From Kibdelosporangium persicum (GTDB lineage Bacteria; Actinomycetota; Actinomycetes; Mycobacteriales; Pseudonocardiaceae), in NCBI RefSeq assembly GCF_013280595.1, contig NZ_JAAATY010000036.1, positions 1 to 64,000 on the forward strand: DNA of 64,000 nucleotides, in the 5' to 3' direction. The translations under genes and the position numbers were made by a program. Shown here piece by piece: positions 1-64,000 of this stretch. The notes beneath the pieces were generated by a model, which saw only the letters and a program-made list of their open reading frames with translations, was not told where the DNA came from and did no database searches. Every line of letters starts with the position of its first letter. The stretch's first letter is position 1.

Positions 1-225
1 CTCGGCCCCAGATGTCGCGGACTGAAGTTTCTCTGGCGAGGGTGCGCAGCACCGAGCAGGGGAAGGTTGGGATGGCTGGCTGTGGAGGTTGCTTGTTCAG
101 GTGCGGCGTGCCCAGCGCTGGGAGGTGAGGAGCTGGCGCCGTGGGGTCTGGGGCTCGGCCCCAGATGACGCGGACTGAAGCCTCCCCGGCGAAGGTGCGC
201 AGCACCGAGCAGGGGAGGCTGGAGG
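1..225. repeat. Two-copy direct repeat, about 153 bp apart
   Basis: A stretch beginning CTCGGCCCCAGATG at position 1 recurs at 154. By eye about nine in ten of the first 63 bases match, including an identical block GTGCGCAGCACCGAGCAGGG, and the likeness fades after about 70 bases. The first copy starts at the window edge, so the unit may extend to the left. No coding frame with recognisable content runs through it. It lies downstream of the alanine dehydrogenase gene and could be the edge of a larger tandem array. Confidence 0.75.
147..165. other. 8-bp stem hairpin at the repeat boundary
   Basis: TCTGGGGC, loop TCG, GCCCCAGA forms a perfect 8-bp stem that straddles the start of the second repeat copy. 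The first repeat copy begins with the right half of the same hairpin, so its left half probably lies just outside the window. No T-run follows on either strand. Confidence 0.6.
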
Positions 226-231
226 CGTAAG

Positions 232-276
232 GACGGTCCGCTCAACCAGCCTGGGGGTCACCGGGAGCGGACCGTC
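232..276. terminator. 12-bp inverted repeat downstream of ald
   Basis: GACGGTCCGCTC (232-243) and GAGCGGACCGTC (265-276) are exact reverse complements separated by 21 bases. The hairpin lies about 120-160 bp beyond the stop of the leftward alanine dehydrogenase gene, so a terminator or RNA 3' end is the likeliest role. There is no clear T-run, which is usual for actinobacterial terminators. The rest of 277-394 shows nothing recognisable. Confidence 0.5.
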
Positions 277-394
277 ATGGATAGCTTAGGCGGTATTCGT
301 TCCGCGCGCTGCATGGGGGTGGTGGGTATTTCTCCACACACCGCCGTTACCTGTGGTTAATCAGCAATCTGTGCAGGTAAACGTGATCGACGTC

Positions 395-1507
395 TCAGAT
401 GATCTCGTTCAATGGGGTGTGCACGAGGTCGTGTGCGGCCGCCACGGGCGCGTTGGTGAGGGCGCCGCCGTGCATGTTCAGACCCAACGCGAGTGACGGG
501 TCCTCGCGCAGCGCGGTGTGCCAGCCCTTGTCCGCGAGCGCCACGGCATACGGCAGCGTCACGTTGGTCAGCGCGTAGGTCGACGTCCGCGGCACGGCGC
601 CTGGCATGTTGGCGACGCAGTAGAACACCGACTGGTGCACCTGGTACGTCGGGTCGTCGTGGGTGGTCGGCCGGGAGTCGGCGAAGCAGCCGCCCTGGTC
701 GATGGAGATGTCCACCAGCACCGAACCCGGCTTCATCCGCTCGACGAGCTGGTTGCTGACCAGTTTCGGGGCCTTCGCGCCGGGCACCAGCACCGCGCCG
801 ATCACCAGGTCGGCGTCCAGCACGGCCTGTTCGAGGCTGTAGCGGTTGGACGTCAGGGTGCGGATGCGGCCGTTGAAGTCGATGTCGATCTGCCGGAGCC
901 GGTCCACGTTCGTGTCCAGGATCTCCACGTCCGCGCCCATGCCCTGCGCGATGCGGGCGGCGTTCACGCCGGCGACGCCGCCACCGATCACGACGACCCG
1001 CGCGGGGTGCACCCCGGGCACGCCGCCGGGCAGCACGCCGCGGCCACCGGACGGACGCATCAGCGAGTACGCGCCCACCTGCGGGGCAAGCCGGCCGGCG
1101 ACCTCGGACATCGGAGCGAGCAGCGGGAGGGTGCCGTTCGGGGCCTGCACGGTCTCGTAGGCGATGCCGGTGGTGCCCGCGGCCAGCAGCGCGTCGGTCA
1201 GCGGCTGGTCCGCGGCCAGGTGCAGGTACGTGAAGAGGACCTGGTCCTTGCGCAGGTACTGGTACTCGGAAGCGATCGGCTCCTTGACCTTCAGCACCAT
1301 CTCGCCCTCGGCCCACACCTCGTCGGCGGTGGCCACGATCTTCGCCCCGGCGGCGAGGAACTCCTCGTCCGGGATCGCCGAACCGGCGCCCGCGTCGGCC
1401 TGCACGTACACGTCATGACCACGTGAGGTCAGCTCGTGCGCGCCTGCCGGGGTAAGGGCCACCCGATACTCGTGGTTCTTGACCTCGCGGGGGACTGCGA
1501 TCTTCAC
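395..1507 (-). CDS. ald: Alanine dehydrogenase
   Basis: 370 aa, a normal length for NAD-dependent L-alanine dehydrogenase (alanine to pyruvate plus ammonia, reversible). The protein opens with the family start [10 protein letters not shown]; the GTG at 1507 is preferred over the in-frame ATG at 1522 because GGAGGAG lies 6 bases before it. With this start the substrate-binding Lys falls at 75 (VLKVKEP) and the catalytic His at 96 (TYLHLAAD), the positions known for the family. The Rossmann motif [10 protein letters not shown] and the DISIDQGG segment with the catalytic Asp are intact. A PucR-type regulator lies 112 bp upstream on the same strand. Confidence 0.96.
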
Positions 1508-1619
1508 GGCGTGCTCCTCCATCCGGGTGTCTTATCCCACGGTGACGCACACTTTCCGCCATGTCATCGTGCTCACGGCACTAGTGAATCCATCCAGCGT
1601 TGTGATTCAGGCACAGTCG

Positions 1620-3152
1620 CTAAGCCCATCGGGTCGTGGCGAGCTGGACGGTGACCGCCAGCCGGACGTCCGGATTGTCGAGGTCGAGACCGGTCAGTTC
1701 GATCAAGCGGGTCATCCGGTACCGGAGCGTGTTGGTGTGGATGTTCAACGCCCGGGCTGCGGCTTTCGGGTCGCCTGGGTGCCGTAGCCACTCGTACAAC
1801 GTGTCGACGTACGCGGACCCGGTCTGTTCGTCGTGCACACGCAGCATCGACAGCGGACCCAGATCAGCGGCGTTCGCAGGGGCGGCGGCGGCAGCGACGC
1901 GATGCAAGGCGACAACTGGCCACGCCTCGTCGTGCGTTGCCACGTGACCGTTGACCAACCGCGCTCGTACGAGCCCGAGCGCCTCCTCGGCTTGTGCGCG
2001 TGACTCGGCGAGTTCGGTGATCTCCGCAGGCGATCCGGCGCCCACGAGCGCGCCGGTCTCGTTCCTCAGCGCCTCGCTCAACGCAGGCCATCCTGCCTGG
2101 TCGGGAACGATCGCGTACAGGATGCCGTGCAGGTCCGTCACCGCCGGCCGACGCCCGACACCAGCGGTGATCCGTTCCCACAGCGCGAGCCGCAGGCCTT
2201 CGGCGTCCAGCGCGTCGGTGGTCTCCACGTCGATCGCGACCACCCGGTGGGGTTCGTCCTCGAGGTCGAGCTCGGCCACGGCCAGCCGCACGCTTCCCTT
2301 GCCTTCCAACACCGTCCGCACGAGCTCGGCCGACCGGCGGCGCTCCGCGTCGGCCAGTGCCCGCCGTCGCAGCAGGTGCAGGGCCACGACCGGGGCGGTG
2401 TCCGCGAACGCGGCGGCGCGCTCGTCCGACACCGGGCCCGGCACGACCGCCCACATCGACCCAAGCAGCTCACCGCCCATCCGGATCGGCACGATCAGCC
2501 GCGGCAGCGTGCCGTCCTGTTGCGCGGGAACGAAGATCGTCGCCCGGCCACGGCTGAGGTCGCGGAACACGCCACGGGACCGGAAGCGGGCGAGCACGTC
2601 GTCCGGGACGCGCCTGCCCATGATCGTCGAGACACGCGCCGGGTCCGTCCGGTCCTGCCTCGCCGAGTACGCCAGGACCCGCGAGTTGGCGTCTTCGATG
2701 GTCACGGGCGCGTCCACGACCGCGGCGGCCGCGTCGGCCAGCCGGAACAGGTCGCCGAGGCCCTGGTTGCCGGGTTCGGTGGCGTACTCGTCGTCCACGG
2801 CCGCGTCCAGGACCGTGCGCAGTAACCAGACCAACTGGGCCCACGCGGTCGCGTTGTGCACCTCCACGATCGCTGTGCCCGTGTCACGAGCCGCGGTGAG
2901 CACGCCTGCCGAGGCCGCGAGGGGTGGTTTCAGGAGCACGGCCGCCGCGCCGTGAGCTCCGCAGTAGTCGACGAGCTCGGCGGCCTTGCCTGCGGCGTTC
3001 ACCGTGACTCCGAGCACGAGGTCGCCGCCGGCCACGTGGGTCCGCCGGCCCATCTCGGCGATCACCACGTCGGTGACGCCACGTTCGCCGGGCAGCACGG
3101 TGCGCAGGAGCGTCGGACCGACCCGGTCGACCACCCCTTGCACCGTGATCAT
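1620..3152 (-). CDS. PucR-family transcriptional regulator, likely of ald
   Basis: 510 aa. The N-terminal part (about 1-125) resembles the purine-catabolism regulator PucR N-terminal domain, the middle holds a GAF/GGDEF-like region, and residues about 455-500 form the C-terminal PucR helix-turn-helix (DPKAAARALNIHTNTLRYRM). ATG at 3152 follows AGGGAGGG. In Bacillus the PucR-type protein AdeR activates ald; the gene order here (regulator, then ald, same strand) suggests the same job, but that is inference. A role in purine or other nitrogen catabolism cannot be excluded. Confidence 0.85.
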   Translation of the reverse strand: MITVQGVVDRVGPTLLRTVLPGERGVTDVVIAEMGRRTHVAGGDLVLGVTVNAAGKAAELVDYCGAHGAAAVLLKPPLAASAGVLTAARDTGTAIVEVHNATAWAQLVWLLRTVLDAAVDDEYATEPGNQGLGDLFRLADAAAAVVDAPVTIEDANSRVLAYSARQDRTDPARVSTIMGRRVPDDVLARFRSRGVFRDLSRGRATIFVPAQQDGTLPRLIVPIRMGGELLGSMWAVVPGPVSDERAAAFADTAPVVALHLLRRRALADAERRRSAELVRTVLEGKGSVRLAVAELDLEDEPHRVVAIDVETTDALDAEGLRLALWERITAGVGRRPAVTDLHGILYAIVPDQAGWPALSEALRNETGALVGAGSPAEITELAESRAQAEEALGLVRARLVNGHVATHDEAWPVVALHRVAAAAAPANAADLGPLSMLRVHDEQTGSAYVDTLYEWLRHPGDPKAAARALNIHTNTLRYRMTRLIELTGLDLDNPDVRLAVTVQLATTRWA

Positions 3153-3348
3153 GCGCCCTCCCTGTTTCGGGCTCCAGTGTGGTCCTTTTGCCGGGAAAGT
3201 TCGTCCTTACGGGACGCAACCTTTAACCGGCTTGCGTCGTCTTCCAGGTGGAGGGTTTAGTAACCCGCGCCCTGGGGTACCGCGTTTAGCGGTTCACGAC
3301 ACAGGGTGACCGTCTGGGGCTCGCACACCCGGCCTGCCGGGTATTCGA

Positions 3349-3388
3349 GCGGTGGTGTGGTCGTCATCGGGGGCGGCCACACCACCGC
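3349..3388. terminator. 12-bp stem hairpin after the VOC gene
   Basis: GCGGTGGTGTGG (3349-3360) and CCACACCACCGC (3377-3388) are perfect complements around a 16-base loop. The hairpin starts 10 bp beyond the stop of the leftward VOC gene, which fits an intrinsic terminator without a strong T-run. Confidence 0.6.
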
Positions 3389-3397
3389 ACCTCACCT

Positions 3398-3841
3398 TCA
3401 GACCTCGTTGGGTGAATTCCGGAGCACCTCATCGAGTGAAATCTCGTCGCGGACCGAGCAGAGCGCCCAGCGGTGCCCGAACGGGTCGCGCACGATCCCG
3501 TAGCGCTCGCCCCAGAACATCTCCTGGACCGGCATCTCGACCACCGCGCCCGCGAAGATCGCCCGCCTCGCCAGGTCGTCCACGTCCTCCACCTCGAGCA
3601 GCAGCATCACCGGGGAGTCGCCGATGGTCTCCGGACTGAGCGCGTTGAGCTGCGGCGTCTCCTCGCTCAGGATCAGCCTGCCGCCGCCGATCGCCAGATC
3701 GACGAACAACAGCGTGCCGTCCGGCAGGCGGTTGACGAACACCTCCACCGCGCCGAAGGCCTTGCGATAGAACTCGATCGCCGCCGGTACGTCACGCACG
3801 AACACGTGCGGCGTGAGGCTGACCGCACGGCTGGGCCTCAT
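3398..3841 (-). CDS. VOC-superfamily (glyoxalase/PhnB-like) protein
   Basis: 147 aa with the two beta-alpha-beta-beta-beta modules of the vicinal-oxygen-chelate fold: TPHVFVRDVPAAIEFYRKAF at the N-terminus and the closing MFWGERYGIVRDPFGHRWAL, typical of PhnB-like glyoxalase/bleomycin-resistance relatives. Its ATG overlaps the stop of the PadR gene by 4 bases (ATGA), so the two are translationally coupled. The substrate is unknown; thiol-dependent detoxification or drug binding are the usual roles of regulated VOC proteins. The control by PadR is inferred from the operon. Confidence 0.85.
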   Translation of the reverse strand: MRPSRAVSLTPHVFVRDVPAAIEFYRKAFGAVEVFVNRLPDGTLLFVDLAIGGGRLILSEETPQLNALSPETIGDSPVMLLLEVEDVDDLARRAIFAGAVVEMPVQEMFWGERYGIVRDPFGHRWALCSVRDEISLDEVLRNSPNEV

Positions 3842-4188
3842 GCTGACTTCCGCCTTCCCAGCAGGCCCGCGTCGGTCGCCACCGCCACCAGACGCGACAG
3901 CAGTTCCGCTTCACGACTGGCGGCGGCACGCCCCAGGTCGGTCAGCTCGTAGTAGCGACGGCGTGCGTCGTGCGGGTCAGGGCTTTCGCTGGCGACTTCG
4001 ACGACCAGACCGTCGGCGACCAGTCGTTGCAGCGTCCGGTAGAGCGTGCCCGGGCCGATCCGGACCGTGCCGTCCGAGACCTCTTCGACGAAGCGCATGA
4101 CCGCGTAGCCATGCGTCGCGCCGCCTGTCAACGCCAGCAGCACTTGGAAACCGGCCGGGGTGAGCGGTGGGGCGTTGCGGTCCCTCAT
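3838..4188 (-). CDS. PadR-family transcriptional regulator
   Basis: 116 aa. Residues about 10-85 form the PadR winged helix (LTPAGFQVLLALTGGATHGY, then GTLYRTLQRLVADGLV) and the tail has the RRRYYELTDLGRAA wing. The frame is open further upstream, but the ATG at 4188 gives the standard PadR N-terminus (MRDRNAPPLTP) and leaves a 61-bp divergent promoter region. No good Shine-Dalgarno precedes it, so a leaderless transcript is possible. It is coupled to the VOC gene downstream and divergent from a second VOC gene, so it probably represses both. Confidence 0.88.
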   Translation of the reverse strand: MRDRNAPPLTPAGFQVLLALTGGATHGYAVMRFVEEVSDGTVRIGPGTLYRTLQRLVADGLVVEVASESPDPHDARRRYYELTDLGRAAASREAELLSRLVAVATDAGLLGRRKSA

Positions 4189-4249
4189 GTCCGGAGTATA
4201 CAGTCCAGCACCGTTGTATCCACGATGGTTATATGCGGAAGGGGTAGTC
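4189..4249. promoter_or_regulatory. Divergent promoter region, PadR / VOC
   Basis: This 61-bp gap is markedly more AT-rich than its surroundings, with GTATAC, TTGTATCC and GTTATATGC elements that could serve as back-to-back -10 boxes and PadR half-sites. No single clean palindrome stands out. The rightward gene has a GGAAGGGG ribosome site at about 4237-4244. Confidence 0.45.
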
Positions 4250-4651
4250 ATGATCCGTGGTGTCAACCAAGTCGTGCTGTACGTGGAAGACCAACAGCGG
4301 GCCAAGCGGTTCTGGACCGAGACGATGGGCTTCACCGTCGCCGAGGACTCGCCGTACGGTGAGGACGGGCGATGGATCGCCGTCGCGTCCCCCGACGGCA
4401 ACATGCGGATGGTGTTGTCCCCGCGTGAACCAGGACAGCAGGTGCCCGAAGCGCCGGACAGCCTGCCGAATTCGAACATCATGTTCTACAGCGACGACGT
4501 TCGGCGGACATATCGGGAACTGACCGCCAAGGGCGTGCGATTTCCCGCCGCGCCAAGCAAAATGTTCTTCGGCTGGTGGTCGATGTTCGAGGACGGCGAA
4601 GGCAACCGCTACGCGCTGGGCGAACAGTGGGGCACGAATAATCCGTTGTAG
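4250..4651 (+). CDS. VOC-superfamily (glyoxalase-like) protein
   Basis: 133 aa. It begins MIRGVNQVVLYVEDQQRAKR and has the paired-module VOC pattern, ending in FEDGEGNRYALGEQ. ATG at 4250 is chosen because GGAAGGGG lies just upstream and the sequence before it does not look like VOC protein. It is divergent from the PadR gene. The function is unknown; members bind a metal and act on small electrophiles, or bind drugs. It is not closely alike to the other VOC gene at 3398-3841. Confidence 0.85.
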   Translation: MIRGVNQVVLYVEDQQRAKRFWTETMGFTVAEDSPYGEDGRWIAVASPDGNMRMVLSPREPGQQVPEAPDSLPNSNIMFYSDDVRRTYRELTAKGVRFPAAPSKMFFGWWSMFEDGEGNRYALGEQWGTNNPL

Positions 4652-4680
4652 CGCACAGAAAAGCACGCGATCATAGCGGA

Positions 4681-5796
4681 GTGTCCAAGCAGCAGCTGCA
4701 CGTCGTGAAGACGGTCACCGCGCCAGAGCCGGTGACCGCCATGCCGATGCGCGTTTCCCTTACGTCACACGACGGCCCCTTCGATGTCTTGGACGCTTTG
4801 TTCATCAGCCTTTACACCGCAGGCGAGCACACGGCGTCCCGTTCCGCGAGAATCGAACCGATCAACCAGGACGCCACACTCCTGCCCGCGGCGGCGACGA
4901 TTCTGCGCGAGGCCAAGGACGACAAGCGATCGAGCGTGCTCGCCGCAGGCGAGGGCTGGCTGTTGCTGTTCCTCCGCTGGGAGGACGGCGCGCACGTGTC
5001 GGTCACCGCGGTGTCCGACGAGGTCGCCGAAAAGGCGCTGACCGAGGCGATCGACGGTGCCAAGGCGGAACCGACAGAGGATCTCGCCAACGTCACGATG
5101 GGGTTCTGGTACGTGGGCGAGCACGGCCCGCGCCGTCGTACCCGGGAGATCGCCGCGCCGATGTGGCAGGACATCCGCCGCAACTACACCGCGCCGGTCG
5201 GTGCGGCGTTCGACCGGCTGATGTCGACCACATCGGACGACCTCAACGGCAGGCTCCTGCTGCTGCACGGTCCGCCCGGCACGGGCAAGACCACCGCGTT
5301 GCGGGCGATCGCGCAGTCGTGGCGGGACTGGTGCGAGGTCGACTGCGTGCTCGACCCCGAGCGCTTGTTCGACAACCCGTCGTACCTGTTGCAGGTGGCG
5401 TTGGAGGAGAACAACGACGACAAGCCGTGGCGCTTGCTGTTGCTGGAGGACTGCGACGAGCTGATCCGCGGTGAGGCGAAGTCGTCGACCGGGCAGGCGT
5501 TGTCCCGGTTGCTCAACCTCACCGACGGCCTGCTCGGCCAGGGCTGCCAGACGCTGATCGGCATCACCACCAACGAGAACCTGGCCCGGCTGCACCCGGC
5601 GGTCACCCGGCCGGGCCGGTGCCTGGCGCAGGTCGAGGTCGGCCCCTTGACGCACCACGAAGCCAACGCTTGGTTGGACGGCCGGGCGGTGGCGCCAAGC
5701 AGGGGTGCGACGCTCGCGGAGCTGTACGCGCTCGCCGAGGGCGCCTCGCCGGTGGTCGCCGAGACGCCGGACGAGCACGCCAGCCTCTACCTCTGA
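4681..5796 (+). CDS. AAA-family ATPase with N-terminal DUF5925-like domain
   Basis: 371 aa. Residues 1-150 resemble the DUF5925 domain found ahead of AAA modules in actinobacteria. The AAA core has Walker A GPPGTGKT at 197-204, Walker B LLLLEDCDE at about 252-260, a sensor-1 TTNEN at 296-300 and an arginine-finger region TRPGR at 309-313. The partner and substrate are unknown. The start is the GTG at 4681 with a weak ribosome site; an ATG at 4741 is the alternative. Its 3' end overlaps the convergent SGNH gene by 10 bases. Confidence 0.8.
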   Translation: MSKQQLHVVKTVTAPEPVTAMPMRVSLTSHDGPFDVLDALFISLYTAGEHTASRSARIEPINQDATLLPAAATILREAKDDKRSSVLAAGEGWLLLFLRWEDGAHVSVTAVSDEVAEKALTEAIDGAKAEPTEDLANVTMGFWYVGEHGPRRRTREIAAPMWQDIRRNYTAPVGAAFDRLMSTTSDDLNGRLLLLHGPPGTGKTTALRAIAQSWRDWCEVDCVLDPERLFDNPSYLLQVALEENNDDKPWRLLLLEDCDELIRGEAKSSTGQALSRLLNLTDGLLGQGCQTLIGITTNENLARLHPAVTRPGRCLAQVEVGPLTHHEANAWLDGRAVAPSRGATLAELYALAEGASPVVAETPDEHASLYL

Positions 5797-6659
5797 AAAC
5801 GTCCGAAAAGGACGGTCGGCACGCTCAGCATGGCGACCGCCTGCATGCCCTTGGCGTTCGGGTGCATCTGCGCGGCGGGCGAGGAGGGGAACAGGCCCTC
5901 GACCCACTTGCGGTCGGCGGCCTGGCAGGCGTCGTGACCGTACGAGTAGGGATACGGGTTGACGAACGAGGCCTTGTGCTTCGCGGCCCGCGCGGCGAGT
6001 TCCGCGTTGAGCTTGCGCGAGGTGCGGTCGAAGTACGGCACGTCACCCGCGGCGAACGGAACCTGCGGGAAGCAGGTTCCGTTCGCCGGCAGGATTCGCA
6101 GGTAGCCCACCACGACGACGTGGGCGCGGGGTGAGCGCTTGCGGATTCCGTCGAGCACCGCGGAGATCTTCGGCCCCACTCCGGCGATCCTGGCCGCCAG
6201 CTGGTCGGTGCCACCGGCGGTGTAGTGCCGTTCGCAGGGGTTGCCTTGCTGGTCCTGGCTCGCCAGGCGGCCGCATGTCTGCAGGATCTCGCCGAAACCG
6301 ATGTCGTTCCCGCCGATCATCAGCGTGACCAGCTCGGTGTCCGCGCGCAGGGCGTTGAGCTGAGGCGGGTTCGTCCCGCCGGAGACCTGCTGTGGCCTGG
6401 TCATGTCGACCGTCCTGGCGCCGCCGCAGCTCACGTCGACGAAACCGGGAACACGCAGCCACTTGGCGATCAAGGACGGGTAGTTCTGATCCGACCGCGC
6501 ACACCCGGCGGGTAAGCCGACTTGGTTCGGGATGCCCGGACCAGACGCGTAGGAGTCGCCGAGCGCGACATACGTCGAATACAGAACGTGTCGTGGCTGA
6601 GCCGACGCGGGGGCCACGAGCACACCGAGCAACGTCACCACCAGCACGAAGACTCGCAT
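5787..6659 (-). CDS. Secreted SGNH/GDSL lipase-esterase
   Basis: 290 aa with an N-terminal signal peptide (MRVFVLVVTLLGVLVAPASA). SGNH blocks are visible: YVALGDSYASG (nucleophile Ser), the Gly block in CGGARTVDM, GGNDIGFG (Asn), and AAQMHPNAKG (Asp-less variant of the DxxH segment, catalytic His). Six or more Cys suggest disulfides, as in the Streptomyces extracellular lipases of this group. ATG at 6659 is preferred to TTG at 6668. It follows the FAD monooxygenase gene by only 10 bp and may share its transcript. Confidence 0.9.
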   Translation of the reverse strand: MRVFVLVVTLLGVLVAPASAQPRHVLYSTYVALGDSYASGPGIPNQVGLPAGCARSDQNYPSLIAKWLRVPGFVDVSCGGARTVDMTRPQQVSGGTNPPQLNALRADTELVTLMIGGNDIGFGEILQTCGRLASQDQQGNPCERHYTAGGTDQLAARIAGVGPKISAVLDGIRKRSPRAHVVVVGYLRILPANGTCFPQVPFAAGDVPYFDRTSRKLNAELAARAAKHKASFVNPYPYSYGHDACQAADRKWVEGLFPSSPAAQMHPNAKGMQAVAMLSVPTVLFGRFQR

Positions 6660-6669
6660 GGTGGACAAT

Positions 6670-8187
6670 CTAACAAGACAACACCTGGCGCAACACGTTC
6701 TTGAGCGTGACCTCGTCCGCCTTGTCCGTGGTACGCCACGCCACGATCCCGTCCGGCCGGATCAGGCTCGCGCCTTCGGGGCCTACGCCGAACCGGTCGT
6801 ACTGGTCGCCCAGCGAGCGGTACTGGATCCCGGCGTCGACCTTGTCCCAGCCGCCGTCCGGGCCGGCCAGCAGCGCCCAGCCCGCGCCCCAGACGTCCAG
6901 TGTGGACTCACCGGTCGGCAGAACCACATGCGGCGCACGGAATCCCGGCTCGCCGGAGATCCGGAACGGGTCCATCGTCGGCGATCCGTCGTTCGGCTCG
7001 GGAATCACCGCGCTGGACGTGTGCCGGACGCCCAGCACCGCCTGGATCGGCCCGACCGGCGTGGGGATGTCCGGGCCGGCCAGGTGCGGGGCCATGCGCT
7101 GCACGTAGTTGAACAGCGACTCGTTGACCACCATCTCGGCGGCCGATTTGCGCTCCGGCTCGTACGTGTCCAACAGGCCGGGACCCGCTTCGCCGGTGAG
7201 CACCGCCGCGAGCTTCCACGCCAGGTCGAAACCGTCGCACACGGCGGCGTTCCCGCCGAGGCCGCCGGTCGGCGGAGTGACCTTGGCGGCGTCGCCCACC
7301 AGGAACACCCGGCCGTCCCGCCACCGGTCGGCGATCCGGGCGGCCATCTCCCACGGTCCGGTCCAGAGGATCTCCGGCTGGAGATCCGGTGCGTCCAGGC
7401 CGATCCGCATCAGCTCGATGATCCGGGAGTGCGGGTAGTCGGCGAACGACTCGCCCTTCTCCGGGTGGTACTCGATCGCGAAGATGTGCCGGTCCTGCCG
7501 GTTGACGTTGATGTACGCACCGGTGAACGCCGGGTTCTGCAGGTAGTAGAGCCATTGTTCGCCGTCCGGCAGCAGTTCGGACATGTCCGCGTCGAACACG
7601 ATGCCGATGTGGTTGGACAGCCCGCCGAACCCGGACCGGGGGATGCCCAGCCGTTCCCGGACCGGGCTGCGGTTTCCGTCCGCGGCGACCAGGTACTTGG
7701 CCCGGACCTGTTCCGCCCGGCCCGAGGCGATGTCGAGCAGGTTCGCCGTGACACCGTCGGCGTCCTGCTCGAACGACACCAGTTCGGTGGCGAAGCGCAC
7801 GGTCGCACCGTGCTTTGTGGCCTGGTTCAACAGGATGGGCTCGACCTGGTCCTGTGTCGCCGACCCCCAGCCGGCCGGGCTGACCTGTTCGACGTGTGAC
7901 AGCACGTCGTCGAAGTCCTCGACGATCGTGTGGATCACCTTGCCGCGCAGGCTCTCCGCCACCTTGATCCTGAACGCGGACGGCGGGTGACCGGCCGCGA
8001 GGATCTCGTCCGCGACCTGCCCGATCCGCAGGAACTCCATGGTCCGCGGGTGCTGGCCGGCCGCCCTGGGGTGCGGCGAAGTGCCCTGGTGCCGCTCGAC
8101 CAGCAGCACATCCACTCCGCGCATGGCCAGGAACATCGCCGTTGAAGTGCCGCCGAGGCCGGCACCCACCACAATCACATCAGTCAT
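6670..8187 (-). CDS. FAD-dependent aromatic monooxygenase (PheA/TfdB type)
   Basis: 505 aa, a class A flavoprotein hydroxylase. It shows the dinucleotide motif VVGAGLGGTSTAMFLA, the DG motif AADGNRSPVRERLGI and the second FAD motif FLVGDAAKVTPPTGGLG. The C-terminal 130 residues match the thioredoxin-like tail of this family, ending in a short redox-free segment. Members hydroxylate phenols, polyketides or rifamycin-type drugs with NAD(P)H and O2. A perfect 15-bp palindromic site just upstream of the ATG suggests ligand-responsive repression. No polyketide genes are nearby, so detoxification or catabolism is more likely than biosynthesis. Confidence 0.88.
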   Translation of the reverse strand: MTDVIVVGAGLGGTSTAMFLAMRGVDVLLVERHQGTSPHPRAAGQHPRTMEFLRIGQVADEILAAGHPPSAFRIKVAESLRGKVIHTIVEDFDDVLSHVEQVSPAGWGSATQDQVEPILLNQATKHGATVRFATELVSFEQDADGVTANLLDIASGRAEQVRAKYLVAADGNRSPVRERLGIPRSGFGGLSNHIGIVFDADMSELLPDGEQWLYYLQNPAFTGAYINVNRQDRHIFAIEYHPEKGESFADYPHSRIIELMRIGLDAPDLQPEILWTGPWEMAARIADRWRDGRVFLVGDAAKVTPPTGGLGGNAAVCDGFDLAWKLAAVLTGEAGPGLLDTYEPERKSAAEMVVNESLFNYVQRMAPHLAGPDIPTPVGPIQAVLGVRHTSSAVIPEPNDGSPTMDPFRISGEPGFRAPHVVLPTGESTLDVWGAGWALLAGPDGGWDKVDAGIQYRSLGDQYDRFGVGPEGASLIRPDGIVAWRTTDKADEVTLKNVLRQVLSC

Positions 8188-8194
8188 GAGAGCA

Positions 8195-8209
8195 TCTTAG
8201 AAACTAAGA
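8195..8209. promoter_or_regulatory. Palindromic operator before the FAD monooxygenase
   Basis: TCTTAG, AAA, CTAAGA is a perfect inverted repeat whose near edge is 8 bp upstream of the monooxygenase ATG. It is AT-rich in a GC-rich setting. The position fits a repressor site over the leader; no regulator gene is adjacent. Confidence 0.55.
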
Positions 8210-8243
8210 GAGTCAGATTGCAAGACTTATTTTTCGTGAGGGT

Positions 8244-8256
8244 TCCACCAGGTGGA
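8244..8256. promoter_or_regulatory. Short palindrome upstream of metY
   Basis: TCCACC, A, GGTGGA is a perfect 13-bp palindrome 43 bp before the metY start and may be an operator. A riboswitch fold was looked for in this leader and not found. Confidence 0.35.
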
Positions 8257-8298
8257 CGCCATGGTGGGGCCATTCGGCCGTGGCTAGCTTCTGCAGAC

Positions 8299-9600
8299 AT
8301 GGCAAGCGACGGCTGGTCCTTCGAGACCAAGCAGATCCACTCCGGTGCCGCCCCCGACCCGGCCACGGGTGCGCGTGCGACTCCGATCTACCAAACGACT
8401 TCCTACGTCTTCCGGGACACACAGCACGGGGCCGACCTGTTCAGCCTCGCCGAGCCCGGCAACATCTACACCCGGATCAACAACCCCACCCAGGACGTCC
8501 TCGAGCAGCGGATCGCCGCGCTCGAAGGCGGCGTCGCGGCGGTCGCGTTCGCTTCGGGGCAGGCCGCCGAGACGGCCGCGATCCTGACGCTGGCCCGGTC
8601 CGGCGACCACCTGGTGTCCAGTGCCTCGCTCTACGGCGGCACGTACAACCTTTTCCACTACACGCTGCCGAAGCTGGGCATCGAGGTCAGCTTCGTCGAC
8701 GACCCCGACAACCTCGACGAGTGGCGGGCCGCTGTCCGGCCCAACACCAAGCTCTTCTTCGGTGAGTCACTGGCCAACCCGCGCAGCAACGTGCTCGACA
8801 TCGAAGCCGTCGCGGCCGTCGCGCACGAGGCCGGTGTGCCGCTGATCGTCGACAACACCGTGCCGACGCCGTATCTGCTGCGGCCCATCGAGTACGGCGC
8901 CGACATCGTGATCCACTCGGCGACGAAGTACCTCGGCGGGCACGGCACCGCGGTCGCGGGCGTGGTCGTCGACGGCGGCACGTTCGACTTCGGCGCCAAC
9001 GCCTCCCGGTTTCCGGACTTCCACGAACCGGACCCCAGCTACCACGGCCTTCAGTACTGGCCCGCCCTCGGCCACGGCGCCTTCGCGGCCAAACTACGCG
9101 TGCAACTCCTGCGGGACACCGGTGCCGCCATCGCACCGCTGACGAGTTTCCTTGTCATCCAAGGCATCGAGACGCTGTCGCTGCGGCTTGAGCGGCACGT
9201 CGCCAACGCGCAGGCGCTGGCCGAATGGCTTGAGCAGCGTGACGAGGTACAGGCCGTGCACTACGCCGGTCTGCCCAGCAGCAGGTGGTACGCCGCCGCG
9301 CGGAAGTACCTGCCTCGTGGCGCCGGTGCCGTGGTGTCCTTCGAGCTGCGCGGCGGCGTCGAAGCCGGACGGGCCTTTGTGGACGGTACGGAACTGTTCT
9401 CGCAACTGGTGAACATCGGTGACGTGCGCAGCCTGATCGTGCACCCGGCGAGCACGACGCACAGCCAGCTTGCCCCCGACGAGCAGTTGATCGCCGGTGT
9501 GACCCCGGGCCTGGTGCGGCTGTCGGTCGGGATCGAGGGCCTTGAGGACCTCAAGGCGGACCTGGAGGCCGGCTTCCGCGCGGCGAAGGCCGACACGTGA
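8299..9600 (+). CDS. metY: O-acetylhomoserine sulfhydrylase
   Basis: 433 aa, a Cys/Met-metabolism PLP enzyme that makes homocysteine from O-acetylhomoserine and sulfide. The PLP Lys sits in HSATKYLGGHG at residue 210; TPIYQTTSYVF, NIYTRINNPT and LVNIGDVRSLIVHPASTTHSQ are MetY signatures. The long sulfhydrylase-type inserts separate it from MetB/MetC. ATG at 8299 gives the family N-terminus (GWSFETKQIHSG); the frame stays open to 8218. Its stop overlaps the GTG of metX by 4 bases, the usual actinobacterial metY-metX pair. Confidence 0.94.
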   Translation: MASDGWSFETKQIHSGAAPDPATGARATPIYQTTSYVFRDTQHGADLFSLAEPGNIYTRINNPTQDVLEQRIAALEGGVAAVAFASGQAAETAAILTLARSGDHLVSSASLYGGTYNLFHYTLPKLGIEVSFVDDPDNLDEWRAAVRPNTKLFFGESLANPRSNVLDIEAVAAVAHEAGVPLIVDNTVPTPYLLRPIEYGADIVIHSATKYLGGHGTAVAGVVVDGGTFDFGANASRFPDFHEPDPSYHGLQYWPALGHGAFAAKLRVQLLRDTGAAIAPLTSFLVIQGIETLSLRLERHVANAQALAEWLEQRDEVQAVHYAGLPSSRWYAAARKYLPRGAGAVVSFELRGGVEAGRAFVDGTELFSQLVNIGDVRSLIVHPASTTHSQLAPDEQLIAGVTPGLVRLSVGIEGLEDLKADLEAGFRAAKADT

Positions 9601-10745
9601 CCGGCGGCTGGCGGGAGGGGGACCCGGCGGGCCACAGGCGCTGGGTCCATCTCCGGCAGCCGCTGCGCCTGGAGTCCGGAGACGTGTTACCGGACGTGCG
9701 GATCGCGTACGAGACATGGGGTCTGCCCAACGCGTCGAAGTCCAACGCGGTGCTGATCTCGCATGCCCTGACCGGCGACAGCCACGTCGCCGGTTTCCCC
9801 AGCTCACCCCTCGTGAGTGGTTATCCGGGTTCTAACCCTGATAACCACTCACGAGGGGGGAGTGGCGAGTGGGGTGAGCCTGGGTGGTGGGACGGTCTCG
9901 TCGGGCCGGGCAAGGCCGTCGACACGAACCATTACTTCGTGGTGGTGCCGAATGTGCTCGGCGGTTGTCAGGGGAGTACCGGGCCTTCTTCGCTTGCGGC
10001 TGACGGGAAGCCTTGGGGCAGCCGGTTTCCGTCGTTGACCGTGCGGGACCAGGTTGCCGCTGAGGCGCTTTTCGCCGACGCCTTGGGGATTCCGGCGTGG
10101 GCCGCCGTGCTCGGTGGGTCGATGGGCGGGATGCGGGCTCTCGAGTGGGCCGTCATGTACCCGTCCCGGGTGTCGTCCCTGTTGTTGCTCGCTTGTCCCG
10201 CGGCTGCTTCCGCTGACCAGATCGCGTGGGCCTCGCCGCAGTTGCACGCCATCCGGGCGGATCCCGCGTGGCTGGGCGGGGACTACTACTCGTCGCCTCC
10301 TGGGCCGGTGGCCGGGCTGGGCGTCGCTCGGCGGATCGCTCACGTGACCTATCGGAGCGAGGCCGAGCTGACCGCCCGGTTCGGGCGGACTCCCCAGGGC
10401 GACGGCCGGTTCGCCGTCGAGTCCTATTTGGATCATCAGGCTGCGAAACTGGTCCGGCGGTTCGACGCCGGGAGTTACGTGGTGCTGACCGAGGCGATGA
10501 ATTCGCACGACGTCGGCCGGGACCGGGGCGGCGTTTCTTCCGCTTTGCGGCAGGTTCGGGCTCGGACTGTTGTCGCCGGGATCGACTCTGATCGGCTCTA
10601 TCCGCTGTACCAGCAGGAGGAGTTGGCTGCCGGGATTCCGGGGGCCGGGGAGGTGCGGGTGGTCAACTCTCCTTATGGGCACGATGGGTTCCTCATTGAA
10701 ATCGAGCAGGTTTCGGCCTTGGTGAAGGAGTTGCTGGCCGGGTAG
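9597..10745 (+). CDS. metX: Homoserine O-acetyltransferase with an in-frame palindromic repeat
   Basis: 382 aa alpha/beta-hydrolase-fold enzyme acetylating homoserine for metY. The nucleophile is in GGSMGGMRALEW (Ser175), with Asp332 in DSDRLYP and His362 in YGHDGF. AYETWG, SHALTGDSHVAG and NVLGGCQGSTGPSS are conserved. Between SHVAG and PGWWDG, where homologues have roughly 8-10 residues, this protein has about 26 (SSPLVSGYPGSNPDNHSRGG and flanks); that DNA is a 52-bp palindrome repeated elsewhere in the window. The reading frame is preserved and all three catalytic residues remain, so the enzyme may still work. Residue 31 is encoded by the rare codon TTA. Confidence 0.95.
   Translation: MTGGWREGDPAGHRRWVHLRQPLRLESGDVLPDVRIAYETWGLPNASKSNAVLISHALTGDSHVAGFPSSPLVSGYPGSNPDNHSRGGSGEWGEPGWWDGLVGPGKAVDTNHYFVVVPNVLGGCQGSTGPSSLAADGKPWGSRFPSLTVRDQVAAEALFADALGIPAWAAVLGGSMGGMRALEWAVMYPSRVSSLLLLACPAAASADQIAWASPQLHAIRADPAWLGGDYYSSPPGPVAGLGVARRIAHVTYRSEAELTARFGRTPQGDGRFAVESYLDHQAAKLVRRFDAGSYVVLTEAMNSHDVGRDRGGVSSALRQVRARTVVAGIDSDRLYPLYQQEELAAGIPGAGEVRVVNSPYGHDGFLIEIEQVSALVKELLAG
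9797..9860 (+). repeat. CTCGTGAGTG palindromic element, copy A, inside metX
   Basis: Arms CCCCTCGTGAGTGGTTATC (9807-9825) and its exact complement (9840-9858) are 19 bp each; inside the loop GGGTT (9827-9831) pairs with AACCC (9834-9838), so almost all 52 bases can pair. The 10 bases to the left, CCCCAGCTCA (9797-9806), are the same as those to the left of copy D. The element is read in frame as about 17-20 residues of metX with no stop codon. Same loop orientation as copy D. Confidence 0.92.
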
Positions 10746-10834
10746 TAGGCCGGTGTGGCCGGCTTCGCGCGCAGACCATACGGGAGTGAGCAAACGCGAA
10801 AGAGTGTTCTGTGCTCGCTGCGGCCTGCCCAGGA

Positions 10835-11350
10835 TCAGTTCAGTGCCTCGGTGATCCAGGGCGAGACGGGGAGGTCCCGGCTGGCGCATTCCGCGGCCAG
10901 CTTTATCGTCCAGCGCAGGGCCTGCATCATCACCATCGCCATTTCGGCCGGTGCCGCGTTGGCCAGTGCTATTTCGATCTGGTCCTTCGCCGCCTCGGTG
11001 TCGCCGTGGACCTCGGCCAGCAGGGTGCGCACCGCCGTGCGGACCGGCGGGTCTGCTTCGTCGATCGGGACCTCTTTGCCGTCGTCGTCGTAGACCTGCA
11101 TCTTCACCGGGGCCGTTCCGCCGGAACCGAGGGCGGCGACCATGGCGCTGCACTCCCGGAACAGCATCAGCATCAGCTCGGTGGCCTCTTCACGGCCCCG
11201 TTCCTCGGCGAAGGCGGTCATCCGCTCGACCGCGCTCGTGTCCTCACCGGCGTGCATCGACGCCAGTGCCTGGCTGGCGGCCGCGATGATGCCTTGCGGT
11301 TGCTCGGGGTTCGGGTCCACTAGGACATCTTCCACCAGCCGGACGGCCAC
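10835..11350 (-). CDS. Conserved-looking hypothetical protein
   Basis: 171 aa, acidic, rich in Ala, Glu and Met, predicted mostly helical and soluble. No signal peptide, membrane segment or motif was recognised. GTG at 11350 is the likely start, inside the left half of an inverted repeat; a shorter start at the internal Met-His-Ala-Gly is possible. It follows the PAS-GGDEF-EAL gene by 60 bp on the same strand, so co-transcription is plausible but the repeat between them may instead mark a separate promoter. Convergent with metX (89-bp gap). Confidence 0.6.
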   Translation of the reverse strand: MAVRLVEDVLVDPNPEQPQGIIAAASQALASMHAGEDTSAVERMTAFAEERGREEATELMLMLFRECSAMVAALGSGGTAPVKMQVYDDDGKEVPIDEADPPVRTAVRTLLAEVHGDTEAAKDQIEIALANAAPAEMAMVMMQALRWTIKLAAECASRDLPVSPWITEALN

Positions 11351-11369
11351 ATGACAGGACCGGTCATGT
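11349..11369. promoter_or_regulatory. Inverted repeat at the start of the hypothetical gene
   Basis: ACATGAC (11349-11355) and GTCATGT (11363-11369) flank 7 bases. The site overlaps the GTG start codon of the leftward 171-aa gene, so it could be an operator or an RNA hairpin that controls ribosome access. Confidence 0.4.
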
Positions 11370-11410
11370 GATCCGTCACCTGACCGACTGATTACGATTG
11401 CCGATGACTG

Positions 11411-13645
11411 TCAGGCCCCGTTCACCGACGGGGCCGGGCGTTCAGGGAGCACACTGTCCAGATCTCCCGGGAGTCCGGTGAAGTCGCCCTGCCCGTAGGT
11501 CGCGCCGAGCGCGTGCCACCACGCCGCGCTCTGGGTCGTGGGCACGTCGACCACGCTCACGGCGGCGCCTGCCTGCCGCAGGTTCCGGACCATGTCGCGG
11601 GTCACCTTCGCCACCAGCGAGTCCGGTTCGCGGAGATCCGGCCGCTTGGTCACCAGCGATCCGGCGAGGATCACCGACTGGATCTCCTCGTCCTCGACGA
11701 GTGCGAACTCGGTCTGGCTACCGGTGAACTCGTGCAGTCCGATCAGAACACCGTTGTCGCGTAGTGACTGGATGTTCGACTGCGCCTCGCCGCGGTTGGC
11801 GACCACGGCACGGGCGTCGAGCGCGAACTCCATCCGCTCGGGTGACAGGCCGGTCTTGGCGACCAGATGGTTGATCACGCCGGCCACGTTGCCGTCCGAG
11901 GTCTGCATCTCGGTCAGCCGGAAGCGCAGCATCACGTCCCTGTTGCCGCGGTCGACGGTGTCCTGGCAGGCACGCATCGCCGCCCATGGGCCGATCGTCA
12001 GCGACATGCCGGCGCTTTCCGCCATGTCGCGGCAGCGGTCGTGGCCGATCATGCCTTGGGTCGGGTGGTCCCAGCGCAGCATGACCTCCACCGCGACGAC
12101 CCGGTTGTCCGCCAGGTCGATCACGGGCTGGTACTCGCAGTCGAGCTCGCCCATCTCCCACGCGCCGGGCATGGCCGCGGTCAGCGCGAGCAGTTCCTTC
12201 TGCTCGGCGTCCTCGTGGACGTTGTGCACCTCCCACTGGCGCTGGCCGACCGCCTTGGCGCGCCGCATCGCGGAGTTCGCCGCCCGCAACAGGTCGAGCC
12301 TGCTGTGTGCCCGGCCGGTGTGCTGCGCCACGCCGATGCTCACGCACACCGCGACACCCGTGTCGCCGATGAACGTCGGTTCGGACAGCCGCTCGTTGAT
12401 CCGGTCGATCAGCGTCTGGTAGTGCGGGACGCCTGGGCCGTCCTCCAGCAGGATCGCGAACTCGTCGCCGCCCACCCGGCCGACCACCGCGTCGTGGTCC
12501 GCGACGATGTCGCGCAGCTCGTTCGCCACCACCTGCAGCATCCGGTCGCCCACCACGTGCCCGAGACCGTTGTTGATCACGGAGAACGAGTCGATCCCGA
12601 CGTGCAGCAGGGTGAGCGAGGTGTGCGGCCCCGCGCCCTCCAGCACGGCGTCCAGTTTGGACTGGAAGTGCTGGCGGTTCGCGACGCCGGTGAGCATGTC
12701 GCGGACCGACTGCTGGCCCAGCTGGTTCTGCAACGCCTGCAGCTCGCTGAGGTTCTCGATCATCGTGACGTGGTAGGCGGGCACGCCGTTCGCGTCACGC
12801 AGCAAGGAGATCACGAGGTAGACCCATGCGATGGTGCCGTCGTGGCGGACCATCCGGCGGCGTTCCCTGATCCGCGGCATGATGCCCTCGGTCACCTCGC
12901 GGTACGAGATCACCACGTCGTCGGCGTCCTCGGGCGGGAACAGCTCGCGGATGTTGCGGCCGGCCAGTTCGTCCGGCGGGCACTCCAGGATGTGCGCCAG
13001 CGCGGAGTTGGTCTGCACGAAGTCGCCGGCCATGTCGGTCAGCGCCATCCCGATCGCGGAGGCGTGGAAGACCTCCTCGAAGCGGTCGTTGGCGGCGCGC
13101 TCGCGCCGTTCGGCCTCCCGCTTGGACTTCAGCAGCGCCTGCTTGATGTGCTCCTGCTGGTCCAGTGTGCGCAGCCGGATCGCGGTGGCGTACCCGGTGG
13201 CCAGGTTGGACAGCAGGCCGACGACCTTGTTGGCCTGCTCGCGGTCGGCGGGTTCGGTGGAGTCCAGCAGCAGTGCGGCCGCGAGGATCTCGACCGTGCA
13301 CTGCAGGCTCTCGGGCCCTGTGAAATCATTCTGTACCAACGCACTGCCCACCTCGATCGCCGGTGACGGGTCGAACAGCTCGGCGTTCAGCATATCTGCG
13401 AGGATGTGCACCTGATCGAGCAGGAACTGCTCCATCTCGTCGGCCGTCATCGGCACGTACGCGGTACGGCCGATCACTTGCGCCCATGCCTTGGCGACCT
13501 CGGCGCGCCTGCGGGCGCGCTCGGGATCGAGCGGCATCGGCGCGCTCACCGGGCGTTGTCCTGCGGGTGCGCAGGCGTTGAGCTCGGGCTCGGTCTCACA
13601 ACGCACCTCTTGCGATAGGGGCAACGGGTATTCCTGGGACTTCAC
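11411..13645 (-). CDS. PAS-GGDEF protein with degenerate EAL domain
   Basis: 744 aa cytosolic c-di-GMP protein. Residues about 40-185 are helical; 186-300 form a PAS/PAC sensor (VFHASAIGMALTD to AYHVTMIENLSE); 310-475 form the GGDEF cyclase with intact GGDEF at 392-396; 485-735 align with EAL. The EAL signature is broken: VEVMLRW replaces xEALxRW, LTEMQ replaces the metal-binding NxSxxQ, and the usual DDFG loop reads HEFTG. The product-inhibition RxxD site is also absent. So it may make, not degrade, c-di-GMP, the EAL part acting as a sensor. Start GTG at 13645; ATG at 13537 is the alternative. Confidence 0.9.
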   Translation of the reverse strand: MKSQEYPLPLSQEVRCETEPELNACAPAGQRPVSAPMPLDPERARRRAEVAKAWAQVIGRTAYVPMTADEMEQFLLDQVHILADMLNAELFDPSPAIEVGSALVQNDFTGPESLQCTVEILAAALLLDSTEPADREQANKVVGLLSNLATGYATAIRLRTLDQQEHIKQALLKSKREAERRERAANDRFEEVFHASAIGMALTDMAGDFVQTNSALAHILECPPDELAGRNIRELFPPEDADDVVISYREVTEGIMPRIRERRRMVRHDGTIAWVYLVISLLRDANGVPAYHVTMIENLSELQALQNQLGQQSVRDMLTGVANRQHFQSKLDAVLEGAGPHTSLTLLHVGIDSFSVINNGLGHVVGDRMLQVVANELRDIVADHDAVVGRVGGDEFAILLEDGPGVPHYQTLIDRINERLSEPTFIGDTGVAVCVSIGVAQHTGRAHSRLDLLRAANSAMRRAKAVGQRQWEVHNVHEDAEQKELLALTAAMPGAWEMGELDCEYQPVIDLADNRVVAVEVMLRWDHPTQGMIGHDRCRDMAESAGMSLTIGPWAAMRACQDTVDRGNRDVMLRFRLTEMQTSDGNVAGVINHLVAKTGLSPERMEFALDARAVVANRGEAQSNIQSLRDNGVLIGLHEFTGSQTEFALVEDEEIQSVILAGSLVTKRPDLREPDSLVAKVTRDMVRNLRQAGAAVSVVDVPTTQSAAWWHALGATYGQGDFTGLPGDLDSVLPERPAPSVNGA

Positions 13646-13947
13646 GTGACTCGGTGGGGATATCGGACGAGACCTGCCGCCGGATTACCGCCGTCCGGGC
13701 AATCGATGCCGTCGATGGGACGTGGCGATCGAAGGATCCACGACTGCAGCTCACCTCTCGGTCCGTTCTGGTGATGGTCAGGCTACTCAGCGGAATACTC
13801 GTCCGGTAGACGGGCGCACCCTCCCGGCCCATTCAGGCGAGTCGACACGGACGAATGGTCGCTTAGCGTAGCGTCAACTACTCCAATCGAGGGACATAGG
13901 GGTGAAGAATTACGACTCTTCGGGTGGGGAATCTGTTCGTTCCGGAG
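13646..13947. other. Intergenic region, no gene seen
   Basis: About 300 bp between two leftward genes. The left part must carry the promoter of the PAS-GGDEF gene. Near the right end GAAGA and TCTTC can pair across 8 bases just after the methyltransferase stop, a weak candidate terminator. No open frame looks like protein. Confidence 0.5.
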
Positions 13948-14787
13948 TCACCGGCGGACCTTGACCGCGACCCCGGCCCAGAGCCCTCGCTCGGCCGCCC
14001 CGCCGTCCGGCGCCGGTGCGGTGTCCGGACGCCACGCCGCCGCCGTCACCAGGCCCGGATCGGCCAGCTCGAAATCGCCGAACAGGTCGAGCACCTCGTC
14101 CCTCGTGCGTGCGCAGACCTGGTTGTGCGCGCCTGCCCGCACGATCTCGATCAACTCCTGGGTGTGCACGTCCTCGAAGTCCGCGGTGAAGTGGCTGACG
14201 GCCAGCGCGCTGCCGACAGCGAGCGCGTCGCGGTAGCGCTCAAGCGGGCGGTAGATGTCCGTTTCCGTGGGAACACTGTGCAGGCTCGCCACCGCCAATA
14301 ACCCGATCGGCCTAGTGAAGTCCAGCAGCCGGACGGTCTCCGGGTGCCCGAGCACCTCACCCGGCCGGGTGAAGTCGGCCTCCACGATCGCGGCGTTGTC
14401 CTCGTGCTCGAGCATCAGCTTGCTGTGCGCGATCGCGACCTCGTCGATGTCGACGTACACCACCCGGCAGGCGGGATCGACCTTGTGCGCGATCTCGTGC
14501 ACGTTGCCGACGGTCGGGATGCCGGAACCGAGGTCGAGGAACTGGCGGATGCCTAAGTCCATCATGAAGAGCACGGCCCGGCGCATGAACGAGCGGTTGC
14601 TCCAGACGATCTGCCGCGCGTTGGGCTGCACCTTCAGCACCTGTTCGAACAGCGCGCGGTCACTGGCCAGATTGTGGCCGCCGCCCAGCGCGTAGTCGTA
14701 GATCCGGGCTGAAGAAGGGCGGGCGGGATCGAGGTTCGCTGGAATCCAACCGCTGTCGCCGGCCATCGGGGAACCCATTCGTGTCAT
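13948..14787 (-). CDS. SAM-dependent methyltransferase, PF04672 (DUF574) type
   Basis: 279 aa. The start region (WIPANLDPARPSSARIYDYALGGGHN, read in parts) and FLDLGSGIPTVGNVHEIA are hallmarks of the actinobacterial S-adenosyl methyltransferase family PF04672; VVYVDIDEVAIAHS is the acidic SAM-ribose loop. The ATG at 14787 is chosen since the family begins shortly before the WxPxxLD segment; ATG at 14778 is equally possible. Substrates of this abundant family are unknown. The TetR gene lies 20 bp upstream on the same strand, so the two may be co-transcribed. Confidence 0.88.
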   Translation of the reverse strand: MTRMGSPMAGDSGWIPANLDPARPSSARIYDYALGGGHNLASDRALFEQVLKVQPNARQIVWSNRSFMRRAVLFMMDLGIRQFLDLGSGIPTVGNVHEIAHKVDPACRVVYVDIDEVAIAHSKLMLEHEDNAAIVEADFTRPGEVLGHPETVRLLDFTRPIGLLAVASLHSVPTETDIYRPLERYRDALAVGSALAVSHFTADFEDVHTQELIEIVRAGAHNQVCARTRDEVLDLFGDFELADPGLVTAAAWRPDTAPAPDGGAAERGLWAGVAVKVRR

Positions 14788-14807
14788 CGCGGAGAACCGG
14801 CGGAAGC

Positions 14808-15398
14808 CTACTCCCTGGTGCCGGTCAGCGCAGCGAGAGCCATTCGGCGAAGCAGCGCCGCCATTTGCCCGCGGTCCAGATACCTGCTGTGCGGAGTGGA
14901 ATTGATCAGCCCGAAGACCGCGTGCGCCGCCGCCCGCGCGGACGGTTCGTCGATGCCTTCGACGACGTCCTGGATGGCCTGCACCCACACTTCGACGTAC
15001 CGGCGCTGCAACGCGCGCACCCGGCGGCGGTCCGGATCGGTCAGGTTGCCGAGGTTGCGTTCCTGGACGGTGATCAGCGCGGGATTGTCCAGCGCGAAAT
15101 CCACCTGGAAACGCACCAGCTCGGCCAGCAGGCTCCGGGGTTGCCGGTGCCGCTGCGCGCGGGACTGCCCGCCTTCCAGCAATATCTCGCTTATCGACGT
15201 CAGCATCTCCCCGAGCATCGCGTCCTTGCTGCGGAAATGCCGATAGAGCGCGGGTCCGGAAATGCCGACCGCCGCGCCGATGTCGTCGATGCCGACACCG
15301 TGGAACCCGTGTCGCGCGAACAGTTCCGCCGCCGCGGCGAGGATCTGCTCTCGCCGGCTGAGCGGCGGTGCGGGGGCGGGCACCGGTTGGGACGACAC
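14808..15398 (-). CDS. TetR regulator, probable repressor of the carboxylase operon
   Basis: 196 aa. Residues about 14-60 form the TetR helix-turn-helix (RREQILAAAAELFARHGFHG, then DDIGAAVGISGPALYRHF). The C-terminal domain resembles actinobacterial TetR proteins tied to acyl-CoA metabolism. Start GTG at 15398. A site GTTAG-N6-CTAAC lies 23 bp upstream (15421-15436), and two sites of the same type precede the acyl-CoA carboxylase operon at 16508-16551. Autoregulation and control of that operon are therefore inferred. Confidence 0.9.
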   Translation of the reverse strand: MSSQPVPAPAPPLSRREQILAAAAELFARHGFHGVGIDDIGAAVGISGPALYRHFRSKDAMLGEMLTSISEILLEGGQSRAQRHRQPRSLLAELVRFQVDFALDNPALITVQERNLGNLTDPDRRRVRALQRRYVEVWVQAIQDVVEGIDEPSARAAAHAVFGLINSTPHSRYLDRGQMAALLRRMALAALTGTRE

Positions 15399-15420
15399 GG
15401 CTTCACTCTAGCCGGGTGAC

Positions 15421-15436
15421 GTTAGCGGGTACTAAC
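15421..15436. promoter_or_regulatory. GTTAG-N6-CTAAC operator before the TetR gene
   Basis: GTTAGCGGGTACTAAC has 5-bp complementary ends around 6 bases and lies 23 bp before the TetR start. It shares ends and spacing with the two sites at 16508-16523 and 16536-16551, so it is the presumed autoregulatory operator. Confidence 0.65.
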
Positions 15437-15557
15437 ACCCGACGGATGCCTACGGACGGGTTAACAATTCACCAGTTCCTTCCTTAACAGGGCTACCTGC
15501 GCTGATGATGAGAAGTCCCATCCCTGCCATGAGGGACTCCTTCTCGCGGAGGACTCG

Positions 15558-16346
15558 ATGAGGCGATCGTTCCGTGTCCTGTTATGCCTCGCGGCAACCG
15601 CCGTGGGCCTGACCACGCTGTCGGCACCAGCCAACGCGGCTGCGCACAACTACGTGGCACTCGGTGATTCCTACTCATCCGGTGTCGGTACCGGCGGCAC
15701 GTACAGCGGTGGTGGCTGCAAGCGCAGCACCAACGCGTATCCGCAACTGTGGGCGAACACCCATGCGCCCGCCTCCTTCAACTTCGCGGCGTGCTCCGGC
15801 GCGACCACAACGGATGTGCTCAACAGCCAGCTCGGGTCGCTGACGGCACGCACGACACTGGTGACCATCTCGATCGGCGGCAACGACGCTGGCTTCGTCG
15901 ACGTGATCACCACGTGCACCCTGGGCAGCGACTCCACGTGCGTCAACCGGGTCGAACAAGGCAAGACGTTCGCCCGCAACACCCTGCCCGCCAGACTGGA
16001 CAACGTGTACTCGGCGATCCGGCAGCGGTCACCGTCCGCGCGCGTGGTCGTGCTCGGCTACCCGAGGTTCTACAAGGTGCCCGGCTCCTGCAACGTCGGG
16101 CTCTCGGACACCAAGCGTTCGGCCATCAACAGCGGCGCGGACGTGCTCGCCCAGGTGACCGCCCAGCGGGCGGCCGCGGCCGGCTTCACGTTCGTCGACA
16201 TCCGCGGCGCGTGGACCGGTCACGAGATCTGTTCCGGCGACTGGTGGCTCAACAGTCTCACGTGGCCGGTGGAGGAGTCCTACCACCCCAACAAGAACGG
16301 TCAGGCGCGCGGCTACCTGCCCGCACTCAACGCCGTTACGGGGTGA
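15558..16346 (+). CDS. Secreted SGNH/GDSL esterase
   Basis: 262 aa, with a Sec signal peptide of about 28 residues ending PANAAA. Blocks: VALGDSYSSGVG (Ser), CSGATTTDV (Gly), SIGGNDAGF (Asn), and a C-terminal EESYHPNKNG (His). Three Cys pairs are expected, as in the single-domain Streptomyces SGNH esterases. GGAGGA at 15548-15553 fixes the ATG at 15558. It is shorter than and distinct from the SGNH protein at 5787-6659. Two palindromic repeats follow its stop. Confidence 0.92.
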   Translation: MRRSFRVLLCLAATAVGLTTLSAPANAAAHNYVALGDSYSSGVGTGGTYSGGGCKRSTNAYPQLWANTHAPASFNFAACSGATTTDVLNSQLGSLTARTTLVTISIGGNDAGFVDVITTCTLGSDSTCVNRVEQGKTFARNTLPARLDNVYSAIRQRSPSARVVVLGYPRFYKVPGSCNVGLSDTKRSAINSGADVLAQVTAQRAAAAGFTFVDIRGAWTGHEICSGDWWLNSLTWPVEESYHPNKNGQARGYLPALNAVTG

Positions 16347-16352
16347 CTTCTC

Positions 16353-16409
16353 TCGTGAGTGGTTTGTCCCACTCGTAGTGCAGCTGTATTCCGAACAAAC
16401 CACTCACGA
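16353..16409. repeat. CTCGTGAGTG palindromic element, copy B
   Basis: TCGTGAGTGGTTTGT (16353-16367) and its exact complement ACAAACCACTCACGA (16395-16409) flank a 27-base loop. It starts 6 bp after the SGNH stop codon. The loop is longer than, and unlike, those of copies A, D, E and F. Confidence 0.85.
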
Positions 16410-16437
16410 CAGGCGTACCAGCCGGGCTGGGAACCGT

Positions 16438-16481
16438 CTCGTGAGTGGTTTGTTCTGTTACCGGGACAAACCACTCACGAG
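16438..16481. repeat. CTCGTGAGTG palindromic element, copy C
   Basis: CTCGTGAGTGGTTTGT (16438-16453) and its exact complement (16466-16481) flank a 12-base loop. It lies 28 bp from copy B and shares B's GGTTTGT arm variant, so B and C probably share a recent origin. Confidence 0.88.
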
Positions 16482-16507
16482 GGGACCGCCTGTGGCTGGA
16501 CGGGTGG

Positions 16508-16551
16508 GTTAGTCAGCGCTAACATTGGGGTGGGAGTTAACGCTGACTAAC
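16508..16551. promoter_or_regulatory. Twin operators before the acyl-CoA carboxylase operon
   Basis: GTTAGTCAGCGCTAAC (16508-16523) and GTTAACGCTGACTAAC (16536-16551) are near-mirror copies of each other; centres are 28 bp apart. Both match the site in front of the TetR gene at 14808-15398. The second ends 10 bp before the ATG, overlapping the leader. Confidence 0.7.
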
Positions 16552-16561
16552 AGGGAGCGAG

Positions 16562-18175
16562 ATGGACGCGCCCGTGCTGCGCAGCCAGGCGGACCCGTCG
16601 GATCCGGCCTACCAGCGCTACGTCAAGGAGCACACCGAGCTGGTCGATGACCTGCGGGAACGTCTCGCGAAGGCGCGTGAGGGCGGTCCCGAGAAGGCGC
16701 GCAGGCGGCATGTCGAGCGCGGCAAGCTGCTGCCCCGCGACCGGGTGGATTCGCTGCTCGACCCCGGGTCACCGTTCCTGGAACTGTCCGCGTTGGCGGC
16801 CAACGGGATGTACTCCGACGAGGCGCCCGCCGCCGGGATCATCACCGGCGTCGGCCGGGTGTCCGGCCGGGAGTGCGTCATCGTCGCCAACGACGCCACG
16901 GTCAAAGGTGGCACGTACTACCCGGTCACCGTGAAGAAGCACCTGCGTGCGCAGGAAGTCGCGCTGCACAACAACCTCCCGTGCGTGTACCTGGTCGACT
17001 CGGGCGGTGCGTTCCTGCCGCGGCAGGACGAGGTGTTCCCGGACCGCGAGCACTTCGGCCGGATCTTCTACAACCAGGCCACGATGTCCGCCCGCGGCAT
17101 CCCGCAGATCGCCGCCGTGCTGGGCTCGTGCACCGCGGGCGGTGCGTACGTCCCGGCGATGAGCGACGAGGCCGTGATCGTGCGCGACCAGGGCACGATC
17201 TTCCTGGGCGGACCGCCGTTGGTGAAGGCCGCGACCGGTGAGGTGGTCACCGCCGAGGAGCTCGGCGGCGGCGACGTGCACTCCCGTGTCTCCGGCGTGA
17301 CCGACCACCTGGCCGAGGACGACGCGCACGCGCTGCGGATCGTCCGGTCGATCGTGTCCACACTGGGGCCGCGTGTTCCCAAGCCTTGGGACGTGGCGCC
17401 CGTCGAAGAGCCCGCCGTGGACCCGTCTCAGCTCTACGGTGTCGTACCGACGGACTCGCGGACTCCCTACGACGTCAGGGAAGTCATCGCCCGCGTGGTG
17501 GACGGCAGCCGGTTCCGTGAGTTCAAACGGGAGTACGGCACGACTCTGGTCACCGGCTTCGCCCGGATCCACGGGCACCCGGTCGGCATCATCGCCAACA
17601 ACGGTGTCCTTTTCGGTGAGTCGGCGCTGAAGGGCGCGCACTTCGTCGAGCTGTGCGACAAGCGCCGGATTCCCTTGGTGTTCCTGCAGAACATCACCGG
17701 CTTCATGGTCGGCAGGGACTACGAGGCCGGGGGCATCGCCAAGCACGGCGCCAAGATGGTGACCGCGGTGGCGTGCGCCCGGGTGCCGAAGTTCACCGTG
17801 GTCATCGGCGGATCGTTCGGCGCGGGCAACTACTCGATGTGCGGCCGGGCGTACTCGCCCCGGTTCCTGTGGATGTGGCCGAACGCCCGGATCTCGGTGA
17901 TGGGCGGCGAGCAGGCGGCGTCCGTGCTGGCGACCGTCCGCCGTGACCAGATCGAGGGACGCGGCGAGGAGTGGTCCGCCGCGGACGAGGAAGCGTTCAA
18001 GGACCCGATCCGCCGGCAGTACGAGGACCAGGGCAACCCGTACTACTCGACCGCGCGCCTGTGGGACGACGGCGTGATCGATCCAGCCGACACCAGGACC
18101 GTGCTCGGCCTGGCGCTGTCGGTCGCCGCGAACGCGGAACTCGAAGAAGTCGGCTACGGCGTTTTCCGGATGTGA
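16562..18175 (+). CDS. accD1: Acyl-CoA carboxylase beta subunit (methylcrotonyl-CoA type)
   Basis: 537 aa carboxyltransferase, cytosolic. [20 protein letters not shown] and [14 protein letters not shown] are found in methylcrotonyl- and geranyl-CoA carboxylases, not in propionyl-CoA carboxylase beta. The CoA-binding [16 protein letters not shown] and the [13 protein letters not shown] segments are present. AGGGAG precedes the ATG. The gene leads an operon with the biotin subunit (4-bp gap) and an acyl-CoA dehydrogenase, the same set as Mycobacterium accD1-accA1-fadE19. Role in leucine degradation is inferred from this match. Confidence 0.92.
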
Positions 18176-18179
18176 TGCG

Positions 18180-20129
18180 ATGTTCCAGCGAGTCCTGATC
18201 GCCAACCGCGGCGAGATCGCCGTCCGGATCGCCCGGACGCTGCGGCGGATCGGCGTGCGCTCGATCGCCGTGTACAGCGACGCGGATGCCGGCGCTCGGC
18301 ACGTGCTCGAAGCCGACACCGCCGTCCGCATCGGACCGGCGGCCGCGCGGGAGAGCTACTTGTCGATCCCGAGGATCATCGAGGCGGCGGTGTCCTCCGG
18401 TGCCGAGGCCGTCCACCCCGGATACGGCTTCCTGGCGGAGAACGTCGACTTCGCGCGGGCGTGCGCGGACGCGGGCCTGGTGTTCGTCGGCCCGCCGGTC
18501 GGCGCGATCGACGCGATGGGCGACAAGATCCGCGCCAAGCAGACCGTGATGGCCGCCGGTGTTCCGGTCGTTCCCGGGCGCACCGAGCCCGGCATGACGG
18601 ACGCCGATCTGGTCTCCGCGGCCGCCGAGATCGGCTTTCCGGTGCTGCTGAAGCCTTCGGCCGGTGGCGGCGGCAAGGGGATGCGCCTGGTCACCCAGAA
18701 GTCCGATCTCGCGGCCGCGATCGAGTCGGCACGTCGTGAGGCGCTCGGCTCCTTCGGCGACGACACGCTGCTGATCGAGCGGTTCGTGCAGCGGCCCCGG
18801 CACATCGAGATCCAGGTGCTGGCGGACAACCACGGCACCGTGATCCACCTCGGCGAGCGGGAATGCAGCCTGCAACGGCGGCACCAGAAGATCATCGAGG
18901 AAGCGCCTTCACCGTTGCTCACCGCGGACATGCGCTCCCGGATGGGTGCTTCGGCGGTCGACGCGGCCCGTGCCGTCGGTTACACCGGCGCCGGGACCGT
19001 GGAGTGCATTGTGTCGGCGGACCGGCCGGACGAGTTCTTCTTCATGGAGATGAACACCCGGCTGCAGGTCGAGCACCCGGTGACCGAACTGGTGACCGGC
19101 TTGGACCTGGTCGAGTGGCAGCTGCGGGTCGCTTCGGGCGAACGGTTGCCGATGTCGTCCGTCGAGCTGACCGGGCACGCGGTCGAGGCCCGGGTTTACG
19201 CCGAGGACCCGTCCCGGGACTTCCTGCCGACCGGTGGCACCGTGCTGGATGTCGTCGAGCCGGACGGCGTCCGTGTCGACTCCGGTTTGCGTGTCGGCAG
19301 CGTCGTCGGCTCGGACTACGACCCGATGCTGGCCAAGGTGATCGCATGGGCACCGACCCGGAGCGAGGCGTTGGGCCGGTTGTCGGCGGCTTTGGCGGAC
19401 ACGGCCGTGCTCGGCGTCGGCACGAACGTGGCTTATCTGCGTGATCTGCTTGCCGATCCTGATGTCGTGGCCGGTCGTCTGGACACGCAGTTGGTCTCCC
19501 GGCGGGCGGCTTTCACACAGTCCACTCCGGACCATGTCTTCGTGGCCGCGGCGATGGACGAGCTGCTGGCCATGCAGCCGTCCGGGCCGGTCGTCGACCC
19601 GTGGGACGTTCCTTCCGGTTGGCGTATCGGCGGTTCGGCCGGTTTCTCGGTGCGCCTGGATTCCGGCGACCGGCAGGTGACCGTCCGGGTGGTGGACGGC
19701 TTCGTCTCGGTGGGCTCCTCGGCGCCTTTGCCCGCGGTCGCGTCCGTTTCCGGGTCGGAGCTGCGGCTGACTTACGACGGCCGGACGTACCGCTACCGGC
19801 GTGCCAAGTCGGGTTCCGTGCTGTGGCTGGCTTCGGACGGGTTCACGTGGTCCGTCGCCGAGCACTCGCTGTTGGAGGAATCCTCGGTTTCCGGCGCGGA
19901 GGGCGGTCCGATCACCAGCCCCATGCCCGGGACAGTGCTTGTCGTCAAGGCATCCGTCGGTGACCGGGTCGCCGCGGGCACGCCGTTGCTCGTCGTCGAG
20001 GCGATGAAGATGGAGCACACGATCGCCGCACCGGTCGACGGCGTGCTTACCGAGCTGCATGTGCAAGCGGGCCAACAGGTCGCGCTGAACCAAGCCCTTG
20101 CCCTGGTAATCCCCGAGGAGCAGACATGA
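18180..20129 (+). CDS. accA1: Acyl-CoA carboxylase alpha subunit (biotin carboxylase + BCCP)
   Basis: 649 aa. Residues 1-445 are biotin carboxylase: [19 protein letters not shown] at the start, the Gly-rich ATP loop [11 protein letters not shown] and [15 protein letters not shown] less conserved linker follows, and the biotinyl domain closes the protein with EAMKMEH, the biotin-accepting Lys at 610. The length is typical of methylcrotonyl-CoA carboxylase alpha rather than the 590-aa AccA3 form. The stop overlaps the next ATG by 4 bases. Confidence 0.94.
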
Positions 20130-21289
20130 TCGACTTCCGGCTCGAGGAAGAGCACGAGGCGCTGCGCAAAACGGTGCGGGAGTTCGCCAGGGAAGAAGTC
20201 GCGCCGGTGATCGGCGACTACTACGAACGGTGCGAGTTCCCGTACGAGATCGTCGCCAAGATGGGCCGGATGGGCCTGTTCGGCCTGCCTTTCCCGGAGT
20301 CGGTCGGCGGAATGGGCGGCGACTACTTCGCCCTGTGCCTGGCTCTGGAGGAACTGGCCCGGGTCGACTCGTCGGTCGCGATCACCCTGGAGGCCGGCGT
20401 TTCGCTCGGTGCCATGCCGATCTACCGCTTCGGCACGCCGGAGCAGCGGGAGCAATGGCTGCCGTCGCTGGTCTCCGGTGAAGCACTGGGTGCCTTCGGG
20501 CTGACCGAGCCTGGCGGTGGTTCGGACGCGGGCGCGACCCGGACGACTGCCCGGCGTGACGGTGACTCGTGGGTTGTCAACGGCACCAAGGCGTTCATCA
20601 CCAACTCCGGCACGGACATCACCCGCCTGGTGACCGTGACGGCCGTGACCGGTGAACGAGACGGCCGTAAGCAGATCTCGGCGATCATCATCCCTTCCGG
20701 CACGCCCGGCTTCGCGGTGTCGAAGAAGTACTCCAAGGTCGGCTGGAGTGCCTCGGACACGCGTGAGCTGTCTTTCGCGGACTGCGTGGTCCCGGCATCG
20801 AACCTGCTCGGCGAGGAAGGGCGGGGATACGCCCAGTTCCTGTCCACTTTGGATGAGGGCAGGGTGGCCATTTCGGCGCTTTCCGTGGGACTGGCGCAGG
20901 GGTGCGTGGACGAGTGCGTCCGGTACGTCGCCGAGCGTGCGGCGTTCGGCCACAAGATCGGTGAGTACCAGGCGATCCAGTTCAAGATCGCCGACATGGA
21001 GGCCCGTACCCACGTCGCCAGGCTGGCCTACTACGACGCGGCGGCGCGGATGCTGCGCAAGCAGCCGTTCAAGCGACAGGCCGCGATCGCCAAGCTCGTC
21101 TCGTCCGAGGCAGCCATGGACAACGCCCGTGAGGCCACGCAGATCTTCGGCGGGTACGGCTTCATGAACGAGTTCCCGGTCGGCCGCTTCTACCGTGACG
21201 CGAAGATCCTGGAGATCGGCGAAGGCACGAGCGAAGTCCAGCGCATGCTGATCGCCCGGGACCTCGGCCTCACCCGCCCCTGGCAATAA
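20126..21289 (+). CDS. Acyl-CoA dehydrogenase of the leucine/branched-chain operon
   Basis: 387 aa FAD enzyme. [20 protein letters not shown] binds flavin, and the C-terminus has [20 protein letters not shown] followed by [11 protein letters not shown]. Operon context suggests isovaleryl-CoA as substrate, but classical isovaleryl-CoA dehydrogenase has Ala or Gly where this protein has Glu in EGTSEV; Glu there is the base of short- and medium-chain enzymes. It may therefore act on another short branched acyl-CoA. It resembles Mycobacterium FadE19 in position. A palindromic repeat starts directly after its TAA. Confidence 0.9.
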
Positions 21290-21352
21290 CCCCAGCTCAC
21301 CCCTCGTGAGTGTTTATCCGTGTTCTAACCCTGACAAACACTCACGAGGGGG
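21290..21352 (+). repeat. CTCGTGAGTG palindromic element, copy D
   Basis: CCCCTCGTGAGTGTTTATC (21300-21318) and GACAAACACTCACGAGGGG (21333-21351) pair over 19 bp with one mismatch. Loop CGTGTTCTAACCCT, same orientation as copy A. The preceding CCCCAGCTCA is shared with copy A. It fills the junction of two convergent genes, so it can act as a two-way terminator. Confidence 0.92.
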
Positions 21353-21365
21353 ACGTGGGGGTTTG

Positions 21366-22598
21366 TCACCAGTCGGGGCGGAGGGGCATTCCGCTGTAGC
21401 CGCGGCTGTCGGTTTTCACGCCCAGGATCTGGTGCAGCTGGATCCAGTTGCGGTCGAAGCCGAGGCGCGAGCCTGCCATGTACAGGCGCCAGACCCGTGC
21501 GGTGTGCGGGCCGACTTCCTGGACGGCTTCGGCCCAGTGCCGCTCCAGGTTGGCGCACCAGGCCGCCAGTGTCCGCGCGTAGTGCTCGCGGAGGTTTTCC
21601 TCGTGCCGCACTTCGAAGCCGGTGTCGTGCATCTGGGACAGAATCCGGCCTGGGCCGAGCAGTTCGCCGTCGGGGAACACGTACCGGTTGATGAAGCTGC
21701 GGGTCTGCGCGTCCCGCAGGTTGTCCGGTCTGGTGATGCAGTGGTTCAGGATACGGCCGCCGGTCCTCAGCTTGCTGTAGAGCAGGTCGAAGTAGGACGC
21801 CAGGTTCGCGTCGCCGATGTGCTCGGTCAGGCCGATCGAGCTGATCGCGTCGAAGTCGGTCTCCCGCACGGCGCGGTAGTCCAGGTGACGGACCTCCGCC
21901 AGGTCGCCGAGGCCTTCCTGCGCGATGCGCTTCTGGGCGTATTCCGCCTGGTTCGCCGACAGGGTCACGCCAAGAGCTTGTACGCCGTAGTGCTTCGCCG
22001 CGTGGATCACCATGCCGCCCCAGCCGCAGCCGACGTCGAGCAGGCGCATTCCCGGCCGTAGCGCCAGTTTGCGGGCGACCAGGTCGTGTTTGGCGTACTG
22101 CGCCTCTTCGAGGGTGAAGTTCTCGTTCTCGTAGACGGCACACGTGTACGCCATCGAAGGACCGAGGACCCATTCGTAGAACTTGTTGGACACGTCGTAG
22201 TGGTGCGAGATCGCCTCGGCGTCCCGCATGCGGGAGTGCCGCTCCCCGGCCAGGCGCCGTTCCTGCTTCGGCGGCCTGGTCGGCCACAGCAGCCTCGCCC
22301 CGGCCAGTTTCGCCGCCAGTTTCACCCGCAGCGACGCCGGGACCTCCCGCAGCCTGACCTCCGGCAGGGCGGCCAGCGCCGTGTACATGTCGCCGACGAT
22401 CTCCAGCGCGCCCGTCACGTACGCCCGGACCAGCCCGAGGCTGTTGGGTGCGCTGGCGATGTGCGACAGGGCGAGCGGTGACCGCACGTCCACGCGCACT
22501 TCGGCGTCCGGCGCGCCGGCCCGGCTGCCGTCGTAGGCGACGAACTCGACCGGCACCTCAGGGCCGGTCACCTCATAGATGGCTTCCGCGATTCGCAT
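21366..22598 (-). CDS. tmsB: Fatty-acid 10-methylene methyltransferase (Cfa family)
   Basis: 410 aa, cyclopropane-fatty-acid-synthase family. SAM motif LLDVGCGWGGMVIHAAKHYG, the bicarbonate/active-site GLTEHIGD and the SHHYDVSNKFYEWVLG signature are present. Paired with an FAD-binding reductase directly upstream (TAG followed at once by ATG), the arrangement is that of tmsA-tmsB or bfaA-bfaB, which convert phospholipid-bound oleate to 10-methylene and then 10-methylstearate (tuberculostearate). That pairing makes 10-methylene transfer more likely than cyclopropanation. Acts at the membrane surface. Confidence 0.85.
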   Translation of the reverse strand: MRIAEAIYEVTGPEVPVEFVAYDGSRAGAPDAEVRVDVRSPLALSHIASAPNSLGLVRAYVTGALEIVGDMYTALAALPEVRLREVPASLRVKLAAKLAGARLLWPTRPPKQERRLAGERHSRMRDAEAISHHYDVSNKFYEWVLGPSMAYTCAVYENENFTLEEAQYAKHDLVARKLALRPGMRLLDVGCGWGGMVIHAAKHYGVQALGVTLSANQAEYAQKRIAQEGLGDLAEVRHLDYRAVRETDFDAISSIGLTEHIGDANLASYFDLLYSKLRTGGRILNHCITRPDNLRDAQTRSFINRYVFPDGELLGPGRILSQMHDTGFEVRHEENLREHYARTLAAWCANLERHWAEAVQEVGPHTARVWRLYMAGSRLGFDRNWIQLHQILGVKTDSRGYSGMPLRPDW

Positions 22599-23927
22599 CT
22601 AACTACCCCGCACGCACTTGTCGTAGAGGTCGGGCAACCGACCGTCCGGATCGAACTGGAGTTTCAGGTCGCGATACCGCTCCCCGTCGTACAACCGCCA
22701 GAAGTCCTCGCGCGAGTAGAAGGACTCCGAGTACAACGACTTGTGCCCGCCGAGGTCGGTCACGACCTGCTCGATCAGGCGGTTGTGGTGCCCTGGTCGC
22801 TGGCCGGGCCGCAGGGGCACGGTCGCCCAGAACCCGACGTTGACGTACAGCGTGTCCGGGTCCATCGGGTACAGCGGCCACGTCTGAGCGTCGCGCAGCT
22901 TGATCGGGCACAGCCAGACCGGGCTGATGCCGATGTCCCGGTGGAAGAACTCAAGGAACTCGCCGACCCTGCCCAGCGGGATCTCCACGTCCTGGATCAC
23001 CGGTTCCCGGTCGGGCGCGCCCTTGATCCGCCGGGCGCGGCTGGTCACGCCGTACCTGCGGTCGAGCGCGACCAGCTTGCGGTAGACGTCCGAGCGCAGG
23101 TACTTCTTCGGCCACAGCCGTCGGACCCACGGGATCTGGGCGCCGAACGCGCGGGAGCACCAGAACCAGTCGGTGTCCCAGCGCCAGAGGTAGTCCCGGA
23201 TGGTCAGCAGGTCTGCCGTCCGCTCCCGGATGGACTTGTAGAAGATGTCCTGGCCGGTGTAGTCGCTCGGTCGAAATGTCGGTTTGTCGACAAATCGGCC
23301 GATGGTCAGGTACTGCTCGCCGGGACCGAACACCGTGCCGTCCAGGAAGTCGGCGTCGGTGTGTTCGGCGATCACGGCCGGGTCGTCGAACCGGACGTGC
23401 CGCAGTTCGACGTACGGTGACACCGGTTCGAGCTCGATCTTCAGCCGCAGCGCGTACCCGAAGGTGCCGTAGGAGTTGGGGAAGCCCCGGAACAGTTCGT
23501 CGCCGCGTGCCAGGCGCACGATCCGGCCGTCGCCGGTGAGGATCTCCATTTCCAGCACGGATTCGTGCGGCAGGCCGTTGCGGAACGATGTCGACTCGAT
23601 GCCCAGGCCCGCCACCGCGCCACCGAGCGTGATCGTCTTGAGCTGCGGGACGACCAACGGCATCAGGCCGTACGGCAGCGTGGCGTCGACGAGGTCTTCG
23701 TACGTCGTCATCCCGCCGACGTCGGCGGTTCGCGCCTCGGCGTCGACGCTGAGCACTCCCGCGAAGCGGCTGACGTCCAGCGTCCGCGTGGCCGGGTCAC
23801 GGAACCGGAACAGGTTCGACGTGGACTTGGCCAGCCGGACCGGAGTCCCGTGCGGCAACGCCGCGTACTGGTCACGTAATGTCGCCGCAGCCCGCTCGTG
23901 GCCCATCAGGGCCTGTTGGTTGCCCAT
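22599..23927 (-). CDS. tmsA: FAD-binding oxidoreductase, 10-methylene fatty-acid reductase
   Basis: 442 aa with a PCMH-type FAD domain: GGMTTYEDLVDATLPYGLMP, PQLKTITLGGAVAGLGIES and GYALRLKIELEPV, then a DIPWVRRLWPKKYLRSD-like cap region. This is the DUF/FAD reductase family that reduces the 10-methylene group using NADPH. ATG at 23927 is preferred; ATG at 23906 is possible and the frame stays open further upstream without family-like sequence. It sits directly before the methyltransferase gene, giving a two-gene operon. Confidence 0.83.
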   Translation of the reverse strand: MGNQQALMGHERAAATLRDQYAALPHGTPVRLAKSTSNLFRFRDPATRTLDVSRFAGVLSVDAEARTADVGGMTTYEDLVDATLPYGLMPLVVPQLKTITLGGAVAGLGIESTSFRNGLPHESVLEMEILTGDGRIVRLARGDELFRGFPNSYGTFGYALRLKIELEPVSPYVELRHVRFDDPAVIAEHTDADFLDGTVFGPGEQYLTIGRFVDKPTFRPSDYTGQDIFYKSIRERTADLLTIRDYLWRWDTDWFWCSRAFGAQIPWVRRLWPKKYLRSDVYRKLVALDRRYGVTSRARRIKGAPDREPVIQDVEIPLGRVGEFLEFFHRDIGISPVWLCPIKLRDAQTWPLYPMDPDTLYVNVGFWATVPLRPGQRPGHHNRLIEQVVTDLGGHKSLYSESFYSREDFWRLYDGERYRDLKLQFDPDGRLPDLYDKCVRGS

Positions 23928-23979
23928 GTCAACCGATGCTAGGCCTGACCGCGAGACCCAGCATTGTGATTTTCGGACA

Positions 23980-24804
23980 CTATCGGGCCGCGTTGTACTC
24001 CTCGAACAACTCCGGCAGGTACGCCAGGAGCAGGTCGACCGTGCTGAACAATCCGGCAATCGGGTCAAGCCGGGCGGTCGCGTAGGCGACTTCGCAGCCT
24101 TTCCGCGCGGGGACGGATTCGCGCACGTCGGTGAACCAGTCCAGGAACGGCACACGCTGGCGGGCCAGGTCAGGGTGGATCAGTCCGCCGTAGACGGCGA
24201 GCAGGTCGAGCACGGCCGGCCGGTTGCGCAGCGTCCACCGGTAGAACTCGGAGTACAGGAAGAACCGGCGTTCGGCCGCGACCGGCTTGATCCCGTGCAC
24301 TTTCTCGGCTATCGCGACACCGTGATCGGTCGCTGCCTGTTCGGCCTCGCTCCACGCTTTGTCGTGCACATTGCGTGCGGTCAGTTCCCCGGCACGCAGC
24401 CGGGTCAGATAAATCGCCCATCCGCGCGAACCGGGATTGCCGAACTCGTCCTCTGACCGGCCGAGTGCGATCGCGATCCCCCGTTCGATGCCTTCGACGA
24501 TCCCGGCGTCCACGTAGGACACCCACGTGCCGGGTGCGCCCATCCCGTGGTCGCGGAAGAACATGATCACGCCCTCGATGTTGCGCCACCGGTCGGTCGC
24601 GCCGAGCTCGGCGGCGGGCCCGCGCTGCATCAGCCGGACCAGCTCCAGCCGGTCGGGCATGCTCATCAAGTTGATCTCCTCGGCCGTGCAGTCCAACGCG
24701 GCCGCGCAGTCCTGCGGCGTACGCGCGGCCGCGGCAGCGGCGGGCGCGGGCATGAGAAGTCCGGCGAACAGGGACACGACAACGATCCACGCTGATCGCT
24801 TCAT
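23980..24804 (-). CDS. Secreted protein of unknown function
   Basis: 274 aa. A Sec signal peptide of about 25 residues ends in APAAAAAA. The mature part is alpha-rich with conserved-looking blocks DCTAEEINLMSMPDRLELVR, MFFRDHGMGAPGTWVS and RRFFLYSEFYRWTLR, and two Cys near the N-terminus that may form a disulfide. No catalytic motif was recognised. It lies 10 bp after the alpha/beta-hydrolase gene on the same strand, so the two exported proteins are probably co-expressed. Confidence 0.75.
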   Translation of the reverse strand: MKRSAWIVVVSLFAGLLMPAPAAAAAARTPQDCAAALDCTAEEINLMSMPDRLELVRLMQRGPAAELGATDRWRNIEGVIMFFRDHGMGAPGTWVSYVDAGIVEGIERGIAIALGRSEDEFGNPGSRGWAIYLTRLRAGELTARNVHDKAWSEAEQAATDHGVAIAEKVHGIKPVAAERRFFLYSEFYRWTLRNRPAVLDLLAVYGGLIHPDLARQRVPFLDWFTDVRESVPARKGCEVAYATARLDPIAGLFSTVDLLLAYLPELFEEYNAAR

Positions 24805-24814
24805 GTCTGTGAAT

Positions 24815-25723
24815 CTAGAACCTTTCGAGGTGACTCAGCAACAGCGCGGATGTCGTCTCCGCTGCCTCCTCCGGCACGTTGTGGCCTATCCCGTCCAGCA
24901 CTTCCAGCCGGTAAGGCCCAGTCACCCAATCGTGTGTCCGCTGTACGCCGTAGGGCGCCACGAACGGGTCTTCGGTGCTCGCGATGAACAACGTCGGCAG
25001 CGCGACACGCTGCTCGTAGCCAGTGAAGTCGTTGGCCCGGTACCAGTTCAACGCGGCCGTCAACGCGCCCGGCTCGGACAGCCGCTCGTAGTAGATGTCG
25101 CACTTGTGTTGCGGCACGCCACGCAGGGTGAGCTTGCCGCTGTTCAGGATCTCGGTCTCCGGGATCGGCGTGGGCCTGCGGAAGCCGTCCACGTACTTCG
25201 ACGCCTCCCGTTGGGCGGGATCGACCCGCAGCGCCTCGGCGAACGCGCCGAGATGCGGCACGGAGACCGCGGTCAACGTCCGGACCCGATGCGCGTACCG
25301 GGCCGCCGCGATCCACGCGACCGCCGCGCCCCAGTCATGCCCGACGAGGTCGAACTTGCGCCACCCCAACGCGTCCGCGATCGCCACCACGTCGTTGACG
25401 CCGTAGTCCAGCCAGTAGTCCTCGACTTCCGGCGGCCGCACGCCCGGCGAGTACCCTCGCATGTCCGGCGCCACAGCCCGGTACCCGGCGGCCGCCAAGG
25501 CCCGCAGCTGCTCATCCCACTCCCGGCCGAGCTCGGGGAATCCGTGCAGCAGAAGGACTTTCCTGCCGTTGCGCGGCCCGGCCGCGACCGCTTCGAAGGT
25601 GCCGACGCACGTCGTGACCCGCAATGGAGTGATCCGCTGGGCCGCCTCCGCGGTGCCCGCGGTGCCCAGCGAGGCGACTCCCGCCGCTGTCAGCGTGAGG
25701 AAATTCCGACGAGTCCTTGACAT
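24815..25723 (-). CDS. Tat-exported alpha/beta hydrolase (epoxide-hydrolase-like)
   Basis: 302 aa. The N-terminus SRTRRNFLTLTAAGVASLG is a twin-arginine signal. The body has the HGFPELGREWDEQL oxyanion region, nucleophile elbow VGHDWGAAVAW (Asp nucleophile, as in epoxide hydrolases and haloalkane dehalogenases), a cap domain, and a C-terminal GIGHNVPEEA (His). ATG at 25723 starts the Tat signal. The GHDWG elbow makes epoxide hydrolase the likeliest reaction; the substrate is unknown. Confidence 0.87.
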   Translation of the reverse strand: MSRTRRNFLTLTAAGVASLGTAGTAEAAQRITPLRVTTCVGTFEAVAAGPRNGRKVLLLHGFPELGREWDEQLRALAAAGYRAVAPDMRGYSPGVRPPEVEDYWLDYGVNDVVAIADALGWRKFDLVGHDWGAAVAWIAAARYAHRVRTLTAVSVPHLGAFAEALRVDPAQREASKYVDGFRRPTPIPETEILNSGKLTLRGVPQHKCDIYYERLSEPGALTAALNWYRANDFTGYEQRVALPTLFIASTEDPFVAPYGVQRTHDWVTGPYRLEVLDGIGHNVPEEAAETTSALLLSHLERF

Positions 25724-25794
25724 CCGCCAAGCCTGGCGGTGAGCGGGGTTCGCCAACCATCAGGCGCACCCCCGAAGCACGGGTGGGGCCAGCC

Positions 25795-26424
25795 CTAGCG
25801 GACGGTGAGTTCCGCGGGGGCCAGCTGACGCAGGCAAGCCCTGGCGCGTTGCCAACGGGCGTCGAGGTGTGAGTCGTCGGGGTACGCCCAACTGCCGACC
25901 AGCAGCCCACGCACAGTGTCCATCGCGGTGTACGCGTAATGGCGGAAGGCCGAAGTGTCCGCCTGGGGACCGAACAGGCGCCTGCCGAACTCGACGATCA
26001 CCTCGCTGATCTCCGGTTCGACCTCGGCGACCAGGGCGCGCAGGGCCGGGTCGGTCCGGGCGGCCAGCAGCAGTTCCGTGCTCGCGGCGAAGATCGGGCC
26101 CTGGTGGATCTCCCAGAGCAGGTCGAGGGTGTCGCCGATCGGGTCGGTGGACGCGGCCAGTTCGTCCATTCGTGCGAAGGCGAGCCGGGCCCGGCGGGCG
26201 GCGACGTCGCGGACGGCCGCGGTGACCAGGTCGGCCTTGGTGGGGAAGTGGTGCACCTGGGCGCCGCGGGTGACGCCCGCGCGTTCGGCCACGCGGGTGG
26301 TCGTCGTGCCGGAGTAGCCGTGTTCGACGAGGCAGTCGATGGTCGCGTCGAGCAGTCGAGCGCGCATGGCCGCGCTGCGTTCTTCCTGCGTGCGGCCGGT
26401 TTTTGAGGTCCTTGTCGCCGGCAT
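25795..26424 (-). CDS. TetR-family regulator
   Basis: 209 aa with the helix-turn-helix at about 18-66 (RLLDATIDCLVEHGYSGTTT, then VAERAGVTRGAQVHHFPTK). The C-terminal domain is of the type seen beside lipid-metabolism genes. It is divergent from the SDR-ALDH-hydrolase operon, with 64 bp between, and probably represses that operon and itself. Confidence 0.9.
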   Translation of the reverse strand: MPATRTSKTGRTQEERSAAMRARLLDATIDCLVEHGYSGTTTTRVAERAGVTRGAQVHHFPTKADLVTAAVRDVAARRARLAFARMDELAASTDPIGDTLDLLWEIHQGPIFAASTELLLAARTDPALRALVAEVEPEISEVIVEFGRRLFGPQADTSAFRHYAYTAMDTVRGLLVGSWAYPDDSHLDARWQRARACLRQLAPAELTVR

Positions 26425-26439
26425 GGGGGCAACAATACC

Positions 26440-26463
26440 TGCAAGTGTGTATGTTAGTTTGCA
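26440..26463. promoter_or_regulatory. Candidate TetR operator, divergent SDR promoter
   Basis: TGCAA (26440-26444) and TTGCA (26459-26463) flank an AT-rich 14-base centre in the 64-bp divergent gap. Weak but well placed. Confidence 0.35.
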
Positions 26464-26488
26464 CTACTCGGCGAGCCGGAGGTGCGGC

Positions 26489-27346
26489 GTGGCACGTTCG
26501 CTGCGGGACAAGGTCGTTGTGGTCACCGGAGGTGCGCGCGGGATCGGCGCGGCCATGGCGCGGGCGCTGGTCAGAGAGGGTGCCAAGGTCGTCATCGGCG
26601 ACCTGGACCTGGCGATGGCCGAGGCGACCGCGGACCGGCTCGGCGCGACGGCGCTGCACGTGGACGTCACCGACGCGGCGGGCTTCACCAAGTTCCTCGA
26701 CGAGGCGGAAAGCCGTCAGGGACCGATCGACGTACTGATCAACAACGCCGGGATCATGCCGCTGGGCCGGTTCGAGGACGAGGACGACGTCTCGACCATG
26801 CACCAGCTGGAGATCAACCTGCATGGCGTCATCCACGGCACCCGCGAGGCGATCAAACGCATGCGCCCGCGCGCGACCGGGCACATCGTGAACGTCGCGT
26901 CCGCCGCAGGCAAGGGCGGCTTTCCCGGCGCCGCGACGTATTGCGCGACCAAGCACGGTGTCGTCGGCCTGACCGAGGCGGTACGGATGGAACTGCGCGG
27001 TTCGGGCATCGAGTTCACGCTGGTGATGCCCGCGATCGTGGCCACCGAGCTGACGGCGGGCGTCAAACCCGCCGCGTTCGTCAAGACCGCGACGCCGGAA
27101 CAGGTCGCGCAGGCGACCGTGAACGCCCTGAAGAACCCCAGGTTCGAGGTGTACGTGCCCAAGTCGGTCGGCACGATCAACCGGGTCGCCCACCTGTTGC
27201 CGCGCGCGGCGGGCGAGTGGATCGTGCGGCAGCTCAAAGGTGATCGGGTGCTGGCGGACGCCGACCCGGCTGACCGCGCGGCGTACGAATCACGTGCCGC
27301 GGCCAGCGCGCCCGCGGCCGACGAGGCGCATGGGATGCGGAAATGA
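26489..27346 (+). CDS. Short-chain dehydrogenase/reductase
   Basis: 285 aa classical SDR. NAD(P)-binding TGGARGIG at 13-20, NNAG, and the active-site Ser with YCATK. The last 40 residues (VYVPKSVGTINRVAHLLPRA) are typical of mycobacterial lipid-associated SDRs. GGAGGTG five bases upstream fixes GTG at 26489. Its stop overlaps the ALDH ATG (ATGA). Probably oxidises a hydroxy-acyl or sterol alcohol; substrate not known. Confidence 0.9.
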   Translation: MARSLRDKVVVVTGGARGIGAAMARALVREGAKVVIGDLDLAMAEATADRLGATALHVDVTDAAGFTKFLDEAESRQGPIDVLINNAGIMPLGRFEDEDDVSTMHQLEINLHGVIHGTREAIKRMRPRATGHIVNVASAAGKGGFPGAATYCATKHGVVGLTEAVRMELRGSGIEFTLVMPAIVATELTAGVKPAAFVKTATPEQVAQATVNALKNPRFEVYVPKSVGTINRVAHLLPRAAGEWIVRQLKGDRVLADADPADRAAYESRAAASAPAADEAHGMRK

Positions 27347-28893
27347 TCCCCGAAATGATCACCGACGCGTTGGTCGCCAGGCTCTGCGAGCGGGTCTCAG
27401 CGTCCACAGGGGACAGTTTCGGCACGGTGAACGTGTTCACCGGCGGCACTCTGGCCAAAGTGCCGCGTTCGTCCCCGCGGGACGTCGCCGAAGCGGTCGA
27501 AGCCGCCCGCGAGGCACAGCGGCTCTGGGCGAACGTCGCCGTCGAGGACCGGATTCCGATCTTCGAACGGTTCCACGGGCTGCTGCTCGGCCACACCGAG
27601 GAACTGCTGGACATCCTGCAGGCGGAGACCGGGAAGTCCCGCAAGGACGCGTTCCTGGAAGTGTCCGCGCCGCTGGTGACGGTCGGCTACTACGCCCGCA
27701 AAGCACCGAAACTCCTTGCCCCGCAACGCAGGCAGGGCATGATGCCCGGTCTGGTCAAGACCACGGAACTGCGCGTGCCCAAGGGCGTCGTCGGGATCAT
27801 CACGCCGTGGAACTACCCGTTCGCGTTGGCGTTCACCGACCTCATCCCCGCGCTGATCGCCGGGAACGCGGTAGTTCTCAAGCCGGACACGCAGACCGCG
27901 CTGTGCACGTTGTTCGGCGTCGACCTGCTCTACCAGGCCGGGCTGCCGCAAGGGTTGCTGCGGGTGGTGATCGGCGACGGCCCGGTGGTCGGTACGGCCA
28001 TTGTGGACACCGCGGACTACGTCGGCTTCACCGGCTCGACGCGCACCGGCCGGGAGATCGCGGCCCGTGCCGGGCAACGCCTCATCGGGTGTTCGCTGGA
28101 ACTGGGCGGCAAGAACCCGTTGCTGGTGCTGGCGGACGCGAACGTGCCGCAGGCCGTGGCCGGCGCCGTGCAGACGTGCTTCTCCAACTCGGGCCAGCTG
28201 TGCATGTCGCCCGAGCGCTTGTTCGTGCACACCGCCGTGTACGACGACTTCGTCCAGCGCTTCCTCGCTGAGGTCACCGGAATGAACCTGGCGGCGGCGT
28301 ACGACTACAGCGCGGACATGGGTTCCCTGACGTCGCAACGTCAACTGGAGGCCGTGACCCGGCACGTCGAGGACGCCAGGGCCAAGGGCGCGACCGTGCT
28401 GACGGGCGGCAAGGCGCGACCGGAACTCGGCCCGTTCTTCTACGAACCGACTGTCCTCACCGACGTCACGCCCGAAATGCTGTGCTACGACAACGAAACC
28501 TTCGGCCCGGTGGTGTCGATCCACCGGGTCGCGGACGACACCGAGGCGATCAACCGGGCGAACGCCACCTCGTACGGCCTCAACGCGAGTGTCTTCAGCA
28601 AGTCCACGTCCCATGCCGAACTGGTCGCCGCGCAGCTCAAGGCGGGCACGGTCAACATCAACGACGGGCACGTCGTCGGGTTCGGCAGCGCGGACGCGCC
28701 GATGGGCGGCATGAAGGACTCCGGACTCGGGCGGCGCAACGGCACCGAGGGCCTGCTGAAGTACACCGAGGCGCAGAACGTCTCGCGGCAACTCGTCCCG
28801 CTGACCACTCCGCCGCGCTGGCTCCCGTTCGGGTGGTATGTCAAGGGGATGCGGTCCCTGCTGCGTCTCGTTCGCCGCACCGGCATCCGCTAG
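27343..28893 (+). CDS. Aldehyde dehydrogenase, succinate-semialdehyde type (GabD2-like)
   Basis: 516 aa NAD(P)-dependent ALDH. Catalytic Glu253 in SLELGGKNP, catalytic Cys287 in NSGQLCMSPER, and the cofactor segment IITPWNYPFALAF. The sequence resembles actinobacterial GabD2 proteins annotated as succinate-semialdehyde dehydrogenase, although the SDR and PhaC-like neighbours suggest a lipid-derived aldehyde. It is translationally coupled to the SDR. Confidence 0.87.
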   Translation: MIPEMITDALVARLCERVSASTGDSFGTVNVFTGGTLAKVPRSSPRDVAEAVEAAREAQRLWANVAVEDRIPIFERFHGLLLGHTEELLDILQAETGKSRKDAFLEVSAPLVTVGYYARKAPKLLAPQRRQGMMPGLVKTTELRVPKGVVGIITPWNYPFALAFTDLIPALIAGNAVVLKPDTQTALCTLFGVDLLYQAGLPQGLLRVVIGDGPVVGTAIVDTADYVGFTGSTRTGREIAARAGQRLIGCSLELGGKNPLLVLADANVPQAVAGAVQTCFSNSGQLCMSPERLFVHTAVYDDFVQRFLAEVTGMNLAAAYDYSADMGSLTSQRQLEAVTRHVEDARAKGATVLTGGKARPELGPFFYEPTVLTDVTPEMLCYDNETFGPVVSIHRVADDTEAINRANATSYGLNASVFSKSTSHAELVAAQLKAGTVNINDGHVVGFGSADAPMGGMKDSGLGRRNGTEGLLKYTEAQNVSRQLVPLTTPPRWLPFGWYVKGMRSLLRLVRRTGIR

Positions 28894-28909
28894 CTGCGAT
28901 AATGGCCGC

Positions 28910-29947
28910 ATGATCGATGTTTCGGCGGCCGCGTCCAACGTCCTGGACAAGGTGCTGCGCGGTGGCGTCGCCGACCTGCGGCCGACGCCACGTTCCCTGG
29001 TGGACCGCGGGCCCAACCGGTGGGTCTACCGGATGGCCGGTGACGGCGCCGGGGACCCGGTCCTGCTCGTGCCGCCGTTGGCCGCGCCCGCGCTGTGCTT
29101 CGATCTGCGGCGTGGCTGCAGCCTGGCCGAGCACCTCGTCCAGCAGGGCCTGCCGACGTACCTTGTGGACTATGGCACGGTCAGGTTCTCCGACCGTGGC
29201 TTGGGAATCGAGCACTGGATCGACGAGGTGCTGCCCAGGACCATCCGCACGGTCAGCCAGGACGCGGGCGGGCGTCCGGTGCACATCGTCGCCTGGTGCC
29301 TGGGCGGGATTCTGTCCCTGCTCACCACGGCCGACCGGGCCGACCTGCCGATCGCGTCGATCACCACGGTCGCCAGCCCGATCGACTTCACCGCGATCCC
29401 GCTGGTGGCCCCGGCGCGGCCGTTGATCGAGCTGACCGGCGGCTGGCTGCTGACCGCGCCCTATCGCCTGCTCGGCGGCGCGCCGCGGCAGATCGTCAGG
29501 TGGGCGTTCCAACTGACCTCAGTGGACAAGTACGTGACCAGGCCGCTGGCCATGCTGACCCACCTGGACGACAAGGAGTTCCTCGCCCAGATCGAGGCGG
29601 TCGACCGGTTCACCGAGAACATGATCGCCTACCCCGGCCGGACCTTCGGTCAGCTGTACCACCGGTTCTTCCGCGGCAACGATCTGCACGACGGCATCGT
29701 GGACGTCGACGGCCGGTTGATCTCGCTGTCCCGGATCGAGGTCCCGGTCCTGGTGATCGCCGGGGCGACCGACGGGATCGCGCCGGAGCCCGCCGTCCGC
29801 CGGGTGACGCGGTTGCTCGGCAGTTCGCCGGAAGTCCGGTTCGAGGTGTGCCCCGGCGGTCACCTCGGCGTGCTGACCGGCCGGGGCGCTCGGGACACCA
29901 CGTGGCAGGTGATCGATTCCTTCCTCGCCGCGCATCGTGATCAATGA
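28910..29947 (+). CDS. PhaC-like alpha/beta hydrolase with Cys nucleophile
   Basis: 345 aa. The nucleophile elbow is AWCLGG with Cys130, as in polyhydroxyalkanoate synthases, not Ser as in lipases. Asp288 (GATDGIAP) and His318 (CPGGHLGVLTG) complete the triad, and the length matches class III PhaC. Conserved TYLVDYG and IDEVLPRTIR lie between. No PhaE partner or phasin is seen, so it may be an acyltransferase or hydrolase on hydroxyacyl-CoA. ATG at 28910 lies 16 bp after the ALDH stop. Confidence 0.8.
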   Translation: MIDVSAAASNVLDKVLRGGVADLRPTPRSLVDRGPNRWVYRMAGDGAGDPVLLVPPLAAPALCFDLRRGCSLAEHLVQQGLPTYLVDYGTVRFSDRGLGIEHWIDEVLPRTIRTVSQDAGGRPVHIVAWCLGGILSLLTTADRADLPIASITTVASPIDFTAIPLVAPARPLIELTGGWLLTAPYRLLGGAPRQIVRWAFQLTSVDKYVTRPLAMLTHLDDKEFLAQIEAVDRFTENMIAYPGRTFGQLYHRFFRGNDLHDGIVDVDGRLISLSRIEVPVLVIAGATDGIAPEPAVRRVTRLLGSSPEVRFEVCPGGHLGVLTGRGARDTTWQVIDSFLAAHRDQ

Positions 29948-29958
29948 AACGTGTTTCA
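29945..29958. promoter_or_regulatory. KstR-type operator, distal
   Basis: TGAAACGTGTTTCA is a perfect 14-bp palindrome that fits the KstR consensus TNNAACNNGTTNNA. It begins at the stop codon of the preceding gene and lies 68 bp before the kstD start. Confidence 0.7.
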
Positions 29959-30000
29959 ACGACGGAGTCGCCTGCGCCATTTGCTGGATTGAATCCGTGT

Positions 30001-30014
30001 TGAAACAAGTTCTA
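30001..30014. promoter_or_regulatory. KstR-type operator, proximal
   Basis: TGAAACAAGTTCTA also fits TNNAACNNGTTNNA and ends 11 bp before the kstD ATG. Two sites 56 bp apart point to control by a cholesterol-catabolism TetR repressor; its gene is not in the window. Confidence 0.7.
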
Positions 30015-30025
30015 CATTCTGGCTC

Positions 30026-31720
30026 ATGGCTGGAGTGACACGACGAAGTGTTCTTGCCGGGGCCGGACTCGCTGTCCTGGCCGCACCTGGACAGGCTTCG
30101 GCTGAGGTGGTCGGCGATTACGACGTGGTGGTCGCCGGGTCCGGCGCGGCGGGTATGACTGCCGCGCTCACGGCCGCGAAACGCGGCCTGCGGACCGTGG
30201 TGATCGAAAAGGCGCCCACGTTCGGCGGCTCCGCGGCGCGCTCCGGCGCGGGAATCTGGATTCCCAACAACAGCGTCATCCTGGCCGCCGGTGTGCCCGA
30301 CACACCCCAGAAGGCCGCCGCGTACCTGTCGGCGGTGGTCGGTGCGACGGTCCCGCCGGCGCGGCAACAGGCCTTCCTGCACCACGGCCCGGCCATGCTG
30401 GAGTTCGTGATGGCCAACAGTCCACTGCGGTTCCGGTGGATGGAGGGCTACAGCGACTACTACCCCGAACTGCCCGGCGGGATGACCAACGGCCGCTCGA
30501 TCGAGCCGGACATGCTGGACGGCAACGTCCTCGGCGCCGAACTGGCCAGGCTCACTCCGCCGTACATCGCGACACCGGCGGGAATGGTGGTGTTCAGCGC
30601 CGACTACAAGTGGCTGGCGCTGGCCGCCGTGAACGCCAGGGGTCTCGCGGTCGCCGCCGCGTGCCTGGCCAGGGGGACCGCCGCCGCGGCCGCCGGGAAG
30701 AAGCCGCTGACCATGGGACAGGCGCTTGCCGGAGGTCTGCGGGCGGGCCTGCTGGCTGCGAACGTACCCGTCCTGCTGACCACGCCGTTGCTCGATCTGT
30801 ACGTGGAAAACGATGTGGTGAAGGGAGTGCGGACGCCGCAGGGGATTCTTCGGGCGCGGGCCGTGATCATCGGGTCCGGCGGGTTCGAACACAACGCGGC
30901 GATGCGTGCGCAGTACCAACGGCAACCCACCGGATGGTCGGTCGGCGCCAAGGAGAACACGGGCGACGGGATCAAGGCGGGGCAACGGCTCGGCGCCGCG
31001 GTCGACCTGATGGACGACGCCTGGTGGGGACCGGCGATCCCGTTGCCGGACCAGCCGTACTTCTGCCTGGCCGAGCGGACCCTGCCGGGCGGGCTGATGA
31101 TCAACGCGACCGGCCGGCGGTTCGTCAACGAGGCCGCGCCCTACGGCGACGTCGTGCATGTCATGTACGACAAGGCAAGCATCCCGGCGTGGCTGATCGT
31201 CGACCAGAACTACCGCAACCGCTACCTGTTCAAGGACGTCGCGCCGCTGCTGCCGTTCCCGCAGGCCTGGTACGACTCGGGCGCCGTGGTGAAGGCGTCG
31301 ACGATCGAAGGGCTGGCGTCCGCGATCGGCGTACCACCGGCGACGCTGCGTGCCACGGTCACGCGGTTCAACGGGTTCGCCGTGACCGGGAGAGATCAGG
31401 ACTACCGGCGCGGTGACAGCGCGTACGACCACTACTACACCGATCCGGCGGTGTTCCCGTCGTCCAGTCTGGCGGCGCTCTGGCTGCCGCCGTACTACGC
31501 GTTCAAGATCGTTCCAGGCGATCTGGGGACCAAGGGCGGCATGCGGACCGACGCCCGCGCCCGGGTGCTGCGCGCGGACGGTTCGGTCATCGCCGGGCTG
31601 TACGCGGCCGGAAACGCCAGCGCCGCGGTGATGGGCCACAGTTACGCCGGGGCGGGGTCGACCATTGGCCCGGCCATGACCTTCGGGTACATCGCGGCCA
31701 GGGACATCCCCGATGGCTGA
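30026..31720 (+). CDS. kstD: 3-Ketosteroid delta1-dehydrogenase with exported-type N-terminus
   Basis: 564 aa FAD enzyme that introduces the 1,2 double bond in 3-ketosteroids. FAD motif VVVAGSGAAGMTAALTAA, and the C-terminal signature GHSYAGAGSTIGPAMTFGY, which is diagnostic for the family. Unlike most KstD proteins it starts with a twin-arginine-like leader (VTRRSVLAGAGLAVLAAPG) ending in QASA, suggesting export. Two KstR-type sites precede it. The rest of the ring-degradation genes are not nearby. Confidence 0.9.
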   Translation: MAGVTRRSVLAGAGLAVLAAPGQASAEVVGDYDVVVAGSGAAGMTAALTAAKRGLRTVVIEKAPTFGGSAARSGAGIWIPNNSVILAAGVPDTPQKAAAYLSAVVGATVPPARQQAFLHHGPAMLEFVMANSPLRFRWMEGYSDYYPELPGGMTNGRSIEPDMLDGNVLGAELARLTPPYIATPAGMVVFSADYKWLALAAVNARGLAVAAACLARGTAAAAAGKKPLTMGQALAGGLRAGLLAANVPVLLTTPLLDLYVENDVVKGVRTPQGILRARAVIIGSGGFEHNAAMRAQYQRQPTGWSVGAKENTGDGIKAGQRLGAAVDLMDDAWWGPAIPLPDQPYFCLAERTLPGGLMINATGRRFVNEAAPYGDVVHVMYDKASIPAWLIVDQNYRNRYLFKDVAPLLPFPQAWYDSGAVVKASTIEGLASAIGVPPATLRATVTRFNGFAVTGRDQDYRRGDSAYDHYYTDPAVFPSSSLAALWLPPYYAFKIVPGDLGTKGGMRTDARARVLRADGSVIAGLYAAGNASAAVMGHSYAGAGSTIGPAMTFGYIAARDIPDG

Positions 31721-31754
31721 CGTCACGTGATCCGGTCTCGCGTCCGGGTCGAAC

Positions 31755-31768
31755 CTACTCTAGAGTAG
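31755..31768. promoter_or_regulatory. 14-bp palindrome before the FadE pair
   Basis: CTACTCTAGAGTAG is a perfect palindrome 29 bp before the first acyl-CoA dehydrogenase start. It differs from the KstR sites, so another repressor is expected. Confidence 0.5.
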
Positions 31769-31797
31769 CTAAGACTCGGACGCGAGGAGTTGGTGAC

Positions 31798-33111
31798 ATG
31801 GTGGACCGGCACAAGCGGGATGCGATGGGGATCGCACTCGCCGTGCTCAACCGCATCGCGGGCGCCCGGCTCGTGCAGCGGCTCGGCCTGAACAAGCCCA
31901 TCGAGCGCGGCGTTTTCCACGCGACCCGGACCGGCTTCCGCACGCTCGGCGCCGCCACAAGGTCGTTCAAGGCGGTCAGCAAGCTGGGTAAACCGGCCCG
32001 GCTGCCGGCCGCGCCGGAGCGGGGCCTGTTCGACCTCACGCCCGACGAAGACCAGCAGATGATCCGGGACACGGTCGCCGAGTTCGCCACCGAGCAGCTG
32101 CGACCGGCCGCCGCGGACGCCGACACGGCGTGCAAACCACCGGCCGAGCTGCTCAGCACAGCCGCCGAGCTGGGCATCACCATGATCGGCGTGCCGGAGG
32201 AACTGGGTGGCGCGGGCAGTGAACGGTCCACTGTGACCGGAGCGCTGATCGCTGAAGCCCTGGCGCACGGCGACATGGGCCTGGCGGTCGCCTGCTTGGC
32301 GCCTTCGGCCGTGAGCAATGCGTTGGTGCTGTGGGGTGACGCGGACCAGCAGTCGACGTACCTGCCCGCTTTTGTCGGGGAGAACGTCCCGGCCGCGGCG
32401 TTGGCCGTGCTTGAACCCCGTCCTTTGTTCGACCCGTTCTCCCTGGAGACCACGGCTCGCCGGACACCCGAGGGCTACCGGCTGGACGGCGTGAAATCGC
32501 TGGTCCCGCGTGCCGCGGAAGCCGAGTTATTCGTGGTCGCGGCCGCTCTGGACGGCTCGCCCGCGCTGTTCCTCGTCGAATCGTCGGACGTGGTGATCGA
32601 GGCCGAGCCGTCGATGGGCCTGCGGGCCGCCGCCATGGGACGGCTCGTGCTGGACAACGTCACCATCCCGCGTTCGGCCCTGCTCGGCGGTGGCTCGCGC
32701 GATGTCTACGCCGACTGCGTCAGGCTTTCCCGCCTTGGCTGGTGCGCTCTGGCCGTGGGAACCGCGCAGGCCGTACTGGATTACGTGATTCCTTACGTGA
32801 ACGAGCGTGTCGCCTTCGGCGAACCGGTGAGCCACAGGCAAGGCGTGGCGTTCAAGGTCGCCGACATCGCCATCGAGCTCGACGGCATGCGGCTGGTGAC
32901 CTACCGGGCCGCGTCCCGCGCCGAACAGGGCTTGTCCTTCGCCCGTGAAGTCGGGCTCGCCCGGAAACTGTGTGCCGACAAGGGAATGGCGATCGGCAGC
33001 GATGGCGTGCAGCTGCTCGGCGGGCACGGATTCGTCAAGGAGCATCCGGTGGAGCGGTGGTACCGCGACTTGCGAGCCGTGGGCCTGATGGAAGGGGCGG
33101 TGCTGCTGTGA
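31798..33111 (+). CDS. Acyl-CoA dehydrogenase, first of a pair
   Basis: 437 aa. A basic helical N-terminal extension of about 75 residues precedes the dehydrogenase core (DLTPDEDQQMIRDTVAEFA). The flavin-binding region is atypical (VLEPRPLFDPFSLETTARR in place of the usual TEPxxGSD), while LLGGHGFVKEHPVERWYRDLR and the putative catalytic Glu in LMEGAVLL are kept. The protein ends there, without the usual C-terminal helix. It overlaps the next gene by 4 bases, so the two may form a hetero-oligomer as some mycobacterial FadE pairs do. Confidence 0.85.
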   Translation: MVDRHKRDAMGIALAVLNRIAGARLVQRLGLNKPIERGVFHATRTGFRTLGAATRSFKAVSKLGKPARLPAAPERGLFDLTPDEDQQMIRDTVAEFATEQLRPAAADADTACKPPAELLSTAAELGITMIGVPEELGGAGSERSTVTGALIAEALAHGDMGLAVACLAPSAVSNALVLWGDADQQSTYLPAFVGENVPAAALAVLEPRPLFDPFSLETTARRTPEGYRLDGVKSLVPRAAEAELFVVAAALDGSPALFLVESSDVVIEAEPSMGLRAAAMGRLVLDNVTIPRSALLGGGSRDVYADCVRLSRLGWCALAVGTAQAVLDYVIPYVNERVAFGEPVSHRQGVAFKVADIAIELDGMRLVTYRAASRAEQGLSFAREVGLARKLCADKGMAIGSDGVQLLGGHGFVKEHPVERWYRDLRAVGLMEGAVLL

Positions 33112-34304
33112 TCAACCTGGAGATCCCGAAGAAGTTCGGTGCGTTGGTCAACCAGGCGCACCAGGCCGCGGCCGAGATCTTCCGGCCGAACTCCCGCAGG
33201 TACGACCTGGCCGAGCACACGTATCCCAAGGAACTGGACGTCTTCGCGGCTCTGCTGGACGGCGTGAACGCGTCCGGCGAGGGCGGCGGTGGCGCTTCCG
33301 GCGTCCGCCGGACCGAGAAGGGGTCCGGGATTCGCAACGGCGCCAACATGTCCACTGTGCTCGGAACGATCGAGCTGTGCTGGGGCGACCTCGGCTTCCT
33401 GCTGTCCATGCCGCGCCAGGGTCTCGGCAACGCGGCGATCGCCTCGGTCGCCAACGAGGAGCAGCTGGCCCGGTTCGGCAAGCGGTGGGCGTCGATGGCG
33501 ATCACCGAGCCGGACACCGGTTCGGACTCCGCGGCGATCAAGACCACCGCCGTCAAGGACGGCTCCGACTACGTCATCAACGGCGAGAAGATCTTCGTCA
33601 CCGCGGGGGAACGCTCGGACGCGGTGGTCGTCTGGGCCACTCTGGACAGGTCGCTGGGCCGTGCCGCGATCAAGTCCTTCGTGGTGGAGAAGGGCACCCC
33701 GGGCATGGAAGTGGTGCGGCTGGAGAACAAACTCGGCATCCGCGCGTCGGACACCGCGGTGATCCGCTTCACCGACTGCCGCGTGCCCGCGGCGAACCTG
33801 CTCGGCGACCCGGACATCAACAAGGGTTTCGCCGGCGTGATGCAGACGTTCGACAACACCCGTCCGCTGGTCGCGGCGATGGCCGTCGGCCTCGCGTGGG
33901 CCGCTCTCGAAGAGACAGCGGAATTGCTGGCCGAGGCCGGTGTCGAGGTCGACTACGACAAGCCCGCCGACAGCCAGCCCGCCGCGGCCGCCGCCTACCT
34001 CGCGTTGGAAGCCGACTGGGAGGCAGCGAAGCTGCTCACGTTGCGGGCGGCGTGGATGGCCGACAACGCCAAGCCGAACTCGCTGGAAGCCTCGGAGGCC
34101 AAGGCGAAGGCGGGCCGCGTGGCCACCGAGATCACGCTCCGCTGCGTCCAGCTGTGCGGCAGCATCGGCTACTCCGAACACAACCTGCTGGAAAAGTGGG
34201 CCCGGGACGCCAAGATCCTCGACATCTTCGAAGGCACCCAACAGATCCAGCAGCTCATCGTGGCCCGCCGTCTCCTCGGCAAAACCTCCACCCAACTCAA
34301 ATAA
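33108..34304 (+). CDS. Acyl-CoA dehydrogenase, second of a pair
   Basis: 398 aa. The FAD region ITEPDTGSDSAAIKTTA is canonical, as is IFEGTQQIQQLIVARRLLG with the catalytic Glu. GTG at 33108 overlaps the upstream stop (GTGA). Together with its partner, whose flavin motif is altered, this looks like the catalytic half of a heteromeric dehydrogenase for bulky acyl-CoAs; that is inference. A palindromic repeat begins 2 bp after the stop. Confidence 0.88.
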   Translation: MINLEIPKKFGALVNQAHQAAAEIFRPNSRRYDLAEHTYPKELDVFAALLDGVNASGEGGGGASGVRRTEKGSGIRNGANMSTVLGTIELCWGDLGFLLSMPRQGLGNAAIASVANEEQLARFGKRWASMAITEPDTGSDSAAIKTTAVKDGSDYVINGEKIFVTAGERSDAVVVWATLDRSLGRAAIKSFVVEKGTPGMEVVRLENKLGIRASDTAVIRFTDCRVPAANLLGDPDINKGFAGVMQTFDNTRPLVAAMAVGLAWAALEETAELLAEAGVEVDYDKPADSQPAAAAAYLALEADWEAAKLLTLRAAWMADNAKPNSLEASEAKAKAGRVATEITLRCVQLCGSIGYSEHNLLEKWARDAKILDIFEGTQQIQQLIVARRLLGKTSTQLK

Positions 34305-34305
34305 A

Positions 34306-34355
34306 CCCTCGTGAGTGTTTATCAGGGTTAGAACACGGATAAACACTCACGAGGT
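34306..34355 (-). repeat. CTCGTGAGTG palindromic element, copy E
   Basis: CCTCGTGAGTGTTTATC (34307-34323) and its exact complement (34338-34354) flank AGGGTTAGAACACG. The loop is the reverse complement of copy D's, so the element is inverted relative to D. It lies between two convergent genes. Confidence 0.92.
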
Positions 34356-34386
34356 GGGACCTGGGTGGTCGTGAAGATCTGAGTAC

Positions 34387-35772
34387 CTACAAGGCGGCCT
34401 TCTCGAGTTCGGCCAGTGAGTCGTCGAGGTGGCCGAGCAGGCGTTGCAGGTGGGGCACGTTGCGGCGGCAGCCGGTCAGGCCGAACTGCAGGTTGTCGGC
34501 GTAGCTCGTGATGGTGATGTTGAGCGCCTGGCCGTCATAGGGGATCGACAGCGGGTACATGCCCTGCATCCGCGCGCCGTTCCAGTACAGCGGTTTGGGG
34601 ACGCCGGGCACGTTCGAGATGATCAGGTTGAACGGCGGCGGCGTCAGTTTGACGAAGCCGGGCAGCGGGGCGAACGCGAGCGGCGCCATGGTCAGGCCGG
34701 ACAGGGCCAGGATCTGCAGTGGGCTCAGTTCGGCCAGTGAGCGCTTGGCGATCTGGGCCGACTCCTGGATCTGGGTGAACCGCGCGACCGGGTCCTCCAG
34801 GTGCGTGCCGAGGTTGACCAGGATCGTGCCGACCGAGTTGCCGCTGGCCTCGCTCTTGTTCTGCTTGGCACGCAGGGAGACCGGGACCATCGCGATCAGC
34901 GGCCGGTCGGGCAGCGCGCCGAGTTCGAGCAGGTAACGGCGCAGCGCGCCGGAGCACATGGCCAGTACGACGTCGTTCAACGTCGCCCCGGTCGCGCGGC
35001 GGATCGCCTTGATGCGGTCGATCGACCAGTGCTGTGCGGCGAATCGGCGGGCGCCGGTGATCTGCACGTTGAAGATCGACCGGGGTGCCTGGAACGGCAG
35101 CACACTGGCCTGTTCCCGCAGTGCGGTGTTGGCGCTGCGGACCAACGCGGGCAGCACGCCCGCGATGTCCGCCGCCGAGGCCCGCAGGTTCTCCAGCAGT
35201 TCCCACGGTCCGCCGCCGGCGGCGACCTTGTCCGGCCGTCGCATCGGCGGGACGGCCCACACCGGCGGCATGTCGCGCGTGTCGGGGTCCGTGGACAGCG
35301 CGCGGCTGGCCAGGATCAGCGACGACACACCGTCCATCAGGGCGTGGTGCACCTTCGAGTACGTGGCGAACCTGTTGCCCTCCAAGCCTTCGATCAGCGA
35401 GAACTCCCACAGTGGACGGTGCCGGTCCAGCAACGACCCATGTAGCCGGGAGGTCAGCTCGAGTAGTTCACGTACTCGCCCCGGACGCGGTAACGCCGTC
35501 AGCCGGACGTGGTACTCCATGTCCAGCTGGTGGTCCGTGGCCCACGACCACTGCCCGAGGCTGCTGACCGGCTTGCGTGGCCTGCGCCGGAACAGCGGCT
35601 GCACGTTCTCCTCGTCGCCCACGAGCGAGTGGTAGATCCGGTTGAGGTAGTCGGGCCCGGCGTCGTCGGGCAGCGTGTACAGCTGCAACCCGCCGACGTG
35701 CATCGGATGCTCCCGCGACTCGGCCAGCAGGAACATCGAGTCGGTCACGGGCATGAGCGGTATCCGGGCCAT
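34387..35772 (-). CDS. Wax ester synthase / diacylglycerol acyltransferase
   Basis: 461 aa WS/DGAT. The catalytic HHxxxDG is VHHALMDGVS (His142, His143, Asp147). N-terminal MPVTDSMFLLAESREHPMHVGG and C-terminal NLIISNVPGVPKPLYWNGA are family signatures. Makes triacylglycerol or wax ester from acyl-CoA at the membrane. Convergent with the FadE pair and divergent from the MpaB-like oxygenase gene. Its presence supports a storage-lipid theme for this district. Confidence 0.93.
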   Translation of the reverse strand: MARIPLMPVTDSMFLLAESREHPMHVGGLQLYTLPDDAGPDYLNRIYHSLVGDEENVQPLFRRRPRKPVSSLGQWSWATDHQLDMEYHVRLTALPRPGRVRELLELTSRLHGSLLDRHRPLWEFSLIEGLEGNRFATYSKVHHALMDGVSSLILASRALSTDPDTRDMPPVWAVPPMRRPDKVAAGGGPWELLENLRASAADIAGVLPALVRSANTALREQASVLPFQAPRSIFNVQITGARRFAAQHWSIDRIKAIRRATGATLNDVVLAMCSGALRRYLLELGALPDRPLIAMVPVSLRAKQNKSEASGNSVGTILVNLGTHLEDPVARFTQIQESAQIAKRSLAELSPLQILALSGLTMAPLAFAPLPGFVKLTPPPFNLIISNVPGVPKPLYWNGARMQGMYPLSIPYDGQALNITITSYADNLQFGLTGCRRNVPHLQRLLGHLDDSLAELEKAAL

Positions 35773-35890
35773 CGGCGCCTCCTGTCCCCGGTGTGACCTG
35801 CCGAGATTACCGGCACGGACGGTAGCCAGGAAGATCGGATGGCTTGAGATTCTGAGACGGAGGACTTATCTTTGTCTCGGGAGGTGCGGC

Positions 35891-36712
35891 ATGCTCGGAC
35901 CGGATTCGGAGGCCTGGCGGCACGTCCTGGACTGGCGGCTGTTGCTCGGCTCGGGCCGGGCGCTGCTGCTTCAGGTCGCGCACCCCACGGTCGGCGCGGG
36001 CGTCGTCCAGTACTCGGATTTCCGGCGGCGCCCGTGGTTACGGCTGCGGCGCACGGTCGACTCCCTGATGACCATGACCTACGGACAGCACCGGACGGTC
36101 GCGGAAGCCAAGCGGCTCAGGGAACTCCACAAGGGGTTCACGGGCATCGACCACCACGGCAGGCGCTACCACGCGCTCGACCCGGACGCCTACTGGTGGG
36201 TGCACGCCACCTTGTTCGAGGGAACGGTGGACGCGCACGCCCAGTTCGCGACTCCGTTGACCTGGCCGCAACAGGAACGGCTGTACCGGGAATGGCGTGA
36301 GCTGGGTGCGGTTCTGGGCCTGAGGCCCAGCCGGATGCCCGACGACCTGGCCGGGTTCTTCGACTACTTCAACGGCATGGTGGCGGGCTGCCTTGAGGAC
36401 AACGCCGCCGTCCGGCAGGTTCTCGCCGCATTGGGCGACCGCAGGCCGAAACGCCCGCCCGGCTGGCCGGACCCCGTCTGGCGGGTGCTCGGGCCGGTCT
36501 CCTCCGACGTCATCCTGACCGTCACCGTCGGAACGCTGCCGCCGGTGTTCCGGGACCGGCTCGGTCTACAGTGGACCAGGCAGGGCGACCGGAACCTGGC
36601 CGCGCTGAAGCTGGCCGTGAAGGCGGGGATGCCGCTGTTGCCCGACAAGGTCCGCTACCACCCGATGGCGCTCGCGGCCAAACGTGCCGCCGAACGCAGT
36701 AACATCGCCTGA
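35891..36712 (+). CDS. MpaB-like oxygenase (DUF2236)
   Basis: 273 aa. LLLQVAHPTVGAGVVQYSDF and DPDAYWWVHATLFEG are the DUF2236/MpaB hallmarks, with conserved His and Arg thought to hold a metal or heme. Related proteins include the latex-clearing rubber oxygenase and mycophenolate-pathway MpaB. GGGAGGTG precedes ATG at 35891; the frame is open upstream but does not look like protein. It is coupled to a TetR gene (TGATG). Confidence 0.87.
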   Translation: MLGPDSEAWRHVLDWRLLLGSGRALLLQVAHPTVGAGVVQYSDFRRRPWLRLRRTVDSLMTMTYGQHRTVAEAKRLRELHKGFTGIDHHGRRYHALDPDAYWWVHATLFEGTVDAHAQFATPLTWPQQERLYREWRELGAVLGLRPSRMPDDLAGFFDYFNGMVAGCLEDNAAVRQVLAALGDRRPKRPPGWPDPVWRVLGPVSSDVILTVTVGTLPPVFRDRLGLQWTRQGDRNLAALKLAVKAGMPLLPDKVRYHPMALAAKRAAERSNIA

Positions 36713-37320
36713 TGTTCCTCGCCGAAGTCCGGGCGGCCGCCGCCGAGCCCGAAGACGAGAGCACCTGCCGGATCCTCGACGCGGCACTGGACGCCTACCA
36801 GGAGTTCGGGCTGCGCCGCACGACCATGGACGACGTGGCCAGGAAGGCCGGGATCGGCCGCGCGACCCTCTACCGGCGGTTTCCGCAGAAGGACGACCTG
36901 GTCACGGCGGTCGGGCTGCGGGAGGTGCGGCGGTTCATCGCGGCGGCGGACATCGAGATCAGCAAGGCGGCGAACGCTGAGGACCGCATGGTCGAAGGCT
37001 TCGTCGCGGTGGTGCGTGGCCTGCGTGAGCACCGGCTGCTCAACAGGCTGCTGTCCAGCGAGCCCGAGGCGGTCCTGCCTGGGCTGACGTTGCACGGCGG
37101 ACCGGTGATCGCGCTGGCCCGCGGGTATCTCAAGGAGAAGATCGAGGAGGACCAGCGCGCCGGGTTCATTCGCGACTTCGACGCCGAGCCGCTCGCCGAG
37201 ATGCTGGCGCGGCTGATCCACTCGATGGTGCTCACGCCCGAAGGCCGCATTCCGACGCGGGACGAACGTCAGATGCGGGCCTTCGCGCGGACGTACCTCG
37301 TGCCGTGGCTCAGGGTGTGA
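36712..37320 (+). CDS. TetR-family regulator
   Basis: 202 aa. Helix-turn-helix at about 20-66 (RILDAALDAYQEFGLRRTTM, then VARKAGIGRATLYRRFPQK). Its ATG overlaps the stop of the MpaB-like oxygenase gene by one base, so it is co-transcribed and probably controls that operon. The 3' end overlaps the convergent ADH gene by 11 bases. Confidence 0.9.
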   Translation: MFLAEVRAAAAEPEDESTCRILDAALDAYQEFGLRRTTMDDVARKAGIGRATLYRRFPQKDDLVTAVGLREVRRFIAAADIEISKAANAEDRMVEGFVAVVRGLREHRLLNRLLSSEPEAVLPGLTLHGGPVIALARGYLKEKIEEDQRAGFIRDFDAEPLAEMLARLIHSMVLTPEGRIPTRDERQMRAFARTYLVPWLRV

Positions 37321-38392
37321 AGACCACCAATGACCGCGCACCGGTCCCGGACTTCATCCGGTCGAAGGCGTCCGCCACGCCGTCGAGCCCGATCCGGTGC
37401 GACACCAGGGGTTCCAGGTCCAGCCTGCCGAGCCGGACCTGAGTGGCCAGCAGCGGGATGTCGCGGTCCGGGTCGCCGGACCCGTACACCGAGACACCGA
37501 TGGACCTGGCGAAATGGTAGAGCTCCAACGCGTTGAAGGTGACCTGGTCGTCGCGCCTGCCCACGCCGACGATGGTCACCTTGCCGCCCCGGCGTGTCGT
37601 CTGCCAAGCGGTTCGGATGGTCTTCGAGTTGCCGACGCACTCCAGCACGTGATCGGCGCCGCGTCCGCCGGTCAGCCCGCGGATCTCCTTGGCCAGCTTG
37701 TCGTGCGCGAGCACGAAGTGGGTCGCGCCGGCGTCACGGGCGAGTTTTTCCTTGTCCGGCACGACATCCACCGCGACGATCGGTCCGGCACCCGCCAGTC
37801 GTGCCCCGATGATCGCCGAGAGGCCGACCCCGCCGAGCCCGATGACCACAACGGACTCACCCGACCGCACGGAAGCGGTGTTGCGCACCGCGCCGATGCC
37901 TGTCACGACGGCACACCCGAGAAGCGCGGCGATATCAAGCGGAACGCCGTCAGCGAGCGGCACAACGCCGCTCTCGTCGAGCACGACTTCCTCGGCGAAG
38001 GCGCCGACGCCGAGCGTCACGTGCAGCGGCTCGCCGTTGATCGTGCCCCGGCCGGGACTGACGACGCCTTCGACGGTCGTGCACAGCCACGGCTGCGAGT
38101 TGAGGCAGAACCAGCAGTGCCGGCACGCGGGCGCCCAGTTCACCACCACCCGGTCGCCCACGGCGACGCGCGTGACGTCCGGGCCCACTTCGGCGATCGT
38201 GCCCGCGGCCTCGTGGCCGAGGACGAGCGGGAACTGGGGCGAGAAGGTGCCGTTGGTCATCGACAGGTCGGAGTGGCACACCCCGGCGGCCGCGACCCGT
38301 ACTCGGACGTCACGGGGGCCAAGGGCGGGCAGTTCGATTTCGCGGACCTCGATGGCCGCATCGGGTCCTGCAACTACAGCCGCGTTCACCAT
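37310..38392 (-). CDS. Zinc-dependent medium-chain alcohol dehydrogenase
   Basis: 360 aa MDR enzyme. Catalytic zinc ligands in GVCHSD (Cys39) and LGHEAAG (His60); four structural-zinc Cys at about 90, 93, 96 and 104 (CRHCWFC...C). NAD-binding VVIGLGGVGLSAIIGARLAG. Members oxidise long-chain or aryl alcohols. Start at ATG 38392 gives a good SD spacing (GGAG); ATG 38401 is the alternative. Divergent from the racemase gene. Confidence 0.88.
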   Translation of the reverse strand: MVNAAVVAGPDAAIEVREIELPALGPRDVRVRVAAAGVCHSDLSMTNGTFSPQFPLVLGHEAAGTIAEVGPDVTRVAVGDRVVVNWAPACRHCWFCLNSQPWLCTTVEGVVSPGRGTINGEPLHVTLGVGAFAEEVVLDESGVVPLADGVPLDIAALLGCAVVTGIGAVRNTASVRSGESVVVIGLGGVGLSAIIGARLAGAGPIVAVDVVPDKEKLARDAGATHFVLAHDKLAKEIRGLTGGRGADHVLECVGNSKTIRTAWQTTRRGGKVTIVGVGRRDDQVTFNALELYHFARSIGVSVYGSGDPDRDIPLLATQVRLGRLDLEPLVSHRIGLDGVADAFDRMKSGTGARSLVVFTP

Positions 38393-38435
38393 GCCGGGCA
38401 TTCTCCATGGCAAGCTTCACAATTATCCGTACGGT

Positions 38436-38456
38436 GTTAGGTATACGATACGTTAC
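38436..38456. promoter_or_regulatory. Imperfect palindrome, ADH / racemase divergent promoter
   Basis: The 21 bases follow GTNANGTAT-NNN-ATACNTNAC, with 9 of 10 arm positions defined by symmetry allowing two mismatched pairs. It is AT-rich and central in the 87-bp divergent gap, so a TetR-type regulator of both sides is likely. Confidence 0.5.
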
Positions 38457-38479
38457 TGGCGAGTAGGAGGTGGTCGGCG

Positions 38480-39631
38480 GTGAGCACGGGACCGCTCGCG
38501 GGCGTCCGCGTGGTCGAACTGGCCGGCATCGGCCCGGCCCCGTTCTGCGCGATGCACCTGGCTGACCTGGGCGCCGACGTGGTCCGCGTCGACCGGCCCG
38601 GGGCCATCCCGGTGGCCGGGCCGCCGCACCGCGATCTGCTGAACCGAAACAAGCGCTCGGTCATGGTCGACCTGAAGAACGACCGCGGCGCCGAGGTCGT
38701 GCTGCGTATGGCCGAGCAGGCCGACGTGCTGATCGAGGGCTACCGCCCCGGCGTCGCCGAACGTCTCGGCGTCGGCCCGGAGCAGTGCTGGGAACGCAAT
38801 CCCAAGCTGGTGTACGGCCGGATGACCGGCTGGGGCCAGGAAGGCCCGCTGGCGCACTCCGCGGGCCACGACATCGCCTACATCGGCATCACGGGCGTGT
38901 TGCACGCGATCGGCCGCAAGGACGGACCGCCGCAGGTCCCGATGAACCTGGTCGGCGACTTCGGCGGCGGCTCGCTGTACCTGGCCGTCGGAATCCTCGC
39001 CGCGCTGCGGCACGCCGAGCAGACCGGCAAGGGCCAGGTCGTCGACGCCGCCATCGTGGACGGTGCCGCGCACCTGGCGACCATGATCTACGGCCTGGTC
39101 TCGGCAGGCGTCTGGCAACCGCAGCGAGGCGTGAACCTGCTCGACACCGGCGCTCCGTTCTACGACGTCTACGAGACCTCGGACGGCGAGCACATGGCCG
39201 TCGGGCCGTTGGAATCGCAGTTCTACAAGGAGTTCGTGCGACTGCTCGGCCTGGACGGCGAGGACCTGCCCGCCCAGTTCGACATCCCGCGCTGGCCCGA
39301 ACTGCGCAAGCGGTTCGCCGAGGTGTTCGCGACCAGGACCCGTCGCGAGTGGACAGAGGTGTTCGACGGAACCGACGCCTGCGTGGCGCCGATCCTCTCG
39401 CTCAGTGAGGCGGCTGAGCACCCGCACATCGCCGCACGCGGCACGTTGGTCGAGCGCGGCGGGTTCGTCCAGCCCGCGCCCGCACCAAGGTTCTCCGAGA
39501 CCCCGGCAGAACTGCGCACCCCACCGGCACTTCCCGGGCAGCACACCCGGGACGCCCTGGCGGACTGGGGTTTTGACGACATCGACGAATTGCTGGCCGA
39601 CGGCGCCGTGAAAGACGGGAACGATCAATGA
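38480..39631 (+). CDS. mcr: Alpha-methylacyl-CoA racemase (CaiB/BaiF family)
   Basis: 383 aa. GIGPAPFCAMHLADLGADVV at the N-terminus, SAGHDIAYIGITGVLHAIGR (catalytic His) and MNLVGDFGGGSLYL (catalytic Asp) match Mycobacterium Mcr/AMACR rather than CoA-transferases. It interconverts 2R and 2S methyl-branched acyl-CoAs so that beta-oxidation of sterol side chains or branched fatty acids can proceed. Start GTG at 38480. Coupled to the LLM oxidoreductase by ATGA. Confidence 0.9.
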   Translation: MSTGPLAGVRVVELAGIGPAPFCAMHLADLGADVVRVDRPGAIPVAGPPHRDLLNRNKRSVMVDLKNDRGAEVVLRMAEQADVLIEGYRPGVAERLGVGPEQCWERNPKLVYGRMTGWGQEGPLAHSAGHDIAYIGITGVLHAIGRKDGPPQVPMNLVGDFGGGSLYLAVGILAALRHAEQTGKGQVVDAAIVDGAAHLATMIYGLVSAGVWQPQRGVNLLDTGAPFYDVYETSDGEHMAVGPLESQFYKEFVRLLGLDGEDLPAQFDIPRWPELRKRFAEVFATRTRREWTEVFDGTDACVAPILSLSEAAEHPHIAARGTLVERGGFVQPAPAPRFSETPAELRTPPALPGQHTRDALADWGFDDIDELLADGAVKDGNDQ

Positions 39632-40656
39632 AGATCAGCACACAGGTGATGTACGCGGGAAACCCGAAGGAGCTGATCGAGCAGGTCGTCAGCCTGGAGA
39701 ACGCCGGGCTGGACCAGGTGTGGGTGGCCGAGGCGTACGGCTTCGACTCGCCGACCCTGATGGGGTACATCGCCGCGAAGACCGAGCGTGTCGAGATCGG
39801 GTCGGCGATCCTGCCGATCTACTCCCGCACGCCCGCGCTGATCGCGCAGACCGCGGCGGGGCTTGACGCGGTGTCCGGCGGGCGCGCGATCCTCGGCCTT
39901 GGTGCGTCGGGCCCGCAGGTGATCGAGGGCTGGCACGGTGTTCCGTACGACAAGCCGCTCGGCCGCACGCGCGAGATCGTCGGCATCTGCCGCCGGATCT
40001 GGCGCCGCGAGGTCATCACCAACGAGGGCAACTACCCGATTCCGTTGCCCGAAGGCCAGGGCACCGGGCTGGGCAAGCCGTTGAAGATCCTGACCCACCC
40101 GGTCCGTTCCGGGATCCCCGTCTACATCGCCTCGTTGGGCGACAAGAACGTCCAGATGACCGCCGAGATCGCCGACGGCTGGCTGCCCACGCTGTTCATC
40201 CCCGAGAAGGCCCAGTCGGTCTGGGGTTCCGCGTTGGCCGCGGGAAAGGCCAAGCGCGACGCGGCACTGGGCGAGTTGCAGATCGTCGCGGGCGGCATGC
40301 TCGCGATCGGCGACGACGTCGAAGCCCTGCGGGACGCCTCACGCCCGTACATCGCCCTGTACGTCGGCGGAATGGGCGCTCGGGGCCGTAACTTCTACAA
40401 CGACCTGGCTCGTCGCTACGGTTACGAGGCCGAGGCGGAGAAGATCCAGGACCTGTACCTGGCCGGCAAGAAGGACGAAGCCGCCGCGGCCGTGCCCGCC
40501 GAGTTCGCCGAGCTGATGAACCTGGTCGGCCCAGCGGGGTACGTCAGGGAGCGCATCGAGGCCTTCAAGGAGGCCGGCGTGACCACGCTGAGCGTGACCC
40601 CGGTCGGCGAGAACCCGGCCAAACTGGTCGAGCAGGTCAAGGAGTGGCTGGCCTAG
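39628..40656 (+). CDS. LLM-class F420-dependent oxidoreductase
   Basis: 342 aa TIM-barrel of the luciferase-like monooxygenase family. DQVWVAEAYGFDSPTLMGYIA and ILPIYSRTPALIAQTAAGLD are typical of the F420-using branch, as is the LGLGASGPQVIEGWHG segment. The partner reaction is unknown. It is translationally coupled to the racemase, so an oxidation or reduction of a branched acyl-CoA or sterol intermediate is plausible. Confidence 0.85.
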   Translation: MKISTQVMYAGNPKELIEQVVSLENAGLDQVWVAEAYGFDSPTLMGYIAAKTERVEIGSAILPIYSRTPALIAQTAAGLDAVSGGRAILGLGASGPQVIEGWHGVPYDKPLGRTREIVGICRRIWRREVITNEGNYPIPLPEGQGTGLGKPLKILTHPVRSGIPVYIASLGDKNVQMTAEIADGWLPTLFIPEKAQSVWGSALAAGKAKRDAALGELQIVAGGMLAIGDDVEALRDASRPYIALYVGGMGARGRNFYNDLARRYGYEAEAEKIQDLYLAGKKDEAAAAVPAEFAELMNLVGPAGYVRERIEAFKEAGVTTLSVTPVGENPAKLVEQVKEWLA

Positions 40657-40666
40657 TCTGGGGCCC

Positions 40667-42025
40667 GTGGACACAGTCATCACGGGCGCGTACGTCGCGA
40701 CAGTCGATGAGCGGGGCACGGAACACACCGACGGATATGTGGCCGTTGTGGACGGTCGGATCGCCGCGGTGGGTTCCGGTGCCGTGCCCGAGCAGTACGC
40801 GAGCCTGAACCGGGTCGACGCGTCCGGATGTCTTGTCACGCCGGGCCTGGTGAACACCCACCACCACCTCTACCAGTGGGGGACGCGGGGCTACGCCCAG
40901 CAGGAGGACCTGTTCGGCTGGTTGGTCGCGCTGTATCCGGTCTGGGCCGGGATCGACGCCGAGATCGTGTCCGCGACCTCCGCCGCCGGCCTCGGGATGC
41001 TCGCGCTCAGCGGCTGCACGACCGCTGCCGATCACCACTACGTGTTCCCCCGTGCGGGCGGGGACGTGTTCGGCGCGTTGATCGAAGCGGGGCGGCGTAT
41101 CGGGATTCGGCTGCACGCTGTGCGTGGCTCGATGGACCGTGGCGAATCCGGCGGCGGCCTGCCGCCGGACTCCATTGTGGAGACTCTGGACGCCGCGCTG
41201 GAGCACACCGAGCGCGCGATCACCGAGTACCACGATCCCGCGCCGGACGCGAAGATCCAGGTCGCGGTGGGTCCGTGCTCGCCGTTCTCGGCAAGCCTCG
41301 ACTTGATGCGCGGTGCCGCCGAGATCGCCCGCGAGCACGGCGTCCGGCTGCACACGCACCTGGCCGAGACCAAGGACGAGGAAGAGCAGTGCCTGCGGGA
41401 GTTCGGACAGACCCCGGTGCGGTACGCCGAAAGCCTCGGCTGGCTGGGTGAGGACGTCTGGCTGGCGCACGGCGTGCACCTCAAGGGCGACGAGATCCCG
41501 TTGATGGCCAGGACCGGCACGGGGATCGCGCACTGCCCGAGCTCGAACGCGCGTGTCGGCGCGGGAATGGCGCCGGTGCGGGCCTTGCTGGACGCGGGCG
41601 CGCCAGTGGGTCTCGGCGTGGACGGGGTGGCGTCCAATGAGTCCGGTGGACTTGCCGAGGAACTACGGCAGGCGTTGCTGACGGCTCGTCAGCGCGGCGG
41701 TCCGGACGCGTTGACCGCGCGGCAGGCGTTGCGGATCGGCACGATGGGCGGCGCCCGGTGCCTGGGACGTCAGGAGCACATCGGGTCCGTCGAACCGGGC
41801 AAACAGGCGGACCTGGCGGTGTGGCGGCTGGACACGCTGAAGCACGCCGGGATCGCGGACCCCGTCGCGGCTCTCGTCTTCGGGCGCGTGCCGCCGTTGG
41901 AGCTGCTGCTCGTCGGCGGCGAACCAGTGGTCGAGCATGACCACCTGCTCACCGCCGACGAGCCGACCCTGACCCACAACCTCAAAAACGCCTGCTCAAC
42001 CCTCGTGAGTGTTTATCAGGGTTAG
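40667..42025 (+). CDS. 8-Oxoguanine deaminase with repeat-encoded C-terminus
   Basis: 452 aa amidohydrolase. NTHHHLYQW at about 63-71, GPCSPFSASLDLM, and LHTHLAETKDEEEQC with the later AHGVHL and GVDGVASNES metal ligands match 8-oxoguanine deaminase (8-oxoguanine to urate) and guanine-deaminase relatives. GTG at 40667. Residues 445-452 (TLVSVYQG) and the TAG stop come from palindromic copy F, so the gene's native end has been replaced or extended. The LLM gene lies 10 bp upstream. Confidence 0.88.
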   Translation: MDTVITGAYVATVDERGTEHTDGYVAVVDGRIAAVGSGAVPEQYASLNRVDASGCLVTPGLVNTHHHLYQWGTRGYAQQEDLFGWLVALYPVWAGIDAEIVSATSAAGLGMLALSGCTTAADHHYVFPRAGGDVFGALIEAGRRIGIRLHAVRGSMDRGESGGGLPPDSIVETLDAALEHTERAITEYHDPAPDAKIQVAVGPCSPFSASLDLMRGAAEIAREHGVRLHTHLAETKDEEEQCLREFGQTPVRYAESLGWLGEDVWLAHGVHLKGDEIPLMARTGTGIAHCPSSNARVGAGMAPVRALLDAGAPVGLGVDGVASNESGGLAEELRQALLTARQRGGPDALTARQALRIGTMGGARCLGRQEHIGSVEPGKQADLAVWRLDTLKHAGIADPVAALVFGRVPPLELLLVGGEPVVEHDHLLTADEPTLTHNLKNACSTLVSVYQG

Positions 42026-42050
42026 AACACCGATAAACACTCACGAGGGG
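42000..42050 (-). repeat. CTCGTGAGTG palindromic element, copy F
   Basis: CCCTCGTGAGTGTTTATC (42000-42017) and its exact complement (42032-42049), 18 bp each, around AGGGTTAGAACACC. Same orientation as copy E. It overlaps the 3' end of the 8-oxoguanine deaminase gene and separates it from the convergent FadD. Confidence 0.92.
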
Positions 42051-42060
42051 ACGGGCGGGG

Positions 42061-43884
42061 CTAGTGGTAGAGGGACTCGATCGCTTCCGCGTAGCGGTCG
42101 CCGATCACCCGGCGCTTGAGCTTCAAGGTCGGCGTGACCTCACCGGATTCCGGCGTCCAGGTCTGCGTCAGGACCTTGTACTTCTTGATCTGCTCGGGCT
42201 GCGCCAGCACGGAGTTGGCCTGCTGCACCAGTTTCTCGATCTCCTCGAGGACCGCGGGCTGCCCGGCCAGGTTGTCCGTGGGAATTCCCCTGGCCTGCGC
42301 CCACTGTGGGGCGGCTTCGTCGTCGAGCACGATCAACGCGGTGACGTACGGCCGCATGTCGCCGATCGCGACGGCCTGGCTGATCAACGGGTGTGCCCGT
42401 AAAAGGCCTTCCACCTTGGCGGGCGCGATGTTCTTGCCGCCCGAGGTGATGATCAGTTCCTTCTTGCGGTCGGTGATGTAGACGAAGCCGTCCTCGTCGA
42501 TCCGGCCGACGTCACCGGTGGCGTACCAGCCGTCCGCGTCGACGTCCGGCTTGATCGAGCCGTCCTCCTGCAGGTACCCCGTGAACACGATCGGGCCGCG
42601 CACCAGCAGTTCGTCGTCGTCGCCGACCTTGACCTCGACGCCGGGCAGCGCGCGGCCGACCGAGCCGACCCGGTACGACGTCGGGATGTTCTGCGTGGCC
42701 GCGCCGGTTGTCTCGCTCAGGCCCCAGACCTCGAGCACCCGGATGCCGATGCCGGCGAGGAAATCCAGCACCGAGACCGGGATCGGCGCGGCGCCGCTGT
42801 TGCCCCTGGTCATCTGGTCCAGTCCGAGCATGGTCCTGATCGGCAGCAACGCCTTCTCGTCCAGCGCCTTGGCCCGTGCGGCCAGGTCCTCGGGCACCGG
42901 TTTGCCCTCGCTGCCCAGCTGCCAGACCTCCAGCGCGGCGTCACGGGCCGTCTGCACGGCCGCACGCTGTTCTTCGGGCATCGCGGCCAGTCCGCCTTGT
43001 AAGGCGGCGGCCATCTTCTCCCACACCCGGGGCACACCGAAGAGGCCGAACGGCCGAACGCCGTGCAACGCCGGGATGAGCTGGGTGTGGTCCGGTACGG
43101 CGGTGACGTGGCCTGCCTTGTAGATCGGGAGATAGATGCCGAGAATGCGCTCGGCGATGTGTGCCAACGGCAGGTACGCCACGGACTTGCCGTGCATCGG
43201 CAACGGATGCACCACGTCCGCCGCAGCGGCCTGGTACAGCACGTTGCGGTGGCTGACCACGACGCCCTTCGGGTCGCCCGTCGTGCCGGACGTGTAGATG
43301 ATGCACGCGGGCTGTTCCGGCTCGATGGCGTCGGTCAGCTGTTCGAAGATCGACGGGTCCGCCGCGTGTTTGGCGGCGCCCTTCTCGTACACCTCGCGGT
43401 ACGACACGAACCTGGCGTCGCCCTCGGGCACCGCGGACTCGTCGATCACCACGATCTTGCGCAGGGCCGATAACCGCGGAAGCGCGGCTGACCAGCGGTC
43501 GATCTGCTCCGCGCCTTCGATCACGACCACCGGCGCCGCGCTGTGCCTGGCCACAAAGGCGATCTGCTCGGTGGACAGCGTGTCGTACGTGGTGCACGAG
43601 ATCGCTCCGACGTGCGACGCGCCCAGGTCGCTGATCCAGTGCTCGGGCCGCCGCGTTGACATGATCAGCATGCGGTCGCCCTTGGCCAGGCCGAGCTCGG
43701 CCAGCCCGTGGGCCAGCGCGGCGATCTGTTCGCGCAGCTGTGCCCAGGTCAGGGTGGTGACCTCGGCGGGACCCCATCCCTTGCTCAACGCGGGTTTGTC
43801 ACCGAACTCGGTGGCGTTGCGCCGCAGGAACGTCGCGACAGTCTGCCCCTCGATAGCGCGCTCTACGTCGTCGGCTGTGCCCAC
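42061..43884 (-). CDS. Long-chain fatty-acid-CoA ligase (FadD15-like)
   Basis: 607 aa AMP-forming ligase. P-loop IIYTSGTTGDPKGVV, the A5 segment VWGLSETTGAATQN, ATGDVGRIDEDGFV and the hinge DRKKELIITSGGKNIAP. The length and sequence are of the long-chain FadD15/FAA type. AAAGGAG precedes the GTG at 43884. It follows the GS-like gene by 68 bp on the same strand. Supplies acyl-CoA for the lipid genes to its left. Confidence 0.93.
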   Translation of the reverse strand: MGTADDVERAIEGQTVATFLRRNATEFGDKPALSKGWGPAEVTTLTWAQLREQIAALAHGLAELGLAKGDRMLIMSTRRPEHWISDLGASHVGAISCTTYDTLSTEQIAFVARHSAAPVVVIEGAEQIDRWSAALPRLSALRKIVVIDESAVPEGDARFVSYREVYEKGAAKHAADPSIFEQLTDAIEPEQPACIIYTSGTTGDPKGVVVSHRNVLYQAAAADVVHPLPMHGKSVAYLPLAHIAERILGIYLPIYKAGHVTAVPDHTQLIPALHGVRPFGLFGVPRVWEKMAAALQGGLAAMPEEQRAAVQTARDAALEVWQLGSEGKPVPEDLAARAKALDEKALLPIRTMLGLDQMTRGNSGAAPIPVSVLDFLAGIGIRVLEVWGLSETTGAATQNIPTSYRVGSVGRALPGVEVKVGDDDELLVRGPIVFTGYLQEDGSIKPDVDADGWYATGDVGRIDEDGFVYITDRKKELIITSGGKNIAPAKVEGLLRAHPLISQAVAIGDMRPYVTALIVLDDEAAPQWAQARGIPTDNLAGQPAVLEEIEKLVQQANSVLAQPEQIKKYKVLTQTWTPESGEVTPTLKLKRRVIGDRYAEAIESLYH

Positions 43885-43952
43885 TCTGGCTCCTTTGCGT
43901 CCGCGCCCTGGACATGCAACCTAGAACAAAGCCGCGACCAACTCCAGACTCG

Positions 43953-45233
43953 TCAGTAACTCCATCGGCTGCGTTCGACGATCTCCTCAGGGGTGAGGTC
44001 ACCGAGGATCGAGATCTCACTCTTTCGCACGGTGGTGATCGCGTCGACCAGTTCGGTCCCGAACGCGGCGAGCAACGTCGGCTCCGCCTCGAACGCCTCG
44101 ACCGCCGCGCCGAGGTGGCTGGGCAGCGGCACGGAGTCCGCCAGTGTCGCCGGGTCGACGTCGACCGGTTCCGGCAGCGTCGCGCCCTCGGTGACTCCGG
44201 CGCTGCCCGCGACCAGCAACGCGGCGAGCGCGAGGTACGGATTGGCCGCGCCGTCGAAGCACTTGACCTCCACGTTCGGTGAGCCCGCCGTGATGAACCG
44301 CAGGGCGGCTTCCCGGTTCTCCAGGCCCCATGACTGGAAAGCGCCCGCCCAGCTCGACGGGACCAGTCGCAGGTAACTTCCCACGGACGGGGCGCCAATC
44401 GCCAACAGCGCAGGCAATCTTGACAGGATTCCGCCGATGAACGACGCGCCGTCGGCCGTGAGCCCGAACGTGCCGTCGCCACCGCCCATCAGGTTCTTGC
44501 TGTCCCGCCAGACACTCAGGTGCACGTGACAGCCGTTGCCGACGCCACCGGCGACGACTTTCGGCGCGAACGTGGCCCGCAGGCCGTGGTTCAGCGTGAT
44601 CGCGCGGATCGTTTCGCGCACGAGCACAAGGTGATCGGCGGCCGTGACGGGCTCCTGGTGCGCGATCGAGAGCTCGTACTGGCCCGCCGCGTACTCCGGG
44701 TGGATCTGCTCGACGTGGATTCCCTGCGTCGCCAACGCGTCGAGCACGTCGTGCAAATAGCCGCTCAGTTCCGTCAAGCGCGTCATGCCGTACGCCGGCC
44801 CCGAGCACGCCGGCACGAATTCGTCACCTTCGCCCTTGGACACGCACCACTCGATCTCGAACGCGGCCCGTGCGCTCAGGTCCTGTTCGGCGACCTGGTT
44901 CACCACCCGCATCAGCAGGCCGCGGGCGTCACCCGGATGAACGACACCCTCCTGGTCGTACCGCACACCCGGCGCCCACGCCCAGCCGGGCTGGGCGGCC
45001 AGCACGGCCAGCTTGCCGACATCGGGCTTGAGCCGCAGGTCACCGATGGGGCCGCCGGTGACCGAGTCGTCGAACACGAACCGGTCGAACGTGGGGGACA
45101 CCCCGATCCCGTGGGCCACCGCGTTCGCCAGCATGCCGACCGGCACGGCTTTCACCCTGGTCACGCCGCTGTTGTCGACCCAGGTCACGGCCACGGCGAG
45201 CACGCCTCGCGCGGTCAGGTTCGCGGAGTCCAT
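43953..45233 (-). CDS. Glutamine-synthetase-family protein (FluG/GlnA-like)
   Basis: 426 aa. The GS fold is seen in FEIEWCVSKG (metal Glu), PEYAAGQYELSIAHQ, GNGCHVHLSVWRD and GLENREAALRFI. The tail lacks the adenylylation Tyr region of GlnA. This subfamily ligates glutamate to amines other than ammonia, or corresponds to the GS half of fungal FluG. The FluG-like amidohydrolase gene is divergent 58 bp away, which supports a FluG-type pair; substrate unknown. Confidence 0.86.
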   Translation of the reverse strand: MDSANLTARGVLAVAVTWVDNSGVTRVKAVPVGMLANAVAHGIGVSPTFDRFVFDDSVTGGPIGDLRLKPDVGKLAVLAAQPGWAWAPGVRYDQEGVVHPGDARGLLMRVVNQVAEQDLSARAAFEIEWCVSKGEGDEFVPACSGPAYGMTRLTELSGYLHDVLDALATQGIHVEQIHPEYAAGQYELSIAHQEPVTAADHLVLVRETIRAITLNHGLRATFAPKVVAGGVGNGCHVHLSVWRDSKNLMGGGDGTFGLTADGASFIGGILSRLPALLAIGAPSVGSYLRLVPSSWAGAFQSWGLENREAALRFITAGSPNVEVKCFDGAANPYLALAALLVAGSAGVTEGATLPEPVDVDPATLADSVPLPSHLGAAVEAFEAEPTLLAAFGTELVDAITTVRKSEISILGDLTPEEIVERSRWSY

Positions 45234-45291
45234 CGCATCCCCTAACTCTAGTCTTGACTCCCATGATCTCCTCTTCTGAGCGGAGCGCGCG

Positions 45292-46401
45292 ATGGCGGAC
45301 TGGGCGGATCTCCGGTTGGTCGACCACCACTGTCACGGTCTCGTCCAGCGTGACCTGGCGCGGGACGACTTCGAGACGCTGCTGACCGAAGCGTCCACTG
45401 TGGTGGGTTTCAGTGCCTTCGACTCCCGGGTCGGGCTGGCCGTGCGGCGCTGGTGCGCGCCCGTGCTGGACCTGCCGGTGCACGCCCCGGCGGCCGGCTA
45501 CGTCGCCCGGCGAGCCGAACTGGGGTTCGCGGAGGTCGACCGCCGGTTCATGGCGGCGGCCGGGCTGTCGGCGTTGTGCGTGGACACCGGGTACGTGCCG
45601 GAGCCGATCTCGTCGCCCGACGCGTTGGCTGCTCTGATCGACGGCTCGGCGTACGAGATCGTCCGCCTGGAGCAGGTCGCCGAGGAGCTGTTCGGCTCGG
45701 TGGACGCCGCGGGTTTCGCCGACGCCTTCCAGTCGGCTTTGGCGCGGCGGACCGCTGACGCGGTCGGCGTGAAGTCGATCGCCGCGTACCGGGTCGGCCT
45801 CGACCTGGCGCCGGAGCGTCCCTCGCGGGACGAGGTGACGCGGGCGGTCTGGCGCTGGTTCTCCGGCTCCCGGCGGCTCGCGGACCCGGTGCTGCAGCGG
45901 TTTCTGATCTGGTGCGCGGTCGACCGTGGCCTGCCGATCCAGTTCCACGTCGGCATCGGCGACTCCGATGTGGACATGAAGTCCGGCAACCCCTTGCTGC
46001 TGATGCCGTTGCTCAGGGCGATCGAGCCCACCGGTGTCCCGGTCATGCTGCTGCACAACTACCCGTTCCACCGCGAAGCCGGTTACCTGGCACAGGTGTT
46101 CGGCAACGTGTACGTGGACGTGGGACTCGCGACGCACAACCTCGGCGACCGCTCCCGGGTGCTGATCGAGGAGACGCTCGAACTGGCGCCGTTCGGCAAG
46201 TTCCTGTTCTCCTCGGACGCCTTCGGGCTGCCCGAGCTCTACTACCTGTCGGCGACGCTGTTCCGCCGGGGAATGGCGGCGGTGCTCGACGCCGGGGTGG
46301 CCGAGGACTCGTGGCGTGCGGCCGACGCGGATCGCCTGGCACAGATGGTCTTTTCCGGTAACGCCGAACGGGTCTACCGGCTCTTGGGCCACACCGCGTA
46401 G
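45292..46401 (+). CDS. FluG-type amidohydrolase
   Basis: 369 aa metal-dependent hydrolase (amidohydrolase_2). Begins RLVDHHCHGLVQRDL (HxH-like metal site), then PIQFHVGIGDSDVDM, MLLHNYPFHREAGYL and FSSDAFGLPELYYL (the closing Asp). It corresponds to the N-terminal half of fungal FluG, whose C-terminal half is the GS-like protein coded divergently. It may release glutamate or an amine from a gamma-glutamyl compound. The 3' end overlaps the convergent permease by 28 bases. Confidence 0.86.
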   Translation: MADWADLRLVDHHCHGLVQRDLARDDFETLLTEASTVVGFSAFDSRVGLAVRRWCAPVLDLPVHAPAAGYVARRAELGFAEVDRRFMAAAGLSALCVDTGYVPEPISSPDALAALIDGSAYEIVRLEQVAEELFGSVDAAGFADAFQSALARRTADAVGVKSIAAYRVGLDLAPERPSRDEVTRAVWRWFSGSRRLADPVLQRFLIWCAVDRGLPIQFHVGIGDSDVDMKSGNPLLLMPLLRAIEPTGVPVMLLHNYPFHREAGYLAQVFGNVYVDVGLATHNLGDRSRVLIEETLELAPFGKFLFSSDAFGLPELYYLSATLFRRGMAAVLDAGVAEDSWRAADADRLAQMVFSGNAERVYRLLGHTA

Positions 46402-47702
46402 ACGACGGCGGCGATCAGGAAGCCGACCAGGAACGTGATGTCACCGATCCACGGAATCGCCTGGGGCACCGGCCCGGTGTACCGGGACTGGTTGGCGAAC
46501 AGTCCGATCGAGACGATCATGCCGGTCAGCATGGCCGTCGGTCCCGCCCAGTTCCGGTACGACTTGTCGGTGAGCAGGAGGTCGAGTTTCCGGCCGCGCC
46601 GCAGGTGCATGTCCACCAGGGTGATCCCGAGCCAGGGCCCGACCCAGTACGCGATCACCAGCAGGAAGCTCTCGTAGGCGTGTCCCGCGTCGGCCAGGCC
46701 CAGCCAGGCGAGGACAAACCCGACGACACCGAACCCGGCCGCGACGACCGCGCGACGCCAGGCGAGCGGCAGTCTGATCCCGAGCGTCAAGAAGGCGAGC
46801 GCGGCGGAGTACACGTTCAGCACGTTCGCCGCGACCGCGCCCAACGCGATGCACAGCAGTGTCAGCGCCGCGAGCCAACCCGGCAGGTGGCCGGTGAACG
46901 CGGTCGCCGGATTGTCCGAAGTGGATCCGCCGATGGTGACCGACGCGGCCCCGACGAGCATCAGCACTGTCGTCGCCAGGAACAATCCGGAGCCTGCCGA
47001 CCAACCGACCGCGCGGCGCGATGTGTTCGCTGGCAGGTAACGGGTGTAGTCGGCGGCGTACGGATTCCAGCCCGCGGTGTACCCGAACGCCGCGCTCGCG
47101 GCCAACAGGAACCCGCCCAATCCTCCGCTGCCGGCGGTTCCCGGGTTTGCCTTGCTGAAGACGACCACGGCTGTGATCGCGAAAACCACTGCGAGCACAG
47201 GGAAGGCGTACCGCTCGAACACCTGGATCAGGTTGTGCCCGAAGAACGCGATCAGAATCTGCACGCCCACGACCATGATCAGGCACAGCAGCACGGGTAA
47301 CCCGGTCAGCGTGTTCAGCGCGAACGCTCCGCTGACGCTGTTGACGGCGAACCAGCCGGCCCCGGCCATCACCGACATCAGGGTGGCAGGGAGGACGTTT
47401 CCCCGGTACCCGAAAGCCGCACGGCCCAGCACCATCTGCGGGACACCGTGGTCCGGGCCCCGGGCCGACAGGACACCGTGCGCGATCGCGCCGAGCAGGT
47501 TGCCCAGCGTGAGCGCCGCCGCGGCCTGCCAGAAGCTCAGCCCGAACGCGGACACCGCGAGCACGCCGAGGAAGACGGTGGCGAACTCCAGGTTCGGCGA
47601 CGTCCACGTCCAGAACAGGTGCCGCGGCCTGCCGTGCCTGTCGGCCGCCGCGACCGGCTCGATGCCGCCCGGCTCGACCTTGACGACCTGCTCGCCGTAC
47701 AT
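46374..47702 (-). CDS. NCS1 cytosine/purine permease (CodB-like)
   Basis: 442 aa with about 12 hydrophobic segments. PNLEFATVFLGVLAVSAFGL and YTAGWNPYAADYTRYLPANT are NCS1 hallmarks. It is the last gene of an overlapping set: cytosine deaminase, Fe(II) oxygenase, permease, so uptake of cytosine or a related base is likely. ATG overlaps the oxygenase stop by one base (TGATG). Confidence 0.92.
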   Translation of the reverse strand: MYGEQVVKVEPGGIEPVAAADRHGRPRHLFWTWTSPNLEFATVFLGVLAVSAFGLSFWQAAAALTLGNLLGAIAHGVLSARGPDHGVPQMVLGRAAFGYRGNVLPATLMSVMAGAGWFAVNSVSGAFALNTLTGLPVLLCLIMVVGVQILIAFFGHNLIQVFERYAFPVLAVVFAITAVVVFSKANPGTAGSGGLGGFLLAASAAFGYTAGWNPYAADYTRYLPANTSRRAVGWSAGSGLFLATTVLMLVGAASVTIGGSTSDNPATAFTGHLPGWLAALTLLCIALGAVAANVLNVYSAALAFLTLGIRLPLAWRRAVVAAGFGVVGFVLAWLGLADAGHAYESFLLVIAYWVGPWLGITLVDMHLRRGRKLDLLLTDKSYRNWAGPTAMLTGMIVSIGLFANQSRYTGPVPQAIPWIGDITFLVGFLIAAVVYAVWPKSR

Positions 47703-48658
47703 CAGGTCACGGTGATGGCGTCGAGCTTCTCCTTCAGGTAATCGGCGGCGATCACCTCGGGGTAACCGGTCTTGCCGATCGGCGGGCCGAGTGACGTGAT
47801 CCGGGCGTCATGGTCGGTCTCGTAGAAGAAGATCAGCGAGACCAGGTCCTCGTCCGGCGCGCTGGCGTGCGGCGGGAGGACACGGTGGCGCGTGGACCGC
47901 CACCGGTCGCCGGTCCAGCGGGCCATCAGGTCACCGATGTTGACCGTGAGTGCGTCCGGGTCGTACGGGGCGTTCTCCCACCGGCCGTCCTTTGTGAACA
48001 CCTGCAGCCCGCCGACACCCGCCTCCCGGTCGAGCACGGTGACCGTGCCGAAGTCGGTGTGCGGGCCGATCCGGAACTGACCCTCGTCCGGGTGACCGAC
48101 CACGGTCAGCGGCGGGTACCAGTTGATGTTGAACGTGTACGTGGGATGCCGGGTGTGCGCGGTGAAGTGGTTCTCCGGAAGCCGCAGCGCGACCGCGAAG
48201 ACGGTCAGCAGTTCGTCGGACAGCGCCCGCATCCTGGCCATGTACTCGACGGAGGTGGATTCGAGGAACGGCACCTCCTGCGGCCAGACGTTCGGCGCGA
48301 ACCAGAAGTCGTCGATCGCGGGGTCGCCGACGGCGGCGTCCGCCCCGACCGAATAGGACTCCTTGAGATCCGGGGGAGTTTCGGTGCCCTCGGCGTACGC
48401 GTTCGCCTCGACACCCGGCGGCAACCACCCGCGCCCACCGACTGAGACCGCGTACCGCTGCTTGACCTCGCCGGGCAGCCCGAAGAACCGACGGGCCTGC
48501 TTGCGGATGTCGGCGCGCAGCGATTCCGGCACGCCGTGCCCGGTGATCAGCAGGAAACCGGAGTCCTGCAACGCGCGGTCGACCTGGTCGGCGACCTGGA
48601 GGCGGTCCTTGAGCGAGCCGTGGAACCACGGTTCGAGATCGACGAGCGGGACTGTCAT
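47702..48658 (-). CDS. Isopenicillin-N-synthase-family Fe(II) oxygenase
   Basis: 318 aa double-stranded beta-helix. Iron ligands HTD in IGPHTDFGTVTVL and the distal His in STRHRVLPP. The Arg of the RxS motif that binds 2-oxoglutarate is replaced: the segment reads DLVSLIFF. N-terminal VPLVDLEPW and LLITGHGVPESL are family marks. ATG at 48658 overlaps the deaminase stop (ATGA). Between cytosine deaminase and permease it may oxidise a pyrimidine; thymine 7-hydroxylase in fungi is a member of this family. Confidence 0.88.
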   Translation of the reverse strand: MTVPLVDLEPWFHGSLKDRLQVADQVDRALQDSGFLLITGHGVPESLRADIRKQARRFFGLPGEVKQRYAVSVGGRGWLPPGVEANAYAEGTETPPDLKESYSVGADAAVGDPAIDDFWFAPNVWPQEVPFLESTSVEYMARMRALSDELLTVFAVALRLPENHFTAHTRHPTYTFNINWYPPLTVVGHPDEGQFRIGPHTDFGTVTVLDREAGVGGLQVFTKDGRWENAPYDPDALTVNIGDLMARWTGDRWRSTRHRVLPPHASAPDEDLVSLIFFYETDHDARITSLGPPIGKTGYPEVIAADYLKEKLDAITVT

Positions 48659-49125
48659 GTGCGCTCCTCCCCGATATCCTCGAACCACAGGTCCGGGTGT
48701 TCCTTGATGAACTCGGTCATCAGTTCGACGCAGTCCGGGTCGTCCACAATGGTCACCTGGACGCCGTGCTCCGCGAGCCAGTCGTGCCCGCCGGAGAAGG
48801 TGGTGGCCTCGCCGATGACCACCCTGCTGATGTTGAACTGCCGGACCAGACCGCTGCAGTACCAACAGGGCGACAAGGTCGTCACCATGATGGTGTCGCG
48901 GTAGTGCGGTCTGCGGCCCGCGTTGCGGAACGCCGCGGTCTCGGCGTGCATCGACGGGTCGTCGTCCTGCACCCGCCGGTTGTGCCCGCTACCGAGTAAC
49001 TCGCCGTCGGGGCCGTAGAGGGCCGCGCCGATGGGAATCCCGCCGGCCGCTTTGCCGCGCAGCGCCTCCTGCCGCGCCACGGCCAGCATCTGTTTCGCCT
49101 CGATCAACTCGCGGCTCGCGTGCAT
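48655..49125 (-). CDS. Cytosine deaminase, yeast FCY1 type
   Basis: 156 aa. Zinc site MHAETAAFRN and TTLSPCWYCSG. The C-terminal WFEDIGE is the same as that of yeast cytosine deaminase, and GGIPIGAALYGPDG matches its N-terminal half, so cytosine to uracil is a confident call. E. coli CodA is unrelated. Start: ATG 49125, or GTG 49131 two codons earlier. First gene of the deaminase-oxygenase-permease operon. Confidence 0.9.
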   Translation of the reverse strand: MHASRELIEAKQMLAVARQEALRGKAAGGIPIGAALYGPDGELLGSGHNRRVQDDDPSMHAETAAFRNAGRRPHYRDTIMVTTLSPCWYCSGLVRQFNISRVVIGEATTFSGGHDWLAEHGVQVTIVDDPDCVELMTEFIKEHPDLWFEDIGEERT

Positions 49126-49516
49126 GGTCACACTGTCGTGCCTCAGCAGCGGACTGGCAAGAGGTTGACCGGGTCGCCCGCGACCGAGTAAAGAAGTCGA
49201 TCACGGTGACGCTCCGTGTCCATCCCCAGGCCGGCCCGGAAGTGGATCAACGCATACCCGCGCCGGCGGGCCCCGCTCGGGCCGCTCGCGCCCGCCCACG
49301 TCCTGACGGCGCTTGGCGGCGGTCTTCACGGCTGGTCTTCACGGCTGGTCTTCACGGCTGGTCTTCACGGCGGGTTTTCACGGCGGCCCTCGGCGACAAA
49401 CCCCGCCATCCAGGGGAGCCCCTGATCTTGATTCAACCAGAAGGGTCCGACAGTTCCCGGCCATGCGGGAAGGGGACGTAACACGCCCCACGGCAAGCGC
49501 GGTGGCGAAAAGCGGA
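49126..49516. other. Intergenic region with tandem repeats
   Basis: About 390 bp. It holds the 13-bp tandem repeat at 49321-49385 and, at 49411-49424, CAGGGG-AG-CCCCTG, a short hairpin about 95 bp beyond the phosphoribosyltransferase stop that could help terminate it. The right side of 49126-49320 must carry the deaminase operon promoter. No convincing gene. Confidence 0.55.
49321..49385. repeat. 13-bp tandem repeat, five units
   Basis: GGTCTTCACGGCT occurs three times exactly (49321-49359), followed by one copy ending in G and a fifth with a T for C change. It is non-coding and next to neither gene end; slippage-prone VNTR. Confidence 0.9.
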
Positions 49517-50014
49517 TCAAGCCTCCAGAACGGCGGCCGGAGCGTCGACCACGGGCGGCAGAGTCGACCACGGAAAATTGATCCACCGGTCGGTGTACCG
49601 CCACACGTACTCACACTTCACGGTCGAATGCGGCTTTTCGTAAACCACCGCACACCGGACCTCCGCCACGTGGTCGGAGCAGAAGTCGCGAACCAGCTTC
49701 AGCGTCGCGCCCGTGTCGGCCACGTCGTCGGCGACCAGCACCTTGGCGCCTGTCAGATCGACCACGTTCGGTACGGGCGGCAGCATGACGGGCAGGTCCA
49801 GGCGCTCGTCCACGCCGGTGTAGAACTCCACGTTCATCACGTGCAGGTTCTTGACGTTCAACGCGTAGCCCAGCGCCCCGGCCGCGAACAGGCCGCCGCG
49901 GGCGATGGACAGGATCAGGTCCGGCTGGTATCCGTCGGCCGCGATCCGGGTGGCCAGTTCGCGGGATGCGGTGCCGAAAAGTTCCCAGGTGAGTACTTCG
50001 CGCTGCTCCGTCAT
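49517..50014 (-). CDS. Purine-type phosphoribosyltransferase
   Basis: 165 aa. PRPP motif VLVADDVADTGATLKLV and SIARGGLFAAGALGYAL. Resembles xanthine/hypoxanthine phosphoribosyltransferases of actinobacteria more than pyrimidine PyrR or Upp. It could salvage the bases made or imported by the cluster to its left. Divergent from the SARP gene; AREs lie in the gap. Confidence 0.87.
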   Translation of the reverse strand: MTEQREVLTWELFGTASRELATRIAADGYQPDLILSIARGGLFAAGALGYALNVKNLHVMNVEFYTGVDERLDLPVMLPPVPNVVDLTGAKVLVADDVADTGATLKLVRDFCSDHVAEVRCAVVYEKPHSTVKCEYVWRYTDRWINFPWSTLPPVVDAPAAVLEA

Positions 50015-50069
50015 GGTCGCTGAGCCTAGCTGGTCCCGGTATCACGCCTGGTCAGCGGGTGGTCGAGCA

Positions 50070-50099
50070 AAGAAAAAACCGACCGGTCTCTTTTTTCTT
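50070..50099. promoter_or_regulatory. ARE-like palindrome 1 before the SARP gene
   Basis: A 30-bp imperfect palindrome centred on GACCGGTC (50081-50088) with poly-A/poly-T outer arms (AAGAAAAAA and TTTTTTCTT). The core AACCGACCGGT fits gamma-butyrolactone-receptor autoregulatory elements. Confidence 0.7.
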
Positions 50100-50100
50100 G

Positions 50101-50121
50101 CAAACCGGCCGGTTGGTTTTG
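50101..50121. promoter_or_regulatory. ARE-like palindrome 2 before the SARP gene
   Basis: CAAACCGGCCGGTTGGTTTT, core ACCGGCCGGT, immediately follows palindrome 1 and lies 39 bp before the SARP ATG. Fits the ARE pattern CAAACCGNCCGGTNNGTTTG. Confidence 0.75.
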
Positions 50122-50159
50122 TATGGTGACGCGGCCCAGCCCGCACGGACGGAGAAGTG

Positions 50160-50948
50160 ATGGAGATCGGCGTTTTGGGGCCGCTGAAGGTCCAGGCAAG
50201 TGCAGGCCAGGTGATGCCGACGGCGGCCAAGCCGCGCAAGGTGCTCGCGATGCTCGCCATCCACGCCGACGAGGTCGTGCCGATCGCGGATCTGAACGAG
50301 GAACTCTGGGGTACCAAGGTCCCGCGCAGCGCCAGCACGACTCTGCAGACGTACATCCTCAACCTGCGCACCATGATCGCCGGGGCGATCGGCGGCACGA
50401 GCGCGGACGCCAAGCAGATCCTGGCGACCAGGCCGGGCGGGTACGCGCTGAACGTGTCCTCGGTCGACGTCCGGGAGTTCGAAAGGCTCACCGCCGCGGG
50501 CCACCGTGCGCACCAGACCAGGGAGTACGAACTCGCGGCCGACAACTTCCGCGACGCTCTGGGTCTCTGGCGCGGTCCCGCGCTCGTCGATGTCCACCTT
50601 GGACCGTTGCTACGGGGCGAGGTGCTGCGGCTGACCGAGGCACGGTTGGCCGCCTTGGAACGGCGGATCGACGCGGATCTCAGGCTTGGCAGGCACCACG
50701 AACTCATCAGCGAGCTGACCGGACTGGTCGCGCGGTACCACACACACGAAGGACTGCACGCGCATCTCATGGTCGCGCTCTACCGGAGCGGACGCCGTGC
50801 GCAGGCGATGACCGTCTACCGGAACCTGCGCACCACCCTGATCGAGGAACTCGGTCTCGAACCGTCGCCCGGATTGCGCAGGTTGCAGCAGGCGATTCTG
50901 AAGTCGGACGACGCACCGGGAGAGTCGCGGCTCGAACGTGTCGGCTGA
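50160..50948 (+). CDS. SARP-family pathway activator
   Basis: 262 aa. Residues 1-90 are an OmpR-like winged helix (IGVLGPLKVQA, PRKVLAMLAIHADEVV); about 95-240 are the bacterial transcriptional-activation domain (FRDALGLWRGPALVDV, MVALYRSGRRAQAMTVYRNL). This size matches small SARPs such as ActII-ORF4/RedD. ATG at 50160 with GGAG upstream; GTG at 50157 possible. Two ARE-like sites in its promoter suggest repression by the receptor coded convergently. No biosynthetic cluster is adjacent, so its target is outside or elsewhere. Confidence 0.9.
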   Translation: MEIGVLGPLKVQASAGQVMPTAAKPRKVLAMLAIHADEVVPIADLNEELWGTKVPRSASTTLQTYILNLRTMIAGAIGGTSADAKQILATRPGGYALNVSSVDVREFERLTAAGHRAHQTREYELAADNFRDALGLWRGPALVDVHLGPLLRGEVLRLTEARLAALERRIDADLRLGRHHELISELTGLVARYHTHEGLHAHLMVALYRSGRRAQAMTVYRNLRTTLIEELGLEPSPGLRRLQQAILKSDDAPGESRLERVG

Positions 50949-50955
50949 GAAGAGG

Positions 50956-51582
50956 CTAGCCGGGAGTCTGCGCCGCCGTCCCCTCGGGCACGAACCGGCT
51001 GAGCCGGCGGGGCGGGACGATCGCGGGCAGCACGTACCGCCACATGCCGGCGACCCGGTCCGGCAGATCGGCCCGGTCGGTCAGCACCTGTGACGAAATC
51101 TGCAGGCCGGTGAACGCGCTGACGAGGAAGTTCGCGATGTCACCGGTGACCAGCTCCTTGCGGATGTCACCCCGCTCCTGGGCGTGGTCGAGCTGGTCCC
51201 GGCACACGTCGATCCACCGCAGGTAGGAGTCCGGCGACGGGTCGGTGAACGTGCCCTGCTCGATCACCAACCGGATGCTTGCTCGGATCCGGACGTTCTC
51301 CTGGAGACCGCGCGCCATGGCGTGGGTCAGGTCGATCACGGTCTGCAGGCCCGGTTTGCCGTTGTCGTCGACCGGCGGCCAGATGGAGAACTGCTCGGCG
51401 ACGAGTTCGTGCGCGAGCTCCTCCTTGGACTTGAAGTGGAAGTACAGTGCGCCTTTGGTGACGCCGGCCTCGGCGAGGATGTCGGACAGGCTGGCCCCGA
51501 CGAAACCCTGCGAGTCGAACACCTTGGCGGCCGCGTCGAGGATGGTCGCTCGCGTCCGTTCCGCGCGTTCCTGTTTCGGCAC
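50956..51582 (-). CDS. Gamma-butyrolactone receptor-like TetR regulator
   Basis: 208 aa of the ArpA/ScbR/CprB type. N-terminus KQERAERTRATILDAAAKVF and helix-turn-helix ILAEAGVTKGALYFHFKSKE are near-diagnostic. A Trp at 123 (YLRWID) fits the ligand-pocket Trp of true receptors. It is convergent with the SARP gene (7-bp gap). An ARE-like site lies upstream of its own start. No AfsA-type synthase gene is in the window, so whether it binds a butyrolactone or is a pseudo-receptor is open. Confidence 0.88.
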   Translation of the reverse strand: MPKQERAERTRATILDAAAKVFDSQGFVGASLSDILAEAGVTKGALYFHFKSKEELAHELVAEQFSIWPPVDDNGKPGLQTVIDLTHAMARGLQENVRIRASIRLVIEQGTFTDPSPDSYLRWIDVCRDQLDHAQERGDIRKELVTGDIANFLVSAFTGLQISSQVLTDRADLPDRVAGMWRYVLPAIVPPRRLSRFVPEGTAAQTPG

Positions 51583-51637
51583 CCCGGATCCCCTTCGCCC
51601 AGTCGTCGTCCATCGAGTCTACGTCCGACGATAGGAC

Positions 51638-51664
51638 CAAACAAACCGGGAGGTAGGTATTTTC
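51638..51664. promoter_or_regulatory. ARE-like site before the receptor gene
   Basis: AAACAAACCGGGAGGTAGGT followed by ATTTTC resembles the ARE pattern with one half degenerate. It begins 56 bp upstream of the receptor start and suggests autoregulation. Confidence 0.5.
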
Positions 51665-51676
51665 TGCGGACAGAAA

Positions 51677-51704
51677 AGAACGCGACCTGGTCAGGTCGCG
51701 TTCT
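51677..51704 (-). terminator. Strong hairpin terminator of the GH81 gene
   Basis: AGAACGCGACCTG and CAGGTCGCGTTCT pair over 13 bp with a 2-base loop. Read on the minus strand it starts 13 bp after the GH81 stop and is followed by TTTTCTGTC, a classical intrinsic terminator. Confidence 0.85.
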
Positions 51705-51716
51705 CCGGAGGTGGGA

Positions 51717-54551
51717 TCAAGCGGGATTAAAGGGGATCACGAGCCGCGATTGACCGTCGTTGACCCGCAACGACGTGGCCACGTTGCCGATCGCGTTCCA
51801 GACCTCCAACCGGATGCAGCCGTTGCTGAACGACTGCGGTGTTCCGCTCGTGGCCCGTTGCCCGGCGTTGTGGGTGTAGATTTCCCAGCCGTTGATCGGA
51901 TCGGTCGCGAAGTAGTGGTACGTCTCCGTCCTGGTGTACGTGGAACCCGTGGGGGCGTAGGAGATCCTGGCCTGAACACCGGCGCCGACGCCCGTGCCCG
52001 CGTCGACACCCAGGCTGAACTGTGTCGTCTTCGACGAGTCGTACGTGCCGGTGAAACCACAGGCGGTGTACGTCACCGGGTTGTGCGGCGTGCCGTCCCA
52101 GTTCGCGCCACCCGCTGACGGGATCGTCGCGCTGGACCCGCTGGCGCCTGCCGTGGTCGACAGCGCGTTCGTGTTGACGAAGAACGTGCTGCTCCCGCCA
52201 CCGCCGGGCGTCCCCGGCCCACTACCGCCCTGCCAGGTGATCGCCCCGGTGGTGGCCGTCCGTCCCGGTTGGACGGTCAGGGAAACGCCGGTGGAGAAGG
52301 TGACTGTCAGAGGTGTCGTACCGCGGTTGGCCGCGACGTACGTCCGCGCGCCGTTCTTCGTGAACACCGCGTAGAGCGGCGTGTTGGCCGTGACCGTGGT
52401 GTCCACTTGGCCCAGTGCGGCGAGGTTGCGCAGCCAGTGGAAGGTGTGCGCCCTGCTCTCACCTTCTTCTGACGTGTAGCTTGTGGACCGCCACGCCTGG
52501 AGCGCCGCGTCCGGTTGCGACAGTGCCTGGAACTCCCAGATGATGTCCCGCCAGACCGTGGGTGCGGACGGTTTGACGGTCCGCATCTCCTGGAGGTTGG
52601 TGTTGATGTAACCCGGGTTGTAGCCCAGATACAGCGATCCACCGGTGATGGGCAGCATGTTGATGCCGTGGATCATCTCCGGCTCGCCCGAGAACCACGT
52701 CGCGTACGCGCCGCCGTTGCCCCACACCATGCCGACCGTGTTGTGCGGGAAAGCGGACGGGAAGTTGGAGTTCGTGGTGTCGTGCCAGTACTCCGCGATC
52801 GCCGCGGCCTGGGTGACGTACTGGTAGATCCCGGCGTCCCGGACCGTCCTGTTGCCGGTGGCCTGGCCGAACTGGATCAGTGCGGCGTCGAAGTTCATCC
52901 CTTCGGACGACGACTCCTGGTTGTTGCCCGCGAAGAAGTTCGCGTGCCCGGACGCCCAGTCGTGCCCGGCGTAGATGTCGAAGTCCCGCAGGAACGGGAA
53001 TCGCCGGTCGTTGCGGTCGTAGTTGTTGGCGTCCCGGATGAGCATGTCGACCATTCCGCCGTACTGGTTCGGCGACGCCCATGCCGGGTCGTACTTCGCC
53101 AAGGTCGCCGCGGCGGCGATGTAGTAGCCGTAGTGGAAGTGGTGGTCGTTGAGTTCCTGGTCGGACCCGTACGACGCCGGGTAGCCGATCAACGTGCCCC
53201 AACTGGAGTTGTAGCCGAAGACACGAGCCGTCTTGCCCGGGGTGGCGGTGAACCAGTCGGTGAGCCGGGACTTGATCGCCGACAGCATCCTGTCGCGGAC
53301 GCCCGTGTTGCCGACCAGATCGGCGATCTCGGCCAGCCGCGCCGCGCGGCCGAGCGCTTTCCCTGTCCAGTACGTGTCATTTCCGAACCCGGCGAACGGA
53401 TCGCCCACGGCGTTCAGTTCGTTGTTCAGGGTGGTCAGGTCCGCGCCCGTCATGCCCACCGCGGGCAGTTCAGGCAGCACGCCTCGGTAGACCATGCTTG
53501 TCTGGAACGACGTGATGTTCGTCAGAACGCGCATCTGGCCTCGCGGCGAGATGTAGGTGTTCGCGATCGGCGTTCCACCGGCGAGGTTCTTCCACAGGTG
53601 CGGGTAGAGCGCCGCGACTGTGCCGGTCGCCGCGCCTTCCCTTGCCTGGGTGGTGAAGTTGTACGTCGTGGTGAGCCTGCTCGTGGCTTCGTTGAAGCTC
53701 CACGACACAGTCGTTCCGGTGATGAACGAATAGGCGTACGGCGCGAAGGCGTTGAGCAGGTTCGTGCGCTCGGTGTTGGACGACTGCGCTGTCGTCGGCA
53801 GCACGGCGATCGAGAAGTAACCGCGTCCGGCCAGCGTCGAGCTGATCGACGCGCCGGAGATCGTCCACGTCGCACCCGTGGGCGCGAACAACGCGTAGTC
53901 GTGCCCGTTGATCGTGACACCAAGGGTTTTGCCGCTGTTGGACCACACGGTCGGCGCGGACTGGAAGGTCAGCTGGGCGTTTCCGCCCGTCGCCTCCGCG
54001 TGGACGAACGGAAGCCCGTGCCCGATCGTGGTTTTCAGGGAACGTCCGGCGTTCGCCCACGACGAGGTGACCGTCCAGTCGCTCCACCCGTCCACCATGG
54101 CCGTCGCGGTCAGGCCCGCGACGCCGATGGTGAAGTCGGTGGAATGCTCGAAGTGGTACTCACCGGTCGTGGTGGCGGAGCCGGTGATCGTCGCGGTGGT
54201 GGGGTAGTCGACGCCCAGGCCACTCGTGGTCGCCTTGAGGGACAACGGATGCGCGGCCAGGTTGTCCGAGCCGGCGCAGTCGTTGCGCTTCCACAGCAGC
54301 GAGGACCACCAGTCGTTGGTGGGGACACCGCCGGCGGGCGCGTTCGCGGTGACGAATGTCCTGGCGTTGCTGCCGATCGACCCGCACCCGGCCGGACCGG
54401 CGCCGGGCAGGCTGTCCAGGTACCCGCCCGCGCCGACGACGGTCGCGCTGGCGGTCCGATGGCTGGTGAACAGGACAAAACTGAGGGCCAGCGCGAGCAC
54501 CGCCAAGGCGGCGGTGATCGCTCGACCGGCCTGCTTCATTGCAGGGGGCAT
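51717..54551 (-). CDS. Secreted GH81 endo-1,3-beta-glucanase with CBM56-like domain
   Basis: 944 aa. A signal-anchor-like leader (AITAALAVLALALSFVLF) is followed by a GH81 domain of about 700 residues, with DHHFHYGYY and ASGHANFFAGNNQESSSEG carrying the catalytic Asp and Glu. After a GGSGPGTPGGGGSS linker, the last 130 residues resemble CBM56, a beta-1,3-glucan binder. AGGAGA fixes ATG 54551. It would cut fungal wall glucan or laminarin. A LacI-type palindrome lies upstream and a strong terminator downstream. Confidence 0.93.
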   Translation of the reverse strand: MPPAMKQAGRAITAALAVLALALSFVLFTSHRTASATVVGAGGYLDSLPGAGPAGCGSIGSNARTFVTANAPAGGVPTNDWWSSLLWKRNDCAGSDNLAAHPLSLKATTSGLGVDYPTTATITGSATTTGEYHFEHSTDFTIGVAGLTATAMVDGWSDWTVTSSWANAGRSLKTTIGHGLPFVHAEATGGNAQLTFQSAPTVWSNSGKTLGVTINGHDYALFAPTGATWTISGASISSTLAGRGYFSIAVLPTTAQSSNTERTNLLNAFAPYAYSFITGTTVSWSFNEATSRLTTTYNFTTQAREGAATGTVAALYPHLWKNLAGGTPIANTYISPRGQMRVLTNITSFQTSMVYRGVLPELPAVGMTGADLTTLNNELNAVGDPFAGFGNDTYWTGKALGRAARLAEIADLVGNTGVRDRMLSAIKSRLTDWFTATPGKTARVFGYNSSWGTLIGYPASYGSDQELNDHHFHYGYYIAAAATLAKYDPAWASPNQYGGMVDMLIRDANNYDRNDRRFPFLRDFDIYAGHDWASGHANFFAGNNQESSSEGMNFDAALIQFGQATGNRTVRDAGIYQYVTQAAAIAEYWHDTTNSNFPSAFPHNTVGMVWGNGGAYATWFSGEPEMIHGINMLPITGGSLYLGYNPGYINTNLQEMRTVKPSAPTVWRDIIWEFQALSQPDAALQAWRSTSYTSEEGESRAHTFHWLRNLAALGQVDTTVTANTPLYAVFTKNGARTYVAANRGTTPLTVTFSTGVSLTVQPGRTATTGAITWQGGSGPGTPGGGGSSTFFVNTNALSTTAGASGSSATIPSAGGANWDGTPHNPVTYTACGFTGTYDSSKTTQFSLGVDAGTGVGAGVQARISYAPTGSTYTRTETYHYFATDPINGWEIYTHNAGQRATSGTPQSFSNGCIRLEVWNAIGNVATSLRVNDGQSRLVIPFNPA

Positions 54552-54599
54552 CGACTCTCCTGGTGGGGAAGAGGTGCAGGGGTGCCTGAGCGCGCCTGC

Positions 54600-54611
54600 G
54601 AGAGCGCTCTC
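54600..54611. promoter_or_regulatory. LacI-type operator before the GH81 gene
   Basis: GAGAGCGCTCTC is a perfect 12-bp palindrome with central CG, the form of LacI/CebR-family operators (compare TGGGAGCGCTCCCA). It lies 49-60 bp upstream of the glucanase start. Confidence 0.65.
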
Positions 54612-55096
54612 ACGCATCTGTCATGGGACCCCGCCGACCTGGCGTGTGTCAAGAGATCCCGCCCGGTTGTCCACAAGCGGAGCCGGTTGTGGACAACTGG
54701 CGTCTGGTGATCAGAACATGTCAGGGGTTTGCGGTAACGTGAAAATCAGGGGTTCCCCCTGGGGAATTGGTGATGCGGTGACGCTTGCCTTTGAAGGTGC
54801 CTTTCTGCTTGGGGCCTTCGGCGGCGGGAGAAACAGCTGCCCCGCTGGCGGGCAGGCCACCAAGAGGGCGCATGTGGTGGCAGTTCTCGCACCTTGACCG
54901 CTTGATCGACAGCTGTGTTCAAAGGTGCCGGAGCGCCCACGAAGCCCACCTCTGAGCTCGCGCGCAAGCTGAAGGCTGCCCTTGTCCTTGCGCGCTGGGC
55001 CTTCTTCGCCGGCCCGCGCGAGCTGAGGGCTGAGCGGCACTTGCGCGTTGTCCTTGGGCTTGCGTCGTGCCGCGGGTTGTCCCGGCCCGGTTTTGG
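54612..55096. other. Intergenic region, no gene recognised
   Basis: About 485 bp between the GH81 promoter and the end of mtnD. TTCCCC-CT-GGGGAA (54753-54766) is a short hairpin. AAGGTGCC and its complement recur three times between about 54793 and 54928. Open frames here do not look like known protein; a decayed gene is possible but not supported. Confidence 0.45.
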
Positions 55097-55672
55097 TCAG
55101 CGGGTCGCGGTCAGGTCGTCGAAGCTGGGGAAGTCTTCGGCGAGGCGGTTGCCGGTGAAGTTCCCGACCCAGCCGTCGTCGTCGTGGAAGAAACGGACCG
55201 CCACGTAGTCGGGCCTGGTGCCCATGTCGAACCAGTGGGTGGTGTTGGCGGGGACGCTCAACAGATCGCCCGCCTCGCACAGGATGCCGTACACCTTCGC
55301 GTTCACGTGCAGGTAGAACACGCCGGAACCGCGGGCGAAGAACCTGTCCTCGTCGTCGTCATGGGTATGCTCGGCCAGGAACTTCTGGCGGGCTTCCGCT
55401 GCCTTCGCGGTCCACTCGGGAGTGTCCGCGGGCGTCATGTGCAGGGCGTCCACGTAGGTGTAGCCCTCTGCCGCGATGACCTCGTCGATGTGGGTTCGGT
55501 AGGCCGCCAGGACCTCGTCGGAGGAGGGTTGCGGGGACAGGTCCGCCACCACCGGCCAGCGGTCGAACCGGACCCCGAGCTGCTTGAGCTCGCCCTGGAT
55601 CTCGTCCGCGTCCGAGGTGCGTACGAGCACCGTCGACGGGTCTGTGTCGGGCCACACGGTGAGCAGCGTCAT
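55097..55672 (-). CDS. mtnD: Acireductone dioxygenase
   Basis: 191 aa cupin. Metal ligands in HTHDDDEDRFF (two His and Glu) and THWFDMG (His). Converts acireductone to the 2-keto precursor of methionine plus formate (iron form). ATG at 55672 overlaps the mtnB stop by ATGA. Last gene of the five-gene operon. Confidence 0.94.
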   Translation of the reverse strand: MTLLTVWPDTDPSTVLVRTSDADEIQGELKQLGVRFDRWPVVADLSPQPSSDEVLAAYRTHIDEVIAAEGYTYVDALHMTPADTPEWTAKAAEARQKFLAEHTHDDDEDRFFARGSGVFYLHVNAKVYGILCEAGDLLSVPANTTHWFDMGTRPDYVAVRFFHDDDGWVGNFTGNRLAEDFPSFDDLTATR

Positions 55673-56259
55673 GACTCGATTATGAACCTCATCAGCCATT
55701 CGAGGCACTCTGTGCGGTGGCGTGCTTGACGCAGGTCACTGCCCCAGACGTACAACCCGTGGCGGGCCACGATCAACGCGGGCGTGTCGGCACGGTAGGA
55801 GGCCTCGAACGCGTCGCCGAGCACTTCCATGTCCTGGCTGTTGGGAACGACCGGGATGGTCACCAGGTCGTCGTGCGCCGCGCGGCCGAAGCCCTTCAGC
55901 ATTTCCAGGTCACGCAGTTCAACGCCGGACGGCCAGCGTTCGGCGGCCAGCACAGGGGCGAGGACGTGCACGTGCACCACCGCCCCGGCGCCCGAGACCG
56001 CCGCGATCCGGCCGTGCAAGCCTGCCTCGGCTGACGGGGCCGGCGGGCCGGGGTGGACCGGTGTGCCGGAAGCGTCCACCTCCACGACGTCCGACGGGGT
56101 CAGTTCGCCCTTGTCGAGGCCGCTTGCCGTGACGGCCAGCCGGAGCGGCGACGAGCTCAGCCGGACCGACAGGTTCCCCGACGTGCCACGCATCCAGCCC
56201 AACGCGGTGTACCGGGCGCACTCGTCCGCCAGCAGACGGCCTGCTTCCGCGAGGTTCAC
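55669..56259 (-). CDS. mtnB: Methylthioribulose-1-phosphate dehydratase
   Basis: 196 aa class II aldolase fold. MRGTSGNLSVR, VVHVHVLAPV (zinc His), and ARHGLYVWGSDLRQARHRTE are family marks. GTG at 56259 overlaps the mtnC stop (GTGA); the frame is open upstream but that part is inside mtnC in another frame. Second dehydration step of the salvage route. Confidence 0.94.
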   Translation of the reverse strand: MNLAEAGRLLADECARYTALGWMRGTSGNLSVRLSSSPLRLAVTASGLDKGELTPSDVVEVDASGTPVHPGPPAPSAEAGLHGRIAAVSGAGAVVHVHVLAPVLAAERWPSGVELRDLEMLKGFGRAAHDDLVTIPVVPNSQDMEVLGDAFEASYRADTPALIVARHGLYVWGSDLRQARHRTECLEWLMRFIIES

Positions 56260-56969
56260 GGCAGGTCCACCGAGACCTCGGCGAACGTCCGCACCGCCAG
56301 GTGCGGGCCGAAGTCGGCGTCCGCGAACGGCTCGCCCGGCCGGGCCAGGCCCACGGTCTGCCAGCCGTCCGCGCGGGCCGCGTCCAGCTCCGCGGGCACG
56401 TCGGAGCAGAAGACGATCTCCGCGGCGGCGGCGCCGAGGGCGGAAGCGATCGCGCGGTATGAGGGCGCTTCGCGCTTCGGTCCGGCGTTCACGGTGTCGA
56501 AGTGCGTGGCGAACAGCGAGGTGATGTCGCCGTCCGTGGTGCGGGAGAACGCCGCGACCTGTCCGGCGACCGAGCCGGACGAGAACACCGCCAGGTCCAG
56601 GCCCTTGTCGTGCCAGGACCGCAATGCGGGCACCACGTCCGGGAACAGCTCGGTGACCAGGTCTCCCTCGGCGTAGCCACGCTGCCAGATCAGGCCCTGC
56701 AACGTCTTCAGCGGCGCGATCTTCTGGTCCGCGTCCATCCAGCCGTGCAGCACCGACACGATCTCGGCGGTCCCGGCCGTTTCGGGGAGTCCGCCGAGCG
56801 AGCGGATCTGGGCGACGGCCTCGGTCACGACAGGGTCGGACGGGTGCGCGTCGATCCATGGGCCGAGGCGGGGCCGCGCGTAGTCGTACAGCACGACGTG
56901 CACCTGGCTGGTCGGGGTCAAGGTGCCCTCGATGTCGACCACGACCCATCGGGCAGTCAGTGCGGTCAC
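56256..56969 (-). CDS. mtnC: Acireductone synthase (enolase-phosphatase E1)
   Basis: 237 aa HAD enzyme. VVDIEGTLTP (nucleophile Asp and DxE acid), LAVFSSGSVAGQ, GPKREAPSYRAIA and FCSDVPAELDAARADGW are the four HAD motifs. It enolises and dephosphorylates the diketone made by MtnB. GTG at 56969 overlaps the mtnA stop. Confidence 0.94.
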   Translation of the reverse strand: MTALTARWVVVDIEGTLTPTSQVHVVLYDYARPRLGPWIDAHPSDPVVTEAVAQIRSLGGLPETAGTAEIVSVLHGWMDADQKIAPLKTLQGLIWQRGYAEGDLVTELFPDVVPALRSWHDKGLDLAVFSSGSVAGQVAAFSRTTDGDITSLFATHFDTVNAGPKREAPSYRAIASALGAAAAEIVFCSDVPAELDAARADGWQTVGLARPGEPFADADFGPHLAVRTFAEVSVDLP

Positions 56970-57979
56970 TGGTTGGGTTCTCCTTCCGCGTAGTACTCGG
57001 CGATCCGGTGCGGCTCGAACGGGCCGCGGTCGGTGACGATGGTGGTGACGAACCGGGGCGGTGTCACGTCGAAGGCGGGGTAGAGGCCGCGGACCTTGTC
57101 GCTCGCGGTGCGGATGCCCATGGTGTGCAGGACGTCCTCGCCGGGCCGGTATTCCAGCGGCACGTCGTCGGCGGTCCGTGCGTCCTGGTCCGGTGCCTGC
57201 ACCAGCGCGTGGAACGGCACGCCGAACGCCGCGGCGGCCACGGCCAGGCCCAGCGTGCCGACCTTGTTGATCACGTGCCCGGCCATCGTGACCCGGTCGG
57301 CCGCGGTCACCAGGGCGTCCACCTCGCCGGACTGCAGCACGGCCGCGCCCATCCCGTCGGAGATCAGGGTGGTGTCCACGCCCATCTCGGCGAGGGTCTC
57401 GGCGGTCAGCCGGGCGCCTTGCAGGTACGGCCGGGTCTCGGTGCAGAAGAAGCGCAGGCGTTTGCCGCCGCGCTGAGCCGCCAGGACCAGTTCCACCAGG
57501 TAAAGATCCGCCCAGCAGTGGGTCAGCACGCCGCCCTCGGCCGGCAGCAACGATGCGGCCGCGGTCCCCAGTGCGCGGCTTCGGCCGCGGTACAACTCGT
57601 CGCCTGCCTTGGCCGCGGTCATCGCGGTCGAGACAAGCGATTCACCGGAACCGGACACGTGCGACAGCACCGCGTGCACAGCTTTGCGCAGGTGGTTGTT
57701 GGTCGACCGGGCCCGGAGTAACCGTGTGCCGGCTTGTTCCATGTAGGCGTACGCGGCGTGCGGGCGTAAGCCCGCCGCTTCGCGGGCGGCGAGCACCATG
57801 CCGTACAGCGCGGCGAAGTACGGGCCGGAGGACTGGGTGACCATGTCCTCAATGGCCTTGGCCACTTCGGCGGATGTACGGCACAGCATCCAGTCGCGCG
57901 TGAACGGGAAGTTGCGGCGGTCCAGGATCAGCACGCCGTCGTCGGTGAGTCTGACGCTGTCCGCCAGCACCGGAGTCAT
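56966..57979 (-). CDS. mtnA: Methylthioribose-1-phosphate isomerase
   Basis: 337 aa, eIF2B-like fold. The catalytic Cys is in GVLTHCWADLYL; the usual sequence there is THCNxG, so the following residues differ from the textbook enzyme. The substrate loop TRPYLQGARLTAETL and Asp in AADRVTMAGHVINKVGTLGLA are kept. It opens the ring of methylthioribose-1-phosphate. Its ATG overlaps the stop of the flavin monooxygenase gene by one base. Confidence 0.9.
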   Translation of the reverse strand: MTPVLADSVRLTDDGVLILDRRNFPFTRDWMLCRTSAEVAKAIEDMVTQSSGPYFAALYGMVLAAREAAGLRPHAAYAYMEQAGTRLLRARSTNNHLRKAVHAVLSHVSGSGESLVSTAMTAAKAGDELYRGRSRALGTAAASLLPAEGGVLTHCWADLYLVELVLAAQRGGKRLRFFCTETRPYLQGARLTAETLAEMGVDTTLISDGMGAAVLQSGEVDALVTAADRVTMAGHVINKVGTLGLAVAAAAFGVPFHALVQAPDQDARTADDVPLEYRPGEDVLHTMGIRTASDKVRGLYPAFDVTPPRFVTTIVTDRGPFEPHRIAEYYAEGEPNQ

Positions 57980-59094
57980 CAGCTGTATCCCGTGAACGGC
58001 GGGTGCTCGCCCGTCAGGAAGTACGCGCCGACTTCCCGTGCCTTGTAGACGACCGGGTCGTGCAGGGTCAAAGTCCTCGCGTTGCGCCAGAAGCGGTCGT
58101 AGCCGAACTTGGTCGCGGTCGCGCGGGCGCCCATGAACTCGAAGACCTTCGACGTGGTCTCGTTGACCACCCGGGTGGCGAAAACCTTGGCCGACGAGAT
58201 GGTGACCGCCGTGCCGGCCCGCTGTTCGGCGGTCAGCTCGGCACCGGCGGCGGCGGACTGCCGCAGGGACTCCGCGGCCCGGTCGGCCAAAGTGCCCGCT
58301 GCCTCAAGGGAAGCGACCAGTTCGCCGTAGCCGGCGAGGATGTACGGGTCCGTCGACGCGGAGTCCACACCGGACAGGAACCACGGCCGGGCCTGGCCAC
58401 GGGTGTACTCGGCGGCCTCGGCCAGCGCGCCCGCCGCGATGCCCACGTAGATCTGGGTCAGCGCGAGCTGGAAACCCAGCGCGGCAAGGGAAAGCCGGAT
58501 CGAGTCGGCCGGCTGCGCGCCCAGGACGTCCTGGCTGTCGACCGCCACGTCGTCGAACACGATGCCGCCGCTGGCGGTCAGCCGCTGGCCGGTGTTGTCC
58601 CAATCGGACGGGTAGGAGATCCCGGACGCCTTGGCGTCCACCGTGAACGTGAGCTTCTCGTCGGTGTCCACCCGGGTCGCGGACACCACGAGCCGGTCGG
58701 CCACCGAAGCGCCGGTGGCGAAGGTCTTGCGGCCGTTGACGACAAATCCGTCCGAAGTGGGCGTCAGCTCGAGCGCGGCGTCCAGCGGGTTGCTCACGCC
58801 CGCCCAGAACCAGTTCGCGTCGGCGCGCATCCGCTCGGCGGCCGCGGGGTTGTCGAACAGCCGCGCTCGCCAAAGGTGCAGGTAGTGGTAGCCGATGAGG
58901 TGCCCGATCGACGCGTCCGCCGCGGAGATGATCCTGGTCACCGCGTCCGCCGCCGCCTCGTCCGCGGCCAGCAGGCCGGATGAGCGCAACAGGTCCACCT
59001 CCGCGGTGGGTGGCCGGTTCGCCCGGTCCCGTTCGGCCGCGTCCGCCTTCAGCTGCGCGGCGACCTCCTCGGCCAAGCCGATCCAGTCCGTCAT
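57979..59094 (-). CDS. Flavin monooxygenase of the DszC/SfnC (acyl-CoA-dehydrogenase-fold) type
   Basis: 371 aa. The acyl-CoA dehydrogenase fold is clear, but DGFVVNGRKTFATGASVADR and the C-terminal EVGAYFLTGEHPPFTGYS match DszC/SfnC-like FMN-dependent monooxygenases, not dehydrogenases: the catalytic Glu region EGTxxIQ is absent. These act on sulfur compounds (dibenzothiophene, dimethylsulfone) or related substrates. It is the first gene of an operon with mtnA, mtnC, mtnB and mtnD, so a link to sulfur recycling is likely. ATG at 59094. Confidence 0.82.
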   Translation of the reverse strand: MTDWIGLAEEVAAQLKADAAERDRANRPPTAEVDLLRSSGLLAADEAAADAVTRIISAADASIGHLIGYHYLHLWRARLFDNPAAAERMRADANWFWAGVSNPLDAALELTPTSDGFVVNGRKTFATGASVADRLVVSATRVDTDEKLTFTVDAKASGISYPSDWDNTGQRLTASGGIVFDDVAVDSQDVLGAQPADSIRLSLAALGFQLALTQIYVGIAAGALAEAAEYTRGQARPWFLSGVDSASTDPYILAGYGELVASLEAAGTLADRAAESLRQSAAAGAELTAEQRAGTAVTISSAKVFATRVVNETTSKVFEFMGARATATKFGYDRFWRNARTLTLHDPVVYKAREVGAYFLTGEHPPFTGYS

Positions 59095-59203
59095 GGCGGA
59101 AACGGTACTGGGCTTCGGCGTCCCCGCCGTGCCCTGTCCACTCCACGAAACCTGCGCAAAAAGCAAACTTGCGTGCCGCGCAGTTTTCTGGCAGTGTCGG
59201 GTG

Positions 59204-59806
59204 GTGTCAGGGCTGAGAGAACGCAAGAAGCGGGCCACGCGGGAGGCGCTGAGCTGGGAGGCGTTGCGCCTCGCGGTCGAGCGCGGCATCGAGAACGTGC
59301 TGGTCGAGGACATCGCGACGGCCGTGGGTGTGTCACCGCGGACGTTCAACAACTACTTCTCGAGCAAGTACGAGGCGATCGTCTGGCGTGAGCTGGACCG
59401 GATGGTGCGGATCGGCGACATCCTGCGGGAACGACCGCCGGACGAGCCGTTCTGGCAGTCGATCGAGCAGGCGGTGCTCGCGATCTACGGCAATGACGAC
59501 GAGACGACACCGCCGGACAAGTCGTGGACCGAGGGCGTACGGGAGCTGGTGAGCTCGCCGTTGCTGACGGCCGAGTACCTCAAAGCCGACGCGGCGATGA
59601 GCCGTGCGCTCGCCGAGGCCATCGCCGACCGGCTCGGCATGGACGTCGAGCGGGACATGTACCCGCAAGTGGTCGCCGGTGCGGTCGGCGCGGCTTGCAG
59701 CGTCGCGCAACAACGGTGGATGAACGCCGATCCGCTGGTGCCGCTCGGGCCGCTGATCCGCGAGGCGCTCGGTCACCTGACCGACCTAAAAGGAGGAGAA
59801 CCATGA
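59204..59806 (+). CDS. TetR-family regulator
   Basis: 200 aa. MSGLRERKKRATREALS start and helix-turn-helix VEDIATAVGVSPRTFNNYFSSK. Start GTG 59204 (GTG 59201 equally possible). It is divergent from the salvage operon (109-bp gap) and coupled to the FAD hydroxylase by ATGA, so it may control both. The gap holds AAACT and AGTTT half-sites, weakly palindromic. Confidence 0.9.
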   Translation: MSGLRERKKRATREALSWEALRLAVERGIENVLVEDIATAVGVSPRTFNNYFSSKYEAIVWRELDRMVRIGDILRERPPDEPFWQSIEQAVLAIYGNDDETTPPDKSWTEGVRELVSSPLLTAEYLKADAAMSRALAEAIADRLGMDVERDMYPQVVAGAVGAACSVAQQRWMNADPLVPLGPLIREALGHLTDLKGGEP

Positions 59807-61287
59807 TCGCGATCGCCGGGGGCGGACCGAACGGCCTGATGCTCGCGTGCGAGCTGGCACTGGCCGGGGAACGTCCCGTCGTGCTGGAGAGACTGACCGA
59901 ACGAAGCCAGGAGCCCAAGGCCAACGGGATGGTCGGCCAAGTGGTCCGGCTGCTGCACCAGCGTGGCCTGCTGCGGCGGCTGGGCGGTGGGGACGTTCCC
60001 TTTCGGGCACCTGGCTTCTTTTTCGGCATGCTGCCGTTGGACCTCAGCGGCCTTGAGGACAATCCGCTCACGATTCTGCCTGTGCCGCAACGACGTCTCG
60101 AACAGGTGCTGGAGGAGCGTGCGCTGGAGCTCGGTGTCGAGATCAGGCGCGGGCACGAGGTCGCCGGTCTCACCCAGCACGACCGCGGAGTCGACGTCGA
60201 AGTGACCGGCCCGCAAGGGAAATACGCGCTGAACGCCGAGTTCCTCGTCGGTGCGGACGGTGGCCGCAGCACGGTCCGCAAGCTCGCCGGGATCGATTTT
60301 CCCGGCGTGTCAACAGAGAAAGGCGTGAACAGGGCCGCGCATGTGACCTTACCCGGGCTCGTCGACGGTCAGCTGGAGGTGCCCGGTTTCGGCCGGATCC
60401 CACCCGGCGTGCACACCCGCACCGAGCACGGCGTGTTCCTGCACATCGAGCTTGAGCCGGGCAAACCACTGGTGGTGACAATCGAGTGGGACGCGGTTGA
60501 CGACGGTCCGATGACGCTCGACGACCTTCGGCAGAGCGTCCGCCGGGTGCTCGGTGCCGACGTGCCGATCGGGCCGCCGGCAGGCGACGGCCCGCACCTG
60601 CTGCGCCGGCTGTCCGGCGGGAACAGCCGGATCGCGGAGAAATACCGCTCGGGCCGGGTGTTCCTGATCGGCGACGCGGCTCACGTGCACTCCGCGAACG
60701 GCGGTCCCGGCCTGAACCTGGGCCTGCAGGAGGCGGCCAACCTCGGCTGGAAACTCGCCGCGCACAGGCAGGGCTGGGCACCGGAAGACCTGCTGGACAC
60801 CTACGAGACCGAGCGGCGTCCAGCCGCCGAACGGGTGGTGATGCACACCCAGGCGCAGTCCGCCTTGGCCGGGCCGGGCCCGGAAGTGACGGCACTGCGG
60901 GAGTTCTTCGCCGAGCTGATGACCAAGGTGGACGTTGCCGGGCACATCGCGCTGACCATGGCCGGGTCGGACATCCGTTACCGGACCGGCACGGACCACC
61001 CGTTGGCCGGGCGGTTCCTGCCCGACATCGGCGAGATCGGCGGGTTGCGCGACGCACGTCCGGTGTTGCTGGACTTCGCCCGTAACACCGCACTGAAGGA
61101 CATCGCGGACGGCTGGCGTGATCGGGTTGACGTAGTCGAACTCGCATGGGATGAACGACTTGCGGATGTTGTGCTGGTGCGCCCGGACGGCTATGTGGCG
61201 TGGGCGGGTGACGGTGTCCTGAGTGGACTCCGTGAGGAACTGGCCGCCTGGTTCGGCAGGCCGCGAACCCTGACAGCGGTGTCGTAG
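59803..61287 (+). CDS. FAD-dependent hydroxylase (PheA/TfdB, rifampicin-monooxygenase-like)
   Basis: 494 aa class A flavoprotein monooxygenase. IAGGGPNGLMLACELALAG, GADGGRSTVRKLAGIDFPG, and FLIGDAAHVHSANGGPGLNL are the FAD motifs; the tail has the thioredoxin-like domain. AAAAGGAGGAG, a strong ribosome site, precedes ATG 59803. The TetR-FAD monooxygenase pair is common in drug or xenobiotic response. One TTA codon at about 60346. It is not close to the similar enzyme at 6670-8187. Confidence 0.89.
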   Translation: MIAIAGGGPNGLMLACELALAGERPVVLERLTERSQEPKANGMVGQVVRLLHQRGLLRRLGGGDVPFRAPGFFFGMLPLDLSGLEDNPLTILPVPQRRLEQVLEERALELGVEIRRGHEVAGLTQHDRGVDVEVTGPQGKYALNAEFLVGADGGRSTVRKLAGIDFPGVSTEKGVNRAAHVTLPGLVDGQLEVPGFGRIPPGVHTRTEHGVFLHIELEPGKPLVVTIEWDAVDDGPMTLDDLRQSVRRVLGADVPIGPPAGDGPHLLRRLSGGNSRIAEKYRSGRVFLIGDAAHVHSANGGPGLNLGLQEAANLGWKLAAHRQGWAPEDLLDTYETERRPAAERVVMHTQAQSALAGPGPEVTALREFFAELMTKVDVAGHIALTMAGSDIRYRTGTDHPLAGRFLPDIGEIGGLRDARPVLLDFARNTALKDIADGWRDRVDVVELAWDERLADVVLVRPDGYVAWAGDGVLSGLREELAAWFGRPRTLTAVS

Positions 61288-61476
61288 CGCGTCCGTTCGT
61301 GTGCGCTGCGTGGTCGGCGGCTTCGGCTGTTACGGTATTGAGATCCTTGGGGCGTCATGATTTCGTGCTCTAGGCCGAACAGGCCAATGTGGACTGCGCG
61401 GAATAGGCCAGTTGTGTGATTGTCTTCGCAGCTGCGTGGGGATGTGCTTCGTGGGCAGTTTCTCGCCACGATCCCC
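61288..61476. promoter_or_regulatory. Promoter region of the secreted subtilase
   Basis: 189 bp, more AT-rich than average, rightward. No clear operator or consensus promoter could be picked by eye. Confidence 0.4.
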
Positions 61477-64000
61477 ATGAAGGGTTTGGCTGTGACATCA
61501 AGATCTCCACTGCGTACCCGCGCCGGGTGGGCGGTGCTGGCGATGAGCACCGCCGTGCTCGGCCTCGCCGCGCCGACGAGCGCGATCGCGGCGCAACCAC
61601 CGGAACAGCCGGTGCCTGCCGGCCAGAAGCAGCTTGACTCCCGTGACCGCGGCCTGGTCGCCGAGGCGGAGAAGGCGGGCAAGAAGTCCGTCACCGTGCT
61701 CGTCGCCGCCGAGAAGGGCCGTGCCGACGCGGCCGCCGACGAGTTACGGTCGATCGGCGCGAACGTCAAGTCCGTCGAGAAGGACGTCGACTACCTCAAG
61801 GTGACCCTGCCGCCGGACAAGGCGCGCCAGGCCGCGAAACTCGGCTCGGTCCGGTCGATCGACGTGGACGGCCTGATCGCCCGCGACGAGCCGGGCACCG
61901 ACGGGATGAGCAACCCGATCCCGCAGCCCGCGCCCGGGCCGAACACCCCGCGCGACAACCCGTACCTGCCGACCGGGGACACCCACGCCGCCCAGTTCGG
62001 CCAGGTCTTCCCGTTCTGGGACGGCAAGAACGTCCTCGTTGCCGTGCTGGACAGCGGCGTCGACCTGGACCACCCGGCGCTGGCCAGGACCAGTTCCGGC
62101 GAGCGCAAGATCGTCGACTGGTACAACGCGAACTCCCCGGACTCCGGTGACAGCACCTGGGTCGCGATGTCACAGCAGACCTACACCGGCCAGTTCACCG
62201 CGGCCGGCCGGACCTGGACGGCGCCCGCGACCGGCGGCCCGTACTCGGTCGGCGTGTTCACCGAGAACGCCGGTGTCAACGACTTCGCCTCGGCCAGCAG
62301 CGAGATCGGCGGCGACGTCAACCGTGACGGCGACAAGGCCGACCGGTTCGGCGTGCTGCAGGACGTCGCGACCAAGCAGGTCCGCGTCGACCTGAACGGC
62401 AACGGTGACTTCACCGACGACACCGCGATGATCGACTACAAGGTCAAGCAGGACGTCGGCCACTTCGGCACGGACAACCCGGCCACGCCGGGTGTCAGGG
62501 AGACGGTCCCGTTCGTCGTGCAGACCGACAGGTCGGTGTACGGCACGCCGGACACTCCGTTCGTCGGCCTCGGTATTGCCGCCGCCGCACACGGTTCGCA
62601 CGTCGCCGGTATCACCACCGGTAACGCGATCCTGGACGGCAAGATGGCCGGTGCCGCGCCTGGCGCGAAGCTGATGGCCATCAAGGCCTGCCTGTCCACG
62701 CCGTCGTGCACCGACAGCGGCCTGACCGACGGCGTGCTCTACGCCGCCCGCAACGGCGCCGACGTCGTCAACATCTCCATCGGTGGCCTGCCGCCGCTCA
62801 ACGACGGCAACAGCGCCCGTGCGCAGATCTACAACCGGGTCATCGCGCAGTACAACATCCAGCTGTTCATCTCGTCCGGCAACAGCGGTTCCGGTGCCAA
62901 CACCGTCGGTGACCCGTCGGTGGCGAGCGACGCGGTGAGCGTCGGTTCGTACATCACCAAGGAGACCTGGCTGCGGAACTACGGTTCGGAGACGGCCAAG
63001 AAGGAAGGCCTGCACCCGTACTCGTCACGCGGCCCGCGTGAGGACGGCGGTTTCAAGCCGAACATCATCGCGCCCGGCTCGGCGATCTCGTCGATCCCGC
63101 TGTGGCAGGCGGCCCAGCCGCTGCCCGGCACGTTCACGCTGCCGAACGGCTACGCGCACTTCAACGGCACCTCGATGGCCGCCCCGCAGGCGACCGGCGC
63201 CGCCGCGCTGCTGGTGAGCGCGTACAAGGCGATGCACGGCGGCAAGCGGCCGAGCATGGCCGCGCTGCGCAACGCCATCTACTCGTCGGCGCGCTTCATC
63301 GACGGTGTTGGCGCCTACGAGCAGGGCAACGGCCTGTTCGACGTGTTCCGCGCGTTCATCCACCTCGCGGCCAACCCGAACCCGGACACCGTGACCAGCT
63401 CGGTCGAGGTGAACACGGCGCTGGAGGGCTTCCTGCCCAAGCCGGGCGTCGGTGTCGGCATCCACGACCGGGAAGGCGTGGTGCGGGGCAAGCAGTACAC
63501 CCGCACCTACACGTTCACCCGGACCACCGGCAGCGACCGCACGGTTCCGTACCGTCTCAAGTGGATCGGCAACGACGGCACGTTCTCGTCGCCCGGCGTG
63601 GTGCACCTTCCGCTGAACAAGCCGGTCACGTTCGACGTGCGGATCAACCCGCGCGACACCGGCGTGCACTCGGCCGTGCTCGAACTGGACAACCCGTTCA
63701 CCTCCGGCACCGACACGCAGCTGCTGAACACCGTGTTCGTGCCGCAGGAACTGAACGCGGGCAACCGGTTCAGCGTCACCAACAGCGGCCGGATCGACCG
63801 CAACCAGACCAAGAACTTCTGGGTCAACGTGCCGCAGGGCACCACCGGCCTGAAGATCGACCTGACCGGTGGCGGCGCGGCCGCGGGTGCCGGACAGGTC
63901 CGGTTCGTCCGGGTCGACCCGCGCGGTATCCCGATCGACGTGACCTCGACGACCAACTGCTACAACCCGGACGCCGGTGCGGGCTGTACGACCGGTTCGC
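61477..64000 (+). CDS. Secreted S8 subtilisin-like peptidase (cut by window end)
   Basis: At least 841 aa, no stop before the window end. Sec-type leader MKGLAVTSRS to SAIAAQ (about 39 residues), then a pro-region, then the S8 domain with Asp192 (AVLDSGVDLDHP), His372 (AAHGSHVAGI) and Ser566 (NGTSMAAPQATG). About 180 residues separate Asp and His, against about 35 in ordinary subtilisins; the insert contains Ca-like NGNGDFTDD and DVNRDGDKAD loops and resembles tripeptidyl-peptidase II in length. C-terminal beta-rich region follows. Residue 90 uses TTA. GTG at 61492 is an alternative start. Confidence 0.9.
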   Translation, partial: MKGLAVTSRSPLRTRAGWAVLAMSTAVLGLAAPTSAIAAQPPEQPVPAGQKQLDSRDRGLVAEAEKAGKKSVTVLVAAEKGRADAAADELRSIGANVKSVEKDVDYLKVTLPPDKARQAAKLGSVRSIDVDGLIARDEPGTDGMSNPIPQPAPGPNTPRDNPYLPTGDTHAAQFGQVFPFWDGKNVLVAVLDSGVDLDHPALARTSSGERKIVDWYNANSPDSGDSTWVAMSQQTYTGQFTAAGRTWTAPATGGPYSVGVFTENAGVNDFASASSEIGGDVNRDGDKADRFGVLQDVATKQVRVDLNGNGDFTDDTAMIDYKVKQDVGHFGTDNPATPGVRETVPFVVQTDRSVYGTPDTPFVGLGIAAAAHGSHVAGITTGNAILDGKMAGAAPGAKLMAIKACLSTPSCTDSGLTDGVLYAARNGADVVNISIGGLPPLNDGNSARAQIYNRVIAQYNIQLFISSGNSGSGANTVGDPSVASDAVSVGSYITKETWLRNYGSETAKKEGLHPYSSRGPREDGGFKPNIIAPGSAISSIPLWQAAQPLPGTFTLPNGYAHFNGTSMAAPQATGAAALLVSAYKAMHGGKRPSMAALRNAIYSSARFIDGVGAYEQGNGLFDVFRAFIHLAANPNPDTVTSSVEVNTALEGFLPKPGVGVGIHDREGVVRGKQYTRTYTFTRTTGSDRTVPYRLKWIGNDGTFSSPGVVHLPLNKPVTFDVRINPRDTGVHSAVLELDNPFTSGTDTQLLNTVFVPQELNAGNRFSVTNSGRIDRNQTKNFWVNVPQGTTGLKIDLTGGGAAAGAGQVRFVRVDPRGIPIDVTSTTNCYNPDAGAGCTTGS

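Follow-up and report, generated by a model that had tools for sequence, protein, structure and literature searches.

The DNA analysed here (the window) is a stretch of 64,000 nucleotides on contig C36 of the Kibdelosporangium persicum genome (G000), a 10.35-Mb draft of 89 contigs, and seven genomes of the same genus (G001-G007) were used for comparison. In this window, the gene for homoserine O-acetyltransferase (metX) follows that for O-acetylhomoserine sulfhydrylase (metY) on the + strand, and a palindrome is present inside the metX coding sequence, as the initial annotation of this DNA had proposed. The genes and the parts of the palindromic stretch are as follows.

8299..9600, + strand: metY, O-acetylhomoserine sulfhydrylase, upstream of and overlapping metX (NF005872, 823.4 bits; called start, the ORF being open from 8218)
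9597..10745, + strand: metX, homoserine O-acetyltransferase, an open ORF of 382 aa with a GTG start that overlaps the metY stop (GTGA); NF047917, 515.8 bits
9795..9875, + strand: inserted stretch (residues 67-93), 81 nt replacing 6 nt of six of the seven same-genus relatives (empty-site comparison and protein alignment)
9803..9862, no strand: near-perfect palindrome, arms 9803-9831 and 9834-9862 (29 nt each, 93% complementary, 2 nt apart)
9810..9855, + strand: 46-bp core of a repeat family with CTCGTGAGTG arms; read along the + strand, its readable orientation, the centre is CT
9794..9809, + strand: left tail TTTCCCCAGCTCACCC, whose word CCCCAGCT recurs next to other copies (flank word count)
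9856..9875, + strand: right side of the insert, G-rich, GAGTGG repeated, no match to the tail word (sequence and flank scoring)

The extra loop of MetX

The metX product exceeds the cut-off of the NCBIfam MetX family (NF047917; 515.8 bits versus 475), and its ORF runs through the palindrome with neither a frameshift nor a stop. Residues Ser175, Asp332, and His362, which we take to be the catalytic residues of MetX and which had been thought to be retained, indeed occupy invariant columns in an alignment of 45 sequences. The metX site measures 96 nt in G000; six relatives have 21 nt there and G005 has 36 nt, and the palindrome is absent from the site in all seven same-genus genomes. Relative to the six genomes with the short site, metX has gained a net 75 bp, corresponding to 25 residues between Gly66 and Glu94; in the protein, FPSSPLVSGYPGSNPDNHSRGGSGEWG takes the place of the PG that precedes EPGWW in G001-G004. 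The initial annotation had correctly recognized that the frame stays open across the palindrome, while its estimate of 17-20 contributed residues falls short of this net gain. Nor do the extra residues coincide exactly with a 52-bp palindrome, since the left tail TTTCCCCAGCTCACCC and some 20 bp at the right-hand side are extra as well, making the inserted stretch (9795-9875) the wider of the two.

We looked for a longer loop in MetX proteins of relatives as well. The loop motif was recovered from 105 of the 110 loci surveyed (five lacked it, and the set contains at least five loci twice), and the loop comprised 13 residues in 93 loci, 8 in 10, 6 in one, and 33 in G000 only; no loop exceeding 13 residues was present in the 104 further motif-bearing rows. 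The refutation that had been proposed, an equally long loop in relatives lacking the repeat, was not borne out. The insertion site is a loop of naturally varying length (6, 8, 13). These comparisons indicate that the palindrome in metX is an insertion through which the loop has gained 25 residues. The RNA of the region (9780-9890) is predicted to fold with -71.9 kcal/mol (z -6.85), in keeping with the very stable mid-gene hairpin that had been anticipated.

One might ask whether the insert is an artefact of assembly at a short repeat. The repeat is abundant in an assembly that consists of 89 draft contigs, and in another copy an insertion sequence (IS) leads into a stretch of N. The metX insert, however, comprises no more than 81 nt, its net gain over the six relatives is divisible by three, it has the only orientation and phase that can be read through, and its flanks continue a single syntenic gene, so that we give an artefact hardly any credence.

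Condition of the metX gene and its product

Values of dN/dS between G000 and its relatives amounted to 0.06-0.14 for the 3' part of metX (six of the seven pairs were defined and one was saturated) and to 0.09-0.23 over 66 codons of the 5' part preceding the insert, and pairs of the other genomes gave 0.04-0.19 (two undefined). Judged from these ratios, the metX sequence bears the mark of purifying selection; such values are averaged over time and give no date for the insertion. The AlphaFold model of MetX reached a mean pLDDT of 89 and a pTM of 0.90, and residues 69-93 form the only segment below 50. In the model, the loop has low confidence and no secondary structure; an insert lacking aligned relatives would by itself give such a low pLDDT. 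A Foldseek search matched the model to MetX from M. tuberculosis (7ryt) with TM scores of 0.89 by query and 0.92-0.93 by target. The fold of MetX, as modelled, is intact around the low-confidence loop, and the enzyme probably works.

The codon-use score of metX is 0.01 per codon in G000, -0.27 to 0.18 in six relatives, and 0.30 in G005. We considered the weak codon use as a sign of decay of metX in G000 and rejected this idea, since low scores are shared by most of the genus. Another possibility is that the insertion broke the gene, either because the hairpin ends transcription or because the loop kills the enzyme, leaving a young pseudogene. The repeat family is placed in the manner of a terminator (see below), the metX hairpin is predicted to be as stable as stated above, and the signal of purifying selection is an average over time. 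Against this stand the uninterrupted frame, the conserved catalytic residues, the low dN/dS on both sides of the insert, and a model that is intact outside the loop. In addition, only one full-length metX was found in G000 (32 of the 568 first-look candidates were scored), and losing it should mean auxotrophy unless another route exists. We therefore consider a pseudogene unlikely.

It is also conceivable that the hairpin now serves to regulate metX, through attenuation or pausing, or that the loop is a new functional part of the enzyme. The position in the middle of a biosynthetic gene and the membership in a family of covarying hairpins would fit such a role; its absence from the seven same-genus genomes, the lack of any RNA family match near the gathering score, and the low-confidence loop predicted without secondary structure make it very improbable.

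At its start, G000 metX resembles that of G001 and G002, and in the adjoining run from 9756 to 10256, which may be a conversion tract that extends across the insert, it resembles that of G003, G004, and G007. This run, which was chosen after looking, was equalled in 33 of 10000 shuffles by a maximal-segment test and in 423 of 5000 by a single-breakpoint test, and trees of the 5' and 3' parts of metX placed G000 differently, with compatible splits. As an explanation of the insert, a recombination junction was suggestive, yet the left edge of the run precedes the insert by 39-50 bp, and we did not use it.

A family of gene-end palindromes

The metX palindrome belongs to a family of repeats. Its 46-bp core is present in 208 copies in G000, 54 in G007, and one in G002, and is absent from the other five genomes of the genus, as would be expected of a recent spread. 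A search of 390 genomes of the family Pseudonocardiaceae recovered same-core matches in seven of them. With only the 10-bp arms fixed (CTCGTGAGTG/CACTCACGAG), exact copies number 307 in G000, and the eight genomes of the genus carry 307, 298, 89, 79, 53, 7, 3, and 2 same-arm copies. Such arms were found in 15 of 60 genomes and in none of the 24 that represent other families within the order; in seven other genomes of the family, the copy numbers were 94, 49, 6, 2, 1, 1, and 1. The two highest of these come from two other genera (G027 with 94 and G009 with 49 copies), and the listed copies of G009 have a different inner core. Within G000, the density per 100 kb is 6.75 elements in contig C1, 1.25 in C2, and 1.5 in C3.

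The half-site pattern (up to two mismatches) matches eight times in the window, compared to 0.04 matches expected by chance. The following further copies were located.

16350..16490, no strand: variant CTCGTGAGTG palindromes in a cluster, following a + strand gene ending at 16346; inner stem GTTTGT rather than GTTATC
21303..21348, no strand: family copy flanked by convergent genes and matched by one at this site in G007 (K. philippinense)
34308..34353, no strand: family copy between convergent genes; the G001 copy at this site has another inner core and lies beside 3.7 kb of extra DNA
42002..42047, no strand: family copy at the 3' end of a called + strand gene, in a convergent arrangement

Elsewhere in the window, positions 54667-54696 hold an inverted pair of TTGTCCACA, presumably a DnaA-box-like word (two matches versus 0.31 expected, equalled in 5 of 100 shuffles).

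Across 29 copies from five genera, hand-picked so as to be diverse, nine of the ten arm pairs are constant and eleven inner pairs have changed on both sides; 95.3% of the cells are paired, compared to 78.5% after shuffling, a value that none of 500 shuffles reached. Two of the five measures of covariation were weaker (the number of pairs changed was reached by 46 of 500 shuffles, and the number of pair types by 18 of 500). Invariant arms together with a covarying inner stem show that pairing is kept throughout, and sequence in the arms. The arm word itself occurs 94 times in 800 kb, and 82 of these occurrences are exactly paired; for ten of the other twelve the partner is one base off, and two are cut by an IS (partners judged by eye). 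Allowing one mismatch, the outer-arm word CCCCAGCT was detected in 27 of the 186 flanks of 93 copies (14.5%) versus 3.7% of shuffled flanks, and on both sides of one copy only. We rejected an assignment of the element to an Rfam family, since all matches, those to microRNA models and one to a lncRNA model, stayed below threshold and none came near the gathering score.

The copies are concentrated at the ends of genes. The 1.664 Mb of G000 that were surveyed hold 70 copies. A called gene 3' end falls within -10..20 bp of 51 of these, compared to 10-14% for random intergenic positions; the corresponding figures for 0.4 Mb of G007 are 19 of 23 copies versus 4.5%. Under a wider rule (overlap or a distance of up to 40 bp), 30 of the G000 copies lie between two 3' ends, 25 adjoin a single one, and 14 adjoin none, the remaining one being the metX copy; in G007, these numbers are 10, 10, and 3. 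The median distance from copy to gene 3' end is 4.5 bp in C1, and 19 called genes in G000 and seven in G007 have the TGA within CTCGTGAG as their stop.

Thirteen further copies that had been fetched for their long readable frames lay at a gene 3' end in ten cases and inside a called gene in none. Adding these and 12 others (13 G000 loci of a 20-locus set, less one repeat) to the 70 gives 95 distinct G000 copies, among which the metX copy is the only one seen in the middle of a gene; one other contributes a C-terminal tail. This count of 1 in 95 is a low bound, because the gene caller misses genes like metX, whose codon bias is weak, and the 0 of 93 copies inside a called gene may hide in-gene cases. 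A whole-genome search for peptides of the readable frame scored 150 of 642 candidates. The tail belongs to an ABC transporter ATPase (Pfam) at L088:3054-4139, whose last residues, LVSGYPGSNPDKHSRGLSRGDA, derive largely from the element in the same frame as used in metX. In 115 element rows (some copies twice), 33 frames are open across the element, and we scanned metX and 20 others for Pfam domains (two were clipped at the edge of the locus). The sole domain match in these 20, an open frame with ornithine/arginine decarboxylase and AdoMet decarboxylase domains, was discarded as an insertion since both domains lie wholly downstream of the element.

As to the reading frames of the element itself, exactly one of the six is free of stops in 59 of 68 copies of the 46-bp core, two are in seven copies, and none is in two. 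It is this single stop-free frame through which metX reads the element. A selfish repeat specialized in in-frame insertion into proteins, similar to the Rickettsia palindromic elements (RPEs), could account for the metX copy and for the ATPase tail coded in the same frame. Such a specialist is, however, difficult to reconcile with a mid-gene share of 1 in 95 distinct copies, with 55 of 70 copies in unselected stretches at called gene 3' ends, and with stops in five of the six frames of those 59 copies; we regard it as highly improbable.

Terminator-like character and probable mobility

Many copies place a stable hairpin just past a stop codon: in 56-mers, the median stability of the copies was -34.9 kcal/mol, compared to -17.9 kcal/mol for random genomic sequences. 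At one site, that at 16350, G004, G005, and G006 lack the element and carry unrelated GC hairpins instead (-33 to -38 kcal/mol), although a single site makes for a small sample. We did not find a U-tract after the hairpin (mean T content of 0.25 in the next 8 nt, four or more T in 17 of 114 flanks), which speaks against a terminator function. Terminators without U-tracts occur in high-GC actinobacteria. By position and predicted stability, the element is terminator-like; a classical intrinsic terminator is not supported.

With regard to its movement, mobilization by a RAYT transposase was rejected, as a search of the eight genus genomes with the Y1_Tnp profile (PF01797), the one mobilizing family looked for, returned no match in G000, G001, G002, and G007, all of which carry copies, and matches only in G003-G006. 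With respect to a possible MITE nature, inverted arms are present at metX, and no clear target duplication was evident by eye. We also noted the same IS-like DNA at the centre of two palindromes in C1 of G000 (at about 308, L046, and at 92009, L050); next to the second palindrome, in L050, a series of N that marks either a gap or masking is followed by the end of an ORF with a match to an integrase core (PF13683). Some IS elements target REP palindromes. The family is probably a mobile, bidirectional, terminator-like hairpin.

The reading that we favour, with a probability of about 0.72, is a chance insertion of this mobile terminator-like palindrome into metX that has been tolerated because it is in frame, lies in a variable loop, and is covered by ribosomes; it would not be adaptive. 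In the G000 lineage, a palindrome whose usual place is at gene 3' ends would have entered metX by accident, in the orientation and phase of its one stop-free frame and with a net length that is a multiple of three. Ribosomes following closely behind RNA polymerase may keep the metX RNA from folding. The hairpin would do little harm in metX because translation is close, metX starting in the metY stop, and because the loop is tolerant. The 14 of 70 copies that are intergenic without a called 3' end nearby fit this interpretation less well.

RPEs are about 150 bp long, and nearly half of them reside in ORFs (PMC10969869). The metX copy resembles them as a palindromic repeat that is open in one frame and read through inside a housekeeping protein; unlike them, the element measures 46 bp plus short tails and has 1 of 95 copies in mid-gene. 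Insertions of QMITEs in Coxiella are sometimes in frame in mid-ORF or lengthen the 3' end (PMC5896051). Short inverted-repeat structure and in-frame or 3'-end-extending cases are shared with QMITEs, whereas the copies described here gather at gene 3' ends, and neither a target-duplication structure nor a related transposase came to light for them. In-frame repeats of this kind are hence already known from Rickettsia (PMC10969869) and Coxiella (PMC5896051) and are not confined to Rickettsia, from which they had been said to be mainly known. With REP/RAYT systems, the family has in common that it is short, extragenic, hairpin-forming, and of high copy number (208 same-core and 307 same-arm copies), and that an IS interrupts two of its copies at the centre; it differs in that four copy-bearing genomes (G000, G001, G002, and G007) have no Y1_Tnp match. 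The metX element is neither of the Rickettsia type by placement nor a RAYT REP by transposase. What holds of the initial annotation is an in-frame palindromic insertion in a variable-length loop of an actinobacterial metX, and not a Rickettsia-type element that settles inside proteins. Rather, the family appears to act as an extragenic palindrome or terminator, with RPE-like behaviour in one instance, that of metX.

The DNA-uptake-sequence terminators of Neisseria and Pasteurellaceae consist of an invariant 10-bp word in inverted pairs that form hairpins downstream of genes (PMC1852404). Our family likewise has an invariant 10-bp word in inverted pairs at gene ends, in contrast to those terminators with no free CTCGTGAGTG word found in the 800 kb. 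The open-licence PubMed Central text that was searchable contained no actinobacterial in-frame case of such repeats and no description of the CTCGTGAGTG repeat (a CRISPR repeat and a PCR primer were among the matches). To our knowledge, no uptake function has been ascribed to the CTCGTGAGTG word.

Invariant arms and covarying cores point to a putative recognizing factor. A broader and tentative idea, which we think has the odds against it, is that CTCGTGAGTG palindromes are mobile terminators of the Pseudonocardiaceae whose arms are recognized by some protein and whose inner stem is replaced by lineage with pairing kept, displacing ordinary terminators, and that the metX copy is silenced only by coupled translation. 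The metX copy allows a direct test of whether translation suppresses a terminator-like hairpin within a gene, for which the hundreds of intergenic family copies serve as controls. If the palindromes are indeed mobile terminators, the metX copy would constitute a natural experiment in which a terminator is held in a reading frame.
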